Program-made: the position numbers and the translations under genes
Assembly (NCBI GenBank): GCA_025526935.1
Contig: JAHLKD010000020.1
Span: 62,001 to 126,000, forward strand
DNA from: Cladochytrium replicatum
Lineage: Eukaryota > Chytridiomycota > Chytridiomycetes > Cladochytriales > Cladochytriaceae
Length of the DNA: 64,000 bases
Direction of reading: 5' to 3'
In this document: positions 1 to 64,000 of the stretch, piece after piece
Layout: the number at the start of each line of letters is the position of its first letter
Numbering within the stretch: position 1 is the first letter of the stretch
Notes under the pieces: model-generated
The model's database searches: none
What the model was told of the DNA's origin: nothing
The model's input: the letters and a program-made list of their open reading frames with translations, nothing else

Positions 1-1063
1 CCGACTTTCCAGGAAATTCCAACAACATACGTTCGCACAGAAGCTTTCTCGATGTCAAGTGACTTGAATCCGAGAAGTGGCGGTACTCATCCATTAGTTT
101 TGCAATTCTATGAGACGCATCCCGTTCCCCTGTTTCGGATCCCCGTTTCCTTAATCCATCGAGAACAAGCTTCCGCTGATCTACAAGTCTAAAGGATAGT
201 CAAAATCTGGATCTTAGAGATTTTGTGAAGCTGTCATGATCTACCCGATTATTTGTTCATAGAGAGCAAACTTGGTTGTCGTATCAATGCATTCGACATT
301 TTGAATCAGTGTGGGAACGCGTGACACTTTCGGCTTTGAGGACTTAGTATCTTCGATTTGCACAGCTACGAGAATCCATGTGCTTAGTGGGCTAAAATTC
401 TCTTCGTCTTCTCGTTCCAACTGCTGCACGCTGGACGATATCGGGGCCAGTTCTTGCTGAAGAGTGTCTATCTGAGCATCTATGAGCATCTGTGGAGCTA
501 GATGAGTAAATCCATAAAGGCATATTAAAAGTCGTACTGCAGCTTGCTTGGAACGAAGTGGGTCAACTGGTCGTAAACACTGTCCTGAAAAACGGTTTTC
601 AGCTTTTATGCGAACGTCGTAACATAGCGCGAGTACTCATTTCTTCAATATGCGATTCAAGTTTTCGGTACTGAACTGCATCTTCCCTGGACAGTTCGTG
701 CTCAACCAACGCTGATTTAAGATATTGCCTGATCTCGCGGTCACAACAGTCACTGGAACAGGTCATACTTTGATAAAAATTACTGAAATATTGAATACGT
801 ACGCATATTTCTGCAGTCTCTCCCACTCCGATGCCCACACTTGGCGATGGACAAGCAGATTTGCCGAAAGCCGGTGGTTCTTTCTCTGATTGTCCAAATT
901 TGTAATCTACCAACCCCGAATTGAATAAATCTCGAAAGAATTCATTCATGAGAACTTCACCTTCTGTCTGATCGCCTCGCTCCTGTTGATCGCATCCGTG
1001 ATCGTTGTGTTGCGCACACCCTTCATCACGGTGTGGCTTGAAAAATGGTCTCTGTGTCGTCAT
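1..1063 (-). CDS. Unrecognised coiled-coil protein, C-terminus off the left edge
   Basis: Three exons join in frame on the minus strand: 616..1063, 245..584 and <1..188, with donors GTTCGC and GTAGAT and CAG/TAG acceptors. The protein exceeds 320 residues and does not end in the window. It is hydrophilic and mostly helical: a Cys/His-rich N-terminus, then a charged helix, a conserved-looking block beginning RRQCLRPVDPL, and a heptad-rich stretch (LIDAQIDTLQQEL). I do not recognise the family. The first ATG (1063) lies inside the first codons of the divergent plus-strand gene that starts at 1045, so the in-frame Met at 949 may be the true start. The continuous frame across three exons supports a real gene. 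Confidence 0.55.
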
Positions 1064-1789
1064 TTCGTTCTTCACAAATTATTCGGCATTTGCTGTGCTT
1101 GCGTGGATTGGCCGGAATACGATTCAAATCAACAAATAAAATAGTACCGGGAGTACAAGTCGTTTCGTCTTCGGCTGACCGACAATACCCAGCGCTCGAT
1201 GGACAACTCGGAAAGAATGCATACCTTCTCTTCGAGGGTTCCCAAAACAAGTTTATTGGAAGACTCCGAACAATATCTACCGGTATCTTGGTCGCTGTGC
1301 CATTGATAGCGTTACCTTTTGCTTTGACGGGAGTTGCGATTCCCATGTGGCAGTTTGGCGCCCTTGGTGAGTTCAAGTAATCAGCGTTCCACGGCGACCT
1401 CTTAACTCACAATTTGAACAGTGGGTGGGGCAGTATCGCTTCCGATCCTGCTGTCAAATATCATCCTGAAACCGTACGTGACACATATCTTTGAGGTCAG
1501 GACGAAAGAAGGGCGCCTTCTTGTACTACAGAGATATTCGAGTGTGTTTGGCACAGCAGCTCGACCAATTTACACGACACCGTCGAATATCCGTTATGCT
1601 CCGTTTTACATTCGGCGGACGTGGAAAGTGCTGCCGGTGCGCCCGGATGGCACGCCTTTGCCAAATGCAAGGGAGATAGGCGTGTTTGTGGAACCAGAAG
1701 CTGGGGAGAAAGGGCATGCCCTGAAGACATATTGGGACCAAGCAAGGGCTAATGCGGGTGCAGAATCCGAAGATGCTGAGACATTATGA
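1045..1789 (+). CDS. Mitochondrial inner-membrane protein, TMEM70/TMEM186-like
   Basis: Two exons (1045..1366 and 1422..1789; donor GTGAGT, acceptor CAG) give 229 residues. The N-terminus is rich in Arg and Ser and lacks acidic residues, typical of a mitochondrial targeting peptide (about 1-30, ending near RFKST). A short conserved segment (LLFEG) precedes two hydrophobic helices at about residues 75-95 and 108-128 joined by a short turn, followed by a soluble C-terminal tail. This layout matches the TMEM70/TMEM186/TMEM223 family of respiratory-complex assembly proteins. The family call rests on topology and a few short motifs, so the exact member is uncertain. Its 5' end overlaps or nearly abuts the divergent gene on the minus strand. 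Confidence 0.6.
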
Positions 1790-2504
1790 TTGTGGCGAAT
1801 CTAGTTTCTTGGGCAAAATAGAATTGATTATGAAGATGTGTGTTCAAACTCAAGTATTCAAGATGTGAAATACAGCCCTTTGCTTCCATTCACTGGTTTC
1901 TTTACACTGTTTGCACAATCGTTCGCGCATAAAGAGTATTTCAGTTTCCACCTACATTCTGTTCTCGTTACCAGACCCTCGGAGGGGGCGAGCCCTTTTC
2001 CCATGACGGTCAGGTATCGAGACTACTGCTCTTGCAGATCTTCCCAATGATCGCCATTTTCCTCCCACGCCTGTTTTTCCACAGCCATTCATGAGTCATT
2101 CCTGACTCAGAACTCCCACGAGCCAGTGTCATAGAAAAGTCACATCAGGCCAGATCCACATATCTCACATACCCCTGGGATCCCTAGATTTCAGCCTCCC
2201 GCCCAATTTCAGTCCTCAACCACAGCAATCCCATTTCCCAATAGGGGCGGCAGCCTCGGCAAAAAGGGTCTTCATCTGATTACACGTGCCTCCGTGGCTT
2301 GCAAGCTCCCTTCCTTTGATCCCGGCACTTTCTCGCCAATCCCGCAGATATTATTGAGCAGTGCCAGGCGGTCAGCGTCACGGATCGCCCCATGTACGTG
2401 TGCATTTGCCACTTTTCCCTTTATCCAGAGTGACCCTTCACCTCTCCAGATCCAGCTATATCTCGACTCGCGTACCCCGATAAGACACAGTAACCAAGGG
2501 ATAT
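1790..2504. other. Intergenic, desaturase upstream region
   Basis: About 700 bases with no supported coding region; the short open frames here have no family resemblance. The 3' half (2150-2500) is C-rich and pyrimidine-rich on the plus strand, as often seen just upstream of fungal start codons, and probably holds the promoter and 5' UTR of the delta-9 desaturase. No defined operator or TATA box could be assigned. Confidence 0.5.
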
Positions 2505-4135
2505 ATGTCGGTGGAAACTGAATCACGGCCTACCTCCAACGTGGATGTCAAAAAGTCGAAGAAGGAGGAACCCGCTGAAGCATGGTGGATTAACGGCGCA
2601 TTTGTGATTCTCACGCACCTTGTGGCCGTCTACGCATGGTTCTTCTACAAACCCAAGACGGAGACACTCTGGCTGACGTACTGGTGCTGGCAATTGGCTA
2701 CATTAGGGTATGTGGGGAAAGGGGATCATTTCAGCTGCATCTCACAGTTTGACACTGTTGAAAGGATTACGATGGGATACCATCGCTTGTGGAGTCACAA
2801 AGCGTATGACGCAAGTCCACCCCTCCGATTGGCATTGGCAATCATGGGCACCCTGGGATTCCAGGGCAGTATCAAGTGGTGGGTGCTTCGTCACCGACTG
2901 CACCACAGGTAATTTGTCAAACTATGGTTAGATCGCTCCCGATTAATTCAAATACTTCTTAGATTTACGGATACGGAACATGACCCCTACAATGCCAAGC
3001 GAGGATTTTGGTTTTCCCACATGGGATGGATTTTCCAGAAACCTCATTATCAACGCATGAAACTTGTCGACGCCTCCGATCTCAACGCGGATCCTGGTGA
3101 GTAAATCAGTGTGATTGGAGCTTATTTTGCAGATCATTAACTATTATCAAGTCGTTCGCTTCCAACACAAATACTTCCCCTTCCTTGCGTTTGGATTCGG
3201 CTTCATTGCACCAACTCTTATTGGATTCGCGTGGGGTGATGCACGTACGTTTTGAATATGATTTTCATCTTTTCGTGACTAATTGTGAGTTGCCCAGTCG
3301 GCACATATTTGTATGGCGGGTTCATTGCCCGAGTCCTGATCTGGCATGTCACTTTCTGCATCAACAGGTACGGTCGGGAAATCTAAATTGTGTCAACAGT
3401 TTAACATTAATATTTCTTTTGCTCACAATAGCTTTGCGCACTGGACTGGTGACCAACTTTACTCAACCGAGATGTCTGCTCGGGGAAATCTTCTCCTTGC
3501 ATTGATGACCAACGGAGAAGGCTACCACAACTTCCACCACGAGTTCCCCAAGGTACTCGAGCTGAATTATCCATTAGCAATAGAATTATTGAAATGTGCT
3601 GTTCAGGACTACCGCAACGGCATCGAGCCCCTCGACTGGGATCCCACAAAGTGGCTCATTTGGATCTCGAGCAAGCTTGGCCTTGCGTGGAACTTGTTTA
3701 CTGTTGATCAAGCAGAGATCGAGAAAGGTACGACTTGCAAGCGTTTGCAAACAACAGGAATTAATGTTTTCACATTTACTAGCTAAGGTTCAAGTGATGG
3801 AACAGAAGGCCGCAGTGCTCCGCAAGGAGCTCCCGTGGGGACCGGACCCCGAGTCACTTCCCAAGCTTAGTGTAGCAGAGTTCCGTAAGCGGGCGGCGGA
3901 CGCAGGCGGCAACGGGTGCTTGATCGTTCTCGACGGTTACATACTGGACATTTCCAAGTTCCGGGACGAGCACCCTGGCGGAACCAAGATTCTTGACGGT
4001 TATCACGGCAAGGACGCCACCAAGGCCTTCTATGGCATCTTGAACAATCATAGTCAGAGCGCGAAGACCCAGACTCGGATGTTCCGTGTGGGGCGGCTTG
4101 AAGGAAAAGTGAGTTCGGAAGAGGTGGAACTTTGA
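2505..4135 (+). CDS. OLE1: Delta-9 acyl-CoA (stearoyl-CoA) desaturase with C-terminal cytochrome b5
   Basis: Eight exons (2505..2707, 2765..2908, 2963..3096, 3152..3244, 3298..3367, 3432..3552, 3607..3727, 3783..4135) join in frame to 412 residues. The enzyme puts the first double bond into palmitoyl- and stearoyl-CoA in the ER membrane. All three di-iron histidine boxes are present: HRLWSH, HRLHH and HNFHH. Hydrophobic membrane segments flank the boxes. The C-terminal domain, after PKLSVAEFRKRAADAGG, is a cytochrome b5 with the haem-ligand motif HPGG and a second His in ILNNHS; this fusion, which supplies electrons directly, is the fungal Ole1 layout. Length is slightly short of yeast Ole1 because the N-terminus is shorter. 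All introns are 53-64 nt. A second desaturase gene follows on the same strand. Confidence 0.95.
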
Positions 4136-4515
4136 ATCGACCGAGCGTTAGGTCGTTGCGTTTTGATGTCCGATTTGCTTGTTTGACTTTAGTTACTGCC
4201 TTTTTTTCTAAATTACCGCCTTTGATGGTGTATGCAGAAGAATACCATTAGTTTTTAATAGTTTTGTTAGCAAACATGAATCATGCCATCTCAACTGCCG
4301 ATCCCCCATGCTCCGAGCCACAGCCAAAACAGATCGGCTGTGGCGGGTGGCATTCAATTTGGGTCGAAAACGGAACCAACCAACAATTTTACACTCATCC
4401 ACCCAACAAACGGGGTCTACCAATCCCACCCAATACCGTGCACCTCGGTCATAGGCGGTAGTCAGTTGCATCCTCGCTTTATTCATCTCTCCACCCGTCC
4501 ATCGCTCGCTCAAGA

Positions 4516-6133
4516 ATGGGTTCCGACACTGTCATCACGTTTACCCGCGAGGAACTTAATGAGCGGAAGGCTCTCGGCGAACTGTTCATAGTCTATGACG
4601 GAAACGTGTACAACCTTACAAAGGTGTGTATGCATTCTTCGGATATGGAAGGCTGGTATCCAAATCATGCTGCGTTCTAGTGGGCGAAACACCACCCGGG
4701 CGGAGAGGCTGCAATCAAATACTACGCAGGCAAGTTATGCTTGAAACTTTAGTGGGAAGGCTGGATGAATCTCTATGAAGAGCTACACATTCGTCGCATA
4801 GCGTGAGACTGACTCTCTGCTCGCCCAACAGGTCGAGATGCCACTGATGTGATAATCGCCTTTCACCCCGAGGAGGTCATCCAGAAGAGGATGAAGGCCT
4901 TCCGTGCTGGTATCCTGGCTCCAGAGGAAGTCAAAACCTCCAAAATCTCTCGAGAGTACAGGGAGCTAGAGAAGAGACTTACTCGGGAAGGATGGTACGA
5001 AACCGACAACCGCTTCTATTATAGAGAGGCTGTGAAGACCGTGATGTATTGGACCGTAGCAGTTGGATTGGTCGTGTATGGTCCGAAGCACTGGTTGACA
5101 TACCTTACGAGCGCACTCGTGTGCGGTCTTATGTGGCAGCAAGGTTCTTTTGTCGCACACGACGGTAATGGCGTACTTGCAGAGCTCTCATGTAATGTTC
5201 CGTTGATTGCTTGTCCTTTTTACATAGCTGGACACAATGCTATCTCTCACCACCGACGAACCGACAAGCTCATGGGCATGTTGATCGCAAACGTTATCGG
5301 AGGCTTGAGTTTAGGATGGTGGAAGGACAACCACAACATCCACCACATCGTCACAAACGAGCCCGAGAACGACCCTGACATCCAGCACCTTCCCTTCTTC
5401 GCCATTAGCACCAAATTCTTCGGCTCGCTTTACTCGACATACTACAAGCGCCCCATGCCATTCGACCTTGCCGCCAAGATCTTTGTTTCGATGCAGCACC
5501 GTCTCTTCTACGTCGTCATGATGTTCGGTCGATTCAACCTGTACGTCCTTTCTTTCTGGCACCTCTTCAACCGCGGCCCTGTCGAAGATCGCAAGCTCGA
5601 GATTGCATGCCTGGCGGTGTTCTGGACGTGGTTCATCACGCTGATGACATACATTCCGACCTGGAAGATGGTGCTGATGTACATTGCGGTTGCGAACATT
5701 ACGACGTTCATCCTCCACGTGCAGATCACGATCTCCCACTTTGGAATGTCGACCGAGAAGGATAGCCAGGACGAGGACTTTGCGACGATGGCGCTTCGGA
5801 CGACGATGGACGTCGAGTGCTCGAGATGGTTGGATTGGTTCCATGGAGGCTTGCAGGTCAGTGAGAAAACACCCAACTTTGAACGAACCGTTTTATTTAA
5901 AAGCTGTGGTATAGTTCCAAGTGATTCACCACTTGTTCCCCCGCATGCCTCGTCACAAGTTCCGCCAGCTGGTCCCGTTTGTGAAGAAACTTGCCGAAGA
6001 CAACGGGTTGGTGTACCACACCCACACCTTTGTCAAGTCAAACGGTATTGTGCTCGGTGCCTTGCGCGAAGTTGCCGAACAGGTCCGATTCATGGCAAGC
6101 TCAGTGCCGCATTTGCATGAGCACAGTCTGTGA
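4516..6133 (+). CDS. Front-end desaturase with N-terminal cytochrome b5, probably sphingolipid delta-8 desaturase
   Basis: Five exons (4516..4623, 4681..4729, 4832..5164, 5228..5856, 5915..6133) give 445 residues. The N-terminal cytochrome b5 domain carries the haem motif HHPGGEAA. The desaturase domain has histidine boxes HDAGH, HNIHH and a third box in which Gln replaces the first His (QVIHH), the hallmark of front-end desaturases. The sequence around WFHGGLQFQVIHHLFPR and the VTNEPENDPDIQHLPFF block resemble fungal sphingolipid delta-8 desaturases; delta-6 or delta-5 acyl activity cannot be excluded. The 63-nt intron 5165..5227 contains no in-frame stop, so it can be misread as coding; removing it restores the HDAGH box. 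Intron 2 begins with GC. The gene lies 380 bp after the delta-9 desaturase. Confidence 0.9.
4730..4831 (+). other. Non-canonical GC-AG intron
   Basis: The intron between exons 2 and 3 of the front-end desaturase starts GCAAGT and ends ACAG. No GT in this neighbourhood keeps the cytochrome b5 frame (YYAG|RDATD), whereas the GC donor does so exactly and otherwise matches the donor consensus. Confidence 0.75.
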
Positions 6134-6657
6134 TTTAAGTAGAACGTTTGCAAGGTCACAAAACAGCATTCAGGTCACCTTTTACTTTAGAGTTGCAGTT
6201 CTGGATATCAATGTTTTTCTGTCCTGTTGGGAACCTGTGACTTTTGAACCCTATGTGGTTTCATTTTGTCTTGCTATTGTTGAACTGATGCGGCCAAATC
6301 AATTTAAAAATCTGGTCTTTAAATCGTAATGGCGCAGCATTTCTTTGTCTGCAGAGAAACAGAGAAACGGAGCAGAGCGATCATGCCTCCTGCGTTCATC
6401 TCGATTTGACATGCGCATTACAGCCATTGAGGCTTTCCAGATTCGTCCCGGACAAATTCACGTTGTTTTGCTTCCTTCCATACGAAGCCAGACCTAAACG
6501 CTGTCCCAGATTATAACGGGTTTCCGTTCTCCGGTATCATAACTGGTCGTAAACGAACCTATTTTACCGTTTATGACTTTTACACGTATCGCACATTTCC
6601 TCCAAAAGAGAGGTGCTGCTGACAAATTGAATCTTCTATTCAAAGCAAACATGCTCA
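6134..6657. other. Convergent intergenic region
   Basis: Roughly 500 bases between two convergent genes. It holds the desaturase 3' UTR. I see no other gene; the plus-strand open frame from 6573 is antisense to the gene on the other strand. Confidence 0.45.
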
Positions 6658-9600
6658 TCACCGTTGATGGAAATGTTTATCTAACTGAAATTTCAATTTT
6701 CGCAATGCACCCTCTATCTGTTTTGTTGGCGGCGGGCTGCTTGTTTCAAGGAAATCGATCAAAGTATGTGCACTCTGAAGTACGTCGGTTCCTCCAAGCT
6801 CTGGCGTCAAAAGCTTGCCGAGCTTCATGGTCATTCGATCCACTCGGGAGGGTATCACGCTGTCCAGTAGTGGATTCTATCATAGAGTTAACAGAACCGA
6901 TCAGACTGTTACTACGCCATACCCTTGTACGACTTTCTCCAAGATAACCCGCTGTGATCGGCCCGATGATACTATTCTGAGCAAAAGGAGACTTCGAAGG
7001 ATCCCCAGATAACTCTGCCGATTGCCCTGCAGCTATTGAAAGTGCCTGATGTGTAATACTCCAGTGATTCTCGGGAAAGGATAGCATGGCATTGAGCAAC
7101 GTTGTCACTCGCTCAGCCTGGCATTTAAGAGATTAAAACCAAACTACGAACGAGTCTTAATGTCTCACAATATGCTGAGAAACGGCAGAACCCGATATCA
7201 AGCCATCAAGAAATGCAACAACTGGATAGGGAAAACGTTGCTTAAGTTCAAAAGCTCCTGCCCATTTCATTCCTTACGTTCTGCCCAGGGAAGATAATGT
7301 CCAGCCGAATACCCGCCGTTGATCCATCCAATTGTGGTATCTAGCATTGATGCAATGTGATCGACACTTAGGTATTGAAGCCAACTAGTCGCAACTCGCA
7401 GTAACGTTCCCGCGGTCATCGAAGTCTGTTGAAACTTTTTAATTGAACTTTGCCTGCTTCTTTTGGTTTCCATACCGTCATCAACAGTGTAGGGTCATTG
7501 CAGCTGTTCGCCACGTTCAATGCTTCCGGCGCACCAGAGTACAGCAGTGGAATGAACCTCGTAATAAAATCTATACATGTTTCCTTCCCGCTCTGGGCCG
7601 TTTGTTTCATAAAATCGTCCGGTCCCGGGATGCTTGGGTCGTTGGCAACAAGCGCCAAGCACCTCAATGGAAGCTCCAGAGCGAAGAATAGCCGAAGGAT
7701 CAAGACGGGGTCGTTTTGCCCATCCTGTTCCAGTTCATTCCCAATCGTATTGCTTCATAGAAGAGCCCGCATGCTTTAGATCTTCGAACGTTTCTATCCC
7801 CAAACTGAACCTACCATATCTTTGTGAGAATATCCAGGGTCTCAATGCCAGCCGCCGACTTTATTGAACACATCTCCAATGCTTGCTGCAATGAGTCATC
7901 ATCGTAATGGGGCGAAAGATTCCGGCAAGTGTCTTCATACTGATCGGTTGATCCGCGAACGATACTGATTGCGATGCGGCATAAGCGTGACAGTCGAAGA
8001 TGTAGAGTGGAGCACGGCCTAGCTCTTAAGCACAGCTGTTGTAGTAGCTTGATCCGACTCTCGACAGCACCATTTTGTATTCGAGCTTCATGGAGCTAAT
8101 TAATGAGAACATCTCAAGGGCAGGTTGGTAACAATGAGCCTTACCGATCGTCCAGAAACAAGTCAATCCATCTGCACCAAGCATCCATTCTACAGCACAA
8201 CCCTCCAGAACAGCCTTAAGGCACGCCGATTCAAAGTCTTTCAGACCTTGCGGGACCGCACGACCATACACAGCCATCGCAACAACTGTCTCTCGATACA
8301 CACGGCTCCTTACTAGTTCTGTGGGTGAACAATTCCTCACCGTTTCAAAGAGCTCTGCGAATGGGAATGGGTTGTCGACGTAGCGAAGGATGATTGCAAC
8401 CATTCGGAGAGTCGCAAGATGGGACTGTGGCTGAATTGATAACGGAAACCGCGCCAGCATGGAGAGAATGATGTGCTTTCGTCGATAGTCCACTTTCGTT
8501 GTGGATACGATCAAATTGACAGTTGAATGAACGCCTTTCATTAGTTCCTGATCTGTGTCGACGACGTGAGGTGACGACGAAGTTTGGGTCAAAGTAGATG
8601 CGAAACTGGGTGAGAGTTTACGTAAACATCAAAGGAGCAACGTGACGAGTGCCAAGACACGTACATTGCAAGCGAAAGGACAGAGCAAACGTCCTTACAA
8701 TAGACTTCATTGCAAGCTGTCTTTGGATGCAAGCGAACTATTGCATTCAACTTAGATAAGTAAAACTTAGCTACATTGGCCAGATTAGCATTGAAGACAG
8801 AATGGAATTTTGCTGTATGGTTACCCAAGGTCAAGAGACTCTTCGTGTTCTTGGGATTCGCTCTGAACGCAGTACCAAAGTGTTCTGCAAAGTTGGACGT
8901 GATGCTCTCGATAACCTTTGGCACAAGACTATTTTCGCTTTCTAGCAAGTTATTGGCTATTCCAATGACGGACTTCCATCTAAAAGAGCACATATGTCAT
9001 GATGTTATGATGTAATGATTCTGAAGGAGTCAGAGGTTTTATACTTACGTTGCACTCACAAGCGGAAGGATGTTCATCGATCGAGCAAAGCGGGCTTGGC
9101 TGATAAGTCCATCAAGACAATGGGAGAAGGCTGATCTTTCTAAGAGGGATGTATAGAATGTATCCAGGATGTTCTCACCAGTCACCGCATCATTTTTGGG
9201 CCGAAACGTGGAAAGGTTGTCAAACATAACATCGTTTAATGCCGAAACCTGGCAATAACATCAAATCAATGAAACGGATGAGACAATTTGGAGAAAATTG
9301 ACTGACCTTCTTCTGTAGGGCTTGTGAAATTTCACTGACTTCTCTACCGAACTGTTTTACTCCTTCCTGGAACCCTCAGATCAGTAACCAAGCTCTACAA
9401 CAGACGAAACGAAAACATACGTGAGCCAAACGCGCAGCAGTCGACACGATTGCACAGGCGCAGTCCCAAATTGAACTGTTCAAGCATTCCTGAACTGTCG
9501 AGACGATATGCGAGACTGCCTCGACACAAGCAATCACAGCCTGGAGGAATGCATGATTAGCACAGCAAGAGAGCGTTTGTGTCGTCGTCCTTACCTCAAA

Positions 9601-9983
9601 ATATTTTCTGGCATGTACGCCTGAAATATTTGCTGACTTCTCAAGATTCTTGATGTGCGAATGCCACTTTTGGTAAAGTTGGTGAGGTTTGCAATTAACC
9701 TGAGTGTCGATTCCCTTACGACATCAATCGACGAATCCAGTTGGTGTTTCTCTGAAGAGCTTGCAGAGATTGATTTCTTAGATGCCTCTACGATAGCCGA
9801 GACGATCGTTTGGTTGTAGGGCAGGGGAACTGCAGCTGCTGGGGGTTGGGAGGACGTGGGAGAGGCTATCATAATAAACCCAAAACAGGATACAATAAGC
9901 CACATACATTGTCCTTCCCAACTCGAATGAGGAGAAGCTGCTGCAGGAAGCGCTTCCCGGTGTTCTTCAGCGTGTTCACTCAT
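6658..9983 (-). CDS. Large helical protein of unknown family; exon frames partly unresolved, may be decaying
   Basis: A chain of minus-strand exons runs from ATG 9983 towards 6658. Several junctions are clean: 9908..9983 to 9595..9865 (42-nt intron), then exons beginning AVIACVEAVSHIV, EGVKQFGREVSEI, VSALNDVMF, WKSVIGIANNLLE and LEGCAVEWMLGADG, with an end near KLKFQLDKHFHQR. The product would be roughly 900 residues, almost all amphipathic helix (HEAT-like), with a Ser/Pro/Ala-rich N-terminus. I cannot name the family. At the junction near 9595/9540 and again near 8130/8060 no splice choice keeps the frame, so the locus may carry frameshifts, or my model misses small introns. Confidence 0.5.
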
Positions 9984-10889
9984 GGATTGCACTGTCGTTC
10001 CACTGCGACGGAGTGGTGTGTGCTATGCTAGCTTTGTTTCGGTGATTTTATATAAAACGGTATGGCTTTTGTCGAGCTGAATTCCAGACCAGTGCCATAC
10101 CACTTGCAAGAACATAGGACCTGTTGTGTAGTCGACCTGGATGCTGCAATGAAAACAAAGCTCGAAGAATCTTGCTTGTCGACACTGTTGGTGCGATAGC
10201 CGATATGATCACACAAGCGAAGAAGGAACTATGTATGCGTGCTTGACATGTGAAGGAGTGGGACTCTAACCTCGAGCTTCATAGTGACGCTGACGTTGTC
10301 TTCACGAATTGCGTCATTATCGGGGCAATGGTGCTTCGAGTTTATCAAAGCAGCTGCCAAAGTGGAACCTAACCTGGCCGTCTAAGAAAAGGGGCAGAAA
10401 AAGAGAGCTCAGAGGATCTCTCTGCAGCTGCACAACACGAGTATTGATGCTCTCTTGGGAACTCCTCTGGCAAGAAGACCCGTGTCGAGCGGGACGTCTT
10501 TGTCAAAAATTACTGCATCACGAGAAGATCATTGCGGATGTTCGTCTGATTCCAGTCATTCAAAATGTCGCTCGCCAAATGACGAGGCTCTCTTTTATCA
10601 CGTCAATGACAATATGGAGTGCCCTTGCAGCAGACAGAACGACAACGCCAAGTTCGCCCACCAAAGCTAAAACACTATCCCATTTTGAGTTTTATGCAGA
10701 AAAATATTGCTATCGACAGAAAGCAGCACATTGGGCTGTACATGAGGTACAGGAAGAAGCATCCCGAGGACATTGGGCTGGTGTAAGGGTGCATGGGTCG
10801 AGCTGAGGTGTTTTGGTTACCATATCCGTGATTGAATAGATCAAGGGAACTGTTGATAAAAGTGGGATTCAGTAGGGCAAACGTGTCAA
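9984..10889. other. No gene supported
   Basis: About 900 bases with only scattered short open frames on both strands and no recognisable domain. The 5' end probably contains the promoter of the minus-strand gene starting at 9983; the rest borders the transposon-rich zone and may be degraded element sequence. Confidence 0.4.
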
Positions 10890-11210
10890 TCATTCAAACA
10901 TACCATAGAGTGTCCAGTTTGTTGGATGACTTTGTCTTCGAGCCTGCAAGGGAGCACATTGCATCCCACTCAGGTCATTTCTGGGGGACCGAAAGCGATC
11001 GAGCACATGCAGTGATTGATCACATTCATAACTTTGGTCAACATATCCACAAAGTGACGGTTTGCCCATGCCAAACTGCTGGGCTGTGGATGCAATGTTT
11101 TCCCCTGAGCCAGGTAGTGTAGTGTTCCTGATAAATTTTAAGCCTCCGGTAACCGTGCCGACAAATGTCACTACAGTATATAGCCGCATAGTGCCCCAAA
11201 CTAGGGGCAT
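10890..11210 (-). mobile_element. Harbinger-type transposase relic, helix-turn-helix part
   Basis: The minus strand encodes a segment reading AQQFGMGKPSLCGYVDQ within an open frame of about 100 codons. That segment resembles the N-terminal helix-turn-helix of fungal PIF/Harbinger transposases (pattern FGMGKxTVCGYVD). Flanking residues no longer align to the family and stops interrupt every frame, so this is a decayed fragment. The identification rests on one short motif plus the presence of clearer Harbinger remnants nearby. Confidence 0.4.
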
Positions 11211-11329
11211 TATAATAAAGGCGGTCGAGGTATCAGCTTGAAACAGGCTCTAAGAATTTTATTACCACTTATAAATGGTTTTGATGGGGCCACGTTTGTG
11301 CTTGCTTTGAAAAACTCAGTGTTATCGAC

Positions 11330-11510
11330 GTTCAAGAGGATGAGGAAGGTCAGGATGAGGATGGCAATGAGGATGGCAACAAGGATGGTAACGAGGACAA
11401 TTTCAAGAATGTCAGTGATTCCAGTGAAAGAGAGGACCCCACTGGCAGAGAGCCGATCAATGAGATTGACTTTGGGGTAGATGACGACTTGGTCAATGGC
11501 AACTTCTAGC
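11330..11510 (+). other. Acidic Asp/Glu/Asn/Gly-rich open frame with GAGGATGGCAA-type repeats
   Basis: In one plus-strand frame, from about 11334 to the TAG near 11508, the DNA encodes a highly acidic segment with repeats of the type EDGN/KDGN, produced by a reiterated GAGGATGGCAA(C/T) unit. A similar acidic Ser/Asp tail ends the transposase relic downstream (12115-12165), so this may be the tail of another decayed transposase copy. No start codon or domain can be assigned. Confidence 0.3.
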
Positions 11511-11789
11511 GTGGATTTGTCTATGGAAGTACTTGCTCAGTAGCTCGATTCCATACTCCCTTACATCCCACACAATCAATTTCGAAAAAAAAGTGGGGGG
11601 TTCCCGGTACCTGTCTTGCTGGGACACTGATTGAGATTGAGCAACCACATAATTTCGAATGGGTACTGCAGAAAGATACCCAGCAATCAACCTGCAGATT
11701 GTAGTTAGACGCAAATCATCACATTCGGTCATTTGATATGCGTCCAGGCTCAGCACTAGACAACTCAGTCTTCAACTATTCGCACTTCC

Positions 11790-12240
11790 GCCAAAACATT
11801 CATGTCTTGCTACCTCCTTGGCAACCTGTTTTGGCTGATGCCGTTTACGCCCTTTTACCTGCAGGTTATGATTCCTTTTGACATTCATGATGATATGACA
11901 AAGGAGGAGAGCACGTACAACTCACAGACACGCATCATTGTTGTGCGAGTAATCAGAATGCTAAAGAATCGATATGGAATCTTCAAATCTCCGCTCAATC
12001 AGAAAGTCATGGACAGTACATCCGCAACAAAGCAGAACACTGGGATCATCAAAAGTTTGTATATATTGCAAAATATATCTACCTGCGTCTTGGTGGGCCA
12101 TTAATCGAGCCAGACAATGAGAGTGATGGTGACAGTGACAGCGATAGCGATGATGAGCCTCCTGCAAGAGCACGAGACGTTGAGCAAGCCAAAGGAAAGG
12201 GTGATTTCATCAAACAGTGCTTGTATTTGTCACATAAATG
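11790..12240 (+). mobile_element. Harbinger-type transposase relic, C-terminal part
   Basis: Read across one frameshift (near 11870), the plus strand gives LADAVYALLPAGYDSF followed by TRIIVVRVIRMLKNRYGIF and then an acidic tail ending at a stop near 12240. This matches the end of the DDE_4 (Harbinger) domain, where an LAD-aYpLLP motif precedes R-V.-aFG-LKnRfgIF. The catalytic Glu expected in the second block appears replaced (VVRV where VVEx is usual). The upstream catalytic core is absent, so the copy is dead. Confidence 0.55.
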
Positions 12241-12980
12241 ATTTATTAGCCAAACTCACGCAAGTATTTAATCGAAGCTGCCATCTCATTGATGGACTCT
12301 GCAACAACTTGCTCAATTGTAGCGTGAGTATTTCCTCTATGAGACCTAGGAGACTTTCACTGGTGGAGCATTGCATCAGCTTGTATTTTTGCTGAGAAGT
12401 CAAGCCTTCAGCAACAGCTTCAGCCATATTCTTCATTGCCATGATAGGCGAGTCACTGATCTCTGAGCTGAATAAACTCAAGACGTCTGCTCGGGATGGT
12501 TTTCCGTCCTTGTGACCCCTGCACTTGGAATCATTGCGCTTTTGCTTCGATCCTTTGCATTTGTTGTCGGAGTTGCCAGCAGGGTGCCACTCTCGTTTTC
12601 GACGGAAGGTGGTGGTTTGAATCAAATTGAGGGTGGGAGAGTTCCGGCTGTTCTAAACAAAAGAAAGGAAATCCCATTCCCAACTCTTTCCCGAAATATC
12701 TTTCTATGCCACATTGGCGGTGCACACCACAACAGTCTCCCCCAAACTGTGAAACAGCTGAAGCAGCGTGAAGCGGTTTCAAAGAGTGTGTGTGTGATGA
12801 TGTCTGGTTTCGGTATCTTCAAGAGCAAGAGCTTTTTTCTTCACTTCAATCTTATTGGTGATATCGCGAACAATGTCATTGAAATTATCAAGAGAATGTG
12901 CACGCTGTTTGAGAAACACTAAACGAGTCAAAGAGATTGGATTTGCCAAAGGAGAACCATCTAATTCCGCAAGCACACAA
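12230..12980 (-). mobile_element. Relic of a transposon accessory (helical, Lys-rich) ORF
   Basis: Minus-strand frames at 12779..12976 and 12230..12625 look like the C-terminal half of the Myb/SANT-like partner protein that accompanies Harbinger transposases: a basic Lys/Arg segment (KCKGSKQKRNDSKCRGHKD) followed by helices (MKNMAEAVAEGL, LIEEILTLQLSKLL). Stops separate the pieces. The assignment is inferred from position next to a transposase relic on the opposite strand and from overall composition; no conserved domain remains intact. Confidence 0.35.
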
Positions 12981-13044
12981 CTCCTTTGTCTCCAAGTCTC
13001 AAGATGACATACGGTCCTCTAAAAGTATCTGCTAATTTGTGTCA

Positions 13045-14220
13045 CTATTGTTTTTCTAATGCGGAATCCCATAAAAGAACAAGATCTCCTACTGATAAAG
13101 GAATTTTACGAAGACGTTTCATTTCATTATAGGATAAAGCAGATTTCTCACGACTGGAATCAACAATATCTGCTGCTACAGTAGTATATCCTTCATAGTC
13201 AGAAATTTGATTAAGTCGTAGCTGTAACAATTCATCTCGATCCCTAGGACATGACCATTCATATTGACGCCAGTTAGTGATATCAAATTCAATAGGCATG
13301 ATACAAGCACGCCAATACTATAGTTCAAACGGAGTACAACCAGTAGCAGAGTTAACTGTAACATTGAAAGACAATAAACCCATTTGGAGATATCGATGTC
13401 AAAAAATTGCCTTCAGCTTCAGTACACCACTCTATGACCACCAACAACTCCTTCATGTAAAGATGATAAAACTGCCTGTCTTAATTTTTCTGTCGAGGTA
13501 TCTTCATCTAAGTAGATTGCAATTTTATCAGGTAGGAATTTTCGTAAAACCACTGTCATCATTTGTTGATAGACTGCAATAGCATTTGTCCAACCTTGAG
13601 GTACAACCATCATTTGCATTCATCAAAGTGGAGTATAAATAGCTAAAAGATGTCGATCTCTCTGATCAACACCCGTTTCACGAGCAGGTGGGACAATCTT
13701 AGGATCAATCCTACCTCGTTCAGAGTCATCAAATACAAAAGCGTTATCATTTTTCATTATTTCAATAGTATATGCAAGTTCTGCTTCTAACAAAAATTCT
13801 TCATCTCCAATTTGAATTTTTTGTATTTGTTCTTCAGTTAGTCTACATCCTTCAGTTTTCTTCTTTTCTCTAATCTGGTCCACAATTTGTTCTTCAGTTA
13901 AAGATTCTGTTAGTTGTCCTGGTAATATTCCAGGTTTTGCGACTGGTCTTACTTTCATTCCAACTGGGATATGTTTACTCTTTGCTCCTTCAGGTCTTAT
14001 CTTATATTCACACTTCTTTCTCATTTTTCTGACTGATTCAATCTTTACATCTGATTTATCAACAGAATAGATACCAAAACCTTCTTTTGCTCTTTTTTTT
14101 TCTCCTTTGCCTTGCTTTATTCCTTCTTGCAATGGAATATATTCACCAATTGCACGAAGTTCATATTCACCATCTGTTTCATATTGTCTTCTATCAACAA
14201 TAAAAAAACCGATCTCCAAT
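13045..14220 (-). mobile_element. Ty3/gypsy retrotransposon fragment, internally deleted
   Basis: Minus-strand pieces in order are: a Lys/Glu-rich pre-RT segment ending near 13623; part of a reverse transcriptase (MQMMVVPQGWTNAIAVYQQ, then LPDKIAIYLDE, the position of the catalytic YxDD); then, within the same frame, an integrase zinc-finger-like stretch (LHEGVVGGHR); then an integrase tail (SATGCTPFELYYW and LPLSVGDLVLLWDS-like sequence, 13045-13364). RNase H and the integrase catalytic core are missing between them, so deletions have fused distant parts. The DNA is markedly more AT-rich than the neighbouring genes. No long terminal repeats could be delimited. Confidence 0.75.
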
Positions 14221-14504
14221 CTCCATGTCCATAATATTATTTTTGTTTGCCTTCTTCTCTTTGGTGCTCTGAGTACTTTTTTCTCTTCTGAAGTTTTTCG
14301 GCATTAGAAGGGGAAAAGGACAGGTCTCTCCTGCGCTAACGTCGCCGCCAGATTAACGCTGTCCTCAAAATCCTATTTGATTTCAGTAAACACAACTTTC
14401 CTAGAACTATCTTGTTTGTGTTCAGAAAATATAACTTTCCTAGAAGATTTATCAAATATGTCATCGTTCATGTCAGTGTTGCGCTCAATTGATTCTCAAA
14501 TGGA

Positions 14505-15234
14505 GGTTGAACGCGAACATCATCTCTATTTCTTTCTTCATTACCATCTAACACTTGAGCTTCCCTAAGTTTGCAGAAGGTCTAGAGCAGCGTGTTGAAT
14601 TTGTTTTTAAACTGCTCTACTGCTAGACCAGGAGGGCACAGCAGCCCAAATTCCTTCTGAACGTCGGCCCATCCGCTCGACAAGGCACTCTTGTCCTTCA
14701 CATTGAGAAAGGAGTATTGATACTTTTGCTTGAAGCTTCAAGAAGGCGCTGATCAATTTGTCTGTCCAATTCGCGCGCGTGAATCTTTGGCACCAGTCGC
14801 AGCGGTAGCAGAATTGGCAGGAAGAGGAGCAGCAGGCTGAATCCCAGCGCTTGAGGCGTCAGCGCCAGCAGGTGTTTTGAGGATCCTTGAACTTTATGGA
14901 TCTTCTTTGGCTGGTCCCTCTTCTTTGGAGCTGGCAATGGCAATGCCATCACTTTGTCAGTTCCAACCCCAGGAGTGCAGCAACAGCAGGTTAGGAAGTG
15001 GCAGCTGGGTAGGGAGGAGCAATTGGGTAAGGAGGAACAACTACACCTGCAGCAATAAGTGCACGAACTGGTGGGATCAGTGCTGGAGGGGCTGTCAGAT
15101 TGCACAGCTTCAATAACAGGAGGAGCTTGGTCGAGGTTAGTCAGATCGGAAAGATCCATGTCGAAACACGGTGCAGTGGATTGCGCAGCCCTATTTTCAA
15201 AAAGAGTTGAAAAATCAGCAAACCTTTGAGACAC
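14505..15234 (-). mobile_element. Decayed SANT/Myb-like transposon-associated ORF
   Basis: An open frame of 178 codons (14698..15234) contains an acidic start, a Cys/Ser-rich middle and a Leu-rich end without recognisable domain. Immediately downstream, in other frames (14505-14700), the minus strand encodes KDKSALSSGWADVQKEFG and FKNKFNTLL, the pattern of a Myb/SANT-like DNA-binding domain (W-x2-V-x2-EF... Q-x-KxKF-xL). The pieces are interrupted by stops. I take this as a remnant of a Harbinger partner ORF, with modest confidence. Confidence 0.4.
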
Positions 15235-15539
15235 AATTAATAGGGTGAATCAAGTTTGCAGTTTCCCCGCAGATTGATTGGCCACAGTTTCGCTCTGGCT
15301 AATCATCATTTTAATCTGCGAGTGTCACGTTTCAAACTGCCAAAAAGGACCCCTGGGACGTCCTTTCCGGTGATCTGAACGCCATTCTTTCGCATGTCCA
15401 TTCAACCAACACCACCAACACCACAACGACTTGGCTACTGCGAGCTTCGGATGGGTTGGAAGCCCTTCAAAGAATATCAGCCTGTCAACTCGCCTTCTCC
15501 TGCTGTCCGTGGACCTGCTGATGGCCTTCCAGGTGAGGC

Positions 15540-16569
15540 ATCAGTTCGATGCGAGCGCTTCAGAGACTGCTGAATCGAAACGTGGATACTCGATCTGGAC
15601 AGATGGAGCAAAGGTGGCCCTTCTCTCTCTCATTGAGTCATTCAATAACGGCTCATCATGGTATGCTCAGTACAAGAACGCCGGAGCAAACGTTGGCATA
15701 TCGACCAAAGTGGACGGGGCGGACCAAGAAAGCGCTCATAGCTGAGGCTGCAACATGAACCATACACACACCGACGCTCAGGTGAAATCGAAAATTGAAG
15801 AATACAAAGGGAAGCACAAAGAAGGCGTGAAAATCTCGGAGCAGACAGGCAACGGGATTACGGATCAAGACTGCAAGAAAGGCCTGGATACTTGGGAGAA
15901 GAAGCTCAATGCCAAATGTCCGGACTTTGACCGTCTTGATGCCTTCATGGGCGAGCATGTAGCGGCGTGACCGCCTCCAGAAGTGGCAGGGAAGGATACT
16001 GAGTTGTTTTTGTTCACGAAAGAGTGGTGAGAGGCCATTGGAGAAAACAACGAGGATGCTGTCCAGGACAACAGCGACGAATCCAGAAATCTTCTGCAGT
16101 TTCGAAAACACCTTCCAGCAAAAAGCGCAAGCAGGGCTAGCGAGGTCTTCCGAATCTCGTTCTGTGAAACAAGGTCGATTTAACACAGTGGCCGAATTAA
16201 AACAGAGGAGGGAACGCTTCTGAGACTGAAGCCAAGTTGCAGATTGAAAATTGTCGGCTCGACCTGGATGAGCAACATTGGCAGAAAGACTACAAGCTCG
16301 GTACGAAAGAGTTTGACCTGCGTCTTGCTGATAGTGAAGAGCGCAGGATGATATTGCAACTCCAGTTGAAACAGATGCAACTGGGACACGGTGCAGCATT
16401 TGGAGGCTATGGAGGGGACCAGGTGTGGCAAACACATTTGGAGGCTACAGAGGCAGTGCAGGTGCTCCATTTCCGCTGGCATTTGGAGCTCGGGAGGGGG
16501 TGCAGCAGTTCCGCAGTTTATACCTTCTTCGCCGTGGCCCCGCCTCCTGATCGTTTCATGCCAGAGTGA
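15540..16569 (+). mobile_element. Myb/SANT-like DNA-binding partner ORF of a Harbinger element, broken
   Basis: The plus strand encodes IWTDGAKVALLSLIESF (about 15592), then after a frame change near 15745 THTDAQVKSKIEEYKG, TGNGITDQDCKKGLDTW and CPDFDRLDAFMG (15760-15960), and after further breaks a coiled-coil end (15 kb side to 16440; LRLADSEERRMILQLQLKQM). This order of a W-type SANT module, a CPxFxxLxxxxG motif and a C-terminal coiled coil fits the DNA-binding accessory protein found beside fungal Harbinger-like transposases. At least two frameshifts make it non-functional. It converges with the transposase relic at 16860-18060. Confidence 0.55.
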
Positions 16570-16859
16570 GCATTTGCTTTTATTTGTTTCAATTAATTGC
16601 ATGTTTACAAATAAAAGTACATCTGGTTATGTTTGATAATAATAATCTTGTTTTTCTGTGTTCGCATACTAATGTTCAGTTTGCACGTTTCAGTAAACAT
16701 CCCGATTGCATACACACGCACCTAGTCACTGCTGTCCACATATGTATTCATCTGCCATTGCATCCTCACCCAGGTGCGCTTGTTTTCAACACTCCTATTG
16801 GCACAATCATGAACCGGCTCATCTTCATCATTGTGATTGGCATCGTCATCATTCCAACA

Positions 16860-18060
16860 CTCACGGTATGTGTCCGTTATCGTAATAGAGCACAACGCAA
16901 GCGCGGACCCAACAGCACGCAAGATTATGCAAATCTGAAGTTTGGATGTCGATCCTCAACCCCCACAGGGACTGGAACCTTCCCTTCAGATGTCTAAACA
17001 CATGCTCAACCAGAACCCGTGCTCCAGCAGCGGCAGCGTCGAACTGCTCTTTGTATCCTGGCAGTCGACTGTGGTGCGGCTTTTGGTAGAGAAAGACTAT
17101 GGTCAAGGTGAGGCCATAGCCGCTGTCTGCAAGAAGGTATTCTTGTCCAGTGAAAAATTCTTGAGGTGCGAGGGCCAGGTTCTAGTTCGCATAGACTCTC
17201 GAGTCGTGAGCTGATCCGGTAAACCAAACAGAAAGAAAACGAATCCGCCCTTGATAGTTGCAAACACCCAGTGCATTCAATGAATAGTTGTGCTTGCGAT
17301 TGAAGTAGTCCTCGCCGTCATTAGTTGGCTGTCGGTAGATCACCATGTGTACATCATCAATGTAACCCAAGCATTCCAAGAAGCCATGATCTCTCTTGAT
17401 TGCTTCTTTGATGGTTTCTTCTCGTCGTTGCCCGACCAGCTCAAGCACTCTGGCTCAAGTGCACATACTGCAACGATGACTCGCCTTGTGTACAGGTCAA
17501 CCGTTCCTTCGCCAATTCCCCACCAATCAGCATTTCAAAAGCGATACACCATTCCCATCACGACCAAAGCGGAACAAAGTCACTGCAAGCTGGAATGCAA
17601 CTGGCCGTTGTTCGTTGCTACTGTTGGATTAAAGATGGAGTGTCCTTCTATCTCCTCAAGGATCTTTGCAAAAATGTGCTTTGTGATCCAAAGTTTTTGG
17701 AGGAATCGAGCTGGTTCTGATCTCATGACTCTGGCAAAGAACGAATTCCGAGAATCACGCTCGACTTTTTTTGTATCCTTGTTTTGTGATAGCGGAGACT
17801 CATTGCCTCCTCCAATAGGTCTTCACAGAATCTGAGGTCATCCTCGTACCGCTCTTTGCTTGCAGCAATGTCCGGGCCAGTGAAAAGCAGCTCAAAACAG
17901 ATGTGCTTTCAAGCTCTTCTATGGCCTTCTGGCGTTCTGCATAGCGCGGCATCTTTGTGGATGGCAGATTGGAGGGAAGTCCACCTGCAATTGGAAGGCT
18001 CTCCGGGCAGTTGCAAGAGCTGTCGCGAGCTTCGAAGTGGACAATAAAATTGCAGGAATG
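16860..18060 (-). mobile_element. PIF/Harbinger transposase (DDE_Tnp_4), disrupted by a stop and frameshift
   Basis: On the minus strand the catalytic domain is clear: RPVAFQLAVTLFRFGRDGNG, then WWGIGEGTVDLYTRRVIVAV (HTH region), GYIDDVHMVIYRQP with the first Asp, HNYSLNALGVCN, WFTGSAHDSRVY with the second Asp, QEYLLADSGYGL, and RVLVEHVFRHLKGRFQSL with the catalytic Glu. Two breaks are visible: an in-frame TAG at 17182-17184, just after VYAN, and a one-base frame change near 17525 between LLK and ADWW. The N-terminal region up to 18060 is further degraded. The three DDE residues survive, suggesting relatively recent inactivation. Terminal repeats could not be delimited. Confidence 0.8.
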
Positions 18061-18581
18061 CATGTCTGCAACAAATATAATTGGGGGGATCAGAGTTGTT
18101 TACAAATTGCTCAAAATCTATTCGCTGCTGACTGAAACTGAGACGAAACTGCGAGCTTTGAATCCCTAATGACTTTCCTGGTTGCAAGACTTTGGATCAG
18201 GAAAGCCTGTGGCTTGAGATGCAGGTTGCAAAAGGAACGTTTCAAAACGGATGAACCATTTTGGAACACAATTATAAATCAAAGTTACATTGTCCAACAG
18301 GCTCTTCTTTATCAATTTAAATATCTTAATTTTATTCCAATAGGCTGAATCGATTATGTATGTGCACAAAATGCGCATCTGTCCTTCGTGTTATCACTTC
18401 CAGAGCCAAAGCCAAAATCGCATGCACCGAGACATTGAGCCATTGCCCCACAGGATAATCCCAGCATCAATCGACATCATCCAAATCTGCCCCATTCATC
18501 ATGGTTTGTGCCATTTCGCCCAATCTCTTTCATTTCAACACGAATCAACAGATACAAATTCGCCCAAGAAGGCGAAGGCGT
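18061..18581. other. No gene supported
   Basis: About 500 AT-rich bases between the transposase relic and the eL36 gene. It contains the eL36 3' flank on its right side and possibly the outer end of the Harbinger element on its left. No open frame here resembles a protein family. Confidence 0.4.
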
Positions 18582-19017
18582 TTAGTGAGCGCGACGAGAT
18601 TCTTGGATGATGGTGGTCAACTCGTCAACCTTCTTCTTTCCACGGCCGAAGTCACCCAACTATCAAATTGCCAAACCGTTCAGTCAACCAATTCCCATAT
18701 TCATTTCGTCTACCGGACTCACCTTCTTTTTTGCGAGCCTGCGCGCACGCTTATCTTTGGAGACACGGATCAATTCCATAAGACGACGCTCGTAGGGAGC
18801 GAAACCGACGACCTCACGGACCAAGTCACGGACGAACTTTGTTCGCTTGGACTGGTGCTGTAATTCACACCAACAAATTAATATTTGGCAATATTCCTTA
18901 TATTGCAAAACCTACACCCTTCCGGTAAGAGGGCTTCTGTGCGAGCTCACGGGTGGAGACGACGTGGCCCTTGTTGAGACCGACAGCGACGCCGGATTTA
19001 GGTGCGCTTGGTGCCAT
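18582..19017 (-). CDS. RPL36: 60S ribosomal protein eL36
   Basis: Three exons (18916..19017, 18723..18857, 18582..18659; donors GTAGGT and GTGAGT) encode 104 residues, the normal length of eL36. The family signature is plain: [20 protein letters not shown] at the N-terminus, then [19 protein letters not shown] followed by [19 protein letters not shown], and a basic C-terminal tail with [14 protein letters not shown]. It is a structural component of the large cytosolic ribosomal subunit. A pyrimidine-rich stretch is not obvious upstream, so I claim no regulatory element. Confidence 0.93.
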
Positions 19018-19307
19018 TAGTTCGTCTCTGTGCTTAAGGCTTCTGTGGCTGGGTGTTAAGAAAACAACCAAGCATTGCGAGGCGTAGCCAGGGTGTGTCC
19101 TGAGATCAGTACAAATGAAATCCAAAAACATAACGGTAGATTTCCAAAAATCAACTAAAATTGAACCAGAAAAGATATATATATGCAACAGAAAACAGGC
19201 GTTCAAATAGCGAAGGCAATTCAGAAAGTTCAGTAATCCAAAAAGTGTGCTGGAGCAATCCAAAAACAGAACATATTCGTCAGGGGAATCATATGTGAGC
19301 AAAGATC

Positions 19308-20366
19308 TCATTCCGTAACAATAGATACCCTGTAGCTTTCCCCTTCGTACTCATCCACGCCAGCTCCTGACACAGGCGCTGGCACTTTTCGTGCTGCGCT
19401 GACTTGCATCAATGGTGCTCGACCGCCATGGGCCTGAATAATTCGTTTGATTGAGTTTTTAGATGACAAAGTCGACTGTTTCGAGCTTCGAGTGGTGTTG
19501 ATCGATTGCCTCGACGATCGGGGAGTCTCAGGCAATGGCGTTCCGACTTTCATCGCTGATCGCCGTGCAAGGTCTGGGTGATCCAAGAAAGATAAGTCCG
19601 TCGCCGTTGTCGCTACAGAGGCTCTGTGGTCGGACCTTATAGCGTTCAGCGTTGCGAAGAGCGGGCCGGGAAGGGCACGGGGTGGTTTGTGCTGTGGTGG
19701 CTCACTGTGATCAGTGATAGAGGATAATGGTTGTGGTGGGGGGTTATAGCGGGCACGAATGAGGGAGGGGTACATCATGGCTGTCCAAACGTCGTAAGAC
19801 CGTCTCACCAACGAGGAGGACGCATTGTCGGCATTTGATTTCATCATCGCAACTGCAGACTCAGCCGCCTCGGAAGCTTCGCGTGCTGCAGTTGCTCGTG
19901 CAAAGGTCGTGTCTGCATTTGTCAATGTAGCGCTCGATCCACTCCATCGTCGCATTGATCCCGCCTCACCCTGTGCTCCCAGCCGCCGTTCCAGCGACAC
20001 TCCGTCCACCTGTGCTAATCGAACTTGCGCACCAACTGGCCGGGGAATATTTCGCTCTTCATCTATCACTGGACCTCTGGAAGTTTTCCCGGGTCTCCGG
20101 TACTTTAGGTAACCGCATCTCCAACATGTCCAAACTATGACCCCCCCTATTAGACCGCCAACGACTAACGACACGGCCGAGAGGAACCATAGTTGCGTGT
20201 AAATTGGTCCCCCGTTGTCCGACATATAAATGCACCTATTAGCTTCAGAAGTACCCCTGCTCCAGCAAGCGAATCTCACGATGTCGGAGCTGCTTCCACC
20301 TATTTGCTGTGGCGTTACAAAATTAGCGCCACTAAAACGTGGGGATAATGTGCATGCAAGCATCAT
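19308..20366 (-). CDS. Single-pass membrane protein, Ser/Arg-rich cytosolic tail, unknown family
   Basis: A single uninterrupted frame of 352 codons begins with two adjacent ATGs (20366 and 20363). Residues 1-55 form a hydrophilic N-terminal part with three Cys; one strong membrane helix follows at about 59-82 (LWFLSAVSLVVGGLIGGVIV), directly bounded by WRCGYLKYRR, a positively charged stop-transfer segment. The remaining 270 residues are Ser/Thr/Pro/Arg-rich and probably disordered, with many potential phosphorylation sites (SSRQSINTTRSSKQSTLSS). Layout suggests a type-I-like cell-surface or sensor protein, but I recognise no domain. Confidence 0.65.
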   Translation of the reverse strand: MMLACTLSPRFSGANFVTPQQIGGSSSDIVRFACWSRGTSEANRCIYMSDNGGPIYTQLWFLSAVSLVVGGLIGGVIVWTCWRCGYLKYRRPGKTSRGPVIDEERNIPRPVGAQVRLAQVDGVSLERRLGAQGEAGSMRRWSGSSATLTNADTTFARATAAREASEAAESAVAMMKSNADNASSSLVRRSYDVWTAMMYPSLIRARYNPPPQPLSSITDHSEPPQHKPPRALPGPLFATLNAIRSDHRASVATTATDLSFLDHPDLARRSAMKVGTPLPETPRSSRQSINTTRSSKQSTLSSKNSIKRIIQAHGGRAPLMQVSAARKVPAPVSGAGVDEYEGESYRVSIVTE

Positions 20367-20413
20367 AACACCTGTGATCTAGTGAATCTATTCTCGAGAA
20401 AGCATTATCAATG

Positions 20414-22326
20414 TCACCGGATCAACGCACTCGTTTCCAAATCATCTCTCCCACTGTCATCGACTTCTCGAACACCCCAATGGTCAACTCTGTCAAAGTC
20501 CACTTGTTCCAAGGGCACCAGCTTGGTTTTCCTGAGCAACTTGTATCCGATCCACAGTCCCACAAACAACGGAACTCCAGCGTAAACCGCAATAACAGTT
20601 TGTAACCGCCTTCCCTCCTTGTCCCCCAAGAATGCAACGTATCCCTCTCCGATCAATACCGCAAGGCCGAGCGCAATAGCTACAAAGTCTCCCGCAACCC
20701 CAAACGGCGCCATATACACAGGCATGGCCTTGCGTTGGTGGTTCAATGCCCCGCGGAAGCGAATATGTATCAAACAGATGCTGATCCATGTTAGAATCCC
20801 CGAAACGCCGGTGAGCGAAAGGAGGGTTGTGAATAAGGTGGCAGATGTAATGAAGAGGGAAAGAGAGAGGCAGAGAAAGGAGATGAGGGATGTAAATAGA
20901 AGTGCTGGAAGAGGGATCCCTCCTGGGGAGATGTACGACAAAAAGTTTGGAGCCTGCGAAGCTTCAGCCAGAGACAGAAGCGTCCGAGATGCAGCGTACA
21001 TTGCTGAGTTTCCAGCTGGATTATATCGCCCAGTAAGTTTTCCGTAATGCCACGAAACGACACTATCGCTTACCGCTAAAGACTGCACTCATGATTACAC
21101 CATTCATTAAATGGGCTGCTGACCGCAATCCAGCACGTTCGAATACAAGTGTAAATGGTGCAATGGCTACATCGTTGGAATTGGCAGCGTCAAGGAGGTT
21201 GGGATCGTCGTTGCGCAAACACAGTCCAATTACGAACACTGACACGACGTAGAATAGTCTAAAAAGAACCAATATAAGAACTTAAACTCATCCTTCCATA
21301 CAATGAACGTACAGGAGCCTCCAGAACGTTTGGTTTACTGCACGGGGAACATTGACGCCTGGGTTCCTTGTTTCAGCAGCAGTCACGCCGACGAGCTCAG
21401 TTCCACCAAAAGAAAAAAAAGCGATCACAAAAACATTGATGATTCCAGGCAGACCATTTTTGAATGGCGCCCCTTCGATGCGCCAGTTATCAAGGTAAAT
21501 TGGGGGGTTCGAACCAAGATACCCCAGGTCAACAAGCGTCCCCACTCCAATAAATATGACCACCGTTGAAACCTAGCAGCAAAGGTAAGCTCAGGAAAGC
21601 ATGACCAATCCAGATGCAAACCTTGACCATACTAAGCCAGTACTCAGTCTCACCAAACCCTCGCACACCAATGATATTGATAGTGAGGAGGATCAGCAGA
21701 ATCAAGAGAGACCAGATGAAGCTCGGGAAATCTGGGAACCAGTATGACATGATCAAGCTTGCTGCGCTTATCTCCGATGCTGTTGGCAAGAGTCAAAATC
21801 TCCTTTTAAGAAAGCATGTATGATCTTACGTAGAGATATTGCCCACTGCAACCAATCTGATGAAGGAAAACATCAATGATCGGAGATTTGTTTTTATGCT
21901 CAGGCTTCTTACAGTTCCATCCAAGAGTAAATCCAAAGGCTGGGTCGACAAAGCGGGAGGCATACGTGCTGAAGCTTCCAGAAGAAGGTCTGAATGTAGC
22001 CATTTCCCCTAGATATTGCAATCATCAGCTTCACCAGAGTTAGTGCAGTGATTCTCAATACCGAGTGCTGTGGTAACGAGAAAAACCAGGACACTGCAAA
22101 TCAGAAAAGCTAAAAGTGCTCCAGCTGGTCCAGCGATCGCAATGGTTGCCCCAGATCCAACAAACATTCCGGTCCCAATTGTTCCCCCAATAGCGATGAG
22201 TGTGAGATGCCGAGCATCAAGTGCTTTCGAAAGCCCATCGGTACTGGTTGATGAAGGTGAAGCTAAGGCGTCCTCAACCAGCACTTGCTCTCCAGCATCC
22301 GTTGATGATACCACCGACCCGTACAT
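20414..22326 (-). CDS. Amino-acid permease (fungal YAT/APC family)
   Basis: A multi-exon minus-strand gene from ATG 22326 to the stop at 20414 encodes about 550 residues. The first helix is the family signature LTLIAIGGTIGTGMFVGSG, followed by EMATFRPSSGSFSTYASRF, the PTEISAASLIMSYW region, FFSFGGTELVGVTAAET and AGNSAMYAASRTLLSLA, all typical of fungal plasma-membrane amino-acid transporters such as Gap1 and Dip5. About twelve hydrophobic helices can be counted. The tail ends in a charged cytosolic segment (WGVREVDDSGRDDLE). Substrate range cannot be told from sequence. Short introns interrupt the gene near 22015-22080, 21840-21910, 21570-21640, 21255-21330 and 21020-21075. Confidence 0.9.
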
Positions 22327-22349
22327 ATTCAGCTTCTGCCTGCGCTTGT

Positions 22350-24110
22350 CCCACAGGTATCTACGTCACCCACGCCACACCGCAGCCATTCAGGATGTTT
22401 TCCGGGTGGTGCAATGGCGATCAACGATTGCGAAAAGTACAATTCGAAGACATTCCAACGGCTGGTACTAACAACGCGCTTTTTGCCATCAAAGAATGAG
22501 CAGATACACCGCTTGGAGAAATAGTAATCAAAACAATATAAGTACGTCGGTACTACCTGATCTAGTTTTAGTGTCCTGATCAGCTAATTCTGCAGGGATC
22601 TGGACCCATTACGAAAGCTCAGTACATGCGACAATGTGCTGGCCATCCTGAGGTCGGATACTACATGAATGGAGAAATTTTCGGCCAGAAGGTGACTTAA
22701 CAACCTTCAATCAGCCGACCGTTTTGGAGAAGTAAGTGCGAAAGATAAACTGAGCAGAAACTGATCTTTCGAAATATTCCTCTTGTCCAACAGGTCGTCG
22801 TGGCGCTGTGGTTTATTTCGAGGTGGCAAGGTTTTGATAGGGCAGGCGATCCACCATTTCAGGTTGGCGAGCTTGGTCCTGGACGCGGCACTATCATGCA
22901 GGACATTATAAGGGTATGGTCTTGCTTATTTCCTTATCATAAACACCAACAGGCGTTTCCAGTAGACATCGAAGATGTTTCCCACTTTGTCGGATGCCTT
23001 AGAGAGGTGCACCTTGTGAAAACAAGCCCGTTGCTTAGAAAGCGACAGGCAGGAAACATTGGGTGCCTCAGGGAAGACAACATGGTACATTGCTCACGAG
23101 CTTTTTGATGCCTTGCCGGTCCACAAGTCCCAGCTAGCCAACAATGGATTGGGGGAAGCTGGTTGACACCACAATGACGACAACAAGTAAGTCTAATAAG
23201 TGACTGCGCATATAGAATTTTATGATGTTACCATACCACCTAGTCCACATCACTTCCGTTTCTACCTTCCACGAGAGCCAACTGCGGGCTCAGTGCACTA
23301 CTGCCTATTCAAAGTACAACTGCTTCAGACATGACAAATCCAACCTCCGCCTCGTACTTTGAGCGCTGCGCAAAGCTGCTGGTTGGAAATACTGTGGAGG
23401 TATCTCCCGATGCAACCGATTATGGAGGCTTGCGCAACACATCGGGCGAGATGGCGGTACGGGGCTGAATGTTGACTATGGGAAGGACCATACCATTCCA
23501 GCTAGTTTGAGAGTAATCTTTCTATCTGTCAACCTTCACCATCGCTGACTCGATCCATCGCTTAGGTTGTCTGGAAGCACCAATTTGGTGATATCCTCGA
23601 GTCTCCTGGTTTGTGCGACGTAGCTGCTGACGTTGATTGTTCTCATCTTCGGATGGCCGCCGAAAGACATGGTGATGACTATGTGGTTGCTCTGTGGTTG
23701 TAGTAAAGTGCCAGCTTCTGACGTTTGTTCTCTATCCAGCACAACCGCATGTACATGTATCACAGGCACAATTTTTCCGCCGAATGGACATACAGACCCG
23801 TGTTGAGATGCTCAAAAATAGCGATGCTCCATATAGCGATGCTGTCCGAGACCTTGCTCGGATTACAAAAGACTGATCGATGAGGGAGAGGCAATCGCTG
23901 GGATGGGGAATCTCTACAAAGTATTGAGTGTAGTGAAACGCAAACACCAGGTCCCGTATGGGTTTGAACAAGATGAGCCGGCAACCCCGATAAACGAAAT
24001 CGACCAAACCCAAGAATGTTTTTTTAGCAGACCGGGCGGATTAGTCAACTGTGTTCAAAAGAACCAGAATATGCAATTATCTCTACATTTGTATTCTTCG
24101 CTGCTTCGTT
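22350..24110 (+). pseudogene. NDUFAF7-like (complex I arginine methyltransferase) pseudogene
   Basis: The plus strand preserves the NDUFAF7/DUF185 signature in order but in shifting frames: GPITKAQYMRQC, GHPEVGYYMNGEIF, FQVGELGPGRGTIMQDIIR (SAM-binding motif), VHLVKTSPLLRKRQA, WYIAHELFDALPVHK, YGKDHTIPASLR, CDVAADVDCSHLRMAAERHG and GMGNLYKVLSVVKR. Frame changes are needed after EIF (near 22690, where GDLTT replaces GDFTT), between RKRQA and TLGASGKTTWY (near 23060), near 23140 (WGKLVDTTMTTT) and before RLIDEGEAIAGMG (near 23870). At least four independent breaks argue for a dead copy rather than missed introns. A functional copy may exist elsewhere. Confidence 0.75.
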
Positions 24111-24130
24111 GAAAGCATAGATAAATACTC

Positions 24131-25449
24131 CTACACAACCACTGCTTTCTTGCCACTCACGAGTGCGATCCATCTCGAATGCATTTCCACTAAATCTCTC
24201 ACAATGAAACTTTCGATTTCCACACCTGTCGACTCCTCCTCTGCAGTGATTTTGATATCACATACTTCCCCAATGACTTCGTCACGTTGTCCCACTGCTG
24301 CCGCATCGTGCGGTGCGATTTTTGCCATTATTGGTGATGATACAAGCGTAACAACGCGCTTTCGTGTGTTCAATATGTTCGCGATGACCGCTTGATGGCC
24401 ATAGCGCTGAAGAGACGCACGCGCCTTCGGGATAAGGAGGTCAGGGTCTGTCTCCAGCTGAAATGTAATTCAAATTTAGTTCGACTATTCATAAGAGAGC
24501 GATCATGTCGCTACCTTGAATGAGACAATGAACCCGTCCTTAGCCCACTCCTTCACGAGCGGCTTGACAATTTTGGGGACCTGATCTAACTGCAATGACA
24601 ACGCACCCTCGCCCGATTGGATTTTGTGTTCGACCTGATATTAATTACAAGCGTAAAACGCGGAGTTTGCAATGCATTCACAGAGTTACGCACCTTCTTG
24701 TATTCCGGGATGAAGAAGTCAGAAACTGCGGCAGCAAGATAGTACATTCCGTTTTCCCCAAGGGTACTCATTATCTGAGTAATCCCACGGAGCAAGAACA
24801 AGTAATCCGTCACTGTCACGAAGTCGATTGTGAGCAAAAGTCGCTGATCAACTGCTTCCCGGTATTTCCGAAAAACCTCGGTCATCTTTGCGGCGTACTG
24901 CCCGTTCACTGATATAGGTTAAGCCAACTCTGTTGATCACATTCATACAACGTACCTACTAACTCCCCGTCGTCCTTCTCTATTAGAAAGTCGAGAAAGC
25001 AATTTTTGGAATGAGAGTAGTGACGCGAATAAGGTTCCAAGCTATGTTGACGATGAAAGAAAATGACTGCATATCCTGATTCGATGAAATACTCTGCAGA
25101 TGTTGCCCCACGCGTCCCAGCACTGAAGTTGTCGATGAATCGAACGGTTTGGTTCTCTAACGGCACGGTCGTTCCGCCGGACTGAGGATCAAAGCATTGA
25201 TGATTGCAAGGGCGGTATAATCAAAGCTATTCAAGACGTTACCGTGATCAGAACAACTCTGCGGCTTGCCAACCTGTGCAAATCAACAAACGACGAAACT
25301 GACGCAAGAATTCGATCAATGTTCGAAGGAGGATGCTCGGTCGCGTAGAATTCGTCTGGAGGTATACGATGTGGGTTGAAGGGACTCGTGGGCGAGTCCA
25401 GAGAGCTTTCATTGAATCCGTGGGTGCGTACTGGAGTGAGGTCGTGCAT
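24131..25449 (-). CDS. CAB2: Phosphopantothenate-cysteine ligase
   Basis: Five exons (25243..25449, 24956..25181, 24694..24908, 24515..24634, 24131..24457) give 364 residues. The enzyme joins 4'-phosphopantothenate to cysteine in coenzyme A synthesis. The hallmark [20 protein letters not shown], the ligase nucleotide-binding start, is formed across the first splice junction; [20 protein letters not shown] follows. The eukaryotic-type middle contains [16 protein letters not shown] (the AAVSDF motif) and [38 protein letters not shown] and [14 protein letters not shown] close the domain. Length and order match eukaryotic PPCS. The C-terminal helix ends shortly after [10 protein letters not shown]. 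Confidence 0.92.
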
Positions 25450-25689
25450 GATTTAATTTTCGGTATTCCGAACCACCACACACTGCTCCAAGCCACTCTC
25501 AAAATTTGTTGATTGTAGTTAGTTACCGAACTCGCTGGGTCAATATCTAAAAGCTTGAGACAGTTATCAATGGATTCTTCACTCTATTCTCAGTTAGTGG
25601 CTGCACTGATCACTATTTTACAATCCAACTGCATCCAATGCCATTCGTTCAAAAGCCCAACAGATTTTGATGGACAACAGTTGATTGTG

Positions 25690-26700
25690 ATTCATTCCTC
25701 CTGATCTTGATTTTCGCGGGTTAGATATGCACTGAAGGTCAAGATTCGCCAAATGCATTTGTTGGGGCTTTCAGATTGCGCACCAGTCAGCTGGTTTACA
25801 GACGAGTTTCGACACGTTGGGCTGTCTCTCATGGAGCAGACTGTACGATTCCGCTTCAACGAACTGCTTGGGTTACTTAACGCAGCGTCATGCAGAAGCT
25901 CGTTCAGACCTGTCCTGTATAATCCATCCACGCTGCTTTGGATCCTATGCTCCCAGCTTCTTCGCATTCCTCAAACTGTCGTTTGAACGGAAGAAACTGA
26001 TGGATTCCGGACTTGAGCTCCATGCCAAAATCTGCATCAAGGTCTCTGCTGTTCGCTTATACAACGGTCAGCGATTGAGGTGATGCAACTGATGCAGCAA
26101 TGGAAGATGTTTCGGATGAGATCTTGAATCAGCGAATCTTGAGAAGCCTTACTGCTGCCTTCGATCAATTGTTGTGGTCTATTTTCTTGTTCTCTCAATG
26201 TATGTCAATCACGACTCGTTGGACATGTTGCATTTCAGCTCATATAACGGCAAGATAAAGAACCGAAAGGCTTCAAAATCCGGAGCTGGTGGAATACATC
26301 TTGATAAACCAGGTATGAGTTTATCGACTTTTTCTGACCCGTTTCTAATGGTCTTTCAGCGCGTTGCACTTCCAGCATTCCAAAGTTATGCCCGTCTAAT
26401 TTCGTTTCAACACAGCTCCTCGTCTCGGCATGCTTTATCAGCTTGCCATTGGATCCTTTGGCATATTCCACATTAACATGCGCACTTTTACACGACATTA
26501 TTGAGCACGATTGGCTTGTCGCAGCACTTGAGGTAGGTGTTCTGTTCCATTTAATGCGGATTTGGTTCTGATTCTTTATAAAGGCACTTCATTACGGATA
26601 CCATTCAGATATTCACAGCGAAGTGATCAACTTTATTAATGACATGTATGTTACGACGCGAGCTGTATCCGTTGTACCATGCAGACTCTATTAACTCTAC
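25690..26700 (+). other. Relic-like or unresolved coding segments, unknown family
   Basis: Plus-strand segments with coding character include an open frame around 25817-26083, and LTCALLHDIIEHDWLVAALE (near 26480-26530) that splices by GTAGGT..AAG to ALHYGYHSDIHSEVINFIND (26580-26640). The last two are separated by a normal-looking 50-nt intron, so this may once have been an exon-rich helical protein, but frames before 26480 do not connect and stops are frequent. I cannot name a family; it may be another decayed gene copy. Confidence 0.3.
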
Positions 26701-26887
26701 CTGTAATGACTGCGTAATTGATTCAACGTAGTGCAATTATGCAGATGTGCTCAAGCTAACGAAACATGCCCTAACGAAACATGTCTTAAAAATGAATTAT
26801 GAAACAAAGCTTTGAGAAACCAGTAGTGTTAAGGAACAACAGATCTTGACACGCTCACTTCTCGCCGACGTAACTGGTGTGACCGTC

Positions 26888-27300
26888 TCAATGGGGTCGC
26901 CAAATGACGCCGTTTTCGGTGTCCTTGGAGGCAGAGCGTGCCGAGGTGCGGAATCGCAGGAAATTACAATGCATCCAAGATGAAGCAAACGGTGGTAAGG
27001 AAGGTCTTGGCGATTTATAGCACAACAATGCTGAAAGTAGTGGAATTGAGAAGCCATGGGAACATACCGCCGAGTAAACCCCGTCATAAAATCCTCTGGC
27101 CTGACTACCAAATACAAGCCAACTGTTTAAAGAATCGAGAGGATGTCCGGCAGCTGTGCTGCTGTTATACACAGTTGTGCGGAATGGTGCAATCGTAATG
27201 AAGAGTTTGGATGTCGCATTGGTAGATTCTGTGTGGATTGGGATGATGATCCGAGTCTTCGAAGCTCTGATTCAACCTGCGTTATCATGTAATACTATGG
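26888..27300 (-). pseudogene. Possible mitochondrial-carrier (SLC25) relic
   Basis: The minus strand reads AAGHPLDSLNSWLVFGSQ followed by ARGFYDGVYSAVCSHG, which resembles a degraded carrier repeat (GHPxDxxKxRLQ... GxxDxxxxxxxxEG). The basic residue after DSL and the Arg of RLQ are lost and the flanking sequence is full of stops. A later segment (GDPIETV, about 26860) could come from a second repeat. The identification is tentative because it depends on one PxD motif. Confidence 0.3.
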
Positions 27301-27399
27301 TAATAGTACTGCGTGCGATGATAGAGCTCCTTTCTAATCCACGTCGCGCCGAGGCGGAAGATGGCCGGCTTCAGCCAGCCGAGCTGAGAGTTGTATGAC

Positions 27400-28000
27400 T
27401 GGAAGACTGAACGCCTGATTATCGAGCTGCTACTACTGCTTCTTTAAGAGTCTTTTATTAGGTGTTTTGCCATCAATGCTTTGAACAATTGATCCAGCCT
27501 TTCTTGGTGATTTGAAAGTGTTTTGATTTCTCACGACATGCAACAGATTCTGTGTTCTCCCTCTCCATGGGCTTTTGTGGAAGTTTTTCGTCCCGTGGAG
27601 GATCCCCAGTCAACTGACGATCTACGCTTTCATCGTATCTATGAATTCAAATAGCTGACACTTTTTCGTGGCTCTCTGAGTGAGAAACTTCACATTCCAA
27701 CAAGCGGTTTCATTATGGTATCCACCGATGAATGCACGAAGCCGATCAGAAAAGAGTTAAGAATCGCAGGTCCAAAGTAGGCTGCAAAAGCGGGTAGCAT
27801 GTACGAATGGTCTGCGTTAATCATATAATTAATTTTGCAAAGGTTTACAACCGAGGGCACATTACTTTAGAACCGATCCAGCACATCCAATATTTTTGAA
27901 TAGGGCTCTCTCTAGGCAGAGACTTGGATCTGGGAAAGATGGGAGCTTGCTTGAAACTTAGAGAAGCTTTAATTGTGTAAGGATTGACTCACAAGAGTTT
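27400..28000. other. No gene supported
   Basis: About 600 bases, AT-rich, without open frames of note on either strand and without recognisable repeat structure. Confidence 0.4.
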
Positions 28001-28021
28001 TCGTAGTATGCATTCAACCTA

Positions 28022-28883
28022 TCAAGAAAGGTCCTCAAATTTTTCAAATTCGACATTGGCCAATGACACGTGGTGGCGGGTCAGGGCGATGTCGAGCCAA
28101 CCCGGGAGCCATGAGTACATCAATTTTTTGTCATCTCCGCGTTTCCCTGTTTCGTATTCTCCGAGGCTCTTCCCTAGCTCATCTTGGTCAACTTTCGAAA
28201 CTTTTGTTTTGATGAAAGCCGTTCTAAGTCTGCCTCTGGAATACGGGTCGTTTTGGCTTCTTCGATCGTTGTGCAAATCTGTTGGATGTGTCAGAGCGAG
28301 TTTGAATACTTCAACACAGAATTTACCCTTGTTTTGTTCTAGGTGGAGAGATGCCTACGAACGTAAGCAAGTCGGCCAGCCTGTGTAGTTGTTTCCATAT
28401 TCAACTCTAAATGGGCAGCATGTGCCGACGAAGAGGACAAACACATACCTTCAATGTCAGTTCGACAGAAGTTTGCCGACTAAGGGACGGATTTGTGGCG
28501 GTTTTGAACACAATTTGCTCTTCAACAACGATATCGAATGGGAATAATTCGAGGCAATTGTGCCTATTGTAAAAGCTCAAAAGATTCTTTGCAATCTGTG
28601 ACATGTAACCTACGGGACGGACATGTTTAGGGCTGTGGTGACCAAGCACTTTTTGGAAATCAAGGACTTGATCACAACGTCTTTGATTTTGCGGTTCTAG
28701 GAAATCGATAGACCTTTTTGTAGCTTGGACAAAAAAGTTGGATATAGTGCCAACTAGAACTTTCTTGAGCTCAAATTTTGAAGGAATCTCAAGGGCTTGT
28801 TGCTCCACCATCCATGCACCGTTCCATATCAAGTCGGTGGACGCCAAATTAGCTTCACAAAAGCCCTGAATGGCGTTTATCAC
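28022..28883 (-). CDS. Hypothetical protein, partial model, unknown family
   Basis: Three minus-strand exons connect in frame: about 28451..28883 (ending VELTLK before GTATGT), a short one encoding AGRLAYV, and one from about 28282 to 28022 beginning HLHNDRRSQND and ending EKFEDLS. The introns have standard ends (GTATGT..CAG and GTAGGC..CAG). The joint product is about 240 residues, basic and hydrophilic, with no domain I know. No ATG is available at the 5' end, since the open frame only begins at a GTG, so an upstream exon is missing from my model or the gene is truncated. Confidence 0.4.
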
Positions 28884-29182
28884 ATTGAGAGATATTACTT
28901 GGAAAGCTAATGAGCCCTTTCAAAATTGGAATTGCTGGAAGGTATGCCTGTTGAGGGCTGGAGGGCTAGTCTGGTGGGTTATCCAGATCAGAAAGTATTC
29001 CATTGAATATCAGATTGGCTCGCGATTTAGAGTTCCATGTTCTACGCTGAGTGCTTTTCCTCACGTATCGTGGCTTTGCGGGAATCGATACTGAAGGTGA
29101 TCACGATGTCAGGTGATCCTTCTTTTTATGGTAAATGGAAATCTAGCTGGAACACAAACGCATTCATTGCAAAAGAGAATGA

Positions 29183-31106
29183 TCAATAGTCGCTCTGCTC
29201 GATCTCGTCGTCCATCCTGATCGACTTCATATACAAAAAATAATAAGCATGAGTATATCGTGTCAAATCCTACGAATTACCTCCAAGATCGGAATGAGCT
29301 CATCCCAGTACCTCGCCGCCTTGAAAACCAGAGTAAGAAACCTTCCACAAATCGGAGCACCCAAGTTGACAATACCTTTTCATGAAACACTCGCTCCGTC
29401 TCCGCAAGATCCATCATCATAGATCTCAGATCCGCTGCCTTCAGATGCGCAAAAAAAGATAGTTCCTTCACCACCTCCTCAGAAAATGCTTGCGCGACCG
29501 TTTCGCTTGTCTGAACCGCCTCCTGAAGCTTAAACAAAAAAGGAGAAAATTATCACACATCCCGCATTACGCTCAATCCCTGGTGAAACATACCTCCCCA
29601 ATTCGGGTCTCAAGCCTCGTGAGCTTGACTTTCCGTGCGATTTCTGAATCGATGCCTTGAATTTCCTGCACTTTTTCCTTGAGGAATCCAGCTATTCCTC
29701 TGCCGTAGCGAGCTGGATTGAGAGTACGCTCACGATCCGCGACGTGTGTGGAGAGGTACTGAGTGAGCTCTTCGTGATCGACTTGCTTTTGATCTCGAAG
29801 TCTCAAAACGTCCTGAAACGTTCCGTCAGATCTATCTGATTTGCAAATTTTCCTAATATATAGTACTTTCACGGAGGAGCAATATGAAATGTATTCTCGG
29901 ATGTTGGCAACGTATGTTGCCTCCTCTTGGCGCGCCTAGCGCAAGAGAAGAAAGAAAAGTGAGGACATCGAACATGCCCCAATATACTTGTCATACCTTT
30001 TCCCGGATCATCGCACTCAAATGACGGATCACACTACCGAAGTCTGTCAATTGATTCGTCACTTGCGTCTCCATGCTCGCTAGAGTTTTCATGCACTGTG
30101 CAAACTCGTTCATTTCCATCTCAAGTTCTGCACATCCAAGAGCTTCAAATTCCTGCGCTTAATCCTGAACACATCTTTCAGACTTACCGGCGTACTGCCT
30201 CATTGCACGTGCATGCAACCGGTCAACAGCCATCAAGTTATCCTCCAGCGTCGTCACAGACTCCCTAAACTTGATAAACCGTTCGTCCTGCTTCCGTACT
30301 TTACTGAACGCATTCAGAAGCGTGTCGCTCAGATTTTCAAACACATGTGCTTCACGTTTCGTTTCTTCCTTCGTTGGCCGCTAAATGTTGTCCGGAAATA
30401 AATAAGGATGATGTCTATCAACACAAAATAGTACGAACAAGATCGGTAGACTCTAAAAATGTCCTGAGTGCAACGCTGCGCATTAACTTAGGATGCCTTG
30501 TAAGGCGTTGAAGGTAAAGTTCCAAGAGCATTCTCCTTCTCTCGATGAACTCGTTGCTAAAGCGATCTCCTGTGATATACTCTGTAGCAAAACACAAATT
30601 AGTCTCCGACAAGATCCACGGATATTGTAATGATTTTCACAAACCCATTCGGTGTTTATCTGGCAATGGCGGTAGAATCGCATCAGGGAGCTCTTCAGTG
30701 AGCTGTTGGTGGAGCCAATCGAAATCTTGGAATCGTCTTCTCACCGACATCTCTGGATTCCTGAAAGACTCGAGGATGGTCTTTAAAACCCAATTAGCAC
30801 AACAATAGCCATCCTCCAGCTTATTTAAGTACCTTTGTGGAGACCTGATACGAGACGTACGCGGACGCACCCTCGCCATGTTTTTGCGGCTCTCCCACGA
30901 CAATGTTGATGAGTTGGCTAGCGATAGGGATTTGAGGAGCAGAGGAAGAGGCGGAGGCTTGAGCCTGGGCAGGGCTGGCGGTAATTGAAGCGGATTCAGA
31001 AAGCGGATCCTAGATTAAGAATGTAAGGATAATAATGGATAGCAACCCCACCGGCACCCATGCGTACCGTTCCGTGGTCCTGGTATGTGTCGTTCTGGTA
31101 CTCCAT
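29183..31106 (-). CDS. SNX4: Sorting nexin Snx4 (Atg24): PX plus BAR protein
   Basis: The first exons are 31068..31106, 30833..31009, 30645..30780 and 30581 downwards; further exons run to the stop at 29183-29185. The PX domain contains SVRRRFQDFDWLHQQLTEEL, then AILPPLPDKHRMEYITGDRF and EFIERRRMLLELYLQRL, ending LRTFLES: the PI3P-binding RRxxDF and PPLPxK motifs of Snx4. A long helical BAR region follows (NLSDTLLNAFSKVRKQDERF through LKEKVQEIQGIDSEIARKV). Snx4 recycles endosomal cargo and serves selective autophagy. The start is chosen because ATG 31106 gives a 13-codon first exon that splices in frame; it lies 40 bp from the divergent uS2m start. Confidence 0.9.
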
Positions 31107-31145
31107 CTCAGCACTACTGTGCACGTGACCACAAATTCTTTGCCA
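31107..31145. promoter_or_regulatory. Very short shared 5' region between SNX4 and the uS2m gene
   Basis: Only 39 bases separate the inferred start codons of the divergent SNX4 and uS2m genes. Each gene's 5' UTR and core promoter must therefore lie inside the other gene's transcribed region or first exon/intron. No motif is claimed. Confidence 0.4.
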
Positions 31146-31952
31146 ATGACCGGCAGACTTTTAGTGCGATATGCTTCGACTGCTGCTGCAGCGGCAGCCC
31201 AGAAGACCGGCGCCGCTAGGAATCTTCCATTAAAGAATATGTCCTCACCCCTCAGCTCGCTTCCATCACAGCCGCCAACCTTGAACTCCACTCCTCGCTT
31301 GCAAGAAGATCCTAGAGCTTTGACCCTCCAACGTCTCCTGGCAGCAAACCTCCACCTCGGCCACTCGCGCGCAAGCTACCACTCTCACATGCTGCCGTTC
31401 ATCTACGGCGAGCGCAACGGGCTTCACATCATCAACCTTGAGCACACCCTCACGCACCTCCGGCGCGCACTGAACGTGACTCGAGAAGTCGCGATGCGAA
31501 ACGGTACGATCGTTTTCGTGGGCACGAGGCTGGCGATCCATCGGATAGCCGTTGATGCCGCGAAACGGGCGGACGCTTACTATGTTACACGTTGGGTTGG
31601 TGGGACAATCACGAACCGGAGCCAGGTTCTCAACAGAAGCGTCGTGGACGAAAGCGGCGGAAAGAGCATCAGTGCCTCGGAATCCGGTGCGGCGGTGGTT
31701 CCGGACTTGGTGATTCTGTTGGACTACCAGAATACGCTGAGGGCGGCGCGGGAGGCAAACCAGTTCAATGTGCCGATAATTGCGATCTGCGACACAGATT
31801 GTGATCCACGGAGAGTGCAGTATCCGATTCCAGCCAATGATGACTCGGTGGCTGGAGTTAAGATGATTGCGGATTTATTAAGTTTGGCCGCGCAGGAAGG
31901 ACAGAGTTTGCGAGACAAAGTAGCACAGTCCAAGTCAAGCTTTTTGAATTAA
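31146..31952 (+). CDS. MRPS2: Mitochondrial small-subunit ribosomal protein uS2m
   Basis: A single exon of 268 codons. The start at 31146 is preferred over an upstream non-ATG extension because it begins a Ser/Ala/Arg-rich mitochondrial presequence (MTGRLLVRYASTAAAAAAQK) and avoids overlap with SNX4. The uS2 core is clear: LLAANLHLGHSRASYHSHML, YGERNGLHIINLEHTLTHLR, NGTIVFVGTR, YYVTRWVGGTITNR, PDLVILLDYQNTLRAAREAN, VPIIAICDTDCDPRRVQYPI and the PANDDS motif. It is a component of the mitochondrial 37S ribosomal subunit. A decayed copy of its 3' third lies about 660 bp downstream. Confidence 0.92.
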   Translation: MTGRLLVRYASTAAAAAAQKTGAARNLPLKNMSSPLSSLPSQPPTLNSTPRLQEDPRALTLQRLLAANLHLGHSRASYHSHMLPFIYGERNGLHIINLEHTLTHLRRALNVTREVAMRNGTIVFVGTRLAIHRIAVDAAKRADAYYVTRWVGGTITNRSQVLNRSVVDESGGKSISASESGAAVVPDLVILLDYQNTLRAAREANQFNVPIIAICDTDCDPRRVQYPIPANDDSVAGVKMIADLLSLAAQEGQSLRDKVAQSKSSFLN

Positions 31953-32611
31953 CACAGCCGAAAACAATTCGTTGTTTACACAACCTGGTGGTCTTGAGTT
32001 CAACAAAGTTTTTTTTCCTTTCAACTTGGTGCTATCAGAACCGGCACGTGACACCCTGATGTTCTTTGGGTCACCACAAACTTTGCGAGAGCAGCTGGTC
32101 GAGCAACCCCCGCAACACTCTTTCGAAGATGGCCGACATCGAACTACACATTTCTGTCGGTACCTCTACAGCAGGTCGCACAGAAGCACGTTCCGGCCCG
32201 TGATAGCAAGAAACTTCCCGGTTACCTACTTCCAAAGCAAAAAGCAAGGACGGAGATACTAAAGACAATGCTCAAGGTAAAAAAATTTACCGAGAAGACT
32301 TCTCTAGGAATCATTTTTATTTATGTCGGGGGACTCCGTACTTAAAGCTGTGTTCTCGAATAGGCGAAATTCTTTAGGATGAGGATCGGAAAGACTGGGC
32401 AGCGACCCAAGCGGCTACGATATGGAAGAGATGACAGAGTGGTTTCAAAAATGAATATTTGATTAAATATACGCTGGTTCGATCTTATATCACACTGAAC
32501 ACAACTCCAAGATGTCGGGAAAAAAAGACGGAATCTGCCCGGTGATTCGTGATGTGCATCTCTGTGTTCGCGATTTCTTCCGCGCCATTTCATTTCTTTA
32601 ACATCGAGAAG
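31953..32611. other. Spacer between uS2m and its decayed copy
   Basis: About 660 bases without a supported gene. It holds the uS2m 3' UTR and unassigned sequence. The short open frames on both strands show no family resemblance. Confidence 0.4.
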
Positions 32612-32940
32612 AGTTAACAGAAGCGTCATGGACGAAAGCGGGGGATAGAGGTCGTTGGGTGGGAGTCCCCGCACGGGGCAGCGGTTGTCCCGGATTTCAT
32701 GATCCAGCTGACCGCTACCCCGGATTTCATGATCCAGCTGGGCTATCAGAATTCGTTGAGACTAGAATTTGTTCAAAATTTTCCGTTGATTGCGACCTGC
32801 GAAACGGACTGTGATTGACGCAGAGTGCAGTATCTGAGTTCCGGGATTGAAGTTGATTGTGGACATTATGCATTTTCTTTACGGGAAGTATGCAGTTGGG
32901 AACAAGTAGCACAGTCCAAGTCTTGCTTTGAATATCATTT
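32612..32940 (+). pseudogene. Decayed partial tandem copy of the uS2m gene 3' end
   Basis: The plus-strand sequence parallels bases about 31635-31950 of the uS2m gene: the shared blocks include AACAGAAGCGTC..GGACGAAAGCGG, TATCAGAATTCGTTGAG, GATTGCGA..TGCGA, GCAGAGTGCAGTATC and GTAGCACAGTCCAAGTC. Substitutions, deletions and stops prevent a product. Within it a 21-base unit (CCGGATTTCATGATCCAGCTG) is repeated near 32693 and 32719. Because it keeps only the 3' third, it probably arose by a local partial duplication and then drifted. Confidence 0.75.
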
Positions 32941-32992
32941 CCGTGTATCCCGATTTACCACGCTGTGCACAGCCCCACACCGACAATTGAAC

Positions 32993-34060
32993 ATGGAGAG
33001 CGAACAGCTGCTGGATTGTGCTCTAGATCTGATGCGACGTCTTCCGCCGCGTAAAGTCGAGGAGAACCTGAACGCTTTAATGGGTCTGGTTCCCCACCTG
33101 ACGGAAGATTTGCTGTCTGCAATCGACCAGCCATTGAAACTAGCGGTGTGTGAACAGACCGGTCGAGAATTCCTTCTTTGCGATTATAATCGATATGCGG
33201 AAAATGATGGAACATATGCGGATTCCTGGCGGTGAGTAGTGTGAAATTCAGAGCTGGGGATATGCGGAAATGATGGAACATATGCGGAATCCTGGCAGTG
33301 GCGGGTGAGTAGTGTACATTCAGAGCAGGTCAAGCTTGAAAACTTGAAATTTCAACCTTGACTCAGTCCTTGGGGCATGGCGTGACTTGGACAATTTATT
33401 GTTTCGAAGTATCGCATGAGAGCTGATTAGTTTTCAAGGTCCCCATGGTCGAATGAGTACCAACCACCCGTGCAGGACGGCGCTTCACCATCACCAAGGC
33501 TTCGAAAGCTCGAAGCTAGTGCAAACGACGCCTTCGATACGTACCGTGAACTTTACTATGAGGGTGGTGTCTCTTCAGTCTACATGTGGGACCTGGACGA
33601 TGGATTTGCTTGTGTGATCTTGATTAAGAAGACGAGCCCAGACGGTGTCGGCATGTGGGATTCTATTCACGTGGTGGAAGTGAAGGACAAAGGGCGAGTC
33701 GCTAAGTACAAGCTGACGAGCACAATTATGCTGTACGTCGAGAAGTCTGGAAAATCCGTTGCCGGAAGCTTGACTCGGCAGGTGAGACACAGAATATGAG
33801 CATGCTAAAATGAGTGCTCACAGACTTTGTAGCAAGAGCAGGACATGCCTTTGGATGACTACGGCATGCACGTAGCCAACATCGGTCGAATGGTGGAAGA
33901 CATGGAGATCAAGATGCGCAACTTGATCCAGGAAATCTACTTTGGCAAAACCCGGGACATTGCCAATGATCTGCGAAGTGTGGAGGATGTGACAAAGGGG
34001 AAGGGACCTCTGGACGAGCTGCGGAGCGAGCTTGCGTCTGTGGTGGGTAGAAAGCGATGA
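32993..34060 (+). CDS. CAP2: F-actin-capping protein subunit beta
   Basis: Three exons (32993..33231, 33439..33781, 33833..34060) give 269 residues, the normal length. It pairs with the alpha subunit to cap barbed ends of actin filaments. Family landmarks are [58 protein letters not shown] (formed across the first splice), [30 protein letters not shown] and SGSLTRQ-like AGSLTRQ, with the C-terminal actin-binding helix starting [13 protein letters not shown]. The first intron carries a duplicate of the exon-1 end with its splice donor. Confidence 0.95.
33192..33328 (+). repeat. Imperfect tandem duplication spanning the exon 1 donor of the capping-protein gene
   Basis: Bases 33192-33258 and 33259-33328 are near-identical copies, each with GATATGCGGAAAATGATGG-type start, AACATATGCGGA, TCCTGGC and then the donor GTGAGTAGTG. 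The first copy is the end of exon 1 plus intron start; the second lies wholly within the intron and carries a second usable donor at 33305. Using it would add 73 bases and shift the frame. Confidence 0.85.
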
Positions 34061-34353
34061 TTGAAGGAGGGTTTTGAAAATTTGGTACATAGCCCATTTA
34101 TATGAAGTTTGAGTTCGAGCGACTGACAGATATTAGGGTGGTGTTGATAGCAAGACATATTGTAGCAAGCGACCTTGGTGCACAGTATTGACATTTTCAA
34201 AATTGACTTTTGCACCCAAGACACGCTCCTTCCCCCCATACATACCCTACCCAACCACCACCCACAAATATTAATAGCCACCCCGTCATCCGTCCAACCT
34301 TGACTTTTCAGCCCATCCCGTCAGTCACTTGAAGTAATTCGTGCCCGTTAACA

Positions 34354-35290
34354 ATGGCGTCCTGGTCTTATTCTGGCTCCGCTTCGCAGCAAATCCATCA
34401 CACGTCCGTGGGTCACCCCGGTTACTTCATGCCAGCCCACCAGTCCTCCCACCAATCCATCCCAATGTCGGCACCCGTACACGCACCTACTCCAATGCAT
34501 GGGAAACCTGGTGTTCCGAACCCGTTCGACATGATGAACCTGCGCTCTGCCATGCCGATCCCAACCTATTCCTACCACATTGGCAACCAAACTGTGCCCG
34601 GAATGGCCCAATGGGGCATGCATGCAACCCCGGCCGCATGGCCAGCTGTAATTCCGCTCGTTTCGCTCCACAGCTCCGCCTCCGCCCCTCCCAATGTTCC
34701 GATCCACACCCAGCTCCCCAACACCGCCTTCGCCACCCGCACTCCCATGCCTGCTCCGACGATGTTCAACCAACCTAGCTGGTCAGCGCCCTGGCCTGCC
34801 AATATGCGCCAACCTTTCTTTGCTCCGGCCAGCTCCGATGTCGATATGCCGATGCCGCCTCGCTCGCCATCCCCTGATCTGACGGATGCTTCTTCTGTGA
34901 CCTCGTCTGGTTCCAATTCTTCACCCACCATCCGGTCCCTGGAACCAGAGGTGAGGCATTCGTGCACCGCAACTTTCAGGTCATTAAGTTAACTTTATGT
35001 GATAGGAGCCACGCCCTAAAATGGTCCAACCTTCCTCCCCGGCGACCACTCCATTCACTTGGTCTCTTTCTCTGTCCCCTCTCCAGCCCGCACCGGTTGC
35101 GAAGGCCGCTGTTGCTCCTGCGCCTGCCGCGGTGCGGAAGGTCACTTTCCGCAACTACGTCGATGTTGCATGCACCTACCACCCCGATGACTACGATCGC
35201 ACGTCTATCGAAGTCGAGCCGCTGACAATGCAAGATATTGCTCAGATTCAGAGCGATCGCCAGTTGGCGGCGATGGCATTGCAAGGATGA
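34354..35290 (+). CDS. Proline-rich protein with a KVTF (RVxF-type) motif, unknown function
   Basis: Two exons (34354..34950 and 35006..35290) give 293 residues. The first 200 are rich in Pro, Ser, His, Met and Ala and likely disordered. Near the C-terminus a conserved-looking block reads RKVTFRNYVDVACTYHPDDY followed by DRTSIEVEPLT. KVTF fits the RVxF docking motif for protein phosphatase 1, and a VxF...TYxxxDYDRxS block recurs in other fungal proteins of unknown role, so this may be a PP1 regulator. That function is inference from a short motif. No membrane segment or signal peptide is present. Confidence 0.65.
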
Positions 35291-37258
35291 GCAAATCATC
35301 ACGTTCAAAATCGCTTCCATTTCAAATCTGTTGCTGCGAAACGGCCGCTCTCCATGAATATCGAGTTCGTTTAGTAGATCTTTGCACGACTTGACAACAA
35401 ACCCGTGTTACGTCCTTCCGTATCCGGGACTTTCCACAACCACAACATTCTACCCACCGATTTTGCACCAACTTATTTCGATACTACGTTTATTACCATT
35501 TTGCTGAGCTGCATTTTTTATTTAGAGACTCTTTTGCCTGCGGGCTTCGTCTGTTTTAGAATGTCCCGTTTTCCAACTATCATCACATTTTTAGCGGCTT
35601 ACACCCGCGTATCCTTGCTATTCATCACACATTCTTTTCGCATTTGAGACTTTAGTTTTATTCCCTTTACTTATTGTTTAGTTTGTTTTATTTCCTCCAC
35701 TCCATTGGCTCTTTATGTCCGGCTTTGGCCTTTCGTACGCTTCTGGGCAACCCACTTCTTTTTATCTACTTTTTTATATGTAGTCTTTGCGACAGTCAGT
35801 TTGCCAGCCAGCTTCAAAATGTTTTGGTGTCTGGTTTCTTTTTTTATGTTTCGAGACTTTTAATGCTGCTTTCTTTTTGTGAAATCCCCCTTTTTATGTT
35901 CCGTTTCGCTCTTTGTGATGTTCTTTTTTTGTTTCGCTGTTGCGCTTTGGCCGCACTATTTTTCATTTCTTCCACCTTAGTTCTGCACTAATAGCCCCCA
36001 AAAAAAAGTTTCGCTGGTCGGACCACACGATTGTTGTTTCGCCGTGCCGTGCTTTTTCACAGTCCTTCTCGACTTCTATCTGCTTTCACTTTGATGAAAG
36101 TCCACAATATTCTTGTGAACCTTCAAAGGTTCTCACACGAAAGCCTTTTGTCCCACAACACAACACTTTTGGAATCAACGATATCAGCATTTCTCCCCCT
36201 GTAACAGTATCATATACTTCCGTTTATCAATCTTGTATACACATCCCTTGTGTTCAAATTGCCAATGATATGAGATAATGTTGTTTTTCGAGTTCTTATA
36301 GCAAAGTGATTTTAGTTTAGTGACGACCACCGACAGACGAAGCACACATCCCGTCAGAGCGGAGTGATTTCTGGTTCTACTGTTCACACTCATCTAGGTT
36401 TGGTGACATATTCTGTAACTGCTTCTTCAAGCTCTGTATGATATTTCCAAATTCAATCTGCGCAATTGTGCACACATATCATCATCTTCGTGTTTGAGAT
36501 TTATCCCAAATGTTAGAAATTATCCCACTGTTTTGTCGTTTCAGCTGATCTTGGTCGGAATTGAATTCTTATCAAGAAGTACTCACAATAAAACGGCTAC
36601 AGCAACTGTACCCAACGTGCTACTCTTTGAGAAGTTGAATTATGTTGACACTTCTAAGTGGGTTGGTCTTCATCTGTATTGGTTACCCTGACCCTTTGGA
36701 TGCTAAGCAAATAGCACCTTAGAACGCCTTTTGGTAAGGACGTGTTGAGACAAGCATGAAGTTGCTTCTGCTGATGATCGAAGTGACACTTCCCACACAT
36801 CAGACTGTCCTTTATGCCGTTGTTGGAACTTGCTTTTTACATGAACAACTGATCAATAGAGAAATGAAACGCGGGGGTCCACAACACATCCAATGTCGCA
36901 AGACAACCCCAGTAAGAAACAGGCACTATCTTAGTCATTGGTGTGTTTCGTGGTGCCAATGTGAGCTTCTGTTGGATCCTTAACTGTTTGCATGCCACAT
37001 TACGACGTCGCGCAAGATGACCACGATTTGTTTGGTGGGATGCTGTTCAAATAATGGCTCACCTGAGTTCACACTGAGTCGTCTATAAGGTCAATCTAGC
37101 GAACAAGTCAAACAAAATTTACATGAACAGTGAGCACAAAGGAACGCATCAAAGAAGTTTCACGCAACACGAAACAGTCCGGCCCCAGCTTCATGCAACA
37201 GGAAATACGAAACGAAATTGTGGCAGGCAGCTTGCCGGTCAAATCTTCGAATTCAAAG
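35291..37258. other. Long gene-poor, T-rich region
   Basis: Almost 2 kb without a supported gene. From about 35480 to 35990 the plus strand is very T-rich (runs of CTTTTT and TTTTTAT), producing apparent open frames rich in Phe and Leu with no family resemblance. The rest is AT-rich and unremarkable. It holds the 3' flanks of two convergent genes. No tandem repeat of clear period, tRNA or transposon signature was seen. Confidence 0.5.
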
Positions 37259-39213
37259 TTATTCACTTGCAATTTTTTGCCACTCGCAACACGACATTGG
37301 AAAGACGCCTCGGACTGGCCCAGTCTCCGTAACTCGGGACAGGTTAGCACCAAAAGCAAATCCGTCATCAAACTCTGCTGCTACGGCAATAACATCGCCG
37401 GGTCGAAGCACCATCTCGTCGGCATGCATTGGCGAGTACGTACGAACTGCTACCGCTTCGGCCCAAAACTCAAAAATACGCACGGGTCTTGTCCCTGCCT
37501 CGGTGCCCGACGCAGGTACGACAGGTTGCGCTGACCCTCCGTCTGCTCGCTCGGCGAGCCATACCGAATCCGTCGAGTGCTGATGTTGTTGCTGCAGCAA
37601 CCAGGTCTGCACAATACTCGAGGATCGTCGATGTGGTAGGTGAGCACCAGACGTAGCGGCGGGAAGTTCCTCTGTTTCAGGTGCCTCCCGTTCCGGCGAA
37701 CCACAAATCACGAGGGGAAACACACCAACGTCTCCCGTGGTAAGATTTTGTCCTCGTCCCCATCCGGTTTGCCACGAATGGTGCAGCTGTATCAAGTCGT
37801 CGACATTCACGATGAGCTCGTCGTCGTTCGATGGTATGTACTCAAGAACAGCGCGTAGAACAGGTGCGGCGCGTGGAGGATCAGAGGATAAGTGTTCGCT
37901 GCTTTCGCCTCCGGTGGTGCTACTGTAGACAATGGGCCGGGGACCATGGATGACATTGGAGCGGTAGTTGCGATACTGGAGGAATAAACGTGCGGCTACG
38001 TCGATCGCAGGTGGTGGATTTTCGTTGGGTCCGCGCAAAGGTCTTGGACTATCCGTATCTCCAGGTGAAGTGCCAGGATTCGTAACTATAGAAACCTCTT
38101 GAAGAGGCATTCCATCTCCGGTCTTTGGTCGTTGATTTCTCCTTAGATTCGCAGGTTGTCTTCGATTCGCTGAATAAACAGTCATTCTAATTGGTATCGT
38201 CCTTGGAGGCTCGCAAAAATCCTACCTTCCAATCGAAGAACATTGCGGAACATTGACAAAAATGCAAAAGCAAAGACGAGGTGGATCCCAAGCATCGAGT
38301 TCTGCGCGAAGGTGATGGCGATAAAGTATCGCCGTGGGACTGGCGTAAGGAGGAAGGACAAGGCAATCGCGTCCACAAGCATCAGGCCAAAGAAAAGCAT
38401 CATCAATGTGCGATTCGTTCTGACCAGCTTTGGGAACACACGACGAAGTGTCCCCATGCAACCACCTCGGTCACCCGGATGATCAGATGAATCTAAAAAC
38501 ACCACCCGCTTGTTCGCAACGGTCGCCCACACCATGGAAAATCCGACCACGATCTCAAGCACGCCAGCAACGCACCCTGAAAGTTAAGTTTTATGATGAT
38601 TCATCGTGCCAATTCCGAATGCAGACATACAGAACAAGGAATTCATAAATTGTAGGAAGGGATACCGGTACTCGAACACAAATGCACAGGATGTGAAGAG
38701 CCCGACTGCAGCCGAGAGTCCAACGAACGCCGTCAGTGCCGGCATGGTCCACTTAGGTAGCCCGAATCCTTTTGCAAACGGGGAGAAACGATCCAGGGTT
38801 GTCAGGACGAACGTGAGCCCGCATCCCAGGAATAAGGCTGTTCTAATGCAGCCAGTCACCTTGGTCTCCAGTAGGACATCGGAAGGGTGAACAATAAAGT
38901 CATGAGCTTCTTCCGTGACTCGCTGGTAGTACCGAAACGTCATATCCAACGGCCAATGACATAGAAAGAGGCTTGATTCCAAAAAGTCAATGGATGGTGC
39001 CAAAATTGCAATGGTGGATCGCTCGGAGTACCTCAATGCGACGGTTATGAGTAAATGAAATCGCGATCCTACTGGACTTGCGCCTGATCCCATATTTGAC
39101 ACATGCAGCAGGAGATTGATAACGACGAGAAAACACACCAGAAAGCTGAAGAGCACGCCTGCGACGTCAAACGCTCCCAGCGATATTTCTCCGAGTCTGA
39201 CCGACCAATCCAT
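37259..39213 (-). CDS. Polytopic membrane protein with two C-terminal SH3 domains
   Basis: Three exons (38631..39213, 38226..38576, 37259..38169) give 614 residues. The N-terminal half holds six to seven hydrophobic helices, among them FDVAGVLFSFLVCFLVVINL, LFLGCGLTFVLTTL, LTAFVGLSAAVGLFTSC, VLEIVVGFSMVWATVA and LMMLFFGLMLVDAIALSFLL. The C-terminal half, after a basic Pro-rich linker, has SH3-1 (AVLEYIPSNDDELIVNVDDL ... GWGRG ... GVFP, about 365-415) and SH3-2 (AVRTYSPMHADEMVLRPGDV ... DDGFAFGANLS ... GVFPMSC, at the extreme end). Sho1, the fungal osmosensor, has a similar membrane-then-SH3 plan with four helices and one SH3. The fusion depends on a 56-nt intron (38170..38225; GTAGGA..CAG); if retained, the membrane part ends at a stop. 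Family unrecognised. Confidence 0.7.
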
Positions 39214-39446
39214 CCCCCAACAAAACTGCAAATTGGCTGGCTTGCCTGGTGGCAGTCCACCACATCCAGCCTTGCGATAATAATAATCGATGAAAATTTA
39301 TTTGCACTACAAATGCCTTCATGGGCACCAATCAAAGTATTTGAAAGAATCTGGTACAATACCATAAGTGCCGAGCTCGCAAGTGCATTGAACGGATTTA
39401 TTAAGGCAGGAAATGGTAGTTCATCCAAAAACAAAAATCGGTGCAT

Positions 39447-42422
39447 TCACAGCATAGCTTTCTCGGACGACTTGTCGGATGTTGTCGCAGCACTGACAGT
39501 TGCGCCAGTGTACGCAATAACAGCGCTGTTTGCACTAGCTTGCGTTTGGGTCGGTGCGATCCCTAGTCGCTCCTCGAGCGCTGCAATATCAAGCGTAGTT
39601 TTGATCAGAGAATCAGGGTTCAACGAGATCGAGTTGATCCCTTGCTCAACCAAGAACCGTGCAAAGTCGGGGAAATCGGATGGCGCTTGTCCACAGATAC
39701 CAATCTTCACGCCGTTGCGGCGTGCCGTCGCGATCACCATGCGCACCATCTCCTTAACTGCATTGTTTCGCTCATCGAAGAGGTGCGCGATGAGCCCGGA
39801 GTCGCGGTCGAGACCGAGCGTGAGCTGAGTCAGATCGTTCGAGCCGATCGAGAAACCGTCGAAGACCTTTGCAAATTCGTCGGCCAAGATGACGTTCGAC
39901 GGGACCTCGCACATGACATAGACTTGGAGACCGTCCTGGCCGCGCTGGAGGCCGTTCGCTGCCATTTCGGCCAAAACTTTGCGACCCTCGTCCGGGGTTC
40001 GGCAGAATGGAATCATGACGATTACTGGGGAGGTGATGTCAGCAAAAGAGTTGGCGCCCCGAACGGAAATCTGAACTCACCATTCTTCAATCCCATCTCC
40101 ATGCGGACCTTGACAAAAGCCTGGCACTCCAGAGCGAATGCCGCTCGGAACTTGGGGTCATAGTAACGAGAAGCACCACGCCAACCGATCATGGGGTTTT
40201 CTTCCAATGGTTCGAATTCCCTTCCACCAAGCTACAATAGCAATATGGTTAGTATTTCACAGGCGAGTCGTTCACAATATGTTTTCACTTACCAAGTTGG
40301 CGTACTCATTACTCTTGAAATCACTCATGCGAACAATAACCGGGCGTGGGTGCATTGCAGCCGCGATCGTTGCAATACCGCTAGCCAATCGGTCGACGAA
40401 GAACTGGGCTTTCGCGTTGTCTGCATACAATGGTGTCATCTTCGCGATCTGGCTAACAGCAGAAGGATCCCGGAGGTTAGGGAAGTTCATCAATGCAAGA
40501 GGGTGGATCTTGACGTGGTTAGCGATGATGAACTCGAGACGCGCGAGACCAACGCCTTGAGCCGGGATCTTGGAGAGGGCAAAAGCCTCTGATGGGTTTC
40601 CGATGTTCATGAGGAGCTGTGTGCGAGTTTGCGGGATGTTGTCGATTCTTACTTCTTCGCGACGGAATGGAACGAGTCCGCCGTAAATGAACCCAGTCTC
40701 GCCTTGCGAACAGACGATACTGACATCGACGCCTGTTTGGATTGCTTCCGTGGCGTTACCGCATCCTACGACAGCTTAACAAAGACCAAACTTTCAGGCA
40801 TTATTTCCGAAGCATGTCTACAATACATACCAGGAATACCGAGTTCACGCGCAATAATTGCGGCGTGACAAGTACGTCCACCAACTGAAGTGACAATAGC
40901 TCCAGCCTTCTTCATGATTGGCTCCCAGTCTATTTGACAAGAATGTCAGTCACCTCATAGCATGCACCTTGCTTTACGCACCAGGGTCAGTCCTCTGCGT
41001 TACAAGGACCTCTCCGTCCTTGAATGATGCCATCTGAGATGGATCCGAAATGACCCGTGCACGACCTTGGCCAATGCCAGAACCAACTGCAACACCAGAT
41101 GTAAGAATTGGGTGCGGGCCACCTTTTGGAAGCTCGAGGTGATATGTAACGAGCACGTCTCCTTCATGCTTGTGTGCCATTTGACTCTGAACAGTCTCGG
41201 GACGTGCCTGGACGATGAAGAGCTGGCCGGAGAGACCGTCCACAGCCCATTCCATGTCCATTGGCGTCCAATGGCCGTGAAGACCAGAGTAGTGGTCCTC
41301 GATGATGCACGCCCATCTCGCAAGGATGAGGATCTGTTCGTCGGTAAGAGCAAAGCGATTTCTGTCCTGGATGGGAACACTAATGTTGCCATGTAAAGAA
41401 TTGGATTCGAATCTCTCTGGAATTACTCACGGGATGTTTGATGTGCCCCTGCTGCCCTTCGATTGGTCGTAAATCATCTTTTGCTCCTTAGAACCGAGCT
41501 TCCTTTCCACGATGGGTTTGTAACCTTGCAAAAGCGTGGGCTTGAATACGACGTACTCGTCTGGATTGACGCTGCCCTGGACAATGTTTTCACCAAGACC
41601 GTAACTTGCATTGATGACCACGGTGTCCTTGAAACCCGTCTCGGTATCGATTGAGAACATAACACCACTTGCAGCGAGATCCGAGCGGACCATGAGCTGA
41701 ATTCCGACTGAAAGTTGCACTAGGAAGTGGTCAAAGTTTTTGACCTGACGATACGAGATCGCACGATCGGTAAACAGAGATGCGAAACACCGATGTACGG
41801 CCTCGACGATGGCGTGTTCACCACGGATGTTGAGATACGTGTCTTGTTGACCTGCGAACGACGCGTCCGGAAGATCCTCTGCGGTTGCGGAGGAGCGTAC
41901 GGCGCAATCAAGCTCGGCACCACCCCGGTGTGGGCCTCCGAAGCGGTTGCACATTTCTCGGTAGGAGCAAACGATGGCTTCACCGAGATCCTTGGGGAAT
42001 GGAGTCTCGAGGATAATTTGACGGGCAAGGTTTCCGGCGTGGGCGAGTGCATTGACATCGGATACATCAAGGGATCCGAGAATTTCTCTGAGTCGAGCTT
42101 CGATGCCGGCTTGCTGGACAAAGTATTGGTATGCATAGGATGTTGTTGCAAAGCCGCCAGGGACGGAAATGCCTTTGTGGGTGAGCTGTATAGGATCACG
42201 GGGGGTTAGCGCATGAGCAGGAGAATTTGGGAATACATACAGTTCGGATCATTTCACCAAGTGATGCGTTTTTGCCTGGGGAGGATCCGTTGGGATCAGA
42301 TATTCAAATGGAATACTTGTCAAAAATCACGTACCACCGACGATTGCAATGTCCTTCAATCCGACCTCCTCGAACCACAGAACCAGCGGTTGAGAGTGAC
42401 CATTTGCGATAGTTCCAGCCAT
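39447..42422 (-). CDS. ppsA: Phosphoenolpyruvate synthase (pyruvate, water dikinase), bacterial type
   Basis: A multi-exon minus-strand gene from ATG 42422 to a stop at 39447 encodes about 800 residues, the usual length of PpsA. It makes PEP from pyruvate, ATP and water. In order: [13 protein letters not shown] and [12 protein letters not shown] (nucleotide-binding start), [20 protein letters not shown] (ATP-grasp motif), [20 protein letters not shown], the swivelling domain with [20 protein letters not shown] (phospho-acceptor His), then the PEP-binding domain with [20 protein letters not shown] and [19 protein letters not shown] (catalytic Cys). All catalytic motifs look intact. Most fungi use PEP carboxykinase alone, so the gene may be an old acquisition from bacteria; introns show it is native to this genome. 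Confidence 0.93.
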
Positions 42423-43555
42423 TGTTAGAGTGTTGGGTTCGTTTGGGTGAATGTTAACTTGCGGGTGATCTGCTTTTGGGTATTCGTCGAAGGTGTGTCT
42501 TAGCACAAACGACTGAGCTTGGGTACTGGGTATGAGCTTGGGTACTGGGTATGAGTTATAAACTTTGGACTTGGTTCAAGGGGTATGACGACTACGAGAT
42601 CACACGAGCAAAAGTTCGCACGCGTGTTCCCTGTGATGACTATGAAACCGAAGTGTAAGGTTGTTCGTGTGGTGGAGGCGAGGCGGTCGGCGCGGCAGGA
42701 ATGCGAATCAGACTTTCAGAAAAGGGGATGATATTTAAACAAAGCTGATCCCTCGATTCATTTCTTTAGATTGATTCGTCACATGGAGCACAATGGAACC
42801 CCAATAATCCAGAAAAAGTACAGATACTTCACCATTGTAATATCAGGGGGTCTTTCTAAAATTGGAAAATATGCACCGGAGGCAGATCATTTGGGCGAGA
42901 GCTTTCAAGGAAATCAGCACATTTTTCGATTAAACTCTCACAGCGCTGTCACATGTAACTTCCTGTGACAGCCTGAGCAGTTTCGAGGAAGATTGCCGCA
43001 ACCCCTACAATTCTCACGGGTATGACCGGCGGATTCCGGAATCATCACATTCCACGTGCAAACAAGACGTCATTTTTTTGTCGTTCCTTTTTTTTTAATT
43101 TCCTTTTAGTATAATTTCCTTTTAGCATTGCTGATTGCTGGCATTGAACTGAAAACTGGAGCTGATAGTGGTAAGGTAACGTCGTTTGGGGAAAGAATTG
43201 GAAAGAGATAACAATCAAAAAAAGTTTGATTACACATTGTTGCAACAAAATGATGAACATATTGCAGTGTTGGAGGAGATCCACTTTCTCCAGGTAAACT
43301 TCAAAAGAATAGATCTTACGTCGCAAATCATTATCTTAAAATGATCGCGCCGCCGGATAAGACGATCCTTCTGCACAGACTGCTGGCTAAATCGGGCTGC
43401 CACCCGAGAAATTTTCGTTCCTTTTTAGATCATAATCTCATGAAAAGTGAAAAGCTTCACATCACGGATGGGAATAAAAACCAACCCCATCGTCCCTTCA
43501 ATTTCTCTCACAGGCTAAAAACTTCTCATCCTCACTACCATCACTCAAGTCAGCC
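42423..43555. other. Intergenic region with a short tandem repeat
   Basis: More than 1.1 kb without a supported gene. It contains the promoter side of the PEP synthase gene, a 19-base unit (GAGCTTGGGTACTGGGTAT) repeated twice at 42515-42552, and an AT-rich stretch around 43070-43330 with T runs. The open frames are short and unconvincing. Confidence 0.5.
42515..42552 (+). repeat. 19-bp tandem repeat, two copies
   Basis: GAGCTTGGGTACTGGGTAT occurs twice head-to-tail, followed by a partial third copy, about 95 bp upstream of the PEP synthase start codon. Confidence 0.8.
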
Positions 43556-43855
43556 ATGATCAAGGGATTCCCTGCACCAGTTTCGGTCTACCCCATCTTC
43601 GCCGTGATGGGAGCCGCTGTTGCCCTCGCGGGCGGCTTCGTTCTTCGCATTGCCGGCCACCCTGACGTCGTCTGGAACCGTCGTGGTAACCCCACACCAT
43701 GGAACACCGTCCAGCAGGACCAGACCACCAAGGTAACTCCAGATTGTAAATGTCGAGTTGTACATCCAGCTAATAACTGAGAATTTCTTCCTACGCTGCA
43801 GTTCATGGACCCTCTCAACCAGTTCAAGTCGAGCTGGCGCCGCAACGGTATCTAA
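43556..43855 (+). CDS. NDUFA4/B12D-type small mitochondrial inner-membrane protein
   Basis: Two exons (43556..43732 and 43802..43855) give 76 residues. It has one membrane helix near the N-terminus (VYPIFAVMGAAVALAGGFVL) followed by the family motif HPDVVWNRRGNPTPWN and a C-terminal KFMDP segment, which fits the B12D/NADH-ubiquinone reductase MLRQ-subunit family (NDUFA4, now placed with cytochrome c oxidase in animals). Length, topology and motif agree. It would sit in the inner mitochondrial membrane; the exact complex in this organism is unknown. Confidence 0.85.
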
Positions 43856-44276
43856 GTGCGCTGTTGGGATGAACGATGAAGGTTTCCATGGGTTGAGGAG
43901 CGCAAACCACAATGAGGAGGGCACACCACAACAATACCAAGTTGGAAATACAATGGTTCTCGATGTATTATGGACAGTTCTGGCGCTTTCTATTCTTGCA
44001 ACTGCTTTCTTCTCTCGCAACACGTTAAATTGAACCCCATATTTTTTATTACGTTATCGTATCCAATGGTTTCAAACGTATACAAAACGCTTTGAACGTT
44101 CATAAGATGGCCTGTGCCATTCGTCCCCAAATAGATCCATAATTCCACCATCCCATCGTGTGGTTACACTGCCACCGGCCACACAAACATCTGCAGCCAC
44201 CAGAATATCAACTAAGTTCCTTTTCTGCCCAACAAAACCATTCCTCTTCTCGTCATAGTCCACCTAATTCGTCCCA
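43856..44276. other. Intergenic region
   Basis: About 420 bases between the NDUFA4-like and synaptobrevin genes, both on the plus strand. It carries the 3' UTR of the first and the promoter of the second; I see no additional gene. Confidence 0.45.
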
Positions 44277-44789
44277 ATGTCAACCTCCGGAAACCCTTCC
44301 AACAAAACGGTGCAGGTCCAGCGCCAAGTCGATGAAGTCGTTGGTATTATGCAAGGTATAATGAGTACGCATCTCTCTGTGGAAAACGCTCATTAAAAGT
44401 TATCATTCAGACAACATCAACAAGGTGATGCAGCGCGGCGAGCAATTGGACACTCTCCAGAACAAAACCGGTGTGTTATTTAAGCCTTGAGTCGATGATT
44501 GGCGTTTGTGCTGACATTGGTGGATGTTGCAGAGGACCTGCAGAACTCGTCAATGCAGTTCAGGCGCGGTGCGTCTCGCGTAAGGAAGCAGATGTGGTGG
44601 AAAGATATGAAGATGAAGCTTATTTTGGGCGGTGTGATTGCGGTCATCATTCTTGTGGTTATTGGATCCATTGTCGGCACAAATGCCAGCAAGAACAACT
44701 CACAACCGCCCGCTCCTACTGCCACCAGCACTGAGCAAGCAGCACCTCCAAACTTCCCATCCGTTCCGTCATCTTCTCCATCCCCTTAA
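44277..44789 (+). CDS. SNC1: Synaptobrevin/VAMP, R-SNARE
   Basis: Three exons (44277..44355, 44411..44470, 44533..44789) give 131 residues. The SNARE motif runs from VQRQVDEVVGIMQDNINKVM through RGEQLDTLQNKTEDLQNSS with the zero-layer Arg in VMQRGEQL, then FRRGASRVRKQMWWKDMKMK and a C-terminal membrane anchor LILGGVIAVIILVVIGSIVG. Fungal Snc1/2 proteins drive fusion of secretory and recycling vesicles with the plasma membrane. Unusually, about 30 Pro/Thr/Ser-rich residues follow the anchor; such a luminal extension is longer than in yeast Snc1. Confidence 0.93.
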
Positions 44790-45353
44790 GCAAACAGCTC
44801 TCGCCAACATTTCGTCTTCAATGGTGCTCGTCTCTGTTCCTTTCCCAATGTTTTATTCATGTTCTTTCTATTCGTTGCCTGCATCATCGTTTTGAGCGTT
44901 TACATGCCGCTCCATAGTAATTTGTAATAGCAGCCATTGTCATTTCTGCTGTTGCTTTTGTTTCGCATTCAGTCACCTGATTGTTCGTTCAAAATTGCAA
45001 GCGTCCCGCTAGCTCCAACTGGCCTGTGGACCACGTTGGATCATGCCCCCAAATATGACAAAGCGCCATCCGATCGATCAAGTGACCCTCCTCGATCCAA
45101 AATGGAACACAGCATTCAGTTCTCGCCCATTCCGTCCGGCACACCGGGTTATCTCTGCTGTGGTGGCAGCACTGGTGGCTTGCGTGATAGTCCCTACGTC
45201 GTTCTTCAACCCAATCACAACCGCCTCAACTAACTCTCGTCGTGGGCTGAAAGTAACCGCCAACGAGGATCACGGAAGGCATCATTTGTTTGGCTTTTCA
45301 TCTCCGCGGATCCACGTCGATATCTGGTGCTCACAAACACGCAACGTGCAACA
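44790..45353. other. Intergenic region
   Basis: About 560 bases between synaptobrevin and proline dehydrogenase. The longer open frames here are not supported by any family resemblance and overlap the proline dehydrogenase gene in other frames. Confidence 0.45.
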
Positions 45354-47440
45354 ATGGCACTTTCTTCTGCACTACGCAACTCCTCCAGGCTTTTGCAGCA
45401 ACAGCCTTCCACAGTTGCTGCTCGGACAACACCAGTACCCGTTCTACTTTCCTCCACCCGCAACTTCAGGACTGCCAAACCCTCCGTACCTGCGTCGGGT
45501 AATTCTCCGCTTCGCAATAGCTCTGTCAGAGAGGCCTCGACCAACTCATCGTCTGTCACACCTCCACATGCACCACCTTCAAATGCTTCAATTCCACCGA
45601 CCTCCCAGATACCCCTTCGTCACGTACCCAACTTCGTGTCATCTGAAGTTCAGTCCGCACAAAAGCCAATTGCTCCTGCGTCTGCAACGCAGATCTGGCC
45701 GCCGAAAGATTCTACTGATGGCCCTACTGTGACCAGCGCGTCGGACTCAACATCGAGGTCGTCGTCTATCGAAGGTGGATCCCCACCACCACCAGCAGAT
45801 CCACACGCTTCGACGCGTGGAAGTGGGCAACGTCCTGTCATACCCCCCTCGACGCCGTTCAGACCGTACAAGGATCTTCCGACCCCTGATCTCATTAATT
45901 CATATCTCGTTTTCCAACTCTGTCGAATCCCCCAGTTGCCGGCGCTTGCCGGACCAGTGATTTACGCGGCGGAAAAGGCAAAGGTTCTGGAGGCCCCTGT
46001 TTATAGCGTTGTCAAGTCCACATTTTTCAAACACTTCTGTGGTACGTGATTTTATACCGCAGGTTCTCAATGAGACACTCATAGTCTATATAAGGAGGTG
46101 AGGACATTCGTGAGGTCTCTCCCACCATGGCGCGCTTTGCTGCCAAAGGAGTCGGATCAATTTTGGATTTGGCGATGGAAGCGGATCTTGATGATACATC
46201 TCTTTCGGGAGAGTCTGCCGCGCAGGAGGCTGCTCGTGTCCGTGCCTTGATGGAAGAATCCATCGACACCGCTTCATCCCAACCCGATTCATTCATCGCT
46301 GTAAAGGTGACCGCCTTCGTTCCACCGGCCACCCTCGTTCGCTGGACCAATACCCTCCGAGCTTTCGAAGCATCCTTCAACAGTGCTTTGGACAACACCG
46401 ATTCCCACGGCCTCTCTCGAGCGGAGTTTGTTCGCGCATTCCTCGAGTTCGCAAAAGTGCGTGATCCGGTCGCGGTGGCTAAAATTGCCGGACGCATTGA
46501 AGCGCTATTCCCTTCAGCCGATTCAAACGGTGACGGCCGCGTCGATTGGATCGAAGCCTCAGAGCTCTTTTCGCTCAGCAGCCCCGAGGTCCGTGAGGTC
46601 CTTCTTCAAGCGATAAAATCCAATCCGCAGGACGCCCAAACAGACCCAGCGACCGCACTCGCAACTGCGGAAGATCTAATAACCATCGATCTTGTAATGG
46701 CCGAGCTTGACCTCCTCTGCGGATATGCTAAGAAACGCGGTGTGAAGATCATGATCGATGCCGAGCAGTCGTATTTCCAGGCAGCCATCGACGACGTTGC
46801 GCTAACGCTGTTGCAGCGATTCAACCCATCCCTTGCGGATGGCCAAAGCGGTGCGCCAACTGTTTACAACACCTACCAGATGTATCTGCGCGACTCATAT
46901 CAGCGTCTCGTCGCCGACGTCGAGCGAGCAAAGCGTCTCAACCATGCGTTCGGCGCCAAGATCGTGCGTGGTGCGTATATGGTAGCCGAGCGCGCGAGAG
47001 CAGCCGAACTATCCTATCCGGATCCGATCCACCCCAATCTCGAAGCCACTCACCATGCCTATAACTCCGCAATCGACTTCCTCCTTTCCCATGTTAAAGA
47101 AAACACCGAACACGGGTCGGTTAGCCCTGTGTCGTTTGTGATTGCATCGCACAACGGGAAATCGGTCCAGCACGCTGTGAAGCAGCTTGAGCAGATGCCC
47201 GAGTCAGCGAGAAAGCATGTGGCGTTCGCACAGTTGATGGGGATGCAGGATGGGACGACGTTCAGGCTCGCTGAGAATGGATGGAAGGCGTACAAGTATG
47301 TTCCGTACGGCCCGATTCATGTCACGATACCCTACTTGTTGAGACGTGCAACAGAAAACAGTGGGATGTTGAGTGGAGCTTCGAGCGATAGGGATAGTCT
47401 GTGGGAAGAGATTTGGGGCAGATTGAAGGGTAGGGCGTAA
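45354..47440 (+). CDS. PUT1: Mitochondrial proline dehydrogenase with EF-hand loop
   Basis: Two exons (45354..46041 and 46095..47440) give 677 residues. The first ATG starts a Ser/Arg/Ala-rich mitochondrial presequence followed by a long low-complexity Ser/Pro segment. The catalytic domain begins near YLVFQLCRIPQLPALAGPV; substrate and FAD motifs include GVKIMIDAEQSYFQAAIDD, VYNTYQMYLRDSYQRL, FGAKIVRGAYMVAER and FAQLMGMQDGTTFRLAENG, with YVPYGP..IPYLLRRATENSG at the end. Between residues about 330 and 400 a canonical EF-hand loop (DSNGDGRVDWIE) is inserted, as in animal-type PRODH, suggesting calcium binding. The enzyme oxidises proline to pyrroline-5-carboxylate on the inner membrane. Confidence 0.93.
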
Positions 47441-47773
47441 AGAGTTGTCGAGATTTAGGTTAATGCGGATGAGTTCATCCTTTAGCATCTTCGGAAAATT
47501 TTGGGTATTTATGATGTGTGGTGCGTTTCAGTTGTGTTTTCCAATAAAACGTCATACCATCAAACAAATGAGCTGTACGAATGCTGTATTTCAAAACTTT
47601 GCAAACCAGAATGCGGACCATCTATCATTTAATGTACGAGTGATCGAAGAAACAAAACACCAGAACGTGGTGCTCATTTGCAAAAAAGGGTGTAAGTGAG
47701 CAGAAAGCAGAAGTGCATCCGAGTTCGTCAGAAAATCAATCCAAAATGAAGCATAAAAACATAAAAACGGTCC

Positions 47774-49792
47774 TCAGTAGGCCTTGGGCCTGTCTATGCA
47801 CTTTGGCGGCTTGGGGACGCAGGTCACATTTGCAGCTTTGTCCACGCTGTTCAACAGGGCGCCAGTGTACCAAGAAATGTACCCTCCGGTCTCTTTCGGG
47901 TCGCGCGCTTTGGTGCAAGTGAACGACACATCAACGGGGGCATCGGCCGTCACGATAACATTAGCGAGAGTGTAGTCATCCAAGAATCTGCAAGCGGTCC
48001 CGGTCTTCAATGCCACGCTAGACTCGCACACGCGGAGAACCTGCGGCGCCGCCGTCTTGTCTGCAAGGCTGCACGACCACGAGACCTGCTGTCCAGGGGT
48101 GCCGCACGAAGTGAAAAGGTCACCTGGTGTGAAGCCGCAGTCACGCTTGGGTCCGTAGATCTGCGAGCCGAGCTGTGTGGACGTGCCATCGCATTCCTGG
48201 GTTAGCAGACCGTTTCCTGGTGCAGGGTCGAAAACGGGCACGTTGTCGACGTTGTCGTTGAGCGCTCCAGGGGATGTTTTGCACTTGTACACGTCGATGG
48301 GGAGGTTGCTCTCTGGCCATGGAGGTGCAACTGTGTAGTTTCCGGAGAACTGCCACTCTGGCGCACTGGAGTTGTCGTATATGACTTGTCCTTCACAGAG
48401 CCAGTTGAATGGGTTTCCGATCTGGGTGAGGTTGAGTGTCGCAGGGCCGGCCAGCGAGGCAGAGTCGGTGATATCTACCCATTGGCAGGGGATACCGACG
48501 TTGTAGTTGTCTCCCCAACCCTCAGTGACACCCTGGTAGTTGCAAGTCTGGAAAGGAGAGTTCATGGGTGTGCGTCGGTCGTTAATGACACGGTTGGTCG
48601 CTTGAATGCAGAAGCCCTGCTTGTGACCAAAGTTGGATCCAGCATACTCGAAGGTCGAGTATCCGGCGAAATGGGGGTGGTTGTGACAAGGATCCCAGTA
48701 GTAACTGTTGTGGTAGAGGGACTGGTTGAAGCTGCTTGGGTCTCCAGATTCATACTTGATTTCACCCAGCAACACCTGTTCCGAGCCGACGTTGACGTGG
48801 ATCGAGTCGAAGAGAATCAGCTTCCTCCATCCGGTTTCAGTAATACACTCTTTGCGTTCGCAGCTTCCGTCCTTGAAGTAGCGGTAAATAATCAAGTTGT
48901 GCTCCATTCCCTCGATGTATCCCAGGAGATCGCCGCCCACAGCTTCTTCCTTGTACTCATACTCGTTCAAGCTTTCGTACTTCTGCGCCAGGGGTTCGTT
49001 CCATGCGACACGCTCGTACCACAAGATAACGTCCGAAGCTCCAACAAACTTCTGAAGCGCCTCAGCACAGTCATATTCGGCTTCGCTAGTGCAATGGCAT
49101 GTCGTGCACGGCTGCTTTGGGTCATAGGCATCTTTTGTGCAAGTGTCATCGAAGTACACACGTGTGCTTTCAGGATCGAGCGAATTCGCCGGGAATCCTG
49201 CTTCGTCCATGCACGCGTTACCGGTACGCTGCTGAAGCACGTATGGGTCCAAAGGAAGCGAGAACGTTATGTTTGCCTTTCCACCAACAGTCGCGAGCTC
49301 CGGAACTGACGTCTCGGCACTGCCAGGACTTGCTACGACGTGAGTCAAGACCGAATACGTGACTGCTACATAGTCATGGCCCTCGATAGTCTCGCGAGCG
49401 GGTTTCGACGTCAACTTGAAGTCGACTGCTCCTTCATCCATAGGAAGGCACATCTGTTGTCTGAAAGAACGTATTTGCGTGAATTGATTATCTTGTGATT
49501 CTGTTGCTTACCGGTCCTCGTAGTACGAAGTTGTGAATGCCAACTTGTAATAAGTATGTCCAAACTGGAATCGTGCACGTTTGATCCACCATCCTTCTGG
49601 CTTCGAAAGGAAGATTGATGCAACCCGGTCGCGCTCCGTCTTTGGAAATTCGTCGAGAAGAATCCCAACCTTACTCTCGTCCAGAGTGACTTTTACCAGA
49701 TCCCCGGGATCTGAGCTCCTTTCCGTGATCGGCGCGCTCTGGACACATGCCGCCGTGATCAGCAAGATTAAAAGTAACTTGAGAGTCTGCAT
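47774..49792 (-). CDS. Secreted lysyl-oxidase-like copper protein
   Basis: Two exons (49512..49792 and 47774..49460) give 655 residues. A signal peptide (MQTLKLLLILLITAACVQSA) is followed by a Cys-rich extracellular region. The lysyl oxidase domain (about 320-450) shows LILFDSIHVNVGSEQVLLGE, a copper-binding HxHxH in YYWDPCHNHPHFAGYSTFEY, the cofactor Lys in GHKQGFC, and IPCQWVDITD. In animal LOX the quinone cofactor joins that Lys to a Tyr after the DITD motif; here the corresponding stretch reads SASLAGPATLNL with no Tyr. Several N-glycosylation sites (NFS, NYT, NLT) fit secretion. A Cys-rich C-terminal extension of about 170 residues is unfamiliar. Role could be cross-linking of wall or matrix protein. 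Confidence 0.85.
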
Positions 49793-50106
49793 TGTTTTGT
49801 GGAAGCCTTGAAAAGAGCAGAAAGGTGGGGTTGTGATAGGGGCTATTCTTTTAAGGTCCTTAGAAAACCACTCAGATATGTGGCTGTGGGTTATCACAAA
49901 ATTTTCAGCTGCGATAAAAAGAGGGTCCATTTGACTCGCGTTGATTATCGCACAAGATCTTATGTGCAAGTGTCAAACAGCCGTATTGATCACTAATTGA
50001 GCACAGTGAAACTTGCTCGCCAATATGTTCGATCATTGATATTTCGCACTAGAATAGTTCTGGGCGACCCTGCAACCGAACTACGCAGCCAAGATCACAG
50101 TCACCA

Positions 50107-53100
50107 CTATTCAATTAAACAAGGGAGTACAACGTACCATCTGCGCAAAATGTCAACCACACTCTTGGCGCAACAAGTCGCGATCGCAGCGTTCTTTCCC
50201 CGGGCGAGTGCAAATCCAGCGGTGGTGACATATCCGATAACTTTGGACCCGGCACCAGATCCCTGAGAGGTATCCTCCTGGAAGGAAGGCTGTAAGTGAA
50301 CCGTCCCGAACAGCACTAAAGCGCATACAGTTGCGTCGAAAAAGTTCCTCGGCCTTTTGGCGACTTCATTTAAGGATCTTTTGGTGGGCAGCGCAGCTGC
50401 CTCCAAGTCTTCATCGGAAGGAGTAACAACAATGGCGTTGTAGCCAGCACCACCTCGGCCTTCAAATACTAGTGCCAAGCGGACGAATGTTTCACCCACT
50501 GCTTCGGTATTGTCAGCAATGTCCCCTATTCGTCTCAACAGTTCCTGTCGAATTTGCAAACGAGTTCCGTCGAGAGGACTGTTCTTTCGCTCGACGAAAT
50601 CTTGAACGCCACTCCACAGCCATGAGAGGGATTCTTCAGAGTCAAACGAATGAGTGGATTGTCCGCCGTGAAGGAAAATGTCTGTGCAAAAACTCCCTCG
50701 AACAAGAATCAAACTGGATGTTTCCGGCACGCTGAAATGTTGTGAAGCACTGTCTGATGTGTCTTCCGCCCTTGGAGCTTTCGTATCCTGATTTGTTTCC
50801 TCTGCCGCGATTTCAAGCACCCTTTTTCGGAGTCCTGCAAAATCCGGTTTGAAAGGATGCTCGATTCCCAGTTTGGCGTAATTGAGACGCTTTCCCTTCG
50901 GCGTTCGATTGTACTTTGCCAAGTCCTCATCTGCTTTTCCGCAAGCCCATTTTTGCTGCGCAGAAGTTTCTGGACAATCATACGGGTAAAACGAAGTCAG
51001 TGTCTCAAAACTGGCAGCGTGTCGTTCTCGGTTGCCTGCATGTTCAGGTAAGAAACCATAACGTGAACGCATTAGGGAAATGCTCACCGATTGCCCGGGC
51101 ACCAGCAAATACAAAGCAATGCCAGAATGCCGTCCCCCAGCCCTTTGGAACCACCACATCCCAGCCCGCAACAAGCTCGTGCATGTTCTGAGGCAACTTC
51201 CACATTTCTTCGCCTTTTTTGCTTTCACGTCCATCATCAACATGGCCGCGTTGTATAAGCAGTATCGGAATCCGACAAGCGTTCGCGTAGTCTTTCGGCA
51301 GTGTGCCAGGCAGGAGGGCCTCAGAACGCTGCTTGTTTATTTGGGACTCTTTCGGTTTGTTGGTGGCGAGCTCATCCCGCCTTTGGCGCGACCAGACCAA
51401 TGAGTATGCCTGATCTCTGGACGCTTCCACCCGGACGGGACTAGAATTATGATCTGGTGTAGAATCGAGACGAGATGGAGTCTTCAGTGGCATTCTGACA
51501 TCGACATAATGAGCGTAAGTAGACAAATGATAACAAAACCTACACTACACGGGGATCGTAAACTTCGAGCCCGAGGACTATGCCAGACGGAAGAGATGCG
51601 GGCGTGCGCAGTGCATTCAAAGACTTCCATGTCTAGAAACGGAATTGTAAGCGATTTGAGATTGGTCAAGGTGATCTGACAACCTTGTGAGCTTGAGGCG
51701 AAGTTGGGGACTCACACAGTTCGAGCACATGTTGCAACATTGGGTGTGCGCGAGGTCCAGTTAGTTCAAATCTTAAGAGTTCCGAGTCCAAATGCTCAAT
51801 TTTAACTGAGTGGGGAACCGATTAATGAGCGACTCCGCGTTCATACAACCTCCTTCTACCATCAAGTCCGAATCGATCCACCGCTATTCTCATCTGTGCG
51901 AATGCGAGCTCCAGTGATGCTGGGTGAAGCCAGATCCACATTGTTCTTGGTTCGGTACTAATGTGGTCTGACGTTGAATTTGCTCTCTCTCGTGGCTTCC
52001 AAAGGAACGACGCTGGCCCGATTGAGCCGGCAGGGTATGAAAGGCATTCATACAAAAATGTAGCACCCTGCCTTTGACCATCAAGGTAGCTGGTGTACAC
52101 TTAGAACTTCGGAAGAGCTTATCGAGATGCAACTTACCGAATGGATTCTACGGACGGCAATGATGGGTCCGCTATTGCTTCGAACAGTGCTGCTATGCTC
52201 GACTGTGTGCCTTCGAATTGTATCTGCTGACAGTAGGATATGTCCGCTATGGTGCACTGATTCTTCATACTGCGATAAGCAGCTCGTGTGCTTTTGTCGT
52301 TCGGGTGTTCAGGCTAAGTAAGCCAATCGCGATGGTTAACCCACTTGAGTTTTTCAAAGATCAACGCTATCACTCACAATTGAGTACCCCCACATATCCA
52401 TCATGTGCATCCGTTTTGCGTGCCAGACATGGGTTTCAAGCCATTTCTTGTTTTCTGGATAGTCGCAATCAGCTGCTTCATGTTTGAGCCGTCACCAAGC
52501 GAGACATACTTTGTCGCTTCTCGAAATCTTCGGCTTTGTTCGACCTTCGAGTCTTATTTTTGGAAGATTTTTTCTGCGGATTTCCCGGATCATTCGCATT
52601 CTGGAGCAGGATCACACATTAATATCAAATAAAGCTCGCAATTTCAATAAATCCTTTGGTACACCTACCTGCTCCGCGGCGCGTTGCTGAACCCTCTTGG
52701 GCAATCGTTTCACATTGTAACTGGCCGCTCGCCTTCGCATATGCCGAGGGAGCATTTGCCACACTCTTTTGTTACCAGTATGCTCTGTTGCATTCTGGAG
52801 AGCTTTCTCAATAGCGTTGATTTCGAATGCCCGTGCCTACATCTGTGATAAGGAAAAGCGTGCTCTCTAATCGCTTGATTTCACTTATCCAACCTCACAA
52901 TATTCTACGACATCAAGTGCGCGCTGTGCTTGTAATCCACTAGATGCTAGATACGTCTTCAACAAGAGCGTTATCTTCAAATCGAGAAGCATACCAGCAG
53001 GTGCAGGTGACGGCGATTGCTGGATTTCGACTTCTTGTGCAGCTAACAGAAAACGTGAATCCCAACGGGGGAGTACTTTACTTAATTTGGACACATACCT

Positions 53101-53159
53101 CTCTTTCGAGCCTTCTTCGCCTGAGCTGCCGTCAGGTTCTGTTCACTCGCTCTCTTCAT
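50107..53159 (-). CDS. POP1: RNase P/RNase MRP subunit Pop1
   Basis: A many-exon minus-strand gene from ATG 53159 ([20 protein letters not shown]) to a stop at 50107. The POP1 N-terminal motif is seen as [33 protein letters not shown] and [11 protein letters not shown]; then GPASFLWKP and [14 protein letters not shown]; the POPLD domain as [20 protein letters not shown] and [15 protein letters not shown]; and the end as [20 protein letters not shown]. Pop1 is the largest protein of the tRNA 5'-processing and MRP ribonucleases. The last exon is long (50107 to about 51030); upstream exons are short with 45-60 nt introns. Exon ends in 51400-52130 are the least certain. Confidence 0.85.
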
Positions 53160-53219
53160 TTGCGACGAAGCCACACCAGTACGTGGGAATTTCCTTATTG
53201 GATTGATTGAACATTACTT

Positions 53220-54560
53220 AAATGGTAATTTTTCCAGTTGTCCGCAATTCATGATCGTAACTTTTTGGGTAGCCTTTCCCTCCTTCGTCCCAAACTTTTC
53301 GATCGCCCTCACAACGTTGAATCCTTACACCACCTCACCAAACACAACGTGTTTGCCATCAACCATGGTGCTCGCTTGGTCATGATAAAAAACTGGATGC
53401 CTAAGAAATTTATTAACCGTCTTTAGCCAAATTACAATACCCGGTCTCTTCACCACCTTATCGTTGGTGTTTGGGCCTGCATTTGCCATTGAAAGCAACT
53501 ATGCAAGAAGTCACCGTGTTGATTTCACAAATCTGAAATTTGTATGAAACTTACCCCTGGCTTTGTATGTCTGAGCTTCGAGTTCTCATCCGCAAACTTT
53601 ACACCATAAAAGGATCGTTCGCTAGTTCTTCGCCTTTCGTAAATCACCACCCTACATAAAACCATGGATGATCCTATGGAACGAACTTGATTTAAATCCG
53701 AACCCCTTTTCGTGCATGCATCTGGACTGTGGTGTGATCAAAAAATAAACGCACAAACATGTTACGTACAAAGCCCTGACGTTGTCTGCCGTTTTGGGCA
53801 CCACATCTGAAAACAGCTTCATGACAATCCACATCTGAAAACAGCTCCATCACAATCCGTTCTACTCCCTGAGGTAATTTAACGTCAGAGAAGACCATGA
53901 CATTCTCCTGCTAGGTTGGTTTTTTGAAAGGAGCGGCTGTTGGTGCCACAGCAGCCGTATGACCAGGGTTGTCTTCCAAAGTGTTCGGACCTTTGGTGCT
54001 CTTTGACGCGTCCTCTTCGATGGCCCACTCTTCTGCCTGAACGTACGTCCTCCTTTATCCATATCTCATCATTCCAAACTGAATGGTGCGAAAGAAGATC
54101 AGATTCCAGCCCCAAAAGAGCATTTTAGCTTATCCACATACTCGCTTTTGTCGAGAACCCGTCACTGTTGATCGGAAGTCTTGCCGGCTTTGCGATGTTG
54201 ACTTTGATCGCTCGCCCAAACAGCTCCGAATTGTGCTATGTTAGGATTCATAAGGATCTCTGCTGAGATCAATCCGACTTATAAAGTTCTGAATCGCTGC
54301 ATCTGCATCCGCAGGATCCTCAAACTCCACAAATCCAAAACCCCGATGCAGACTATCTACAATTCCCAATTTCTAAACTTAGTCCAGAGTGAAATTCAGA
54401 GAGAATATTATTGCATACGTGAGTTAGGGTCTGGTGGCAGCTCAACTTTGATGTCTCCAAAGTGATGAACGCATCGTGCAGGAAAGTCTCGGTCACCTGT
54501 TGGTCGAGTCCACCTAGTACCACAAGTAATGAGTTTCGTCCAGTACACCGAATAGCTGCT
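53220..54560 (-). pseudogene. Cyclophilin E (RRM plus PPIase) pseudogene
   Basis: The minus strand keeps the order RRM (LLVVLGGLDQQVTETFLHDA, then HRGFGFVEFEDPADADAAIQ, ELFGRAIKVNIAKPARLP), linker, and cyclophilin domain ([58 protein letters not shown]). This is the PPIE/CYP33 architecture. Breaks: one base lost near 54450 (FITL for FITFGD); the donor after AAIQNF reads ATAAGT instead of GTAAGT (near 54270); a 28-bp tandem duplication at about 53795-53850 disrupts the first PPIase strand; a stop follows HGFM; and downstream frames drift. Nearly all expected introns are still visible, so it is a duplicated gene that decayed in place, not a processed copy. Confidence 0.8.
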
Positions 54561-55065
54561 CTGACAACGAACCCGCAAACAGCATGGGTTAGTTTGTTGT
54601 CGAGTCCATCGTCCACACGTTCAAAAGACAGTCTCCCCTTTCTCCATCTTCGAAGCCGGTCCACGAACAATACGACCAGTTGACTAGCCTGGAGCGGCGA
54701 CATTGGACATGGTAAGTGCACGTCTGACTGGGTGATCTCACAATCATTGATGTGCAGCTCTTGCGAAGATCAGGTTGCTCGTGCTATCCGATCGCATCGT
54801 CAGGGTCCAAAGTCCTCTCCATCAGCAAAGACGATACATATTATACAATTACGAAATCAATCTGCTTCCGAGCCAGCTACTTGGAGTGCTAAACCCACCA
54901 ATAAATGTATTTCGGCATATTGCAGATGCAGAGTATTAAAATGAAAGCGGTATAAACCAAAGGGAAGTAACGAAAACTATGATGTGCACCGCGAAACGCC
55001 AGGTTAAGAAACCATGACCAATTGTCCTCAAAAAGCGATCCCAGAATCACCTCACAGTCTACGTC
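54561..55065. other. Intergenic region
   Basis: About 500 bases with no supported gene, between the cyclophilin pseudogene and the 3' end of the large KilA-N-like gene. Confidence 0.4.
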
Positions 55066-58000
55066 TCACAACACATTCACTAACGTGCGCCGAGCTCGTT
55101 TCACCCGGGAGTTAGCTGTCACCTCCACTGCTGCCGCTGGCCTCTTCCTCGCGGATCTTCTTACTGACACTTCCCCAACTTCTTTTCCCTTTGTCGATTC
55201 ATCATCAAATGGGCCATTCAGTCTTTTTACTTTGGCTGGTTTGTCCACCTCCACTGATGAGTCATTTTGCTCACACTTCTGCTGAAGATCCAACGTCCCC
55301 TGCAGTCGATCTTGTAGTCCCGGAACTTCCGGAAGAGGAATTGGCTCGTTGTCTGAATCATAAGCGATGTTGATGCAACTCTCTTCGATCGGTGAGAAGC
55401 TCTCGGATGACTTCGAATCGCCTATACCAGCCTCTGCTAAACTCGTAGAGTTCACAGAACTGGGTTGTGGATCCTTCGCTTCGCGTCCGCTGTTGCTCTT
55501 GCTCGTTGAGGCTGAGACAAGAATTTTCCTTTTTCGAGCTTTCTTGGACGCTGGTGGGGAAATAATCAAGTCGCTTGCCCTCTTAGGTTTCCCTTCCTTG
55601 ATGACGATGTTGGAATCTTCTGATGCGGGTGTAGACTCCAAAATTTCCGAAGATTTTGCACGATTAAGTTCCAGAGACTCATTTGTATTCGCACATTTGC
55701 GTTTTGGTGGTTTGGATAGAGGAGGATTACTCGAAGTAGTCTTAGTTGAAGTAGTGGTCGGGGTCGCCAAAGAATTGGCAGTGCTTGATTTGAGTTGTTC
55801 ACTTCTTAGCCACGGAAACGATGTTGACAGCGGAAGCGCAGAGAGACTTCCTAGAATCCCAGGAGCAGAAGACGCAGTCGATGATAAACCTCCATTCTTC
55901 ATAAAATCCAGAACTGTAGAAATAGTGGCTGATTGTGTTGCTGAAGCTGTCGCTAAAGATGCCGCAAGTGAACGTGAAGAATCGATTTCTGCTGCAGATA
56001 TTGCGTCCGCATTGGTTTTGGGCAAGGTTGATCCAATGCCAACCATCAACGGCATCGTAGCCAAAATTCCTGGGCTCTCCAATGGATCTTGCCATCGTCC
56101 TGCTGGGGCAAGGGCCACTTTCTCGCTTCTTCGGCCACCACCCATTTTCAGCCCGCCAAATCTTCGACCGCCTCGTTTAGCGCCTGTGAATGGATCGGTA
56201 CGATTTCCTTGTGCGATAGTTTGAATTGGGAGACCGAAGTGTGTGCCGGGAAGGCTATCAGACAGGAACTGTGCCAAAAGTTGGTCCAAACAGCAACTTC
56301 TAGCAAGTCCTCGGGCGCGATCGAGTGGAACCCAAGTTCCAAAAAGTTGCGATTGTGGCTTCCCGCAACGAATACGCTCACGTTCAAGAGAAAGAATGAT
56401 ACTTCGCTCCTTCTCAGTCAGTATGCCGCCGGCATGGAGAAGCAAAGTTGCATTGACAGCATTGTTGTCGATGCGGCGAAGTATGGGAACGGAGTTGGGT
56501 GGAAGGCTGAGATTTTTAACGGGTTCAATTGTTGTTGGTTTGTGATCTGACGAATTTGAGCCGGTTTCGAACGGTCGGAAACCTTGGAGTGAGTCCGTAA
56601 TCGTTGGACGATACAAAACATTGATGAAGACTGGAACACCTTCAACCGTCGTCATCCACACTGTGGGAGAAATTGTGGCAAGTGGCTGAAGGGGCGGAAG
56701 CAGAACTAGAGAGGGAAGGTTGATTGTCACCGGTGGTGTAGTGGGCTGATTCTTGGTCTGTGCTTTGACCCGAGCTTTGCTACCATCTACGAGCGATAGA
56801 GGAGGCGTGGTGCTTTCTGTGCTATCATCCCCATCAAAGGAATCGAACGGAATGGGAGATGCGGCTGCCGAAAACGAAATTGCAGGATCAATATCTGCGA
56901 TCGATGACCACTCAAGACTTCGATCTTCCGAATTGCACGATTGAAAACTCTTTCCAAATGAATCTGAGACTTCCACCGTATCAGCATTCGAGGGTTCACT
57001 TTCCGAAGAGCTGTTGGACTCTTCCTCGTCAAGCGCCAACCACCGCTTCTCAAGCGGCGCAACTTCTTCGAAGGAGCGATCAAGGAGAGAAGGATGAATG
57101 GCATCTGCGTCTGACTGAGGCTCGTTTCCCAGAGTAGATTGAGGACGGCTATGGGAATCCCAGCTTTGGAGCGACATGATGCCCGGAACAAATGGAAATT
57201 GTTCTTCAATTGGGGTGAAGAACGCAAATCGCCCATGCTTCAATTTACTGTCATCAACAAATTCCGAAGTCTCAACGCTGCAGGATCCTCGTCGAGTTGT
57301 CTGCGAGAAATCGGGTAACATTGCCGGTTTCTCGTCCTCCCACCACGGCTCATCACCAACAAAGAATTTGTGAATGTCGTTCGCTTCCGGAATTTGTTCG
57401 TCCACTCTGACCGATAATCGATGTGGGACTTGGTAGTCCTTAAGTGACTCATAAAGAGTCTCAAAGTCTGTTGTGTCGTCATCCATTATATCCACTGTGC
57501 TACTTCGCTCCAGGCGCGGCCTTAGCTTGCTGCAAGTCAGCAATTCACAGTCAATCTCGTTGCCACCAACATCTCCAGTCAGTGTCGCACTGCGTGGTAC
57601 AGCATTCAATCTTGGATCGCCGGCTGAATACGCAGACGACATCTTCGAACCTTCTACCGGCCACAGTTCCTGGGTACACCCAAGTTTCTCAGATTTGTCA
57701 GCGTGTAAATTCAACACTGGCAGTTTTGAGACCGTCGCAGAGGGGGATAATAGTGGACTCGGTAGCGGAGTAGCGAGGGTCATCTCTGTTGGTGATGTAT
57801 TGTGTGCAGTCAAAGCGGGGGAATTTTCAGAGGCGAATTCTGTGTCAGATTCGCTTCCTGTAGTGCCTAAAGGTGAAGCAGGAACTCCCTCCTGAGCAAC
57901 AAAGTATCGAAGCTTCCTAGTGTGGTGCATGTCTGCGAAGTGCTTTCCTAAAATCGGGCCGCGTCCGGGAAATCGAGTTGCCCTTTTGAAGTGTTGCGAG

Positions 58001-58484
58001 ATTCTGTTGGAAACGGAGGCATCCGACGTCACTCCCCCACTAATGGCAGAAAAATTATTGTTACATGACCAAAGTTCTCCCGCATATAGGTACCTAAGTT
58101 GTGCAAGATCGTGCTGTGTTATCGCTTTGGATAATTCTTTGGGTGTCATTGGTGTGTTCCCTGACCTGGAGAAAATAAGCAACTAGCCAAATAAAAAGAG
58201 CCATCGCTGATAATTAATACAAACCTCAGTAGGGCCTTAACAATGGCAACAAACAGGCGATCTTTTGCATCGTCTGGGTGCAACAGCACGGGAAAACCTG
58301 GCTCGTCCAAGGGGATGAATGAAGGCAACGACGAGGCAGCTGTCGCCGCGCTCCCCGTGCAAGCAGCTGCAGTGCCGACGGCAGATGCTCTCAGGCCAAC
58401 CTTACCGCAAGTTGCAGTTGGGTCACGCTTCGCCCCTGATGCACCAACCGCTTTTCGGACTGCCGCGCTAACACCCTTGTTCAT
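55066..58484 (-). CDS. KilA-N/APSES-like DNA-binding protein, 1119 aa
   Basis: Two exons (58225..58484 and 55066..58165; intron GTTTGT..CAG) give 1119 residues. The recognisable part is a KilA-N/APSES-type module near residues 615-690: VPILRRIDNNAVNATLLLHA, GGILTEKERSIILSLE and GTWVPLDRARGLARSCCLDQ, matching the pattern LRRxDxxxVNATxLLxAGG... GTWVPLxxAxxLA. In fungi such domains occur in cell-cycle and stress transcription factors (Mbp1, Xbp1) and in Bqt4. The rest is Ser/Thr/acidic-rich and probably disordered, with basic nuclear-localisation-like clusters (KKARKRK, RRSARKRPAA, RVKRARR) towards the end. Ankyrin repeats of the Mbp1 class are absent. The N-terminal 90 residues look globular but unfamiliar. 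Confidence 0.7.
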
Positions 58485-59181
58485 ATCCCGGGCCGGCCGC
58501 ACGTCGGAAATTCACACTGTCTCGACAAGTAAATTTGTGCGATGACGATGCGCCTTCAATTGTTACGTCAAGAGAGAATGGTGAACGTGCGGGATAGAGA
58601 GTGGTGGCGGTTGACTATCGTTCTGAGAGCACGAAGGTAACAGCAGGGGTGCCGCGCGTGAGCCAGCTCACAGCAACCGCAATAAGCAATTTGCTTTTTT
58701 GGGCGGAGGCAGACGGGGGGAGCCGAAAGGCAAATCTTATGGGTGGCGTGGCGATTTGACGCGTTCGGGGAAGTCGCGTGGGAGCTGGGGAGCAGATCGG
58801 TTGTAGGCGTTCAGGATAGATTAGTCATCTGATGTAACTTCTCGTTAAGCAAATGTTGGAGAATTATACCATGCTGGAACCTCAAAGACGATTAGTTGCT
58901 CGTGCTTAGCATTTAACTTGGTCCACACAGCGGGTTGGTTTGCGGATGGCGCACAGAACTGTAGCATTATGAAAAGAAGCTTGAATTTCCATATCGAGAT
59001 GGGAATCCGCGTGATCAGATTTCAGTATCTTCGAAAAGGCTTTCGTGCAACGGCTCAAGGACTTTAAAATGTCTTTGCAAGAAACAATACCAAAAGTTTT
59101 GCGATATTTCAAGCTTTAACTTTTGCATTTTGCATCCGAGCTTCCACTTCCATATACCAACCACCTCGTTTTGTTTCTCAA
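58485..59181. other. Intergenic region, shared promoter side
   Basis: About 700 bases; the right part of the KilA-N-like gene's upstream region and the 3' flank of the next minus-strand gene. A GA- and GC-rich stretch lies at 58600-58800. No gene is supported. Confidence 0.4.
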
Positions 59182-59581
59182 CTACTGATCCTGCGTCTTT
59201 GCGACTTTCCACAACGGGTTGTGCGGGACTGAAAGTGTTCCACTGGAACGTCGTCTTCTGTGTGCCTCTTTTGGTCGAGTGCCTTTACTGTTTGAGTTTT
59301 CGAGCATCGGGATGTCGTTCAGAACAGACGGGGTTTCACTCAAAGGAGGTATTCTTGGAACCTCAATATCCTCGTCATTGGTTACTGATGGCGTAGTTGT
59401 AGTCGGAGTTTGGCCTGACAATGCGACTATTGGCAATGACACAGTGATTGAAGTATCGCCGCTTGAAACGTAAACATATCGTGTAAGTAACCAAGGGATA
59501 ACGTTCCGATCTAGGCCACCTTGATGAATTAGCCGCGGCCAGACACGCACACAGGGCGGCATAAAGGAGTCTCGAAATCAT
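59182..59581 (-). CDS. Small secreted protein with a tetrabasic processing site
   Basis: Two exons (59520..59581 and 59182..59461; intron GTGGCC..AAG) give 113 residues. Residues 1-18 (MISRLLYAALCACLAAAN) form a signal peptide. The mature part is Thr/Ser/Pro-rich and acidic, without Cys, then turns basic: at 89-92 four Arg residues form a Kex2/furin-type site, leaving a 21-residue C-terminal peptide beginning SSGTLSVPHNP. The arrangement resembles a peptide precursor or a propeptide-bearing effector, but no family is recognised. If the intron is retained a different, longer frame is open, so the splice should be confirmed. Confidence 0.55.
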
Positions 59582-59796
59582 TTTGATGGCGATTATTGGC
59601 TCCTGTTGGTCAACGGTTATGATTTTATAGTGTTAAATGTTCCCAGCTGCTTGCTGAGCAAGCAAAATTAACAACTGAGCATGCTGCTTAAATTTTTGGT
59701 GATGTTTAAACGATAAACATGGGCAGTTTACATAACTGATCGATATCATCACAAATCCTTCGAGGCATATTTATTGAATCTGCTTCACGTTCTTTC

Positions 59797-60553
59797 TCAC
59801 TTTGTTTCTGACAATCCAACAACCCCGCCCTCTCCAATTTCATCGTTCGACTTTTTCTTGGCGAGCAACTCTATTTTTTCCTCTTCTGGGCCTTGATACG
59901 CAATCTGATGGTGCTCCAGCTCATCTCCATCCGTACCGAAACCAACGATAGCAGGAACCGGACCGACGTCGACCTTGTCGGGGATAACGTACTCGATCAC
60001 TCTAAAGCCGCCTTCTGGTGGGGCGTCGGGCGGCGGAACCACTGGGAGCTCATGGATGCTTCGTCCTTGTTCGTCGAACCTTTTCCTACGAGAGTTGAAC
60101 TCGTCCTGCTTCTTTGGTATGTCGTAGGGCTGGATGTCTGCCAAGAACGGGTCTGCTTCAAAGTTTGATTTCTTTCGTGCTGCCTCTTCGGACGAAGGGA
60201 TAACAATGGTGGTTCCCTGGCCGAAGTGCATAACATATTAATGCTGCATGCAGCTCTGAGTAATCGAATCATACCTTTCCCTCCGTCTTCGGTTCCGCGG
60301 AGTTGGACCCATTTTTATGTGTTTGGTTCGCTTGTGACGTATTCTTTGGCTCGGTGCTGTTGTGCTGGACGTCTATTTTCGCTGGTGCTGCCTTTCCATG
60401 TTCCGCTTTTCGCTCGGTAGAACCGCTCTGAGCAATCTGACTTGTTTGATTGTTCTGCTTTGAAGTTTTCCCTTCATTTGATCCCGAATCAACCTGTGTC
60501 GGTTTGGCGGCAACATCCCTCACAGCTCGTTGCGTAGATGCTCCGCAACCCAT
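59797..60553 (-). CDS. Probably N-myristoylated, palmitoylated protein, unknown function
   Basis: Two exons (60275..60553 and 59797..60216; intron GTATGA..CAG) give 232 residues. The start MGCGAST fits N-myristoylation at Gly2 with palmitoylation at Cys3. Residues 10-93 are Lys/Asn/Ser/Gln-rich and disordered. The second exon looks conserved: ADPFLADIQPYDIPKKQDEF, NSRRKRFDEQGRSIHELPVV, PPEGGFRVIEYVIPDKVDVG. It ends in an acidic tail. It is predicted to sit on the cytosolic face of a membrane. I do not recognise the family. Confidence 0.7.
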
Positions 60554-60807
60554 GAGTTCTTTTTACAAAACAGAATACTCAATCAATTCTGATTGGACAG
60601 GCATATATACAATACCAATAGTAAATACACAATATTTCACCGCCTGTCTTCCTGGGATGGCGATATCGTCCTTGCTTACCACCTTGCCATCAAACAACCG
60701 CAATTTGTGAATGGACCATTTCCATCGTTAAACGCCATAGGTGTAAGTAGGTTCATACACTGGGAGTTGTTAAGCCTTGGGCTGGGGGGTGAGAACTTTT
60801 TCGCTAA

Positions 60808-61008
60808 TTACAACTGAGCATGTACATATTGAGTCCACGGTCCGGCGCAAAATAGATCATTAAATCCCATATCATCATTGCTCCTCCCGATCACTATGAT
60901 CCCCAAGATTCCCAAAAGGTTGCTCGAGGGCAAGTTGATAGGGCTATTTTCGACGACTCTTGGTTTCAGGGCTGACTTCCAGCTTTCGTTTGCCTGGGAT
61001 GTTGCCAT
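60808..61008 (-). CDS. Possible 66-aa small protein
   Basis: An ATG-initiated frame of 66 codons (MATSQANESWKSALKPRVVE ...) with a good start context contains one hydrophobic segment (NLLGILGIIVIG). It has no family resemblance and could be noise. Another short minus-strand frame lies at 61060..61278. The whole 60554-61509 interval otherwise holds no recognised gene, only the flanks of the divergent genes at each side. Confidence 0.25.
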   Translation of the reverse strand: MATSQANESWKSALKPRVVENSPINLPSSNLLGILGIIVIGRSNDDMGFNDLFCAGPWTQYVHAQL

Positions 61009-61509
61009 GATGAGAATCTAGATGCAATGAACGATCTCGGAGTCTCACCTCTCTCACTGTCATTCTTGTAGCCACTTCCCCACTCTGGTTGAGTTTGAAT
61101 TAGCGTGCCTAATCTCCCAAATTGATGTGACATTGCTCAGTTTCAGTTTCTGAAGGAATCCTTTCTGTTGTTGCCGAAGCAGCGCGCTTGTTGTAAGAAG
61201 CATGTTATTGAGCGCAGATGGATCGTCAGGGTATCGACCGCGCATGAGAGTGATACATCGAGGGACCGGAGCTGGCAATTACGCAGAGTCAAAAAATAGA
61301 GGAGCGAGTAGGTCGCGTGCGCTCCTCCATGGCTCGCGTGCATAAATGTCAGGCCCACATCCTGCACGGTGGGAGAAGTGCACCCAGGACGTCCCAATGC
61401 GCACCAAGACCAGGGACGTCAAGCGAGGTTTTCCATACATCGAAAGTCTTTCTACCGCTTGGTCGCGTGACCTGTCAGATTTCTCTTCCTGAAAAGTTAC
61501 CAAAAAACA

Positions 61510-64000
61510 ATGGGAAAGAAAAACAACCGACCGCCTTTGGCACCTTCTTCGACATCGTTCACGTCTGCGGCAGCATCAGCACAGCAGCACTATGTTCAGC
61601 AAACACACGATGCCAGCAGACTGTCCCGCTTCTCTCCATCTGCCTCCTTGTTTGCAACCGTTGGACATGGTCTTGAGGGTGGTGACAGAGTACGCGTATT
61701 TGACGTCGCAACCTCAGGATTAAGTTGCGAAGTTCCCTTGGGGAACGGAACTGTCGGATGCATACAGTGGGGCTGGATCAGCGAAGAGCCTGCAGGCGAA
61801 GTAAGCCATCCCCATCCTTTTGCTGCTGATCGAATCCTTACATCCCAACCATTCAGAACGCTTCAGAGCCTGCGCCGAAACGCAAGCGCGGCAGCCTGGG
61901 GTCTATGAAAACCGAAGTCGTAGCCGCGGGCCACAGTACCGGTGCTATTTCGCTCGTGTCTCCCTCCCATGGTGCGCTGATCCGCACGCTCGGGTCCAAC
62001 GCAAACTCTCACACCGCGGCAGTTTCGGATTTCGCTTTCTTTGGCGACGGTGTGCACGCATTGTCTGTCGGGGAAGACGGCGCGTGGGTGGACTGGGATT
62101 TGCGAAAGGGCGTCGCGACGCGCAGGACCCGTGTTGACGCCAAGGGAGGTGCGGCCGTGAGACGGGTTTGCGTTTCGAATGGGAAAGAGAGGAGACGTGT
62201 GGTTACTGCGGGGTATGTGATTAAGTTGTGGGATTTTGAGACGAGCGAGTGTCTTCAGGTATGGGACGATTGTCTGCTGCTGCTGTGTAGAATAGTTTGT
62301 TCATAGCTTTCCGTGAAGACTTACACAGGTCATGCAACGCCAGTGATGGGACTAGCTTTTACACCTGACGACCTTTCTTGCGTGTCAATTGCCGAAGAGG
62401 ATCGTAACGCTTGCGTTTGGAACAGCGGGCCAGATGCTTCTTCCTCAACTACCAACTCAACAGGTATTCAGTCCAGTGCTTAAAGCGAATTTCACGCTTA
62501 ATGTGCCAAAAAATTAGTGTTGAACATTGAAGCATTTGCCCTCTCGCTTTCCATTTCGCCGGAGGGTCATGTGCTGGTCGTGACAGATGAAGGAACTGTT
62601 GCTTTCTGGAAGGACACAAAGGCCGCTGTTGCTACTGCGACTGGAAAGAAGAAGGCACGGTTTACGGCAAGAGCACCTGACGGACGCCTAAGCATAACAG
62701 CAACGGGCGCAGGAAACACTACAGAAGAAGCAGGTGGTGAGGAGCGCCGGATTACAGTTGTTGCGGCAACATTTGTGGATGGAATGGTTGTGACCGGGCG
62801 AGGTGGTTTGGTTAAACCAGTCTTTGAAAAGCTTGTAAGTTTCGTCGAAAAAAATTGGTGTCCAAAATGCTGACGATTATCTGTTCTCAATAGCCCTACG
62901 TCGATGATAAGGGGGAGATTTTGCAGAGCGTAACTGTTGCGAGGACTCCTGGAAACATGTTGATTGATACAAGTGCAGTAGGCGCAGGAGTACGTCAAAG
63001 AGCTGTGTGTGGTTCTTGTTGGCGCAACCTAAATCTTCAATTTCAGAACAAGCGGGGACACTCGTCAACTGGCTCCTTGTCCGGAGTACACATTTCCTCT
63101 GGAGAGTTTAGTCTGATGGACATTGTGGTCGCGGAGGATGGACCAATGTCAAAGCAGGGCCGGGAGGCTATGAAGTCTTTTGAAGACGACCCAACTCTGG
63201 AGGAGCGATTGCACACCATGTCGCTATTGACATCGACTGGGAAAGCCGTTGCTGCAACGCCAAAAGCCGAAAACAAGGAAACAACGAAAGAAAAAGCGGT
63301 CAAAGGAACACCAAGAGCGACGACGCTTGTCAACGTTTTGGTTCAGGCAGTTCAAACTGGAGACGCAGCAATGCTTGAGCAGGCGCTTAATGTCGGAGAT
63401 CACTCAATTATAATGTCGACCGTGCAGCGACTTCCGGTGAGCGTTGTCGGGCCTCTGTTGGAACAGATCCAAGAACGTCTTGCGAAGAGCCCGAGACGTG
63501 CTGGGCAGCTCGTGGAATGGGTCCGGGCAATTGTGATGGTGCACGCGAGTTTCGTGGTTGGAAGTGCAGGTGGCGGAACACTCGGTCGGCAGCTTGGTGT
63601 ATTACATGGAATGATGGAGGGACGAACGGGCGTGTATGGAAAGCTGCTGAGGCTGGTTGGCAGGCTTGATTTAGTTGTTCAACAAATTCAAGGGAGGAAA
63701 GAGGCTGCAGCAGAGGATGACGACGATAAAGAAGAGGCGGTGATTTACAATGAAGGTACTGATCACTCAAGTGTTTTGATCCTCGTTCATTAACAGTGCT
63801 GTATTTGATTACCTTAGAAGATGATAGCGAAGAGGATGGAGAAGATGACGACGAAGAAGAAGAAGATGATGAGGATTTGGGAGAAGAATGGGGCAACTCC
63901 GACGGTGAAGATGTATGATTGAACTTTCCTTTTCCTGCAATTGGCCAGTTTAACATTTGCTCATTGATTAACAGGGTGCTGATTCAGCAGATGTGGATAG
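61510..64000 (+). CDS. UTP5: U3 snoRNP protein Utp5/WDR43, C-terminus off the right edge
   Basis: Exons 61510..61800, 61857..62258, 62307..62463, 62518..62834, 62894..62989, 63047..63755, 63818..63912 and 63975..>64000 join in frame. The N-terminal half is a WD40-type propeller: FATVGHGLEGGDRVRVFDVA, VISDFAFF-like AVSDFAFFGDGVHALSVGED, GYVIKLWDFET, YTGHATPVMGLAFTPDD. The second half carries the UTP12 domain (LVNVLVQAVQTGDAAMLEQA, LPVSVVGPLLEQIQERLA, AGQLVEWVRAIVMVHASFV) and then a long acidic D/E run. Utp5/WDR43 belongs to the t-UTP module that links pre-rRNA transcription to 18S maturation in the nucleolus. The gene is cut by the window end inside the acidic tail. Confidence 0.9.

Follow-up and report, generated by a model that had tools for sequence, protein, structure and literature searches.

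Sho1 carries a single C-terminal cytosolic SH3 domain, and in the Fus1-like plan a single-pass membrane protein is joined to an SH3 domain. Among seven-helix proteins, the families that serve for comparison here are the class A and class C GPCRs and the fungal Git3 and Pth11-like proteins. In the excerpts of PMC4411306, Sho1 is described as an osmosensor and scaffold of the yeast HOG pathway, a four-helix protein that senses osmolarity and binds Ste50 as well as the membrane proteins Opy2 and Hkr1. The excerpts of PMC4046227 describe BeGC1 of Blastocladiella, a fusion of a rhodopsin with a guanylyl cyclase.

We analyzed a window of 64,000 nucleotides (contig C20, 62001–126000) from a 50.5-Mb genome. 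A single minus-strand gene (39213–37259; all coordinates are those of the window unless a contig is named) encodes both a membrane domain and two SH3 domains. Its product, here called the window copy, belongs to a family of paralogues. Like Sho1, which is both sensor and scaffold, the window copy is a multi-pass membrane protein with SH3 domains, predicted to be cytosolic. Going by the descriptions, the two are set apart by their numbers of helices and SH3 domains: four and one in Sho1, seven and two in the window copy. The window copy was not assigned to Sho1, because it shows seven hydropathy peaks rather than four helices and carries a second SH3 domain. A single SH3 domain, as in Sho1, is found in four other copies; binding of Pbs2, along with Ste50, Opy2, and Hkr1, is a feature of Sho1. 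A sequence-only reading of this locus had named Sho1 as the nearest known plan, and in its essentials, a multi-pass membrane part followed by an SH3 tail, this comparison holds.

The Fus1-like plan shares the membrane-tethered SH3 domain with the window copy, but has one helix instead of seven and a different membrane part. Similarly, in BeGC1, from a zoosporic fungus, a multi-helix sensor is joined directly to its signalling output, but that output is an enzyme and the sensor a microbial rhodopsin. No seven-helix protein with an SH3 domain appeared in the titles and abstract openings of the open PMC papers listed, as distinct from subscription papers and fungal proteome annotations, nor in the excerpts of PMC4411306, PMC4046227, and PMC10406608. 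The protein may be listed elsewhere as a 'hypothetical protein'; it would be a multi-pass membrane and SH3 sensor or scaffold with an undescribed membrane domain.

Gene model and introns

The gene model computed here starts at an ATG at 39213 and has a stop codon ending at 37259, both of which had been read correctly from the window sequence. It has four exons and encodes 594 residues with seven predicted helices. Exon 1 (39032–39213), defined by spliced alignment with paralogues, encodes a short N-terminus, helix 1, and the initial part of helix 2. Intron A (39031–38972; 60 nt, phase 2, GTACTC...ATCAAG) falls within helix 2, and exon 2 (38631–38971) encodes the remainder of this helix, helices 3 and 4, and the beginning of helix 5. 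After intron B (38630–38577; 54 nt, phase 1), exon 3 (38226–38576) provides the remainder of helix 5, a long basic loop, and helices 6 and 7. Intron C (38225–38170; 56 nt, phase 1) separates the membrane half from exon 4 (37259–38169), which encodes the cytosolic tail with both SH3 domains and the stop. The gene upstream (39447–42248, minus strand) has PEP-utilizers_C and PPDK_N domains and is probably a phosphoenolpyruvate synthase.

Proteins of eight paralogues (c82c left out) were mapped to the window DNA, and introns A and B were recovered with all eight. Intron C was placed exactly with five of the eight (c28, c82a, c82d, c82e, and c130b). With c82b and c2 the donor was common and the acceptor lay later, and the c130a query, which consists of the membrane piece only, ends ahead of the intron. 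One or two additional gap-like 'introns' that c28 gave in the tail, a region of poor match, were discounted. Intron B is located 5 nt from the second intron of the paralogues, which is in phase 0. The sequence-only reading had proposed intron C with canonical ends (GTAGGA...ATTCAG), as these alignments bear out, and it had also placed intron B correctly.

Intron A had been overlooked, since its length is divisible by three and it contains no stop, which allows it to escape open reading frame analysis. The resulting 614-residue model has a second hydrophobic peak (residues 67–85) that is largely encoded by the intron. Homology-guided spliced alignment revealed a short phase-2 intron (49–59 nt) inside helix 2 in all nine paralogues. 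With c82b and the corrected window protein as queries the placement is consistent, while with the 614-residue query the aligner reads through this intron in c82d and c82e and places it elsewhere in c28 and c2. In an alignment without c82c, the helix-2 intron occupies the same position, column 64, in the window copy and eight paralogues. We rejected the 614-residue model, as these paralogue alignments place an intron in helix 2. With intron A real, the protein has 594 residues and seven predicted helices, and an earlier count of six or seven is narrowed to seven, the multi-pass character standing.

The seven-helix membrane domain

The membrane domain (38266–39165, with introns A and B inside; residues 17–278 of the 594-residue model) was delimited by Kyte-Doolittle hydropathy averaged over nine aligned copies (19-residue window, threshold 1.0). 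Seven peaks were found, at window-copy residues 17–35, 55–73, 99–117, 139–157, 172–190, 232–250, and 260–278, in agreement with the multi-helix N-terminal half proposed earlier. In all nine copies, lysine and arginine are more numerous on the side opposite the N-terminus; the window copy has 16 in 99 residues there versus 7 in 64, a bias that is modest by density. The hydropathy and charge bias of the nine copies together predict that the N-terminus is outside and the SH3 tail in the cytosol.

Counting the start methionine, 28 residues are invariant; the predicted cytosolic half has 19 of them and the outer half 9. Conservation averages 0.613 on the cytosolic and 0.571 on the outer half, a difference that is not significant (one-sided p = 0.074). 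Among the loops, mean conservation is highest in the predicted cytosolic one that follows helix 3 (0.735), which carries the motif L[DN]RFxPF, encoded in exon 2 3' of helix 3 and defined by the nine-copy alignment, and in the stretch beyond helix 7 (0.722).

The membrane half of the window copy has no match in Pfam. Across nine members, Pfam searches up to E 10 yielded weak, scattered matches to 14 families, none of them a GPCR family, with HMMER filters that discard most weak matches even at this threshold. The best of them (PF25392, a mechanosensitive-channel helix; E 0.0094) came from a single member of the nine. No PDB chain matched the membrane-domain profile at E ≤ 10. Pattern searches gave 26 matches in viral contigs and 25 in prokaryote genomes, with no relative confirmed in either. 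As judged by these profile searches, the membrane domain has nothing convincing in Pfam or the PDB and could be placed in none of the families that these libraries describe.

Some features of this domain resemble those of the GPCR superfamily. By prediction from the nine copies it has seven helices, an external N-terminus, and an internal C-terminus, and its third cytosolic loop is long and basic. The L[DN]RF sequence conserved where helix 3 meets the cytosol resembles the (D/E)R(Y/F) motif of GPCRs, and G-alpha (31 stretches) and class C GPCRs (24 stretches) are both matched in the genome, so that the machinery seems to exist. The protein might be a divergent GPCR acting through heterotrimeric G proteins, its SH3 tail being a regulatory add-on. 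We consider this unlikely and did not assign the protein to the GPCRs, as no GPCR profile was matched in the Pfam and PDB searches above. Unlike GPCRs, the window copy has a two-SH3 tail and a short N-terminus. Furthermore, no NPxxY-like motif is seen by eye in helix 7, and no cysteine is invariant.

A seven-helix bundle without a family assignment would also be compatible with a transporter, a channel, or a structural role, perhaps in the cell wall or zoospore cortex, with the SH3 domains doing no more than holding the protein in place on the actin cortex. The weak PF25392 match and the recurrence of single-pass membrane proteins with SH3 domains in this genome point in that direction. However, the match covers one helix in one member, and several invariant positions lie in predicted cytosolic loops, so we regard a role of this kind as rather improbable.

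The SH3 tail and the paralogue family

Two SH3 domains had been proposed in the tail, and Pfam detects two, with whole-protein scores above its cut-offs. In the 614-residue model, SH3_9 (E 6.9e-12; 45.5 bits, cut-off 30), SH3_1 (29 bits, cut-off 22.9), and SH3_2 (26.1 bits, cut-off 21.8) each match two stretches; in the 303-residue tail alone, SH3_9 and SH3_2 match two stretches and SH3_1 one. Among solved SH3 domains, the one in JIP2 comes closest in sequence (E 3.1e-6); the similarity is weak and gives little indication of partners. AlphaFold2 prediction of the SH3 exon alone had a pLDDT of 31.2.

The groove tryptophan of SH3 domains is important for binding proline-containing ligands. It is kept in SH3-1 (37715–37852; residues 398–443, or 418–463 in the 614-residue model) in all seven aligned copies, and SH3-1 looks conventional. 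In SH3-2 (37283–37453; residues 531–587, or 551–607 in the 614-residue model), it is replaced by phenylalanine or tyrosine in four of four aligned copies, phenylalanine being found in the window copy and in c130b too. This substitution suggests that SH3-2 is a conserved module of its own, probably non-canonical, which may not bind ordinary proline-rich ligands. The tail of the window copy contains no textbook SH3-ligand motif, and other tails contain one class II motif (c82e) and one class I motif (c28); this scarcity leaves self-binding without support.

A protein search of the genome identified at least ten copies, including the window copy; the number is a lower bound, as such searches score the best candidates only, and two fragments (C130:28160 and C114:27784) were kept out of it. 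The nine paralogues consist of five in tandem on contig C82 (c82a–c82e), two on C130 (c130a and c130b), one on C28 (c28), and one on C2 (c2). The membrane domain of the window copy is 32–42% identical to those of the eight aligned paralogues. The ninth, c82c, was omitted from the nine-copy alignment because its 5' part and SH3 domain are in shifted frames.

By Pfam analysis of the tails, five copies have two SH3 domains (window copy, c82a, c82d, c82e, and c130b), with two stretches matched in c82e by SH3_9 only and in c82d by SH3_9 and SH3_1. One SH3 domain was found in c82b, c130a, c82c, and c28, the match in c28 being under the curated cut-off (19 bits vs 22.9). No SH3 domain was found in c2 in a three-frame reading of 1.7 kb downstream, which suggests that the bundle may do something alone. 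The membrane and SH3 parts occur in different frames in c82c (C82:119635–121070) and c130a (C130:26134–27705); c82c looks like a decaying copy, and c130a may have an intron between the two parts.

In four paralogues, a single open frame spans everything from inside helix 5 through the second SH3 domain (c82a, 541 amino acids; c130b, 556; c82e, 539; c82d, 683), and no intron needs to be assumed between the halves. By the evidence of these frames, the fusion of membrane and SH3 parts is real, independent of the 56-nt intron. Selection was computed for one pair, c82a and c130b (dS 0.80, dN 0.053, NG86). Over the whole comparison the dN/dS ratio is 0.07; by part, it is 0.05 in the membrane domain, 0.04 in SH3-1, 0.03 in SH3-2, 0.08 in linker 1, and 0.18 in linker 2. 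In this pair, to which the result applies, selection keeps both modules in one reading frame. The SH3 E-values, the like-built paralogues, and this purifying selection place the architecture beyond chance. Although retention of intron C would bring in an in-frame TAG after 14 residues, ending a membrane protein there and leaving a separate SH3 protein, such a pair of adjacent genes was rejected as highly improbable, given the four single-frame paralogues, the five of eight paralogue proteins that map exactly across intron C, and the similar constraint on the two halves in the c82a/c130b pair, and the earlier proposal of one protein with a double SH3 tail stands.

Several SH3 genes also occur in close pairs across contigs (C82/C130, C7/C72, C112/C7, C14/C38, and C37/C32). 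With a dS of 0.80, one C82/C130 pair is too diverged for alleles, which suggests an old segmental or whole-genome duplication. Other SH3-encoding frames were inspected by eye, and seven of 15 (L031, L035, L038, L039, L045, L046, and L049) appear to combine a single-pass membrane segment with one SH3 domain, L035 and L049 having additional hydrophobic peaks. Two of these, L031 on C82 and L035 on C130, lie no more than about 10 kb from the seven-helix arrays. If the seven are as they seem, docking by membrane-tethered SH3 domains is a recurrent arrangement in this organism. Four related long frames (L040, L041, L044, and L050) have, by eye, an SH3 domain inside a flavin-reductase-like region; for L040, Pfam returned SH3 families only, just under cut-offs. 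Another frame (L043:1912–3513) has a weak match to an arrestin N-domain (E 0.0017) and a C-terminal SH3 match (E 5.9e-6), both under cut-off.

A possible sensor or scaffold

We lean slightly toward the view that the window copy is a seven-helix sensor or scaffold that works like Sho1, one of at least ten paralogues whose tails usually carry SH3 domains. The bundle, with its N-terminus outside and C-terminus inside, would sense or anchor something at a membrane, possibly the plasma membrane, and the cytosolic tail would recruit partners through SH3-1 and SH3-2. As in Sho1, docking of an effector complex would be direct and not solely by way of a G protein, with a larger bundle than that of Sho1 doing the sensing and two SH3 domains docking the effectors. 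Any partners and pathway would be putative, as would a link to actin or MAPK. An earlier description of the protein as receptor- or scaffold-like is consistent with the predicted topology, but finds no convincing relative of the membrane domain in Pfam or the PDB to lean on. More tentatively, the family could be an undescribed class of seven-helix receptors, expanded in tandem in a zoosporic fungus and equipped with its own SH3 adaptors, that passes a signal from outside the cell straight to effectors of the actin or MAPK systems.

Strong matches in the genome include a radial spoke protein (E 2.9e-47), matched in none of 14 control genomes, and chitin synthase (E 1.7e-226), for which four of the 14, all bacterial, also pass the cut-off. 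These matches are expected of a flagellated fungus and make the designation 'chytrid' plausible. Little is known about sensing and about the steering of actin-rich zoospores in flagellated fungi. A conserved family of the seven-helix and SH3 kind would offer a specific candidate for coupling the membrane directly to the cytoskeleton or to MAP kinases. The plan of Sho1, a multi-pass bundle joined to an SH3 domain, would then have arisen in more than one form.
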